Shown piece after piece: positions 1 to 34,494 of a stretch of 34,494 nt of DNA (its first letter is position 1; each line of letters begins with the position of its first letter). Origin of the DNA: Leptolyngbyaceae cyanobacterium CSU_1_4 (lineage in GTDB: Bacteria; Cyanobacteriota; Cyanobacteriia; Elainellales; Elainellaceae); the NCBI GenBank assembly GCA_012034615.1, contig JAAUPA010000019.1, positions 1 through 34,494 of the forward strand, written 5' to 3'. Under the pieces are notes generated by a model. It was given only the letters and a program-made list of their open reading frames with translations, was not told the DNA's origin and searched no databases. Made by a program: the position numbers and the translations under genes.

Positions 1-533
1 CCTGCCGCACTGCGGATCAACGGCTGCCCCAGAAATAGGGTAGTGGTTCCGTCGGTTAGGGGTTTGTCGTTAGCATCTACGCCCTGATTAAGTTTGTCAA
101 TGAGCCGCAGCAGCCGCACCGCCTCCAGATCAAAAACGCCTTTAGCATCCGGATGATCTCCGGCTTTCACCGGATCGCCCGTGAGCGCCAAAATATTATG
201 AATGCCTAGTGCCTGGGCTCCTAGCAAATCCGCCTGGAGAGCAATACGGTTGCGATCGCGGCACGCCATCTGACAAATCGACTCAATGCCCTGCTGCTGC
301 AACAGCACTGCCGCTGCCAAAGACGACATCCGCATGACCGCACGGCTACCATCGGTAATATTGACCCCATGAACCCGTCCCTTCAGCAAATTTGCCATTT
401 CAATCATGTGAGCCGGGTTGGTGCCTTTGGGTGGCATGACCTCTGCTGTAACTAAAAATTTGCCAGAAAGGACAGCAGTGCGGAAGCTGCTGTGAGGGGT
501 TGAGCGAGAAGGAGGAGACTGCGGGAGGAGCAT
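1..533 (-). CDS. metF: Methylenetetrahydrofolate reductase, N-terminal part (cut by window edge)
   Basis: The reverse strand reads open from an ATG at 533 to the window edge (177 codons). It would reduce 5,10-methylene-THF to 5-methyl-THF, the methyl donor used by MetH, whose gene lies at 22630-26229. Visible family features are the opening strand 'LVTAEVMPPKGTNP', the 'HGVNITDGSRAVMRMSS' stretch, and 'LALTGDPVKAGDHPDAKGVF', which is typical of the MTHFR TIM barrel and of the cyanobacterial version of the family. The start is the first ATG; a TTG six bases upstream is also in frame, and no convincing Shine-Dalgarno sequence separates the two. The 3' end lies outside the window, so C-terminal domains cannot be judged. 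The family call is secure; the exact start is not. Confidence 0.88.
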   Translation of the reverse strand, partial: MLLPQSPPSRSTPHSSFRTAVLSGKFLVTAEVMPPKGTNPAHMIEMANLLKGRVHGVNITDGSRAVMRMSSLAAAVLLQQQGIESICQMACRDRNRIALQADLLGAQALGIHNILALTGDPVKAGDHPDAKGVFDLEAVRLLRLIDKLNQGVDANDKPLTDGTTTLFLGQPLIRSAA

Positions 534-912
534 CGGCAATGGGGGCGATCGAGGTTTCCAAGGATTGGCTGGTGTCTAATTAAAAATGTGTTTTTCTTTC
601 AAACCCTGATCCGGGTGCTCTTAGGGCGAACGCCAATCTCGCCTCCTTCAAGATGGGAATTGTAAAAATGCAAATTGTAGGAGGAATGGCGATCGCCCGG
701 GTTGTCGTCATCAGTCGTCATCAAAGGTTTTAAAACACACCTTAGTATGTCCTAGTTTACGACTGTGCCTAGTAATTTATAAAGGAATCCTAAAGCAGAG
801 ATTCCTTGCCGTAAGATGTCTGCTAGCCCAGTTCAGTCCTCTGTCAATCAGAGTTCAAGAGGTGCAAAATAATGGCGTGGAGGAACTGGTCTTGACTTAC
901 TTTGGGCTAAGG
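534..912. other. Intergenic stretch between metF and the Mn exporter gene
   Basis: About 380 bases with no convincing gene on either strand. It holds the metF promoter region (minus strand), HIP1-like GGCGATCG/GCGATCGC sites, and one small inverted repeat (AAGGAATC at 782-789 against GATTCCTT at 800-807). The inverted repeat has no clear T-run, so it is at best a weak terminator for the gene ending at 913. Nothing else is recognised here. Confidence 0.5.
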
Positions 913-1613
913 TCAAAACCCGCCTGCCTGTCTGAGCTCTAGCCCTGCGACAGCGGCAAAGATCAGGAATAGGGCACCGCCTAGGGTGGTGATGGTGCGC
1001 TCTGAGATTCGACCACAGACAAAGCGACCACACAGGACAGCGATCGCGGCACAAATCGCATGACCCACAATTGACCCGAGGGTGATCCCTAAGGGGTTAT
1101 TAGATGCTGCTAGGGCAATGGTAGCAAACTGGGTGCGATCGCCCATTCGGCTAAAAAGATAAGGCTAAAGGCTTCGCCAACAATGATCCAAGTTCCTCTC
1201 ACCCAAGCGCCTCGGCGGAAGGATTGTTTAGAAAGCTTAGCTTCTGCCTTTTCCACTGCCTCAGCCGCTTCTTTCTGGTCTTCTAAATTGGGTTGATGAG
1301 TCATCTGAGTGGCATCGTAGAGCAATTTCAGCCCAAAGGCGACAAACAATATCACTTCGGCGCTTTGTACGTAGACTTTGGGAAAGTGGGAAATGGCTTG
1401 TCCCATGAGAACCGAAATGACCGTCATGGTGGTTAAAGCCGCGATCGCCCCTACCAAAACCCAGCGCCGGGGATGGCGCATGGCTAAAATAGCTGTGATA
1501 AAAAAAGTTTTATCGCCTAATTCAGAAAATCCAACCAGTAAAAGTCCTTTAGTAAAAGACTCAAACAGTTGAAGGTTATGCCACCCAGCATTTAATATCC
1601 CTAGCTCAAGCAT
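913..1613 (-). CDS. GDT1/TMEM165 (UPF0016) family manganese exporter, frameshifted in this sequence
   Basis: Membrane transporter with the duplicated three-helix fold of UPF0016; the cyanobacterial homologue in Synechocystis is the Mn exporter Mnx. The first half carries the signature 'ELGDKT' near residue 30. The second half should carry 'EWGDRT'. The reading frame breaks exactly inside that second motif: after '..FLAEW' the frame goes off, while the -1 frame continues with 'GDRTQFATIALAA'. Adding one C to the run 1142-1144 (a G on the coding strand) restores a continuous 233-aa protein, the usual family length. The linker between halves is charged (residues about 110-135). The first ATG at 1613 fits the family N-terminus, with GAGAGG about ten bases upstream. 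A yybP-ykoY riboswitch sits in the leader, which independently supports Mn export. The break is probably a sequencing error. Confidence 0.85.
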
Positions 1614-1737
1614 CCGTCTCGCCTCTCAGAAAATCGTAGTGAGTCTGAGTGAGCTTGATAGACTTTAAAGACAATCCACCAAGCTCACAATGTGAACTTA
1701 GTGAAAGTCTCGCTCCCAAACGCAAAATTTTGCTTTG

Positions 1738-1828
1738 TCGCCTCAGCCAGGTTCATCACCAGTATGTTGACTCAGACGGACTGGTCAGATTAGGTCAACC
1801 TGCTCCAGTAGCTACTCCCTTTCATTAG
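1738..1828 (-). promoter_or_regulatory. yybP-ykoY manganese riboswitch aptamer
   Basis: Read on the minus strand, the leader contains the conserved blocks of the yybP-ykoY family in the right order. First comes AAAGGGAGTAGCTAC (1823-1809). A stem GGTTGAC (1800-1794) follows, closed by the highly conserved GTCAACATACT (1771-1761). Last is CCTGGCTGAGGC (1750-1739). The family binds Mn2+ and switches on Mn exporters. The aptamer lies about 125 nt upstream of the GDT1 start. The stretch between contains a 9-bp inverted repeat (1649-1657 with 1680-1688) that could be part of the expression platform. There is no clear T-run after it, so control of translation is as likely as control of termination. 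Confidence 0.88.
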
Positions 1829-1898
1829 TTCTTTAGCTTACTGGGTTGGCTGTAGCCTGTCAATCTCTCTGGAATAAAAACTCTGGAATAAAAACGCC

Positions 1899-2519
1899 TC
1901 AGGGCAGAGGTTTTGCAAGTACGCCATTTAAGAAAATATCTGCCAAACCTTCTGCCATTTCCTGCATTTCATGGGGCGCAGCTTCGGTGGGCATGATGGA
2001 GTCTTGGCTGAAGCCAGCGACGGTGAACATGCCGAGAAACACTTGGGCGACCATGCGAGGATTCATTTGGCGGTAAATGCCTTGAGCCATGGCGGTTTCA
2101 AAGAAGGCTTCGGCAACGTCGGTCATTTTAATAATCACGTCGGTTTGAATGCGCTGCTGTAAGTCGGGATGACATTGGGCTTCGATGAAGCACACGCGCA
2201 GGAGATCGGCATTTTCGTGGAGGTTCATCATTCGGCGACGCATGACTTGAGCGATCGCCTTATAGCTGCCCATTTCGCTGAGTTCTGTTAACAAATCAGT
2301 CAGAATTTCGATCCAACCTTGGGTTGCTACTTCGACCAAAATAGCTTTCTTATTCTCAAAATATCGAAACAGCGTCCCTTCTGCAACGCCTGCTGCTTGG
2401 GCTAATTCGCGGGTTGTTGTGCCCTCAAACCCGCGCCGCGCAAAGAGTCGCTGAGCTGCTTTCAGGATCCGAGTTTGAGTTTCTGCCTCGGTTGGGGGTG
2501 TCGTCCGAAACATGCGCAT
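1899..2519 (-). CDS. TetR/AcrR family transcriptional regulator
   Basis: A 206-aa one-domain repressor. Residues about 12-60 form the TetR N-terminal DNA-binding domain: 'RILKAAQRLFARRGFEGTTTRELAQ', then the recognition helix 'AAGVAEGTLFRYFENKKAIL', which matches the family consensus closely. The C-terminal two thirds is helical ligand-binding/dimerisation sequence with no recognisable ligand signature. The start at 2519 is the first ATG (MRM..); the second Met two codons later is an alternative. It lies between the GGDEF-EAL gene and the Mn exporter on the same strand, but the gap to the latter contains the riboswitch and gives no hint of a shared operon. The target and inducer cannot be inferred. 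Confidence 0.9.
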   Translation of the reverse strand: MRMFRTTPPTEAETQTRILKAAQRLFARRGFEGTTTRELAQAAGVAEGTLFRYFENKKAILVEVATQGWIEILTDLLTELSEMGSYKAIAQVMRRRMMNLHENADLLRVCFIEAQCHPDLQQRIQTDVIIKMTDVAEAFFETAMAQGIYRQMNPRMVAQVFLGMFTVAGFSQDSIMPTEAAPHEMQEMAEGLADIFLNGVLAKPLP

Positions 2520-2541
2520 AACCGGAACTCCACAGAGTAAC

Positions 2542-4430
2542 TTATCTAGAGATAGTACTGGTAATGGCAGAGGGGCGATGCATTGAGGTGAAAAAATTTA
2601 TAAACTGACTATTTTTGATCAATGAAGTTTGGGGATGACTGGTAGTAGGGTTGAGAATGATGGGCTGATGGGGGTGGCTTGCCATGAGGTGTTCTACGGA
2701 GGCAACTTCTAGCGGCAAAGAGAAGAGAAAGCCTTGGGCGTAGTCACACTGGAGCGATCGCAACTGAGCTAACTGCTTCATGGTTTCTACGCCTTCTGCG
2801 ACCACCTCCATGCCCAGGTTCCACGCCAAGGTAATGATGGTGCGGGCGATCGCCAGTTGTTCTCCATCCACATCCACTTTGCTGATAAAGGAGCGATCCA
2901 CTTTTAGGGTATCAATGGGAAATCGGTGGAGATAATTGAGTGATGAATAGCCTGTCCCAAAATCATCGATCGCCAATAGGGTGCCTAGGTTTTTGAGCTG
3001 GCTGAGGGTAGTCACTGCTGACTCGGCATTTTCCATCAAAATACTTTCAGTAATTTCTAGTTTGAGGGATTGGGGAGGCAACTGAGTTTCCTTTAAGATC
3101 TGGCTAATTTGCTCGACTAAATGGGGGCTGAATTGCTTACTCGACAAATTGACATTCACAATTAAAGATTGAGCGCTGACGAATTGTTTCTGCCAGCGCT
3201 GCATTTGACGACAAGACTCTTGCAGCACCCACCAACCCATCGGGGTAATTAATCCGGTTTCTTCGGCAACCGGGACAAACTCACCAGGAGAAATCATGCC
3301 GCGCTGGGGATGTGCCCACCGAATAAGCGCTTCAAAACCAGTGACTTGACGGGTTCTGAGGGAAACGATCGGTTGGTAATGAAGGCGGAGTTCGTGGCGT
3401 TCGATCGCTCGTCGCAGATCGGTTTCAATTTGCAGGAGGGCGACGGCTTTGCTGTGCATTCCGGGCTGAAAAATGGCGTACCGTGCTCTGCCGTGGGCTT
3501 TGGCGCGGTACATGGCGATATCAGCATCGCGGAGTAAATCGTCGGGGCGATCGTAGCCAACGCTGCTGAAGGCGATGCCCACACTGGCAGCACTAAAGAT
3601 CTCATGCCCTTCTAGGGTGAAGGGAAGCAGCAGTTCTTCTTGAAGGCGATCGGCAACCCGAGTCGCACTATCTCGGTCTTTCACATCTGCTAGCAAAATG
3701 ACAAATTCATCGCCTCCCAGCCGCGCAATGGTGTCGGTGGGACGCAGACAATTGGAAATGCGATGGGAAATCGCAATTAAAAGCTGATCACCAATCATGT
3801 GTCCTAAGCTATCGTTGATGACCTTGAAGCGATCGAGGTCAATAAACAAAACTGCAAACAAGTAATCGCTGTGGCGTTTTGCGAGCTGCAAAGCTTGGCG
3901 AAGACGCTCCATTAAAAGATGCGATTGGGTAAACCGGTGAGGGTGTCGTGCAAAGCTTCGTACACGAGCTTTTCTTCAGCCTGTTTCCAAGTGGTGATAT
4001 CGGTTTGAGAACCTGCCATGCGGAGGGCTTTCCCATCTTCGTTCCAAATTGCTGCGCCTCGGCTGAGCATCCAGCGGTATTCGCCTCCTTGATGCAGCAT
4101 TCGATGTTGGCATTCAAACTGGGGGGCTTGCTGCTCTAGATGGGCAGTCAGTTGGAGTTTAACCCAGTGTAAATCGTCGGGGTGAACGCGATCGAACCAT
4201 TCTTCAGGGCGATCGCTCAACCCATCTGCCGGATAGCCCAGCATGGCTTTCCAACGATGGGAAAAGAAGACTTGATTAGTTTGCAAGTTCCAGTCCCAAA
4301 CTCCATCATTTGCGCCTTGGGCGGCTAGGGCATATCGTTCTTCGCTTTGCCGGACTTGCTGGAGTTCTTCTTTGAGGTGCAATAGCTCTACAGCATTGAT
4401 CAGAATCATGTCAAATAAGGGGTGGTTCAT
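2542..4430 (-). CDS. PAS-GGDEF-EAL cyclic-di-GMP signalling protein (frameshifted in this sequence)
   Basis: Bifunctional c-di-GMP turnover protein. After a short helical lead comes a PAS fold (from 'SEERYALAAQGANDGVWDWN' to 'GSQTDITTWKQAEEKL'), then GGDEF, then EAL. The diguanylate cyclase motif is intact ('RLGGDEFVILL'). The phosphodiesterase motif 'GFEALIRWAHP' and the metal-binding stretch 'IDDFGTGYSSLNYL' are also intact, so both activities are possible. The frame breaks at the start of the GGDEF domain, where 'LHDTLTGLPNRIF' runs into a stop and 'MERLRQALQLAKRH' continues in another frame. One extra A in the run 3914-3917 joins them into 629 aa. I chose the ATG at 4430; an upstream TTG at 4508 would add 26 residues. 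The cytoplasmic PAS suggests a soluble sensor with an unknown ligand. Confidence 0.88.
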
Positions 4431-4710
4431 GGATGCCCGTTGTTCCCTACAAAAATTCTTAAGTCCAGTCCGTGATGCCCTTGAGGTGACATACAAAATT
4501 TGTAACAAGCCATTGGTGAAAAGCCTAAAATTCCCTTAAATGCTACCAGAAACCTTCAGTGACTAAATTTTGCAGTCTGTTGCATTTGTGATTAGGGTTC
4601 CCGCAAGGTCTAGGGTTCTCGCAGGGGGAAGTGCTTTGCGGTAAACCTTGGGTTTGCGATCGCTCAAAGACTGGTATAAAAAAATCACGGGCGATCGCGC
4701 TCCGCTCAGG

Positions 4711-4830
4711 AGTGGATGAGTGGATGAGTGGATGAGTGGATGAGTGGATGAGTGGATGAGTGGATGAGTGGATGAGTGCCCCCCATTCACTCATCCACCC
4801 ACTCACCCCTCCACCCCTCCACCCCTCCTC
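4711..4830. repeat. Tandem 8-bp repeat AGTGGATG x8 with facing complementary arm
   Basis: Eight perfect copies of AGTGGATG run from 4711 to 4774, followed by AGTG, a C-run and then ACTCATCCACCCACTCACC. That is largely the reverse complement of the repeat, so an 11-bp hairpin (GTGGATGAGTG with CACTCATCCAC) can form. Three copies of CCACCCCT follow. The block lies in the 450-bp gap between the divergent c-di-GMP gene and glucokinase. No gene is supported here; the apparent protein of 'THPLIHSS' units on the minus strand is a product of the repeat. Confidence 0.9.
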
Positions 4831-4878
4831 AAATCAAAGCTGACAGTCTACTAGACTAAGAAGGTGTAACAAAGGGCA

Positions 4879-5931
4879 ATGGCAATCATGACACAACTAC
4901 TGGCGGGAGACATTGGCGGCACCAAAACAATTTTGCGATGGGTTAATGCCTATCCTCATTCAGAGGGGACGAGGCTGAAAACGCTGTATGAAGCTCGGTA
5001 TATGAGCGCAGAGTTTGCAGATTTAGCAATCATGGTTCGGCAATTTTTAGCCGAAGCAACCCAGCAAGTGGGCGAGATTCCTGCTCCTGAAAAGGCTTGT
5101 TTTGCGATCGCGGGTCCTGTTGTGAATAACACCTCCTCGGTGACTAATCTGTCTTGGTTTTTGGAGGCGAGGCAGTTAGAAAGAGATTTGGCGATCGCTC
5201 AGGTGAGTTTAATTAATGACTTTGCGGCGGTGGGTTATGGCGTTGGGGGGTTGGAACCGACCGACTTGCGAACGCTCCAAACTGCCGACCCTCAGCCCCA
5301 AGCGCCGATCGCCATCTTGGGGGCGGGAACGGGCTTGGGGGAGTGTTTCTTAATTCGTCAAGGTCAGCAATACCAAGTTTTTGCTTCCGAAGGAGGACAT
5401 GCAGATTTTGCACCTCGTTCGGAGCTTGAGTTCCAGCTCTTAAAGTATCTGCGGGAAAAGCATCAAATTACCCGCATTTCGGTAGAGCGCGTGGTTTCAG
5501 GACAAGGGATTGTGGCGATTTACCAGTTCTTGCGCGATCGCCAGTGTGGGGTGGAATCGCCCGAAGTGGCAAGAGCAATTCGGACTTGGGAGCATGAGGC
5601 GGGCATCAGCGAAAAGTCGGTTGATCCGGCAGCCGTGATTGCGATCGCCGCCGGACAAGATTATTTATGCGAACGCACCATGCAGCTTTTTGCAGAAGCC
5701 TACGGTGCAGAAGCCGGAAATCTGGCGCTGAAGCTTCTGCCCTATGGTGGCTTGTACATTGCGGGGGGCATTGCCACCAAAAACTTATCTTTGCTAGAGT
5801 CGGGTGGATTTATGAGGGCAATGGCGGACAAGGGAAGAATGCGTCCTTTGATGGAGCAAATTCCGGTTCACGTTATTCTTAACCCGCAAGTTGGGCTAAT
5901 TGGCGCTGCTCTTTACGCCAATTTCCTTTAG
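4879..5931 (+). CDS. glk: Glucokinase
   Basis: ATP-dependent glucokinase of the bacterial Glk family (PF02685, 350 aa, normal length), feeding glucose into glucose-6-phosphate. The N-terminal phosphate-binding motif 'LLAGDIGGTKTILRWV', the 'CFAIAGPVVNN' segment, the 'LINDFAAVGYG' catalytic Asp region and 'AILGAGTGLGECFL' are all present. The C-terminus carries 'GGLYIAGGIATKN', the second ATP-binding motif. Two in-frame ATGs compete: 4879, and 4888 three codons later. The GGG-containing AAAGGG at 4871-4876 is only two bases from the first ATG but eleven from the second, so translation may start at 4888. The gene stands alone, divergent from the c-di-GMP gene across the tandem-repeat block. Confidence 0.93.
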   Translation: MAIMTQLLAGDIGGTKTILRWVNAYPHSEGTRLKTLYEARYMSAEFADLAIMVRQFLAEATQQVGEIPAPEKACFAIAGPVVNNTSSVTNLSWFLEARQLERDLAIAQVSLINDFAAVGYGVGGLEPTDLRTLQTADPQPQAPIAILGAGTGLGECFLIRQGQQYQVFASEGGHADFAPRSELEFQLLKYLREKHQITRISVERVVSGQGIVAIYQFLRDRQCGVESPEVARAIRTWEHEAGISEKSVDPAAVIAIAAGQDYLCERTMQLFAEAYGAEAGNLALKLLPYGGLYIAGGIATKNLSLLESGGFMRAMADKGRMRPLMEQIPVHVILNPQVGLIGAALYANFL

Positions 5932-5958
5932 AACTCGGCTTTTAAGGGAGGCAGCCTA

Positions 5959-6037
5959 GTAGGGTGCAGGAATCAAAGGGGAATGTAATGGAGTTGGGTG
6001 GCTTCCGTTTGATTCTATGCACCCTACAGATTTTTAC
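5959..6037. repeat. Inverted-repeat element, family A, copy 1
   Basis: The 5' arm GTAGGGTGCAGGAATCAAA (5959-5977) pairs with the 3' arm TTTGATTCTATGCACCCTAC (6008-6027), followed by AGATTTTTAC. The arms face each other around about 30 bp, and no coding capacity is seen. The element resembles a small non-autonomous mobile element or REP-like hairpin. A diverged second copy starts 183 bp downstream. Confidence 0.75.
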
Positions 6038-6065
6038 AAATTTCTAATTTTTACCAACCTTTATA

Positions 6066-6108
6066 AAAAATAAAAAAGAACCCTGGCTTTTAAGAAAACC
6101 AGAGTTCT
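6066..6108 (-). terminator. Rho-independent terminator on the minus strand
   Basis: On the minus strand, AGAACTCTGG and CCAGGGTTCT (6108-6077) form a 10-bp stem with one mismatch. The stem is followed directly by a long T/A run (TTTTTTATTTTTTATAAA). It is oriented to stop transcription coming from ftsH, across the repeat elements. It may also limit read-through from glk as a plain hairpin. Confidence 0.7.
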
Positions 6109-6141
6109 GTAGCAATCTCATTTGATTGCTGAGGTAACCCT

Positions 6142-6237
6142 ACAGCGTGTAAGAATCAAAGCCCAATGCCTGCCGCCCAATGCCCCACTATTAAAGGATA
6201 ATTTCCGTTTGACTCCATACACTCTACAGATTTTTAC
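6142..6237. repeat. Inverted-repeat element, family A, copy 2
   Basis: This is a diverged copy of the 5959-6037 element. The 3' arms (6003-6037 and 6203-6237) are 35 bp long with four differences, and lie exactly 200 bp apart. The 5' arm here (ACAGCGTGTAAGAATCAAA, 6142-6160) has drifted more. Its own pairing with 6208-6227 is imperfect, as expected of an older copy. Confidence 0.65.
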
Positions 6238-6310
6238 CCATAATTCAGGATTTTTGTAGCTAAGGGGTCTGCGTTGAAATAAATTCCCCGTGGGATGCTC
6301 TAGCTCTCTA

Positions 6311-6386
6311 CCCCCCCCCAAATCCCCCAATCTGGGGCAACTTTGAAAGGCTCGGAAAGTCACCCAGATTGGGGGATTTAGCGGGC
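6311..6386. repeat. C-rich inverted-repeat element, family B, copy 1
   Basis: The arms AAATCCCCCAATCTGGG (6320-6336) and CCCAGATTGGGGGATTT (6363-6379) are perfect 17-bp inverted repeats around a 26-bp spacer. They are flanked by a C9 run and GCGGGC. A second member of the family lies at 34418-34486. Similar C/G-rich palindromes are scattered through filamentous cyanobacterial genomes and behave as MITE-like intergenic elements. Confidence 0.8.
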
Positions 6387-6431
6387 AGTTCGGGATGTTA
6401 TTTGATTGCAACTCCCTAAACAGTCCGCAGA

Positions 6432-8298
6432 TTAGCTGGCTACTGCTTCGACCGATTTAACTTGTCCTAAAAGTTCGTGGAGTTCAGAGCCTTCAATCAC
6501 CTCTTTATCCAGCAGTTTGATTGAAATTGTTTCCAATAGCTCCCGGTTCAGCTTGAGAATTTCTAGGGCATGATTGTGAGCTGATTCTACGATGCCTTTG
6601 ACTTCCTGGTCGATCGCCTCTGCGGTCTGCGGGCTGACCATCCGCCGAGGATTGGGGGCTTCGTTGCCCAAATACATGTTCTGTTGCCCTTGTTGATATG
6701 CCAGAGGTCCCAGGACTTTGCTCATGCCGTAAGTAGTCACCATGCGTTCGGCTAAGTCGGTGGCTCGTTGCAGGTCATTAGAGGCACCTGTGGTAATGCT
6801 CCCAAAAATGATTTCTTCCGCCGATCGCCCGCCCAACAGAGTTGCAATTTGCCCTTGTAGTTCATCTTCGCTCATTAAGAAACGATCCTCGGTAGGTAAT
6901 TGCAGCGTATAACCTAGGGCTGCCATGCCCCGAGGCACAATCGAGATTTTTTCAACCTTACCACTGCCGGTCATAAGAGAGCCCACCAAAGCGTGCCCTA
7001 CTTCATGATAAGCCACGATTTTTTTCTCTTTTTCGTTGAGGACGCGACTCTTCTTTTCAAGCCCTGCCACCACTCGCTCGATCGCTTCAGCAAAATCTTC
7101 TTGGGCGACCTGCAAGCGTTTGTTGCGAGCAGCAAGTAAGGCTGCTTCGTTAACCAGATTGGCTAGGTCTGCGCCAGCAAAGCCCGGAGTGCGGGTGGCG
7201 ATCGCCTTCAGGTCAATGTCTGCGCCTAGCTTCACTTTTCTAGAATGAATTTCGAGAATGGCGAGACGACCGGAAAGGTCGGGGCGATCGACTAAGACTT
7301 GGCGATCGAAGCGACCCGGACGAAGAAGGGCAGGGTCGAGGGTTTCTGGGCGGTTAGTAGCTGCCAATACAATCACGGTTGCGCCAGTTGCCGCAAATCC
7401 ATCCATTTCAGTTAATAGTTGGTTGAGAGTTTGCTCTCGCTCATCATTGCCGCCATAAAAACCGTTGGAAGCCCGAGATTTCCCGATCGCATCTAGCTCA
7501 TCAATAAAAATAATGCAAGGAGCTTGTTTTTTCGCCTGATCAAACAGATCGCGCACCCGTGAAGAGCCAACGCCCACGAACATTTCGACAAATTCTGAAC
7601 CCGAAATACTAAAGAATGGAACACCGGCTTCCCCCGCCACTGCCTTAGCCAGCAGCGTTTTTCCGGTTCCTGGCGGTCCCACTAGCAGCACCCCTTTAGG
7701 AATTCGCGCCCCAATTTCTGTAAATCGCAGCGGCTCCTTCAAAAACTCGACAACTTCGACCAGCTCTGTCTTCGCTTCTTCAACCCCTGCCACATCGGTA
7801 AAGGTAATTTTTCCTGAATCGCCCTCAACATAAACCTTGGCTTTGCTTTTACCAATCGATAAAAACGCCTTGCTGTCCACCGCCACGCCCCAAAAACAGT
7901 TGCCAAATGGCTACAAAAATCAGAGGCGGGATCACCCAGCTCAAGACGCTGCCAATCCATCCATTTTTAGGAGGGGGCGTGGCGGCAAACTCTACGCCGT
8001 TCTGCTCTAAAAGCTTAGGCAATTCTAGGTCAAAAATTGGGGTGGTTGCATAAACCAGCCCCGGCTGATCATTTTCACCCTTCATTTGATATCGAATTTC
8101 GTTCTGACCTACCGAAACTCCCTCAACCTGTCCGTCTTGAACTTCATGAATAAACAGACTGTAGGGAACTCTAGGAATCGGGTTACCCAGCAGGTTGGGC
8201 AAAAACAAGTTTGCCAACAAGAACACACCCGAAAGGAGCAACAAGATGCTGCCAATTTGGCGGGAACGGGGGGGCTGGGGCTGATCTTTAATCGCCAT
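6432..8298 (-). CDS. ftsH: ATP-dependent zinc metalloprotease FtsH, FtsH1-like (frameshifted in this sequence)
   Basis: Membrane-anchored AAA+ protease that degrades damaged or unassembled membrane proteins. Two membrane segments (residues about 15-35 and 120-140) bracket a lumenal/periplasmic domain. Then come Walker A 'GPPGTGKT', Walker B '[12 protein letters not shown]', the SRH '[18 protein letters not shown]', and the zinc motif 'HEVGH'. The N-terminus 'MAIKDQPQP' and '[13 protein letters not shown]' look, from memory, most like the cyanobacterial FtsH1 type rather than the photosystem II repair FtsH2/FtsH3. The frame breaks just after the second membrane segment, in the coding T-run at 7861-7865. 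Removing one base reads '[20 protein letters not shown]' and gives a normal 621-aa protein. The active sites are intact, so the break is almost surely an error. Confidence 0.93.
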
Positions 8299-8363
8299 AG
8301 GTTCAACTTCCCTTATCTTAAGTTTTATGTACTTATCCTAATTTGTTTGGCGATTTCAAAGGA

Positions 8364-8387
8364 TTAAAAATAGGGTGGAAAACCCTA
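8364..8387 (-). terminator. Rho-independent terminator after the DUF2949 gene
   Basis: On the minus strand, TAGGGT (8387-8382), a five-base loop and ACCCTA (8376-8371) are followed by TTTTTAATCC. The stem is short but has a clear T-run. It sits about 85 bases past the stop at 8471 and just upstream of ftsH, separating the two transcription units. Confidence 0.6.
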
Positions 8388-8470
8388 CTCTTGCCTAAGT
8401 TCTTACTATTGGAGTAGCCCATTTTGAGGAAGGTGCCGATCGCCCAATCTGAGCCCAGATCTGCAAACCC

Positions 8471-8671
8471 CTACGCCGTTTCCATCCAGTCGAAGGCGCG
8501 TTCTAGCTGCTCCAGGGTGATCAACCCGTACTGCCACAAAATAACAGGCAACAAGTTAGAGCCTTGTTCGTTTAAGTGACGAAGAGCTAGGGCGATCGCC
8601 GCTGCTGGAACTGCTAATTCTTCTTTTAAAAACTGAATGAGTCGAGCTTGTGCTGTTGATTGTCCCTCCAT
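8471..8671 (-). CDS. DUF2949 family small protein
   Basis: A 66-aa protein of the cyanobacterial DUF2949 family, recognised by 'LIQFLKEELAVPAAAIALALRH' (in two parts) and the C-terminal block 'LPVILWQYGLITLEQLERAF'. Its function is unknown; the sequence is a short helical domain without membrane segments. I chose the ATG at 8671 because AGAGGTGA lies nine bases upstream and because the family begins here. A longer reading from 8761 would translate a tandem DNA repeat and is rejected. The gene is monocistronic, with its own terminator and a repeat-containing leader. Confidence 0.85.
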   Translation of the reverse strand: MEGQSTAQARLIQFLKEELAVPAAAIALALRHLNEQGSNLLPVILWQYGLITLEQLERAFDWMETA

Positions 8672-8690
8672 AGGGGTCACCTCTTTTTTA

Positions 8691-8740
8691 GTCGAATGTA
8701 ATGGGTCGAATGTAATGGGTCGAATGTAATGGGTCGAATG
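8691..8740. repeat. 14-bp tandem repeat upstream of the DUF2949 gene
   Basis: Three perfect copies of GTCGAATGTAATGG (8691-8732) are followed by a partial fourth. They lie in the promoter or leader of the DUF2949 gene, beginning about 20 bases upstream of its start codon. Whether they affect expression cannot be told from the sequence. Confidence 0.9.
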
Positions 8741-8889
8741 CGATCGAGTAGATGAGTTCAAGTGAATTTTAAGAGTGAAGTCCAGTGCCTATGTAAAGCA
8801 ATGTAAAGTAATTTCAGTATTATTGAGGGCATTATAACGAAGAAATTGCACTTGTTAGTATTTTTTTAAGAATTCTCACTGAGGGGCTT

Positions 8890-9000
8890 ATGTCCTTGCC
8901 GTTCAAGGGATTGCAAGATTCTAAAGACTCTCTGAGTGACGCTTTGGACGATTCTATCCACAGATTCACTGTTGACAACTCTTTCTCCGGACAGAGCTAA
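8890..9000 (+). CDS. Possible 36-aa small protein
   Basis: A short open frame starts at ATG 8890 with GAGGGG five bases upstream and ends in TAA at 9000. It encodes an acidic, Ser/Asp-rich peptide (MSLPFKGLQDSKDSLSDALD and 16 more residues). I recognise no family. The good ribosome site is the only positive evidence; the frame ends within a possible promoter for the RNA candidate downstream. It could equally be chance. Confidence 0.25.
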   Translation: MSLPFKGLQDSKDSLSDALDDSIHRFTVDNSFSGQS

Positions 9001-9011
9001 AAATGAGAAAC

Positions 9012-9200
9012 TCTCTGAGATTTCTGAGAATCTCAGTGCTTCTCTTAATCCTGCTTACTTGCAAAAATGCTCAACGGGTGATGCAAGTCGATGACTCCTA
9101 TTGGGTCTGTGGTGGGGTTGAATCCACTTTAGATAGGTCAGTTCTAGATTACTGGGTTAATCACTCCTGCTCCTCAACCCTTAGGCTTTTCTACTGAGAT
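9012..9200 (+). ncRNA. Candidate structured RNA with 6S-like fold
   Basis: The gap 8762-9271 contains nested complementary segments that give a rod-like RNA of about 170-190 nt. The closing stem is ATCTCAGT (9030-9037) with ACTGAGAT (9193-9200). A large C/U-rich bubble follows. Next are GGGTGAT (9076-9082) with ATCACTC (9160-9166), TGACTCCTAT (9092-9101) with ATAGGTCA (9133-9140), and an apical GTGG/CCAC hairpin (9112-9127). Length, closing stem, central bubble and rod match the plan of 6S RNA, which mimics an open promoter and binds RNA polymerase. TTGACA at 8972-8977 could be its -35 box. The identification rests on fold only; another stable RNA or a long leader of the 9272 gene is possible. 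Confidence 0.5.
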
Positions 9201-9271
9201 GGCTGGGCGACATGCATTCTCTGACAGAACTCGATACTATAGGCTTACTTGTTTTACGCTGCAAATTAACT

Positions 9272-9793
9272 ATGCCAGAAGAAACGACTCCCCAAACTCC
9301 GGAACCTTTAACCTTGGCAACTGAAGATGCGCCTGCTAAAGCGTCTGAGGTCATGAGTGCAGAGAAGCCTGCTAAAGCGCCAGGGGCAGAAAAACCTGCT
9401 AAAGCGCCTAAAAAGGAAAAACCTCCAGCGCTAGAAGCTAAGCCTTTTGAAGAGTTTATTCATCAGGATTATTTGCCTGCCTTGAAGCAAACTTTGCCTA
9501 AAATGGGGCTGACGGAGGTTGAGCTGAAGTTTGAAAAGAAGCGGATGCCGGTTGCAGGCGATACAGATTGCTGGCAGGTGATCGGGACTTGGTTGGGTGG
9601 AAAGCGCCAGTTTGTCATTATTTTTTCTAAGGAAGATATTCAGGCCCCTAAGTTTTACTGCTGTGCAGACAATGGGGCGCAGCCGAGTATGCTGGAGTCT
9701 TTTATGATCGATGAGCGCAAAGTCACGTTGGATTTGCTGTTGCTCTACACCATGCAGCGGTTGAATGGCGAGAAGTGGTTGTTGCGAAATTAG
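9272..9793 (+). CDS. DUF2996 family protein
   Basis: A 173-aa cyanobacterial protein in two parts. Residues 1-60 are a low-complexity Pro/Ala/Lys/Glu-rich tail with repeated 'EKPAKAP' units. Residues about 65-173 are the DUF2996 domain: 'KPFEEFIHQDYLPALKQTLP', 'CWQVIGTWLGGKRQF', and the conserved end 'DERKVTLDLLLLYTMQRLNG' followed by EKWLLRN. Its function is unknown to me. The start at 9272 is chosen because the upstream extension (from 9212) overlaps the RNA candidate region and is unlike the family. It is predicted soluble, with no signal peptide. It ends just before a strong hairpin shared with the convergent hydrolase gene. Confidence 0.85.
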   Translation: MPEETTPQTPEPLTLATEDAPAKASEVMSAEKPAKAPGAEKPAKAPKKEKPPALEAKPFEEFIHQDYLPALKQTLPKMGLTEVELKFEKKRMPVAGDTDCWQVIGTWLGGKRQFVIIFSKEDIQAPKFYCCADNGAQPSMLESFMIDERKVTLDLLLLYTMQRLNGEKWLLRN

Positions 9794-9801
9794 AGGGTTG
9801 T

Positions 9802-9856
9802 CATTCCCAACCTGTCTTTTTGAACCTGTCTTTTTGAAAAAGATGGGTTGGGAATG
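9802..9856. terminator. Bidirectional terminator hairpin
   Basis: Perfect 11-bp arms CATTCCCAACC (9802-9812) and GGTTGGGAATG (9846-9856) enclose a loop made of two tandem copies of CCTGTCTTTTTGAA. It sits exactly between two convergent genes (stops at 9793 and 9872). T-runs occur inside the loop rather than after the stem, so it is not a textbook terminator. Confidence 0.6.
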
Positions 9857-9871
9857 CAGAGGTCTGGAAGA

Positions 9872-11041
9872 TTAGCTGGCAACGATCGCCAATGTTGGGT
9901 CTTGCTGAATTTTTTCTAGGTTTTCTAGGGTTGCTTTGCCTGTGGTTAGAAAGCGATAGGTTTCTTGGTAGAGGGTTTGCCAGAAGCGATTGCTCATGCC
10001 TTGGCTCACTTCGGTGGGGTCTACCATGGGGTGCGGGACGAGGGCGGAGGCTGGGTAGAGGAAGGATTGATGTCCTTTGGCGGTGCCGCCGATCGCTTGA
10101 AAGAAGTTTTGGTTGGTTTGAATGTCAGCAGCGTCTTCGTTTTCAGTGAGCACCATAAAGGTGGGGATGTTGCTGAATTTTGTGGCGTTTTGAATGACAG
10201 ATTTGCCGAAGCGGGCGGCGGCGGTGAGGGCACCGACGGGAAAGCGGAGGTTGGGATCCCAGCCGAGTTCTTTGATGTCGAGCGGCCCTGCTAGGTTAAC
10301 GTATTGGCGGCGGTCTTCGCCGTAGATTTCGAGGAGGGGAGCGTAGGCGATCGCTTTTTTGATGCGATCGGGGCGATCGGCGGCAAGCCCGAGGGCGACA
10401 GATCCGCCGACAGAAAGTCCGAGGGTGTAGATGTCTCCGGGCATGGCATCTAGCTCGTGGAGGCGATCGCGGGCATTGCTGAGGTAGTCCATGTGGTTGG
10501 AGATGAAGTATTTCTGGAAGGTGGTGTCATCGTCGCCTTGGGTGGTGGCGATGATTTCTTCGAGGCGAGGGTCGAGTTCTCTGAGTTTTGCCATGAGGGC
10601 TAGGCGCTGGGTGTAGCTGGGGCGGGTGAAGTTTTCGGAGTTGGCGAGGTTGGCGAGGTAGAGCTGGAGGACTGGGTCTTGGGCGACTTTGGCGCGCAGG
10701 GGGTCGGCAATTTCGGGTTTGAGATCGACTTGGGGCCAGTTTTTGCTAGGGAGGAGGTAGACGTGTCCGGCGATCGAGGGTTGATAGATGTTGTAGCCGT
10801 TTTGGAAGAGGTATTCGGTGAGTCGCCACATTTGATGGGGTTTGGCGCTGAAGCCGTGGAAAATCATGAGGGTGCCGAGGATGGCTTTGCCGGGTTCATG
10901 AAATCGATAGTAGGGATATGCGCCTGTGCGGCGATCGGGGTGGCTGTCGATGTGTTGAATGTAGGTGGCGATCGCTTGTTGGGTTTGTTGAATTTGGGCG
11001 GCACTGGGGGTGACGTGGGTCGGGGCTAAAGTTGCTGTCAT
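9872..11041 (-). CDS. Alpha/beta hydrolase
   Basis: A 389-aa serine hydrolase of the alpha/beta fold. The core begins with 'GTLMIFHGFSAKPHQMW', which has the oxyanion-hole strand and an HGF motif. The nucleophile elbow is 'GLSVGGSVALGLA'; 'MVLTENEDAAD' probably carries the acid and 'HPMVDP' the catalytic His. An insertion of about 90 residues between the oxyanion motif and the elbow forms a cap domain, which suggests a lipid, ester or polymer substrate. There is no signal peptide or membrane anchor. The ATG at 11041 is favoured; a TTG at 11071 would add ten residues. The coding strand is G/C-skewed like its neighbours. The substrate is unknown. Confidence 0.82.
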   Translation of the reverse strand: MTATLAPTHVTPSAAQIQQTQQAIATYIQHIDSHPDRRTGAYPYYRFHEPGKAILGTLMIFHGFSAKPHQMWRLTEYLFQNGYNIYQPSIAGHVYLLPSKNWPQVDLKPEIADPLRAKVAQDPVLQLYLANLANSENFTRPSYTQRLALMAKLRELDPRLEEIIATTQGDDDTTFQKYFISNHMDYLSNARDRLHELDAMPGDIYTLGLSVGGSVALGLAADRPDRIKKAIAYAPLLEIYGEDRRQYVNLAGPLDIKELGWDPNLRFPVGALTAAARFGKSVIQNATKFSNIPTFMVLTENEDAADIQTNQNFFQAIGGTAKGHQSFLYPASALVPHPMVDPTEVSQGMSNRFWQTLYQETYRFLTTGKATLENLEKIQQDPTLAIVAS

Positions 11042-11065
11042 GGTAGGGGTGAGTAGGGGTGAGGG

Positions 11066-11098
11066 TAACAAGTTGGTAACAAGTTGGTAACAAGTTGG
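11066..11098. repeat. 11-bp tandem repeat
   Basis: Three perfect copies of TAACAAGTTGG lie immediately upstream of the hydrolase start, in its leader or promoter. They are preceded by a shorter GAGTAGGGGT duplication. Confidence 0.9.
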
Positions 11099-11248
11099 AG
11101 TGAGTCAAACACAATTAGTCAAACATAATAGGTTGTACTTTTTTGTTCTCTTCCTCGTCAGGGTAATCTTTTTGAATTTCTTAAAGTGTTCTAAGAACCT
11201 TTGACTGAAGGGTACCCTAATAGCCACAGTTGAATCAGGGGTGGCGTG

Positions 11249-13162
11249 ATGTGGGTTGATTTATTTAAGCGTAAGCAGACTCATTTTGTTTTGTGGCGGG
11301 TGGCATTGGGTCGAGATATCCCTTGTCTTTACATTGGTGAAATGGGTCAAGATTTTGAAGAAATTTTGCTGAGGCGATCGCCTGAGTTTCCGGATCTGTG
11401 GGAGGTGGCGGCGCTGGAGTGTGGGTTGGTTGAGGGGCGGGTTTACCACTACTGGTTCAAGGTGCAAAGCAGTTGTCCGTATGGGTATGGGCGGATTGTT
11501 TACTGCACTGATCCGGTGGCTTATGCGGTGAATCGTCAGGTGTTAGACCCGGTGGGAGGAGAGCCTGCTAGCGTGATTTTGTATCGCCGGGGACTGTTGG
11601 TGGCTTGTGATCCGCAGGGGCAGGTGGTGGGGGAAGTTGAGGAGAGGGGGGATAGATTTCTTCACCTGCTAATAATTTGCCTGCTAATAATCGGTTGGTG
11701 ATTTATGAGTTGCCTGTTCGGTGGACGAAGGGGGGAGGAAGGGGCGATCGGGGTGGGGGACTTTTCGGGATGTGCGATCGCTGTTAACGGGGTCTTCGGC
11801 TCATTTGGTGCAGTTGGGTATTAATGCATTGGAGTTGTTGCCGCCTGCGGATAGTGATGATCAGTCGGAGTGGGGCTATGGAACGGCTAACTTTTTTGCG
11901 GCGGATTTTGATTTAGGTCTTTCACAACAGGATCAGGAAGAGTCCACGCTGGCGGCTTCTACAGATTTAATGGATGTAATAGAGGATTGTCGGCAGCAGG
12001 GGATTCGGTTTTTTCTAGATGTGGTCATGGCGTTTGCGCGAAATAATGCGTTGCGGCATGTTAATTTTGCTGATTTTTTGTGCATTGGAAGACTTGGGGA
12101 TGGCGTGATCCTGAGCAGGGCGATCGCGATGGATTTGGGGGGGATTTGTTTAAGTTTAATCATTGGGTGGAGGGTTACCATCCCATTACCGGCAAGTGCA
12201 ATCGTTTTGTACCGGCTCGTGAATACCTCAAGCTTTACTTAATCCACTGGATGAATTACTACGGTGTGAATGGTTTGCGTCTAGACAGCGTGAATAACAT
12301 TGGGAACTATGATTTTGTTCAGGAGTTCAAGGATTTAGCACGGCAGGCTTGGTTAGAAAAGGGTGGAGCGGCGGAGCAGTTTTTGGTAGTAGGAGAGGAT
12401 TTGAGCGTGCCTTTAGCTTTGGTGCATCAAAATCGGCTAGATGGGCTGTGGAATGAGCATTTTAAGCAGATTTTGCGGCGAGTGATTCTAGGAAAATCGG
12501 GGGAGGGGGAGAGCTTTGAGGAGAGTGTGCGGAAGTTGATTGATTGTCGGCTGCTAGGGTTTAGAGATGGCACTCAGGCGGTTAATTATTTAACGTCTCA
12601 TGATGTGGGGGGATATGGAAATGAGCGGCTTTATAACTATTTAATTAGCAACGGTGTGGCCAATGCTGAGGGCAGAATTAAGCTAGCGTTTGTTTGTTTG
12701 ATGACGGCTGTGGGCATTCCGATGATTTTGGCGGGGGAGGAGTTTGCGGATCAGCATGATTTGAATTTGAGTGAGTCTAAGCAGGTTGATCCGGTTAATT
12801 ATGGGCGCATGGATGAGGAATGGCGGCGGCGGATGTTTGAGTATGTGGCGCGGTTGACTCGGTTTCGGACTGCGGCGGATGCTTTAGCAGTTAATGATGT
12901 GGTGTTTATTCATGTGGATTTTGAGGCGGGGAAGCGGGTTTTGGTGTGGCGACGCGGGTATGGGGAAATGATTGTGGTGGTGGTGGCTAATTTTTCAGAT
13001 TATGGAACGCCGAAGGGGGCGGAATATGTGATTCCTAGTTTTCCTAATGCACCGGGTAAGAAATGCTGGAAGGAAATTACGCAGGATCGGCTGGTGCCTA
13101 GAGAATGGGTGGGGCGGGAGCCGATTTTTCCTTGGGAAGCGAAGGTGTATGGGTTGGTTTGA
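11249..13162 (+). CDS. GH13 (alpha-amylase family) glycoside hydrolase or transglycosidase, frameshifted three times in this sequence
   Basis: An alpha-glucan-active enzyme. The N-terminal 130 residues look like a CBM48-type beta domain ('VYHYWFKVQSSCPYGYGRIV'). The GH13 barrel follows, with 'FLDVVMAFARNNALRHVNF' (region I), 'GLRLDSVNNI' (nucleophile Asp), 'FLVVGEDLSVP' (acid/base Glu) and 'NYLTSHDVGGY' (stabilising Asp). The C-terminal strand domain ends 'VGREPIFPWEAKVY'. All catalytic residues are present. Three single-base losses break the frame: in the T-run 11657-11659, in the G-runs at 11750-11759, and in the T-run 12074-12079. Restoring all three gives 638 aa. The family resembles glycogen branching or debranching relatives found in many cyanobacteria, but I cannot assign the specificity. 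The ATG at 11249 is preceded by an adjacent in-frame GTG. Confidence 0.85.
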
Positions 13163-13305
13163 GGGTTTGGAGTGGATGGGCTGAGGGGGCGAGATGAAGT
13201 TTTATGTGGTTCTGCTTGATTTTGTTAAAAGAAGTGCGTGAAATCTCTTGGTTTTTGATGGAGCGGTGACAATAGCAAAGAGATGGCTTCAAGGGAGGAT
13301 TGCTG

Positions 13306-14202
13306 ATGCTAACTTACTCTGCTTTACAACCTGATCCGCCGCCGTTCCGAGATCGAGTACAGATTGCGTTGGCGATCGCTGATTCTAGTATTTTGCAATC
13401 GATTCTGACTGAGTGTGTTCCTCCCATTGCGCTGCCTCACCGAATTGGCAGTATTCGCTCTAGCATCGGCGTTCCGATTGAGGCGAAAAAGTCGGTGGAT
13501 GGAATGATTCAACTGGAGGAAATTGAGTGTGTTCTAATTGATTCGTCGCAGGATGTGGAACGGGCAGTAACGGAGTATTCGCAGCGGCACGGAAATCAGC
13601 GGGGATATGTTGATTTGACGCGCTGTGAGGCGGAAACGCGGGACTTGGGGCTGATTACAAATTTGGCACAGGCGATCGCGCGGTTGTCGCAGGCGGGTTT
13701 TTCTTCAGAGCAAATTCAAACAATTTTGCATTTACCGCAGGAGGCTTGGCACAAGACCTGGTGGTATATGCCGGATGGGGATGGCAATTTTACGGTGCCG
13801 TTTTTGCGGTTGATGCGATCGCAGTACTATTTAGATGGTCGGGTGGCGATTCAGTATAAAGATCTATTTGCGCAGGAGAAGCCGTCTTGTTTTAAGAGCC
13901 GGGAGCAAAAGATTGTGGTGGAAATTTTTTCGGAGACGAAGGGGTTTCGGAAAACTTTGGAGAAAATTAATTATGCGCGGCAACAAATGGGTGTGGAACG
14001 GGCGCTGCTGATTGGCGATCGTTTTTCGGAGTTGGAGGCGCAGGGATTTATGAGCCAAGGGGTTAGTCTTTATGCGGCGCAGGAACTAGTGCTGCCGGTA
14101 GAGGCGAACTGCGAGTGGTGTGCGACGGCTGGATGCCCGATGCAGGGGCGGATAGAGTCGCCCGTGGTGACTTGTCAGGCGTTTTGTTTGGAAGCAGTTT
14201 GA
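13306..14202 (+). CDS. Conserved hypothetical protein with C-terminal cysteine cluster
   Basis: A 298-aa protein I do not recognise. The ATG at 13306 has GGGAGGA about nine bases upstream; the in-frame TTG at 13300 is less likely. Residues about 120-155 ('LAQAIARLSQAGFSSEQIQT') look like a small helical or HTH-like segment. Residues about 200-255 alternate strands and helices, ending in 'ALLIGDRFSELEAQGF'. The last 40 residues carry five cysteines in the pattern C-x2-C-x4-C, then C-x3-C ('CEWCATAGCPMQG' then 'CQAFC'), which could bind zinc or an iron-sulfur cluster. No signal peptide or membrane segment is seen. It is a single gene between GH13 and a strong hairpin. Its function is unknown. 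Confidence 0.75.
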   Translation: MLTYSALQPDPPPFRDRVQIALAIADSSILQSILTECVPPIALPHRIGSIRSSIGVPIEAKKSVDGMIQLEEIECVLIDSSQDVERAVTEYSQRHGNQRGYVDLTRCEAETRDLGLITNLAQAIARLSQAGFSSEQIQTILHLPQEAWHKTWWYMPDGDGNFTVPFLRLMRSQYYLDGRVAIQYKDLFAQEKPSCFKSREQKIVVEIFSETKGFRKTLEKINYARQQMGVERALLIGDRFSELEAQGFMSQGVSLYAAQELVLPVEANCEWCATAGCPMQGRIESPVVTCQAFCLEAV

Positions 14203-14370
14203 GAGACTGATTCCGATCGGGCTCTGGATGGCAGGTTAGGGGTTCAGTATTCTTGCTTAATTTTTGTGTTATAAATAGATAAGGGATTACGGAAAATACT
14301 GATAATCCTTGGCACAGTTGGATGTTTCCCCTGATTGGTTAGGCTAGTTGAGTTTGCCCCCTAGTTGTGT

Positions 14371-14414
14371 GGAGTCAGAATAAAAGCCACCAGATTTATC
14401 TGGTTTCTGACTCC
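14371..14414. terminator. Bidirectional terminator hairpin between convergent genes
   Basis: The outer arms GGAGTCAGAA (14371-14380) and TTTCTGACTCC (14404-14414) enclose an inner palindrome ACCAGATTTATCTGGT. Together they make a long stable hairpin between the 13306 gene and the SDR gene, which converge here. The rest of the 229-bp gap has nothing recognisable. Confidence 0.7.
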
Positions 14415-14431
14415 AGGGGCATAAGCTGTTA

Positions 14432-15358
14432 TTAGCCTTTTAGAATTTCGTCGTCGGTTGAAAAGTCTATCTCAGCGGTGCCTCGTTGGGAAGGGAGATA
14501 GTCTTTTTGGTAGGAGTCTTTGAGTCCTGCAATTAGGTCAAAGTGCGGCTGCCAGTGGAGTTCAGTTTTGGCTTTATGAATGTCGGTGTAAAAATGCTGA
14601 ACTCGCAGGGGAAAGGCTTTGCGTTTACCAAAGTCATAGTGTTTGGGGTCGTAGTGAACGAGTTTTAGGTCTTCGGGAGGTTTGCCAAGGGCGGCGGCGC
14701 AGGCGCGGGCAATGCCGTCGAACGTGATGTAGCGATCGCCCGAAATGTTGTAGGTTTGCCCCAGGGCTTTGGGGTTACCCAGGGTGGCTGCCATGGCTGC
14801 GGCTAGGTCTTGGACGTGCCCTAATTGGGTGGTGTGCATACCGTTGCCGGGGATGGGGATGGGGCGATCGCGGACGATGCGATCGAAGAACCAGGCTTCT
14901 AGGTCGTTATAGTTTTGGGGACCGTAGATGTAGACGGGGCGAATGGAGGTGAAGGGAATTTTTTCAGCGGCGAGGTAGGTTTCTGTCTCGGCTTTGCCTT
15001 TGTGGCGGCTTTTAGGGTCGGTGGGGTCGCCTTCGAGGTGGGGCATTTGGTCAGACTTCAGGTAAACTCCGGCGGAGCTGACGTAGATGAACTGTTGGAT
15101 GCGGTCTTTGAAGATTTCGGTGAGGGGCTGAGTGTCGCTGAGTTCGCGCCCATTGTTGTCGAAGATGGCATCGAAGGTTTCGGCGGAGAGCTTTTCGAGC
15201 TGGGCGGGTTGGGTGCGATCGCCCTGGATTTGGGTCACGCCTGCGGGGGCGGGCTGGTTGCCTCGGTTAAAGAGAACGACTTCGTGTCCTTGGTCTAGCA
15301 AAATTTGGGTGAGATAAACTCCAATAAAGCGGGTTCCACCCATGATCAAGATGCGCAT
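14432..15358 (-). CDS. Atypical SDR (CSP41-like NAD-dependent epimerase/dehydratase)
   Basis: A 308-aa Rossmann-fold protein. The N-terminus 'MRILIMGGTRFIGVYLTQIL' carries the dinucleotide-binding glycines in the GGTRFIG form of the plant/cyanobacterial CSP41 group. 'FNRGNQPAPAGV' follows the second strand. 'VSSAGVY' and 'SIRPVYIYGPQNYND' are the substrate-side motifs; the usual Tyr-x3-Lys catalytic pair is not obvious, as in other CSP41-like proteins. In chloroplasts the CSP41 proteins bind RNA and ribosomes, and cyanobacterial homologues are thought to do similar work; that part is inference. The ATG at 15358 is preferred (AAGGA about 12 bases upstream) over an upstream TTG at 15376. Confidence 0.83.
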   Translation of the reverse strand: MRILIMGGTRFIGVYLTQILLDQGHEVVLFNRGNQPAPAGVTQIQGDRTQPAQLEKLSAETFDAIFDNNGRELSDTQPLTEIFKDRIQQFIYVSSAGVYLKSDQMPHLEGDPTDPKSRHKGKAETETYLAAEKIPFTSIRPVYIYGPQNYNDLEAWFFDRIVRDRPIPIPGNGMHTTQLGHVQDLAAAMAATLGNPKALGQTYNISGDRYITFDGIARACAAALGKPPEDLKLVHYDPKHYDFGKRKAFPLRVQHFYTDIHKAKTELHWQPHFDLIAGLKDSYQKDYLPSQRGTAEIDFSTDDEILKG

Positions 15359-15453
15359 TGCTATGGATTCCTTCAACTAATTTTTAACAGGATGCAGATT
15401 CATGTTGATCCTAGGGCTTTATGGGGCGCGATCGATCGGTGGAGAAAATTCTG

Positions 15454-15503
15454 CTGGGCACTATACCATTCACCTAGTGGAGGCGTAGTATAGTATCGCC
15501 CAG
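15454..15503 (+). promoter_or_regulatory. Palindromic leader or operator upstream of carA
   Basis: CTGGGC-ACTATAC (15454-15466) faces GTATAGT-ATC-GCCCAG (15488-15503), giving a 13-bp stem with a three-base bulge and a 21-base loop. It lies 20 bases before the carA start, and the 3' arm contains a -10-like TATAGT. It could be an operator at the promoter or a hairpin in the leader; the sequence does not decide. Confidence 0.45.
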
Positions 15504-15523
15504 TCCAATCGTTGAGGAATTTT

Positions 15524-16663
15524 ATGCTGTTTTCTGGTGCTCAAGCGGCTTTGTTGGTGCTAGCTGATGGGACGGTTTACCGGGGCTGGTCGTTTGGGGC
15601 GATGGGCACCACGATTGGTGAGGTGGTTTTTAATACGGGAATGACGGGTTATCAAGAGGTGATGACTGATCCTAGCTATTGTGGGCAGATTGTGGCGTTT
15701 ACTTATCCGGAGTTGGGCAATACGGGGGTCAATTTGGAGGATGAGGAGTCGAACCGTCCCCATGTGAGGGGAGTGATTGCGCGGAATGTGTGCGATCGCC
15801 CTAGTAACTGGCGATCGACTCAATCATTATCGAGTTATTTGAAGCAACACCGGATTCCAGGAATTTTTGGGATTGATACGCGAGCTTTGACGCGACGAAT
15901 TCGATCGGCTGGGGCAATGAATGGAGGGATTTCGACGGAGGTGCTTGATCCGGCGGAGCTGTTGATGCAGGTGCAGGAAGCGCCCAGTATGGCGGGGTTA
16001 AATTTGGTGAAGGAAGTGACGACGGGAGAGGTCTATGAGTGGCTGGAACCGAGTGCTGCGGCTTGGGAGTTTGGTGGCGGTGGCGGAGTGCATGAGCCTT
16101 TGACCGTGGTGGCTTTGGATTTTGGGGTGAAGCGGAATATTTTGCGGCGGTTAGCTAGCTATGGGTGTCGGGTGGTGGTGGTGCCTGCTGACACGTCGGC
16201 TGAGGATATTTTGAAGTATCAGCCAGATGGGATTTTCTTGTCGAATGGTCCGGGTGATCCGGCGGCGGTGACGGAGGGGATTGCTACGGCGAAGGATTTG
16301 CTGGGGAGCCAAAAGCCAATTTTTGGGATTTGTATGGGGCATCAGATTTTGGGATTATCTCTGGGGGCGGAGACGTTTAAGCTCAAGTTTGGTCATCGAG
16401 GGTTGAATCAGCCAGCGGGTCTGAAGCAGCATGTAGAAATTACGAGCCAGAATCATGGGTTTGCGATCGAGGCAGGTTCGATTGGGGGGGCTGAGGTAGA
16501 GATTACGCATCTTAATTTGAATGATCAAACTGTGGCGGGTTTGCAGCACAAGTCGTTGCCGTTGTTCTCGGTGCAGTATCATCCGGAAGCGAGTCCCGGA
16601 CCGCATGATGCAGATTATTTGTTTGAGAAGTTTGTTGAGACGATGCGATCGGGGCGAAAGTAG
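15524..16663 (+). CDS. carA: Carbamoyl-phosphate synthase small (glutaminase) subunit
   Basis: A 379-aa CarA that hydrolyses glutamine and channels ammonia to CarB for arginine and pyrimidine synthesis. The N-terminal CPSase domain shows '[20 protein letters not shown]', the substrate 'TYPELGNTG' and '[13 protein letters not shown]'. The C-terminal class I glutamine amidotransferase domain has the nucleophile loop '[11 protein letters not shown]' and the His/Glu pair in '[13 protein letters not shown]'. All catalytic residues are present and the length is normal. The start at 15524 follows TTGAGGAATTTT, a good ribosome site; a TTG four codons upstream is rejected. carB is not in the window, as is usual in cyanobacteria. 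Transcription is divergent from the SDR gene. Confidence 0.96.
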
Positions 16664-16668
16664 GAATC

Positions 16669-16697
16669 AGGAAAGCTACGCCATGTGTAGCTTTCCT
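16669..16697. terminator. Hairpin between carA and dnaG
   Basis: Perfect 11-bp arms AGGAAAGCTAC (16669-16679) and GTAGCTTTCCT (16687-16697) surround a 7-base loop. The hairpin directly follows the carA stop and touches the dnaG stop, so it probably terminates both converging transcripts. There is no long T-run. Confidence 0.65.
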
Positions 16698-18638
16698 ACG
16701 AACGCTCCAAGGCTTCTGCAAACTCGCCCACCCAAGGAATCAGGGCTAAGTCGCCAAAGGTAATTTGGCGTTGCTGTTGGTCAAGTTCGGCAATGCGCAA
16801 TTTTTCGGCATAAACTTGCTGCTGATAATATTGTTTTAATTCGGCAGGTGTGGTGTCATCAGTTTTTTCCCAAAGATTGAGCAAATGCCGATAGCGTTTC
16901 TCGCACATGACTCGCTCAATGCACGCGATCGCCGCTCGAATCACCAACGGGCGCGCAGGACATCTCGTTTGGTTTTTTCGTCGAGTTGAATCAAGTGATA
17001 AATGTATGCCAGCTTGTCAGGATACTCCGCACACCGATCCTGTAATTGATCAATCAATTCCTTGGGGTTGTGCAGCTCCATCTCTTCAATGTTCATCATC
17101 TGTTGCCAAAAGAAGCGATGGTGCGCGAGGCTAAAGTCTAAGTCGCGTTCATCTAAAGATTCACGAATAAAGGAACGGTATTCGGACAACAGCAGATAAA
17201 GCCGCAAAAGCTGAGCCTCGGCTTCTTCTTGCAAAGTACGATCGCCCGGTCGTTGCCATTTTTGCGATCGCCCGTGCCAGCGTTGACCGCGCACCTGGGT
17301 TCGCAGGTCGGCTTCTAGTTGCATCGTCAAATGAGGATTGCCGTAGCTCAACAGCTCCGCACACCGATGGATGTAGTGAGTTCGCAGCGTGGCATTGGGC
17401 AAATCTCCCAAAAGCTTAACGATCGCCTGAGTGCTCTGCTGAAACTGATCAGCTTGATTCAGGTCTGCGCCCTCTAACGTCCGCTGAATTTGCCAATCTA
17501 GCCAAAGCGGCGCATGGTCTAACAGCGATTGATAGACCTCTGCCGACTGGGTTTTGAGAAAATCGTCTGGATCTTTGCCTTCGGGCAAATTGAGAATCCG
17601 CAGTTTCACTTCACCCTGATAAGCCAGATCGCTAACTTCCCCGATCGCCCGTTCCGCTGCTTTATTGCCTGCCGAATCGCCATCAAAATTGAAGATAATT
17701 TGCTTAGATTCGGTGTAGCGAATCAGCGATCGCACCTGAGCCAAACTCAGCGCCGTCCCCATCGAAGCGACAACATTCGTAATATTAACCGCGTGAAGCG
17801 CAATCACATCAAAGTAGCCTTCCACCACCACCGCTTTGTCAGTTTTGGCGATCGCAGCTCGTGCCTTATCCAATGCAAACAGCGTCTTCCCTTTATCAAA
17901 CAGCTCGGTTTCAGGAGAGTTCAGATACTTAGGCTGCTCATCGCCCAAAGACCGACCGCCAAAGCCAATGACTCGCCCTTGCAAATCATGAATGGGAATT
18001 ATCAGGCGATCGCGGAAGCGATCGTAATGTCCGCTGCCCTGCCCTGCCTGACGCGGCACAATCAACCCCGCCTGCTCAATCAGCTCCACCGGATATCTTT
18101 TATGATCAACCAAGTAGCCATAGAGCGTTTGCCAACCCCCCGGAGCGTAGCCCAGTTGAAAATGCTGAATGGTTTCATCGCTTAGCCGTCGCTGCGTCTT
18201 AAGATAAGCGATCGCCCCTTCGCCCGAAGGTTGCCGCAGAGCATGTTCAAAAAACTTGGCAGTTATCGCCAATACTTCATAGAGCTGCTCCCGCAGAGAG
18301 ATTTGCCGCTGAAGTTCCTGCCGCTGGGCAGGTTCTAGGGTCTTGACCGGAACTTGGTAGCGATTCGCCAGTTCTAGCACCACATCCCCAAAAGATTGCT
18401 TGCCAATTTCCATGACAAACTTAATGGCATTGCCCCCTGCCCCACAGCTAAAGCAGTAGTAAAATTGCTTGGTGGGGCTCACGCTGAAGCTAGGCGACTT
18501 ATCATCGTGGAACGGACAAAGCCCCGTAAAATCTTTCCCTCGCTTCCGCAGCACAACATGTTCGGAGATGACATCCACAATGTCAACGCGCTGCTTGACT
18601 TGCTCAATGGTGTCGGGGTGGAGGTGGGGAATGCTCAC
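16696..18638 (-). CDS. dnaG: DNA primase (frameshifted near the C-terminus in this sequence)
   Basis: Synthesises RNA primers at the replication fork. The N-terminal zinc domain has 'CPFHDDKSPSFSV' and 'CFSCGAGGNAI'. The primase core has 'YDRFRDRLIIPIHD' and 'VIGFGGRSL'. The Toprim domain has 'VVEGYFDVIAL' and 'FNFDGDSAGNKAA'. The C-terminal helicase-interacting region follows from about residue 420. The frame ends early at 16941 after '..DVLRARW'. One extra base in the run GGG at 16949-16951 reads on through 'RAPLVIRAAIACIERVMCEK' to a stop at 16696, giving 647 aa. An essential gene with a break in a three-base run is best read as an error. The start is the first ATG, at 18638. dnaG stands alone, not in a macromolecular-synthesis operon. 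Confidence 0.94.
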
Positions 18639-18884
18639 AAGCGTCTCAAACTCAAATAGTGTGACTGCTGCTTTAGTTGTAAACTAATCCGCTACATCTG
18701 GCGTAACTCTTAATAAAGTAAACTAAACTCGGTAGGAAATAAAGACGAACTGCTGAACAGGGACGATCGACATCGGTACACCTGACCTAGTTCTATCATC
18801 GCATGTTCGCTCATGGAGCAGGCGAAATTAGCAAAGCAGCTCATCTGAACAAAGGCAATACTGGGCGACTATGGAGAGCGACGA

Positions 18885-20252
18885 ATGGGAAGAATTATCG
18901 TTTCGGCAGCACATGGCGGCATTGAAGGCGGCAGCCGCGATCCGGGGGCAGTGGTGGATGGGGTTACCGAAGCGCGGGAAATGATTTTGCTGCGGGATTT
19001 GATAGTGCAAACTTTGCGATCGCGCAATTACGAAGCCCTCGCCGTTCCCGACGACCTCAGTTTGCAGCAAACCCTCGATTGGGTGAACAATCGCGCGGCA
19101 GTGGGCGATATTGCCCTAGAAATTCATGCCAACGCCTTCAGCGACACCACGACGCGAGGCATTGCCGTGTTCTACCTCGCCAACAACGAAGAGCGTAAAT
19201 CCCAAGCCGAACTGCTGCTGCAAACCTACATTCGTCGGGTGCCCCAAATGCCCAGCCGAGGTGCCAAACCAGACACCCAAACCGCCCTAGGCAACCTGGC
19301 ATTTTGTCGCCAAGTGGTCATTCCTTCTCTGCTGATGGAAGTTGGCTTACTAACCAACGCTGACGATCGCCGCCTCCTTCAAACTCAGCGCCAAGAGATT
19401 GCCCTAGGCATTGCGGAAGGTTTGGCAACGTGGAGCCTAGGCAGATCCCCTAATCCTGCCCCCAGTCCATTGCCCCTGCCTGCCCCAACCCCAGGACTGT
19501 ACCCAGATTGCAACATCAACCTCAATGGGGGCATTTTTGACCAACGGGGCATCATTGTCGAAGGAAACGCTTATATTCCCCTAGATTTTGTCGATCAGTT
19601 GGGCATTGACTTGCCCCTTTCCTACCGCCGCATCACCTACCAAAATATTGTGTTCATTCGCGCGGTTGACCTCAGAGACTTTAATATTTCAGTCACCTGG
19701 GATGGCAACACCCGCACCGTTTCCTTGCGATCGGCGCTATCCATCTGTGGAGACCAAATCGATCGCATCATGGGGCATGGCAACACGTCCTTGGTGCAGC
19801 TCATCACCTTCCTCAAAAGCAAAAACCCCGATGCGCTCAACCGCTTCCCCGACCTGCCCAAGTTTTACCGCGAAGAAGGCAATGCAGAGGGCGTTAACTT
19901 TGATATTGCCTTTGCCCAAATGGGACTGGAAACCAACTTTTTGCGGTTTGGTGGCATTGTCAAGCCAGAACAAAATAATTTTGCGGGCTTAGGCGGAGTT
20001 GGCACAGGCGCGGGCGGTGCCACTTTTCCGAGTGCAAGATTGGGTGTGCGAGCCCATATTCAACATCTCAAAGCTTACGCCAGTACCGAACCTTTGCGGC
20101 AAGCTGAGGTTGATCCCCGCTTTCGATTTGTGCGGCGAGGCATTGCGCCCTTGTTAGACCAACTCAGCGGACGCTGGACCGCAGATCCTCAGTACGGCAC
20201 CAAGATTTTGAATGGAGTGCGGCAGCTATATGAGTTTACAGGGTTGTTGTAA
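18885..20252 (+). CDS. N-acetylmuramoyl-L-alanine amidase with C-terminal glucosaminidase-like domain
   Basis: A 455-aa peptidoglycan hydrolase with two catalytic domains. Residues 1-185 are an Amidase_3 domain: 'IIVSAAHGGIEGGSRDPGAV' with the zinc His, 'ALEIHANAFSD', and 'SLLMEVGLLTNADD' with the catalytic Glu. A Pro-rich linker (about 192-207) follows. Then comes a stalk-like beta region resembling copper-amine-oxidase N-like repeats ('GGIFDQRGIIVEGNAYIPLDF'). Residues about 320-455 resemble a glucosaminidase domain ('FAQMGLETNFLRFGGIVKPE', 'QNNFAGLGGVGTGAGG'). No signal peptide is visible at the chosen ATG, which is odd for a wall enzyme. Upstream sequence gives no in-frame alternative that adds one. 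It precedes the glycosyltransferase gene by 11 bases, so the two may be cotranscribed. Confidence 0.85.
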   Translation: MGRIIVSAAHGGIEGGSRDPGAVVDGVTEAREMILLRDLIVQTLRSRNYEALAVPDDLSLQQTLDWVNNRAAVGDIALEIHANAFSDTTTRGIAVFYLANNEERKSQAELLLQTYIRRVPQMPSRGAKPDTQTALGNLAFCRQVVIPSLLMEVGLLTNADDRRLLQTQRQEIALGIAEGLATWSLGRSPNPAPSPLPLPAPTPGLYPDCNINLNGGIFDQRGIIVEGNAYIPLDFVDQLGIDLPLSYRRITYQNIVFIRAVDLRDFNISVTWDGNTRTVSLRSALSICGDQIDRIMGHGNTSLVQLITFLKSKNPDALNRFPDLPKFYREEGNAEGVNFDIAFAQMGLETNFLRFGGIVKPEQNNFAGLGGVGTGAGGATFPSARLGVRAHIQHLKAYASTEPLRQAEVDPRFRFVRRGIAPLLDQLSGRWTADPQYGTKILNGVRQLYEFTGLL

Positions 20253-20263
20253 CGGGTTAAAGA

Positions 20264-21883
20264 ATGAATTTGAGTAAACCATTGAGCACGGTTGATCCCG
20301 GGCGATCGCTCGTCATTCTCCTATTATTTCTGGGTCTATTGTTTCGCGTGGCGCACCTCGATCGCAAGGTCTACTGGGTCGATGAAGTTGCAACATCGAT
20401 TCGGGTGGCTGGCTACACCAAAACTGAAATTGTGAGAGAGGTCGCAACGGGAAAAATCCTTCATCCGCAAGACTTGCTCAACTATCAAAAACTTACGCCT
20501 CAGCGAGGTTTTTCCGACACTCTACAAGCCCTGGTCAACAGCCCCGAACATACGCCCCTTTATTTTCTCCTGGTGAGAGCGTGGGCAACGGTGTTCGGTA
20601 GTTCGGCGGCAGCAATGCGATCGCTCTCTGTCCTCTTTAGCCTGATTGCCCTACCCTGTCTTTATGGGCTAACGCTAGAGCTTTTTCGATCGCCCTTCAC
20701 TGCTAGCCTTGCCGTTTCCCTAGCTGCTATTTCTCCATTTTTTGTCGCCTATGCCCAAGAGGCTCGTCCCTATAGTCTCTGGCTCGTTGCCATTTTACTC
20801 TCTAACCTGTTTTTATTAAGAGCCGTTCGGTTCAATCAACACCAAAGTTGGGTCTGGTATACGCTGTCTCTTATCCTAGGATTCTATACTTCTTTATTGT
20901 CCATCTGGGTCGCAGTCGGACAAAGCATTTGGGTCATGATTACCGCCCGATCGCAGCTCAAGCCTGGGGCGATCGCCCTCACTAGCGCATTCCTTGCATT
21001 TACGCCTTGGCTCTGGGTCATAGCCCAGCACTGGCAAAGACTTCAGGATAATACCACCTGGATGCGAGTGCCGATGGGTGTTCTCCCCAGAGTGGCGATC
21101 GGGCTGTATAGCATCGTGATTGGATTTGTAGATTTTCCGGTTCACGTTCCCATTGACGCAGTAATCATTGCGGCAATCATTGCGGACGTTGGTTTGCTGA
21201 CCCTGGTTGGATTTTCCTTCTACTGGGTACAAGCTCACTCAGTTCGTCCAGCCTGTCTATTTATTTTCACACTAGCGATCGCAACACCGTTAGGTTTACT
21301 CATCATAGACTGGCTTACCAACGGTCAAAGCTCGACCGCTCCTCGATATTTAATTCCGAGTCAGATTGCGGTACAGTTGGCGATCGCTTTTCTGTTTAGC
21401 CAGAAGTTACAATCAGAAAAACCAAAGCTCTGGAAGCTGTTATGGGCTGTGCTCATTTCAATGGGAGTCCTATCGTGTGCAGCAAACTTAGACACATCCC
21501 CCAAGTATCAAAAAATTCGGAATTTGCATAACATTGCCATTGCCAACGCCATTAACCAAGCGCCACCCCTGGTAGGTACCTCGAAAAGCACTCCCCTCGT
21601 GATTGCCCAATCCACCGAAACCATGGATCTATTATCCCTCAGTCGTACTCTTGCAGAGAACGTAGAAATCAAGATATTATCCCAAAGTAATCCTGCAAGC
21701 ATTCCCAACCTGTGTCAAAAAATCTTTCTTTTTAACCCTTCAGAAGCATTCCGCACCGCTATCATTGCCCAGCGATCGATTGAACCCATTTACCAGCCTC
21801 AACTGTTAATCCCCGGTGAAATTTCCCTAACACTTTGGGCAGTAAACAATGATTCTTGTTCCCATGACAGGTTGCCCCAATGA
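20264..21883 (+). CDS. GT39-like (ArnT/PMT_2) membrane glycosyltransferase
   Basis: A 539-aa integral membrane protein with about ten or more hydrophobic helices. After the first helix comes 'RKVYWVDEVATSIRVAGY'. The acidic D-E in this first extracytoplasmic loop is the hallmark of lipid-linked sugar transferases of the PMT_2/ArnT superfamily. 'NSPEHTPLYFLLVRAWATVF' and 'SPFFVAYAQEARPYSLWLVA' are the other family segments. The C-terminal 100 residues form a soluble domain. Such enzymes move a sugar from a polyprenyl phosphate to lipid, protein or glycan outside the membrane; the acceptor is unknown. The stop overlaps the start of the next gene (ATGA at 21880), so the two are translationally coupled. 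Confidence 0.82.
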   Translation: MNLSKPLSTVDPGRSLVILLLFLGLLFRVAHLDRKVYWVDEVATSIRVAGYTKTEIVREVATGKILHPQDLLNYQKLTPQRGFSDTLQALVNSPEHTPLYFLLVRAWATVFGSSAAAMRSLSVLFSLIALPCLYGLTLELFRSPFTASLAVSLAAISPFFVAYAQEARPYSLWLVAILLSNLFLLRAVRFNQHQSWVWYTLSLILGFYTSLLSIWVAVGQSIWVMITARSQLKPGAIALTSAFLAFTPWLWVIAQHWQRLQDNTTWMRVPMGVLPRVAIGLYSIVIGFVDFPVHVPIDAVIIAAIIADVGLLTLVGFSFYWVQAHSVRPACLFIFTLAIATPLGLLIIDWLTNGQSSTAPRYLIPSQIAVQLAIAFLFSQKLQSEKPKLWKLLWAVLISMGVLSCAANLDTSPKYQKIRNLHNIAIANAINQAPPLVGTSKSTPLVIAQSTETMDLLSLSRTLAENVEIKILSQSNPASIPNLCQKIFLFNPSEAFRTAIIAQRSIEPIYQPQLLIPGEISLTLWAVNNDSCSHDRLPQ

Positions 21884-22640
21884 ATTCTTTTTACACCAAC
21901 CTAAAAGCCAAATATCGACAATGGATTTTAACCGAAGGCGAGAAAGCCATCCGCCGGGTAGAAGGCTATATTGGGCGCAACTCTCTAGTGGGCGATACGC
22001 CCTTTCTGACGGTTGAACAATTTAGTTGGGTGCCTGACCTAGAAGCAAAGTGGCAAGTCGTTCGCCAAGAGCTAGAAGTACTGCTCAGCAAAGTAGACGA
22101 ACTTCCCAATTTTCAAGATATTTCTAAAGACCAATATGCCATCACCACAGACAACCTCTGGAAGACCTATTTCTTTTATGCCTATGGCGTGAAAGCCGAA
22201 GGCAACTGCCGCCAATGTCCTGAAACCGCCCGTTTAATTGAAAGTATTCCAGGCATCAACCTAGCATTTTTTCCATCTTAATGCCCCATAAAACCATCCC
22301 AGTTCATCGCGGTCCTTACAAAGGAGTGATACGAATGCATCTCCCGCTGAAAGTTCCAGAGCCTGCGATCGAATGCGCCATTCGAGTAGACCAAGAAATC
22401 CGGCACTGGGAAGAAGGAAAAGTTCTGCTGTTTGACGATACTTATCCCCACGAAGCATGGAATCATACCAACGGAATTCGAGCGGTTTTATTCGTCGATT
22501 TTATTCGTCCAATGCAGTTTCCCGCCTCTCTGGTCAATTGGTTTTTAATTCAACTGATTGCTTGGTCGCCCTACGTTCGCGGCGAGCAGCCCGCCTTTGA
22601 GGAGTGGGATCGGCGGCTAACGCAGATCTTCAAGCGCTGA
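21880..22640 (+). CDS. Aspartyl/asparaginyl beta-hydroxylase (LpxO-like) family dioxygenase, frameshifted in this sequence
   Basis: Fe(II)/2-oxoglutarate dioxygenase of PF05118. The core motifs are '[15 protein letters not shown]' (first iron His, substrate strand), '[20 protein letters not shown]' (second iron His) and 'RAVLFVDF' (the Arg holding 2-oxoglutarate). The HRGP form is found in lipid- or peptide-hydroxylating members such as LpxO as well as Asp/Asn hydroxylases. The frame breaks before the first motif. One extra T in the run 22267-22272 reads '[20 protein letters not shown]' and gives 253 aa. It overlaps the glycosyltransferase gene by four bases, which suggests that both act on the same surface molecule. 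The 3' end overlaps metH on the other strand by 11 bases. Confidence 0.83.
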
Positions 22641-25600
22641 AGTACTTTGCCATCGGGTGATACGCCACGAACGCCGTGGTCGATTGTTCAGGATAAATTT
22701 GTTCGCTTTCGTCCATGTACAAATTAATGCGATCGCTTTTCAACAATTCCAACTGCTTAAACTGGTCTGGAATATGAGGACAAGCGGGATAGCCAAAGCT
22801 ATATCGAGAACCCTGATACCGCTGCGCCAACATATCCCGGATATTATCCGGATCTTGGTCACCAAACCCCAATTCTCGACGAATACGAGCATGGGTCCAT
22901 TCGGCAAGCGCTTCTGCCAACTGAACTGCCATCCCGTGAAAGTAAAGATACTCCGTGTAGTTATTGGTTTTAAATAACTCCTGCGCCACCTCAGAAGCGA
23001 TATGCCCCATGGTTACCGCCTGCATGGGCAGCACATCCATTTGCCCGGACTCTGTTGACGCAAAGAAGTCGGCAATGCAATAGCGCCGCATAGACTTTTG
23101 CCGAGGAAATTTCCAGGTAACAAAGGGCTGCGTGCCAGAGCCATCGGGGTCATAAACATGCAGCAAATTCCCTTCCGACTGGCAGGGAAAATAGCCATAA
23201 ACCACTTGAGGATGCAACAGGTTTTCTGTCAAAATTCGAGCTTTCCAACGAGCCAAAACGGGATATACCTTTTCCTCTAAAAAGGCATCATACGCTTCAC
23301 GAGGTTGTTCACGGGGCTTGCGAAATTGCCATTGTCCAGCAATCAAGGCTTGCAAATCAAGATGCCAGAATAGCTCTTCCCAAGGAATATCAACAGAGTT
23401 AAGAATTTGAGTTCCCCAGAAAGGAGGCGTAGGGCGAGCAATGTGGGCATCAATGGCTTCCGATCGCCGCGTATCCTCTTCCACTGGCTCCGCCGCCACT
23501 GCTTCGACCACTGGCTCCTCTGCCCCCTCCTCCTCTTTGCTCCAGTCCATTGGATTACCCGCCTCATCCAAAAAGCCCTTCAAGTCATCCCAATGATGCT
23601 CGGTCTTCGCAGGCATGAGCTTGTCCATAAAATGCAAATCAGCAAAGGCATCCTTGCCATAAACCACTCTGCCCTTATACACTCGCTGACAATCTTCGTA
23701 GACAAACTTGCGAGTCAGAGCGGCTCCTCCCAAAATAACGGGAACGGTGATGCCTTGATCACTAAACGTTTGTAAGTTGTCTTTCATGAACGCAGTTGAC
23801 TTAACCAAAAGACCACTCATAGCAATGCAGTCTGCCTTGTGTTCTTTGTAGGCATTGATAATATTTTCAACAGGCTGCTTAATCCCTAAATTGATCACCT
23901 TGTAACCATTGTTCGTCAAAATAATATCCACGAGATTCTTACCAATATCGTGAACATCCCCCTTAACGGTTGCGATTAGAAAAACACCCTTCGAGTCACT
24001 GCTGCCTTCAATCTTTTCCATCAGGGGTTCTAAGAACGCCACCGCCGCCTTCATGGTTTCAGCAGATTGCAACACAAAGGGCAATTGCATTTGCCCCGAA
24101 CCGAATAGTTCACCGACCACTTTCATACCATCTAGCAAGAAAACATTGACGATATCCAGCGGCTTGTATTGCTCTAAGGCAATTTTTAGCGCATCTTCTA
24201 AACCAATGCGTTCACCATCAATAATGTGCTGCTTCAGGCGTTCCTCAATGGGCAAATCTGTAAGGGTGGCAGTCGATCGGGCATCTTTAACCGACACGCC
24301 TTCAAACATCTTTGTCAGCTCAGTCAACGGGTCATAAATACAAATATCGCCTTCAAAACGACGGCGATCGTAAATTAAATCTCGGCAGACTTGCTGCTGC
24401 TCTGGCGTAATTTTGAAATGGGCAATAGCTTCGCCGCGCTGACAATGGAGCCGTCCATGCCAGCCGCGATCGCCTCATGCAAAAACATCGAGTTCAACAC
24501 AATTCGAGTCGCCGGATTCAACCCGAAAGAGATATTCGACACCCCCAACATAAAGTGACAACCCGGCAGCAATTCTCGAATCCGACGAATAGACTCGATC
24601 GTGGCTTTACCATTCTCTCGATCTTCCTCAATTCCAGTTGAAATAGGTAACGCCAACGTATCAAAAAAATCTCATGGGGTGGAATGCCATATTCCAAAAC
24701 TGCATGATAAGCACGTTCAGCAATTTTGACTTTTTGGTCAGCAGTTCGTGCCATACCCTCTTCATCAATCGTGCCAATGACCACGCCTGCCCCATAGGTT
24801 TTTGCTAGCTCTAGCACCTTCAAAAAGCGTTCATCCCCATCTTCATAGTTAGTAGAATTGAGAATGCATTTACCCCCAGCAACCTTTAAACCCGCCTCCA
24901 TTTTTTGCCACTCGGTCGAGTCCAGCATTAAGGGATAGTGGCAGTTGTGACCAGACGCGATACTAATTCCCTCATGTCACGTTCGCCATCTCGCCCGACA
25001 AAATCCACGTTCACATCCAAGACATGCGCACCCTCCTTAATTTGAGACCGGGCGATCGCCACCAACCCATCCCAGTTTTCCTCATTCAACAGCTCCCGCA
25101 CCTTTTTAGACCCACTGGCATTGAGGCGTTCGCCCACAATCAAAAATGAGTTATCTTGCTCATACGGTTGCGCCGAGTAAATAGATGCCGCAGCAGGCGT
25201 ATAACCCAAATTCGGACGAGGAATTTCAGACGTATAAACCGCTCCATTTTTCCAATGTTGGCGATCGATCCGCACCGATCGCTCTTTGGGTGTCAACGTC
25301 GCCGCCACCTCTGCCAACTGCTGAATATGTTCAGGACGAGTGCCGCAGCAACCGCCAATCACCTGCACCCCCATATCCTCGACAAAATGCAGCAACGCCA
25401 TCCGTAGCTCCATCGGTGTCAGCTTATAGTGCGCGTGCCCCCCAATGTTTTCGGGTAGCCCCGCGTTAGGAATACACGACACCACAAAAGGCGCATTCTC
25501 CGTCAAATATTGAATATGGGGCTTCATCAAATCGGGACCCGTCGCACAATTCAACCCCAAAATATCAATGGGATAAGGCTCCAAAATCGCCAACACACCA

Positions 25601-26229
25601 CTAATATCAGTACCCACCAGCATGGTTCCCTGCTGCTCCATTGTCACCGAAACCATCAGAGGACGGCGATCGCCCTTGTGCTCAAACACTTCTTCAATGG
25701 CATTCAGCGCCGCCTTAATTTGCAGCACATCCTGACAAGTTTCCACCAAAAATAAGTCCACTCCCCCATCAAACAAGCCCTCTGCCTGCACCCTAAATGC
25801 CGCCTTAAGCTCGTCATAACCCACATGCCCCAGCGTCGGCAACTTAGTTCCAGGACCCATCGAGCCTGCCACAAATCGTGGTTTTTCGGGCGTAGAATAT
25901 TCAGCCGTGCAACGCTTTGCCAACTCCGCCGCCTTCCGGCTCAAATCATAGGCTTGATCGGCTAAATCGTAGTCTACCAACACTAACGGGCTACTGCCAA
26001 AAGTATCAGTTTCAATCACATCGGCTCCTGCCGCCAAAAAATCGCGGTGAACCTTAGCGATCGCCTCCGGCTTAGTGACCACCAAATATTCATTACACCC
26101 CTCGTAAGCTGCTCCCCCAAAGTCCTCAGCAGTCAAATTTTGGGATTGAATGTTAGTTCCCATCGCACCATCAAAAACTAGGACAGGACGATCGGGGCGG
26201 TGCAGGTGAGCAAGGAAAGGATGAGTCAT
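22630..26229 (-). CDS. metH: Cobalamin-dependent methionine synthase (frameshifted three times in this sequence)
   Basis: Transfers a methyl group from 5-methyl-THF to homocysteine through cobalamin. Domains run in the normal order. Homocysteine binding has zinc Cys in 'LNCATGPD' and '[11 protein letters not shown]'. The pterin domain has '[14 protein letters not shown]'. Cobalamin binding has '[15 protein letters not shown]', whose His is the lower cobalt ligand. The AdoMet activation domain has '[18 protein letters not shown]'. A Glu-rich linker joins the last two. Three single-base losses break the frame: in AA at 24930-24931, in the A-run 24663-24669, and in the T-run 24411-24414. Restoring them gives 1200 aa, the normal length. 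Every motif is intact, so the breaks look technical. No cobalamin riboswitch is evident upstream. It works with MetF (1-533). Confidence 0.95.
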
Positions 26230-26396
26230 GATGGCAAGGGACTTGTTACAACTTATGAACTTGAACCTAGTTTACAGATTATCAATCTTTTCTCAATTTT
26301 GTGGATTTTTTGGGCAGAAGGCTAACATTCTCTTTAAAGTAATGTTTTGCTAACTATAAAATCCTGTGATACTCTGTGAAAAGTCTGACGCAACAA

Positions 26397-26470
26397 CGGG
26401 ATGTAGCGCAGCTTGGTAGCGCACCGACTTCGGGAGTCGGGGGCCGCAGGTTCAAATCCTGTCATCCCGA
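26397..26470 (+). tRNA. tRNA-Pro(CGG)
   Basis: The cloverleaf is complete: acceptor stem CGGGATG/CATCCCG, D arm GCGC/GCGC with GGTAG in the loop, anticodon stem CCGAC/GTCGG around TTCGGGA (anticodon CGG, proline), and a TTCAAAT T-loop. The discriminator base is A at 26470. CCA is not encoded, as is usual in cyanobacteria. The gene is followed by a short T-run. Confidence 0.95.
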
Positions 26471-26682
26471 TTTTAGAAAAGTCAATAGGGTCAATTTCAG
26501 CAAGGCTGCTTACAGTTTTAGTGCCCCATTGAGCACATCCATTCCTCTGGCTGCGTAAGCAAGCCCCGTCGGGTGCATGAAGCAAGGCAGAATTCACTGC
26601 CGCTAAAGTTTGGGGATTCCGCTTCGATCTATAAATCCAACAAAATTCAACAGATGTTCACCTGATCTCTACACCGCTTAAT

Positions 26683-29325
26683 CTAGAAACGACGATCGCA
26701 AATCTGTTTAACTTTTTTAGCCACAGACGTTTCAGATTTCATTAAATTTGAGTATTCATTGAGTTGCAGACAAGCAGTGTTCAACAACTCTTCTTCCGAA
26801 CCTACAGCGTTATTGTAACCGTCGCTAACAATTGTCTTACCAGCCGCACTAAATATCATTGAAGTCGTTTGAAAATCCTCTCCCTTCAGATCATTCTGAA
26901 GTTCACCCGTGCTTGCATTCCACTGACGCACTATGTTGTTGTAATTTCTACTCAAAATGGTCTGACCATCAGGACTGAAGCCCACCCAAATAGGCTGAAA
27001 ATGACCCTGATTCATCGTTCCCTGCAATTGTCTAATTTGTTGACCTGTTTTAACATCCCATACGCGAACAGTCTGGTCATCACTGCCGCTAACGATTTGG
27101 CTGCCATCTGGACTAAAGGCGATCGAAACCACCGAATACCGATGTCCTTTCAAGGGTTTGCCGATGAGCTTACCAGTCCGAGCATCCCACACGCGGATGG
27201 TTTGATCAACGCTACCACTCACAACTTGCCTGCCATCTGGACTAAACGCCACCGCCAGAACTGTTTTCTGGTGTCCCCGCCAACGTTGCCCCAAAGGTTG
27301 CCGAGTCTGAGCATTCCACACGCGCACCGTATGATCTCGATCGCCACTCACAACTTTTTTGCCATCAAAGCTAAAAGCAATGGAAACCACCGGATCTAAT
27401 AAAAGTCTTCTTCCTTGATCGACCTGAATAGAATGCAGCAGCGCACTATGAGCAGAGTGCGCGATCGAGCCGCGAGACCGAGGCATCAATAGCGATCGGC
27501 TCAGATCAACGGCTGCTATAGCATTCACCTGAGCCAGAACATTATTTTCAGCATTAAAAGGTTGGCTTGTAAGTAATTCCTCCGCAAAATCTGTCAACTG
27601 TTTGACCTGCTGCACTTTGACCTGTTGCTGTTGATAAACCGTAAGACCCATAACCCCAGGAATTAAAATGCTCAACGCCCATCTCTGAAATTGTTGTTGC
27701 CGCTCCTGCTTTTGGCGCTGAATTTCCTGCTGTTGCCGAAGCGCTTCAGCGTGCTGAGATGCCGTAAAAATTCCATTGCAATGGTGATGAGCGCACCCAC
27801 CCGTTCCTGATGTTGCCGCAGCACATTGAGTTCTGGAGGTCGCCAGAGGCAGCCTTCCGGGCGACCATTTTGCTCCCAGTACTCAGCATCATCTTCTAAA
27901 CGGCGTTGAAAGCGAAGGTCACTACGGCTTTGTTCCACCCACTGATTCAGCAATTGCCAGTGGTCAAATAATGCTTCATGGGTAATCTCAGCGGTTTCAG
28001 TGCCGTTATACGGGGTTGAGCAAGTAATTAATCGCACTTCTGGCTCTGAAAATTGATGAATTACCCGTTTCACCTGCTCTGGGTGGTCTTGGTGAGAAAT
28101 GAGACAATCTATAGCAACCCGACGACGAGTATCCTTAGTCCCTTCACCCAACTGCACTAAGCCGAGAAACAATCGCCGAGCGATCGCCTGTTCAGACGGC
28201 TTGAGGCTGTCGTACACCTCTTGCGCTTCGCCTGCCATTGCGCCCCCCACTCCCCCAATCTGGTCTAGCGTTTGGGCTGGAGTCATGCCTTTCGCCAGCC
28301 CCTTCCAAATGCAGTTGAGAGCACACTGAAGCAGCGGCAAAGCGCCTTCTCTGCCTTTGGTGTCTTCGGCTAATACATAAATTGTCGCTTCGTCGAGAGG
28401 GTGTCCTGCTAATTCTGCGGGTTTAGCAATGATTTGCCGCAATTCCTCCTCATTCATGGCAGGCACCAGAAATCCTTGCCGTGAAAACAAACGATTCAAC
28501 TCAGGATGTTTTTTGAATTTCGTCTAAAAAGTCACTGCGTACCGTAATGATCACCAAAACCTGCTGAGACTCCTCCTTAGCAGCTTCTAACAGATTTTCA
28601 ATAAACCGATCGCGCTCCATCGATTTTTTGCAAAGGGTATAAATTTCTTCAAACTGATCGATCAGCACAATCAGAGGCGAGACATCAGTTTCGGGAAGAA
28701 CATTGATAATTCGCCGCAGTCCGTCATACTTTCCAAACGAGTTTGCCTGTGCCAGCTCTGCGGCAAACTCTCGCGTTTTGCTCACAGGGGTCAGATCATT
28801 GGTGGCAACCCGTGCCAACACGGTGGCTAAAGATTCGAGGGGATAGGCTCCGGGCACCAAGACCGCCACCCTCGCCCGATCGCGCCCCGGCAAAGGTCGG
28901 CGGGCAAGTTCTGGAATGAGCCCGGCTCGTGCCAGCGAAGATTTTCCTGATCCGGATGGTCCAAAAATAGGCAAAATGCTAGCGATTGAGGTTTCTTCAT
29001 GCAGAATACTCAGCTTCTCCCACAGAATCGCAATCTCTTTCTCCCGCCCAAAGAAGCGATCGCCATCGGTTTCTTGAAATGCTAGCAGCCCTTGATAAGG
29101 ATTTGCCCCAATTGTTGAGGTCGAGGGCTGCGTTTCTGGTGGGCAGGGGCGATCGAATTGAGACGGATAGATAGTAATTTGTCCACCCGTGACATTCAGG
29201 ATGGTACTGCTCACAGCTTGCCCAATAATTTGGTTTTGGTTGCCCTCAGATTGTTGGTCGATGGGGCGATCGCCCTGGCTCCCTGGCTGAATTTGTCCAG
29301 TTGTTGAATCAGGCTCAGTTGACAT
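26683..29325 (-). CDS. STAND NTPase with WD40 repeats and N-terminal amyloid-like motif (NLR-type receptor), frameshifted twice in this sequence
   Basis: An 880-aa NLR-like sensor once two indels are repaired: one base too many in the T-run 28509-28514, one too few in the A-run 27766-27770. Residues 28-53 carry a Gly/Asn/Gln-rich motif (GNQNQIIGQAVSSTIL..) shared with the neighbouring effector. The nSTAND-type NTPase follows: 'NPYQGLLAFQETDGDRFFGR', Walker A 'FGPSGSGKSSL' (121-131), Walker B 'LIVLIDQFEE' (218-227), sensor 'VIITVRSDFLDEI'. A helical region ends in a coiled-coil stretch rich in Gln, then one hydrophobic segment ('SILIPGVMGLTVY'). Four clear WD40 repeats and one worn repeat form the sensing end. 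It starts three bases after the effector stop. The likely model is that ligand on WD40 drives NTPase oligomerisation, and the clustered motifs template the effector. The trigger is unknown. Confidence 0.85.
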
Positions 29326-29328
29326 CGC

Positions 29329-29790
29329 TTAATGACCAGGAAGATGAACATTGCCCGTAATGTTGCCCAGCACCGTCCCCCCCGAAACTTGCCCGATCAC
29401 CTGGTTCTGATTACCCACCACATTTTGAACAATCTGGTTACCCGGCGTGCCATCTGGAGCATCGGCTGCAAGGATATGGGCGATCGCCTCTGCCAAAGCT
29501 GGATCAGCTTCCAAAATCTTCTTCAATTGCACCCGCAACGCCACCTGTAAATCCGCATCATCTGGTGCTTTAGCCAAATCTTCAGCCGCTTCCTTAGCAG
29601 ATTCCTTCGCCTCCACCTTAAAGCGCAGCTTCTCCCAAATCGCTTGGGCTTTGTCCAAAGCACTTGTCGCCAATTGAGTGCCTGCGGTTTCTCCAGCTTT
29701 AGTCGCCGCACCCGCCGCCATCTTAGAACCTAAATTCAGCAAAGTGGGCAGAAAAGGGGCTAGAAAAGCAGTGATTGTAACAGCATCCAT
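29329..29790 (-). CDS. Bell-domain-like putative cell-death effector with C-terminal amyloid-like motif
   Basis: A 153-aa protein. The start at 29790 has AAGGTG six bases upstream; a longer reading from 29892 is rejected. Residues 1-35 are hydrophobic and Ala/Gly-rich ('ITAFLAPFLPTLLNLGS'), as in membrane-attacking N-termini. Residues 45-108 ('ALDKAQAIWEKLRFKVEAKE', 'LQVALRVQLKKILEADPALA') match my recollection of the bacterial Bell domain, the counterpart of fungal HeLo/HELL effector domains. A short linker leads to a C-terminal motif (117-149) with GN pairs at 117, 126, 142 and 146 and the core GNQNQVIGQVSGGTVL. Ten of those 16 residues match the motif at the receptor N-terminus. The gene is first in a two-gene operon with its own promoter gap. 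Toxic activity is inferred from the family and context, not shown. Confidence 0.7.
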   Translation of the reverse strand: MDAVTITAFLAPFLPTLLNLGSKMAAGAATKAGETAGTQLATSALDKAQAIWEKLRFKVEAKESAKEAAEDLAKAPDDADLQVALRVQLKKILEADPALAEAIAHILAADAPDGTPGNQIVQNVVGNQNQVIGQVSGGTVLGNITGNVHLPGH

Positions 29791-29934
29791 GATTTCACCT
29801 TCGAGAAAGTACTGTTTTTGAAAAATACTCTGGTTAAAGGGGCTAAAACCCGAAAATTGTAGATTGAACGGGGTAAATAAAGTTTTGTCCAAAGCGTAAC
29901 TTAGTTAGGTTGGCTCTGCCAAGACCTGAAGCCG

Positions 29935-31230
29935 TTATTTTTTCGCTCCAGCGCTGCCAGCCTCAACAAGGTCAGATTGAATTTTCTGATTTTGAATAGG
30001 TGAAGCATAAAACTTTTCCAAACCTAGCAACGACCACATCCACCGCTGCCGAATCAACAAAACCAGGATGCCGATCGCCCCCAACATCAACGCTGCGGCT
30101 CGATTAAAGCTACTCAGTTGCAATGCTCCCAGGTAATGGGAACCCACTAGAATCGCGTGTATTACGCCCAAAATTAGGGCAGGGATGGAGAGGAGATGGA
30201 GCGATCGCCAGCCTCTTCCCAGCCATTTTTGCGCACCATCAAAACTTGTCGCAGCTAAGGGCAGCATCAGCAACAGAGAGATTCCTCCCATGACAATTCC
30301 CCACTGATGTTGAGGCAGCATAAATAACAGTTTTTCTATGCGCCAGCCCCAAGAATGCACCACCATGTGAAACAGATGGGCGATCGATAAAATGAACCCT
30401 CCTACGCCAAAGGCGCGACGATAGCGCAACGGAAATGTCCACAAACGACTAACAGGACGGGCAATCAATGCCAACATCAAACAAAGAATTGCAGCATGAC
30501 CAGTATAATCCACCATTGTATCGGCACTTCGCAACAGCGTTAGGATACCAATGGTCAACGTCACCCAACCGCCCATACGGAACAGTTGACTCCGGCGATC
30601 GCGGCTCAGCATTCCCGTCGAAACGCCGACTAGCAGCATGGTTGGCAAGGTTCCCAACCCAAACGCCAATAGGGTTAGCCCTCCCGCCCCAGCGCTCCCT
30701 GCTCCAGCCGCTTTAATCTGCGCAGTGTACAAAAAGCCACAAGGAATTAACCCCCAAATTGCCCCTAAGAAAAAGGGTGTCCACCAGCGATCGCCAAACG
30801 ACAGTTTTACCATCACGCTGCTCAGGCGATCGTGCAGCTTGCCTTGAAGCAACGGATGTAGAAAGGGTAGCCGAGGCAAAATTTCTGGACTGACTTGGGT
30901 TAAGCCAAACCAAATCAGCAAGCTCCCGGTTAGCAACGCCATTGCTCGCCGCAGCAGACTACCCACCCCTGCCATCTGTCCCCCAGCAATAAGCACCGAA
31001 CCCAATGCGCCTATGCCTGCCCCAATTAAGGCGTAACTCAGCAGCCGTCCTAAATTAAGCAACAAGTGGAATAAAAGCGATCGCTTTGAGATACCTGCAA
31101 GGGGTCGATCCTCAGAATTCTCCTGTCGTTGCGAAAGAGAAAACGCCGCCGCGATTGGACCACACATTCCAGCGCAGTGCCCGAAGCTCCCTAAAAAACC
31201 CAGAATAAACAAAAGCAACAAATCAAGCAT
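29935..31230 (-). CDS. SafE/TauE (DsbD_2-type) membrane protein fused to a ferric-reductase-like transmembrane domain
   Basis: A 431-aa protein with about eleven membrane helices. The first half (to about residue 245) is a SafE/CcdA-like module with the metal- or thiol-type motif 'GHCAGMCGP' in helix 1 and 'GAIWGLIPCGFLY' in a later helix. The paired Cys residues suggest electron or metal handling across the membrane. The second half (about 265-400) has spaced His residues in helices ('SIAHLFHMVVHSWGW', 'WRSLHLLSIPALILGVIHAI'), as in heme-carrying ferric reductase-like domains. Proteins of this type are often met in cytochrome biogenesis or copper context. It lies 67 bases downstream of a TPR gene and close to petJ. 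The substrate is unknown. Confidence 0.75.
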   Translation of the reverse strand: MLDLLLLFILGFLGSFGHCAGMCGPIAAAFSLSQRQENSEDRPLAGISKRSLLFHLLLNLGRLLSYALIGAGIGALGSVLIAGGQMAGVGSLLRRAMALLTGSLLIWFGLTQVSPEILPRLPFLHPLLQGKLHDRLSSVMVKLSFGDRWWTPFFLGAIWGLIPCGFLYTAQIKAAGAGSAGAGGLTLLAFGLGTLPTMLLVGVSTGMLSRDRRSQLFRMGGWVTLTIGILTLLRSADTMVDYTGHAAILCLMLALIARPVSRLWTFPLRYRRAFGVGGFILSIAHLFHMVVHSWGWRIEKLLFMLPQHQWGIVMGGISLLLMLPLAATSFDGAQKWLGRGWRSLHLLSIPALILGVIHAILVGSHYLGALQLSSFNRAAALMLGAIGILVLLIRQRWMWSLLGLEKFYASPIQNQKIQSDLVEAGSAGAKK

Positions 31231-31297
31231 CCAGCCAACCCGTCGAGACGACTCAGTAGGTCTTCTCTATTATCACCGCAAACGAATCGTCAAAAAA

Positions 31298-32212
31298 CTA
31301 CCCAAAAGCTATAGTTCCAGGCAACATTTTCTGAATCAACCTCAAAACCTGCTGATAATCCGCCGTCGCGCCCTGCCGGTTCAAAGCCTCAGCCGCCTGT
31401 TTGAGATCCGCGATCGCCTCTCCCATTTTCCCCATTTCTTGATGCAATAAGCCACGGCTCACATAGGTTCTGACCTCGTGAGGATCGCGTTGTAGAACTT
31501 GGTTAAAGTCCTCTAATGCTGCAACACGATCACCCTTTTGGTGATAGACACAGCCCCGATTGTAATAGGCGCGAATATCAGCAGTGTTGAATTGAATGGC
31601 TTGGGTAAAATCGGCGATCGCTCCTTGCTGGTCGTTTAAGAGCACCTGCGCCAACCCTCGATCGTTGTAAATTTCTGCCAAGGTTAGCCGATCTAAAGGT
31701 GAAGCTTGACGCAGCGCCTGTCCATAATCCACCATAGCGTCTCGGTATGCAGCTAGATCAACTTCTGCTAAACCTCGGTTGTAATAAGCGCGATAGTCGT
31801 TTGGCTTAAGTTGCAAAACTTGCGTGTAATCGGCGATCGCTTCGGTAAATTTCCCAGACTTGTAGTATGCCAAACCTCGGTTTAAATAAGTCTCTACACT
31901 ATTCGGATTGAGTGCTAAAGCCTGAGTACAATCGAGGGTAGCGGCTGAGTAATCTTTGAGTTGCAAATAAGTCAGACAGCGATCGCTGTAGGCAACTGCA
32001 TCGTTAGAATCTAATTGAATCGCTTGGTTAAAGTGCTCTATTGCAGAGGCATAATCCTCTTTTTGAAAAGCCAAAACCCCAGCATGAATAACTTCTTTAG
32101 TCGTTGCTACTATTGGCATTCCGTCGGCAAACGCGGGTAGAGGCAGAAGCCAGAGCGCGATCGACAAGAAAACGTTCGATAAAAAAACATTGAGCAAATT
32201 TCGGAACAACAT
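31298..32212 (-). CDS. Exported TPR-repeat protein
   Basis: A 304-aa protein with an N-terminal signal peptide ('SIALWLLPLPAFA', cleavage after about residue 29). Seven tetratricopeptide repeats fill almost the whole mature chain. The consensus is clear: 'VETYLNRGLAYYKSGKFTEA' and 'IRAYYNRGCVYHQKGDRVAA' are two of the units. TPR proteins of this kind are scaffolds in the periplasm or thylakoid lumen. The gene lies between petJ and the SafE fusion on the same strand, separated from petJ by a hairpin, so it may be independently transcribed. I cannot name a partner; cytochrome or thylakoid assembly is only a guess from context. Confidence 0.85.
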   Translation of the reverse strand: MLFRNLLNVFLSNVFLSIALWLLPLPAFADGMPIVATTKEVIHAGVLAFQKEDYASAIEHFNQAIQLDSNDAVAYSDRCLTYLQLKDYSAATLDCTQALALNPNSVETYLNRGLAYYKSGKFTEAIADYTQVLQLKPNDYRAYYNRGLAEVDLAAYRDAMVDYGQALRQASPLDRLTLAEIYNDRGLAQVLLNDQQGAIADFTQAIQFNTADIRAYYNRGCVYHQKGDRVAALEDFNQVLQRDPHEVRTYVSRGLLHQEMGKMGEAIADLKQAAEALNRQGATADYQQVLRLIQKMLPGTIAFG

Positions 32213-32250
32213 AAATATCCCTATCCAGTACAGAGAGCTAGAATTCCAAG

Positions 32251-32272
32251 GCCCTCTCCCGTGGGAGAGGGC
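32251..32272. terminator. Hairpin terminator after petJ
   Basis: Perfect 10-bp arms GCCCTCTCCC and GGGAGAGGGC are joined by a two-base loop, 13 bases past the petJ stop. There is no strong T-run. Hairpins of this CCCTCTCCC type are also a common dispersed repeat in cyanobacteria. Confidence 0.6.
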
Positions 32273-32285
32273 TAAATCTCGTCAG

Positions 32286-32618
32286 TTACCAACCCTTTTC
32301 AGACTGTTCCAACACATAAGAAGCCACATTCTCAATTTGTTCAGGAGTCAGTTTTCCTTTAAAGGAGGGCATCGCAGCTTTGCCATTAGTGACTTGTGTG
32401 GTGATTGCTACTAGAGAAGCCATTTCGTACTTGTCTAGGATATCTTTTTTGAGAGTTTTAGCAGGATTGACCATATTGCCTCCGCCCATGTGACAAGCCG
32501 CACAGTTTGCACCAAAGATCTTGGCTCCATCTGCCACATCTGCCGCCATAACCGGACGGTTGAAGACCAACGTGGTCATCGCTAAGACCAGAAAAATAAC
32601 TGAGAGTAATTTTTTCAT
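32286..32618 (-). CDS. petJ: Cytochrome c6 (cytochrome c553)
   Basis: Lumenal electron carrier from cytochrome b6f to photosystem I or terminal oxidase, the copper-free substitute for plastocyanin. A 110-aa precursor: signal peptide (to 'PVMA', residue about 25), then a mature chain of about 85 aa starting '[20 protein letters not shown]' with the CAACH heme site. The axial Met is in '[11 protein letters not shown]', and the C-terminal helix is '[20 protein letters not shown]'. I chose the ATG at 32618 (AGGAAG just upstream). A reading four codons longer lacks a ribosome site. It is transcribed away from the petR-petP pair, which in Synechocystis represses petJ when copper is present. Confidence 0.95.
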
Positions 32619-32987
32619 GTTCTTCCTCATTCATCGTTTTTAACTAAAAAAGTAAGGCACTAAAAAAGCAGGGTAATCAGAATGATCTGCGAAGCAGACA
32701 ACCCCTAATCACCCCACCGGGGGAACGAAACAGCTTCCAAATCCGAGAGTTAGAAATCTGTAGAGCTAACAAAATTTGTTGAATCTCTTCCCAAATAGTG
32801 CCAAATAGGATGGGCAGAGTCAAAAGACAGGCTGTCAAACCTTCAAGGTCTGACATTCAAGGTTTGTAAGATCTTGCAACAGAACAGGCTCCAAAATTGG
32901 CGTTGCTAGATAAAGCGATGAGTTTAGATCAGTTTAAATCTAAGATTGTCTGAGCTAAGATGAATTGCTCCCTCCCGATCGCCCTCT
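32619..32987. promoter_or_regulatory. petJ-petR divergent control region
   Basis: 369 bases without a gene. Toward petJ there is a reasonable promoter: TTGTCT (32701-32696, minus), a 17-base spacer, then GATTAC. Candidate operators are GACAG-G-CTGTC (32826-32836), AAACCTT with AAGGTTT (32837-32843 and 32859-32865), and TTAGAT with ATCTAA (32924-32929 and 32938-32943), the last 45 bases before petR. TTGTCTG occurs facing both genes (32946-32952 plus, 32701-32695 minus). BlaI-family repressors bind such palindromes, but which of these is used is not shown. Confidence 0.45.
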
Positions 32988-33416
32988 ATGGCTCCTCTGC
33001 CCGAACCTTCTCCAAAACAGCTCTCGCTCGGTCCTTTAGAATCAGAAATTCTAGAAATGATCTGGGTGCTTGGTTCTGCTTCGGTCAAAGATATTCACGA
33101 TCGCATCCTCACAGATCCCGACCGCGAGTTAGCCTATGCCTCGGTCACCACTGTATTGCAACGGCTGACGCAAAAAGGCTGGTTAGCGTGCGATCGCCAA
33201 GACCGAGCATTTCGCTGGCGACCCTTAGTCTCTCAGGCAGAAGCACAGGCATTGCAGGCGCACGATCAGCTTCAGCGGTTTTTGGCGATCGGCAATCCTG
33301 ATGTGGTGGCGGCTTTTGCCGACGAGTTAGACGGGGCAAGTGTTGAAAAAATAGAGGCGATCGCCCAACGCCTTAAGTCTATCCGTCAAGCCCGTCAAGC
33401 CCAGGAGGAAACCTAA
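32988..33416 (+). CDS. petR: BlaI/MecI-family repressor, PetR-like
   Basis: A 142-aa winged-helix regulator. 'LGPLESEILEMIWVLGSASV' leads into 'KDIHDRILTDPDRELAYASV' and the recognition helix and wing 'TTVLQRLTQKGWLACDRQDR', the BlaI/MecI pattern. The C-terminal helices mediate dimerisation. In Synechocystis the orthologous pair PetR-PetP controls petE and petJ: PetR activates plastocyanin and represses cytochrome c6 until PetP degrades it when copper is scarce. Here it faces petJ across one intergenic region and its stop overlaps the protease start (TAATG at 33414-33418), so it is very likely the same system. The symbol rests on this synteny plus family. Start at 32988 (first ATG in frame). 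Confidence 0.85.
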   Translation: MAPLPEPSPKQLSLGPLESEILEMIWVLGSASVKDIHDRILTDPDRELAYASVTTVLQRLTQKGWLACDRQDRAFRWRPLVSQAEAQALQAHDQLQRFLAIGNPDVVAAFADELDGASVEKIEAIAQRLKSIRQARQAQEET

Positions 33417-34285
33417 TGCATCTCAGCTTCATTGCGTTTTCCATAGCAGCAGTTTTTTGCATTCGGTTGGGCATTTCTCTCGAAGCCGAGCCGCGATCAT
33501 GGTCGAGTCGGTGGCAACGGGCGCTCAGCTTCTTCCTCCTGCCGCCGCTACTGCTGATGACAACGGCTTTGGCGGTGCTGTTGATGGGCACAGATGGATA
33601 TATGCTGGGTTTGCCCGTGGGCTGGATCGGGTATTTGTGGGCGATCGGTTTTTTGGGATATGCGGGTCTGCGGTTGCTGGGCTTGATGGTGGGAGGATGG
33701 CGATCGCTTCAAACGGTTCAGACTTATGATCCCTTTATTTTTCAAAAAACAGCCAATTTTCAAAAAACAGCCGGATATATTTTAGACACGCCTGCTTTAT
33801 TTGCGGCACAGGTCGGCTTTTGGAATTCTAAATTAGTCATCAGTCGCGGCTTATTGACCTCTTGCAACGATGCTCAAATTGAGGCAGTTCTCACCCACGA
33901 AGCTGCTCATCATCACTATCGAGACACCTTCTGGTTTTTCTGGATGGGCTGGTTGCGTCAGGCGACTAGTTGGCTCCCTTACTCCAATGTTCTGTGGCAA
34001 GAACTCCTACTGCTGCGTGAGCTTCGTGCCGATCAATGGGCTGCTCAAAAAATTGATGCGCTTCTATTAGCAGAAACATTATTATTAGTGGCTAAAGACT
34101 GTTCATCAATGCCTCCCGAAATCAATTGCGCAGCGTTCAGTAGTGCTGCTCCAGCCAGTCGCCTAGAGCAACGTATTGAAGCATTGTTGACTGAAGCAGA
34201 ACCGTTTTACCAAGGACAGAGCATCGTGTTCATTTGGGTGTTCATAGCAGTGTTGCCTTTGCTAACTCTCCTGTTGCATCAGTAG
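33416..34285 (+). CDS. petP: M56/BlaR-like membrane metalloprotease, PetP-like
   Basis: A 289-aa membrane protease. Three hydrophobic helices lie in the first 93 residues ('LSFIAFSIAAVFCIRLGIS', 'LSFFLLPPLLLMTTALAVLL', 'WIGYLWAIGFLGYAGLRLLG') and one at the C-terminus. The zinc site is 'LTHEAAHHHYRD' (HEAAH at 161-165), with a likely third ligand Glu in 'LLRELRADQWAAQ'. It lacks the extracellular penicillin-binding sensor of true BlaR1, as PetP does. AGGAGG precedes the start, and the one-base overlap with petR points to coupled translation. An 18-bp in-frame duplication gives 'FQKTANFQKTAG' at residues 109-120. The presumed role is to cleave PetR when copper is low. Confidence 0.85.
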   Translation: MHLSFIAFSIAAVFCIRLGISLEAEPRSWSSRWQRALSFFLLPPLLLMTTALAVLLMGTDGYMLGLPVGWIGYLWAIGFLGYAGLRLLGLMVGGWRSLQTVQTYDPFIFQKTANFQKTAGYILDTPALFAAQVGFWNSKLVISRGLLTSCNDAQIEAVLTHEAAHHHYRDTFWFFWMGWLRQATSWLPYSNVLWQELLLLRELRADQWAAQKIDALLLAETLLLVAKDCSSMPPEINCAAFSSAAPASRLEQRIEALLTEAEPFYQGQSIVFIWVFIAVLPLLTLLLHQ

Positions 34286-34310
34286 GTATAGCTATAAGTC
34301 GTTTGGTTAG

Positions 34311-34334
34311 AACAAGGGGCTAAAGCCCCTTGTT
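34311..34334. terminator. Hairpin after petP
   Basis: AACAAGGGGCT and AGCCCCTTGTT form a perfect 11-bp stem with a two-base loop, 26 bases past the petP stop. There is no long T-run. Such AGCCCCTT hairpins also occur as dispersed repeats in cyanobacteria. Confidence 0.6.
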
Positions 34335-34417
34335 CATTTCAGTGTTTAACTTCTCAGGGAGGGAAAACCGGAATTTATCAGCTAAATTTTTGGGCGTTGC
34401 TGAATGCAAGTATGAAA

Positions 34418-34486
34418 GCCCCCCAAATCCCCCAAATTGGGGGACTTCCGAACCCTTCAAAGTCCCATTTGGGGGATTCAGGGGGC
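34418..34486. repeat. C-rich inverted-repeat element, family B, copy 2
   Basis: It begins GCCCCCCAAATCCCCCAA (34418-34435) and ends with TTTGGGGGATTCAGGGGGC (34468-34486), the imperfect reverse complement. An inner palindrome CCCCCAAATTGGGGG sits in the 5' arm. The left arm matches the 6311-6386 element over CCCCCCAAATCCCCCAA, and both contain a central CTT..AAAG segment. No coding capacity. Confidence 0.8.
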
Positions 34487-34494
34487 GAGAGAAC

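Follow-up and report, generated by a model that had tools for sequence, protein, structure and literature searches.

The window is the whole stretch of DNA analysed, 34,494 nucleotides of a contig from Leptolyngbyaceae cyanobacterium CSU_1_4. On its minus strand lies a gene of the GDT1 family (UPF0016, PF01169), hereafter mnx; the leader of this gene shows blocks L1 and L3 of a yybP-ykoY Mn2+ riboswitch, set in an aptamer of 131 nt. The gene and the parts of the aptamer are as follows.

1827-1697, minus strand: complete yybP-ykoY-type Mn2+ aptamer (P1.1, P1.2, P2, P3.1, P3.2, P4, loops L1 and L3), recognised by model R1 (108 bits) and by RNAalifold structure and covariation
1824-1819, minus strand: P1.1 5' strand UGAAAG, the switch helix, pairing with CUUUCA at 1707-1702
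1819-1811, minus strand: 5' side of the L1 motif, GGGAGUAGC, which takes in part of the P1.2 5' strand; GGGAGUAG in 92 of 93 loci
1770-1762, minus strand: L3 motif UCAACAUAC; UCAACA in 93 of 93 loci
1760-1739, minus strand: P3.2 hairpin GGU/ACC and the 3' side of P3.1/L3, UGGCUGAGGCG; P3.1 is 95.6% paired, with two-sided changes in 9 of 11 pairs
1737-1717, minus strand: P4 hairpin, a hairpin in nearly all relatives; two-sided changes in 4 of 4 counted pairs
1714-1702, minus strand: P1.2 3' strand, L1 3' side and P1.1 3' strand, AGCGAGACUUUCA; G[CT][GA]AGAC[CT]TTC in 93 of 93 loci
1613-913, minus strand: mnx/GDT1 gene, start ATG at 1613, lying in two frames (1613-1110 and 1146-913)

The upstream neighbour (1899-2519, minus strand) resembles, as judged by eye, a TetR-type regulator and ends about 70 bases before the aptamer. 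A simple scan of 880-2000 found no sigma-70-like promoter.

Both pieces of mnx match PF01169 above the cut-off (E 3e-20 and 2e-21). The two GDT1 repeats with their E-x-G-D-(K/R)-(S/T) motifs are present, as ELGDKT and, across the frameshift, EWGDRT. The product resembles Mnx/SynPAM71 (GDT1, PF01169), the Mn exporter of Synechocystis, in being encoded by one gene and carrying two E-x-G-D-(K/R)-T motifs; it differs in its longer N-terminus and in the frameshift at the second motif. The initial annotation had placed a UPF0016 gene directly downstream of the riboswitch; a GDT1 gene is indeed found there, but it is split by this frameshift, which the annotation did not mention.

The break in the frame lies where a single G is lacking, at GGG 1144-1142 (minus strand) within the second E-x-G-D motif; the same-genus relative L016 has GGGG at this position and an intact single ORF. 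The lesion is likely to be a sequencing error in the 379-contig draft or a very recent mutation, since differences from L016 elsewhere fall mostly at third positions. The loss of one G from the GGGG run, splitting the frame at this motif, could also mean that the window mnx is a recent pseudogene and that an intact riboswitch controls a truncated product. This is rather unlikely, as both sides of the lesion differ from L016 mainly at third positions, both halves match PF01169, and a one-base homopolymer error is plausible in such a draft assembly; it is in any case compatible with the preferred explanation of the element itself. The mnx frames of loci L055 and L022 are also broken, at other places. 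A programmed frameshift is unsupported: the frame is whole in L016 and in most relatives, and the breaks in L055 and L022 lie elsewhere.

The initial annotation rested on three sequence blocks. All three are present on the minus strand and in order (GGGAGTAGC at 1819-1811, GTCAACATAC at 1771-1762 and CTGGCTGAGGC at 1750-1740), and they are not a chance occurrence: the same order is found before the single-ORF mnx at 48 of 50 loci from relatives, and the window scores 108 bits with a covariance model. The first two blocks are L1 and L3. The third is the 3' side of P3/L3; as the closing element it was rejected in favour of GCGAGACTTTCA (1713-1702, minus strand), which pairs with TGAAAG (1824-1819) as P1. 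The block order common to 48 of the 50 single-gene mnx leaders is UGAAGGGGAGUAGC, a hairpin, UCAACAUAC, CCUGG, a second hairpin and GCGAGACCUUCA; across these leaders, the final block pairs with the first as P1.

The fold is recovered in several ways. RNAalifold gives P1.1, P1.2, P2, P3.1 and P3.2 from the alignment alone, P4 is a hairpin in nearly every aligned sequence, and the minimum free energy fold of the window sequence is the same aptamer fold. At the level of secondary structure, P1 to P4 are arranged round a four-way junction (P1-P3 from RNAalifold, P1-P4 counted). When the named structure P1-P4 is counted, 92.6% of cells are paired and 22 of 32 pairs show two-sided changes, well above both controls. 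Aptamer covariation is 0.385 compared with 0.191 when shuffled (0 of 500), and the result held again for 93 loci aligned by fitting to the covariance model. The switch helix P1.1 is 98.5% paired in alignment A1, and in 4 of 33 sequences a compensatory change turns G-C into A-U. At columns 8/182, a P1 pair, the window has A-U where most sequences have G-C. A chance or clade-specific repeat was rejected on the strength of this covariation, together with the position of the element before mnx only.

Membership of the yybP-ykoY class was assessed with two models. The Rfam model RF00080 finds no match in the window at its gathering score; with permissive settings it returns a 10.4-bit fragment, against a cut-off of 45. 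It matches in 28 of 60 related genomes at 22-43 bits, at positions adjoining PF01169 genes, and none of the 60 is over the cut-off (best 42.8). Model R1, built from 33 cyanobacterial sequences only, gives the window 108 bits (E 3e-23) when run on the 4.9-Mb genome to which the window belongs, where the next best match has 14.8 bits; R1 E-values are rough, as calibration was shortened. R1 also recognises the validated mntP riboswitch of E. coli: within a 4-kb region (L221, NC_000913 1903500-1907500) this leader scores 46.5 bits (E 5.6e-11) and everything else 4.4 bits or less. The same leader is not reported by RF00080 at the gathering score. The RF00080 threshold is therefore not diagnostic; it is a database value and no property of the RNA. 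By sequence and predicted structure, the aptamer is a member of the yybP-ykoY class although the Rfam threshold is unmet, because R1 recognises the E. coli leader that RF00080 misses.

The initial annotation had proposed that the lack of a covariance-model match would refute the riboswitch. Taken literally, the RF00080 result would do so; the 108 bits obtained with R1 speak for the element, and the rule is too strict given that RF00080 also misses E. coli mntP. RF00080 alone was rejected as a test because it is too insensitive for these leaders. With the Rfam cut-off as it stands, a widespread clade of the class is missed.

Through R1, the aptamer is homologous in sequence and structure to an experimentally validated member, E. 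coli mntP. The E. coli leader (RF00080 class) has L1 (GGGGAGUAGC...GCGAGACC) and L3 (GUCAACAUAC) in the same order and in an aligned fold. It likewise precedes a Mn exporter gene, for which translational control has been reported (PMC11647493), but the exporter families differ: MntP in E. coli, GDT1/Mnx in the window. The L. lactis yoaB riboswitch (PDB 4Y1I) shares the P1.1 switch helix, the L1/L3 docking sequences and the Mn-sensing A in the UCA of L3 (PMC9190785). The window has the L1 motif GGGGAGUAG with its GCGAGAC closing side and P1.1 (1819-1811, 1714-1702), and the L3 motif with the Mn-sensing A. Matched by motif to the metal-site nucleotides of the L. lactis riboswitch (PMC9190785), the A at 1768 in L3 corresponds to the Mn-sensing A41. 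One outlier in an earlier set, L036 (G039), has UCGACA, with G in place of the Mn-sensing A, which is otherwise nearly invariant; with C as its predicted partner, this G appears to be paired.

The element is widespread. A scan of 292 genomes across the phylum with R1 gives at least 46 genomes with the same class (up to 119 bits) and at least 4 more distant ones at 32-46 bits; strict filters make these counts a lower bound. All 30 of the scan loci examined lie just upstream of a GDT1 gene, one of them being the window itself with its split frame. Among the 80 best named mnx loci (Elainella, Oculatella, Leptolyngbya, Nostoc, Dolichospermum, Fischerella, Chlorogloeopsis and others), 78 have an R1 match; some of these genomes overlap the R1 training set, while most Nostocales probably do not. 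The exceptions, L173 and L181, both have unrelated leaders. Single-gene mnx loci without the aptamer are L009, L042, L111, L113, L114, L117, L173 and L181, which indicates that some lineages have lost or lack the element.

The GDT1 family also includes the split Hmx1/Hmx2 proteins, Mn importers encoded by two small ORFs and of the same Pfam family as the window gene (PMC11649195). The genome of the window itself contains a split two-ORF pair of Hmx type (G000:C253, L058). The riboswitch is found in none of the examined leaders of such pairs; R1 has no match in 22 leaders of split Hmx-type pairs or of mnx genes without the blocks. The proposal of a Mn riboswitch before a GDT1-family exporter, made in the initial annotation, thus appears well founded on aptamer architecture, covariation, the match to E. 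coli mntP and restriction to the exporter-type gene.

Between the aptamer and the start codon, four strands can pair in a chain.

1705-1691, minus strand: strand A, UUCACUAAGUUCAC, overlapping the P1 3' strand; 15 bp with B
1689-1673, minus strand: strand B, GUGAGCUUGGUG, pairing with A (1689-1675) or, over 16 bp, with C
1664-1649, minus strand: strand C, AUCAAGCUCAC, pairing with B or with D
1630-1614, minus strand: strand D, UCUGAGAGGCGAGACGG, with the Shine-Dalgarno sequence GAGAGG at 1627-1622; cognate C-D pairing z -12.1 in 46 leaders

Strand D (CUGAGAGG...) is complementary to C, C to B and B to A. In 46 leaders, pairing reaches 98.9% for A-B and 90.0% for B-C, and two-sided changes exceed the controls in both; further pair types in A-B are no more numerous than in the shuffles. 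An alignment-free comparison of each leader's own strands with strands swapped between species gives z of -7.1 for A-B, -7.7 for B-C and -12.1 for C-D in the 46 leaders, while the non-cognate combinations A-C, A-D and B-D stay near 0. The same comparison on 48 largely new loci gives -9.7, -8.0 and -10.6; it skipped 44 others in which a simple B pattern or a reading-frame motif was not found, and sequence relatedness is not fully controlled in either set. As predicted pairings, A-B, B-C and C-D covary and are mutually exclusive. In the window, C-D is interrupted by small loops and its helix (-15.9 kcal/mol) is weaker than in most relatives.

These pairings suggest how the leader could act. Without Mn2+, A (1705-1691) and B (1689-1675) would form the 15-bp hairpin and consume the P1 3' strand; C (1664-1649) would then be free to pair with the Shine-Dalgarno-bearing D, turning translation off. 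Mn2+ bound between L1 and L3 would stabilise P1, as reported for L. lactis (PMC9190785). P1 would remove the base of A-B, B would pair with C over 16 bp, and D would be released so that Mnx is made. P1 is incompatible with the base of A-B, A-B with B-C and B-C with C-D, and C-D covers the ribosome site; a Mn2+-stabilised P1 would therefore open D. Switching on in Mn is the right sign for an exporter. The leader is probably a Mn2+-sensing yybP-ykoY riboswitch that turns on Mnx translation; we infer the Mn2+ ligand, the ON direction and the translational level. The suggestion in the initial annotation of translational action or an unusual platform fits the conserved four-strand exchange ending on the Shine-Dalgarno sequence.

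Folding predictions agree with this scheme in part. When P1 is forced in the full leader of the window, A-B falls from 10.0 to 0 bp and B-C rises from 0 to 13.6 bp; predicted accessibility of the Shine-Dalgarno sequence rises only from 0.31 to 0.41. Accessibility calculated from the segment after P1 alone is weak and noisy, and the full-leader calculation is clearer for the window. In equilibrium folding with P1 forced, only 17 of 48 leaders show the switch to B-C and one (L022) moves the opposite way; in most others, a shortened A-B together with C-D remains favoured even with P1 formed. Closing P1 without ligand costs a mean of 7.4 kcal/mol across the 48 leaders. With 17 of 48 switching, most leaders would need kinetics or Mn-dependent docking, which are absent from these energy models.

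The same Mn aptamer could instead act on transcription, with A-B as an intrinsic terminator and P1 as anti-terminator, as in L. lactis yoaB. There, a transcription terminator overlaps P1.1; in the window it is strand A that overlaps, and the chain ends on the Shine-Dalgarno sequence. The A-B hairpin of the window is flagged as terminator-like, with the tail TTGTCTTTAA, and at least 5 T in the 8 positions after the A-B stem are found in 19 of 46 leaders compared with 5.3 at random positions. However, such a tail is missing in the other 27, a run of 4 T occurs in only 10, and the window stem is GC-poor (5 G-C of 14 pairs). A terminator requires neither B-C nor C-D, yet both covary; a pure terminator platform is disfavoured because these pairings would then be unexplained. 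In Synechocystis, excess Mn leaves the level of mnx mRNA as it was (PMC11649195); if that gene has the element, this would speak against a terminator and be in keeping with translational control. Transcriptional control as the general mode is given a small chance; a terminator role of A-B in some species is possible.

The identity of a ligand is unreadable from sequence, and a structured regulator of this class might sense something other than, or besides, Mn2+, such as pH or another divalent metal. Under Mn stress, alkalization is reported to switch on the mntP riboswitch of E. coli (PMC9603457). Such a ligand is nevertheless improbable, given that the L1 and L3 motifs are kept with the Mn-sensing A (L3 in 93 of 93 loci), that the gene is an exporter-type GDT1 member and that Hmx import genes are without the element. 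It is hardly credible that Mn2+ turns Mnx off: the ON direction is read from predicted pairings only, but with P1 forced, predicted Shine-Dalgarno accessibility goes up in 11 of 48 leaders and down in 1, the characterised members of the class are switched on by Mn (PMC9190785, PMC11647493), and an exporter switched off in excess Mn makes little physiological sense.

Photosystem II uses Mn as its metal, and cyanobacteria have to keep Mn levels tightly controlled. According to a review and a 2024 study, ManS/ManR is the sole established Mn-dependent regulator in cyanobacteria (PMC7020235, PMC11649195). One review assigns the GDT1 gene of Anabaena to ManS/ManR and sets it apart from the genes controlled by the riboswitch (PMC7380456); it cites Dambach et al. 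2015 for 328 UPF0016 genes with the riboswitch. Searches of the open-access literature found no description of a cyanobacterial Mn riboswitch, nor any binding or expression results on a copy from a cyanobacterium. The yybP-ykoY class is known; the cyanobacterial clade and the four-strand platform look undescribed in the searchable literature. The search for the A-B-C-D chain covered the cyanobacterial leaders, in which it is found.

If the translational reading is correct, a Mn riboswitch that stands before the exporter but not before importer-type Hmx genes would supply a missing regulator and offer a convenient way to tell which GDT1 genes are Mn exporters. We lean slightly towards a broader role, in which a Mn-ON translational riboswitch with the conserved four-strand platform would be what mainly controls Mn export across many cyanobacteria, leaving mnx mRNA unchanged.

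Elsewhere, the window contains short perfect tandem repeats at 4710-4778 (GAGTGGAT, 8.6 copies), 8691-8740 (GTCGAATGTAATGG, 3.6 copies), 9809-9838 (AACCTGTCTTTTTG, 2.1 copies) and 11064-11098 (GGTAACAAGTT, 3.2 copies).
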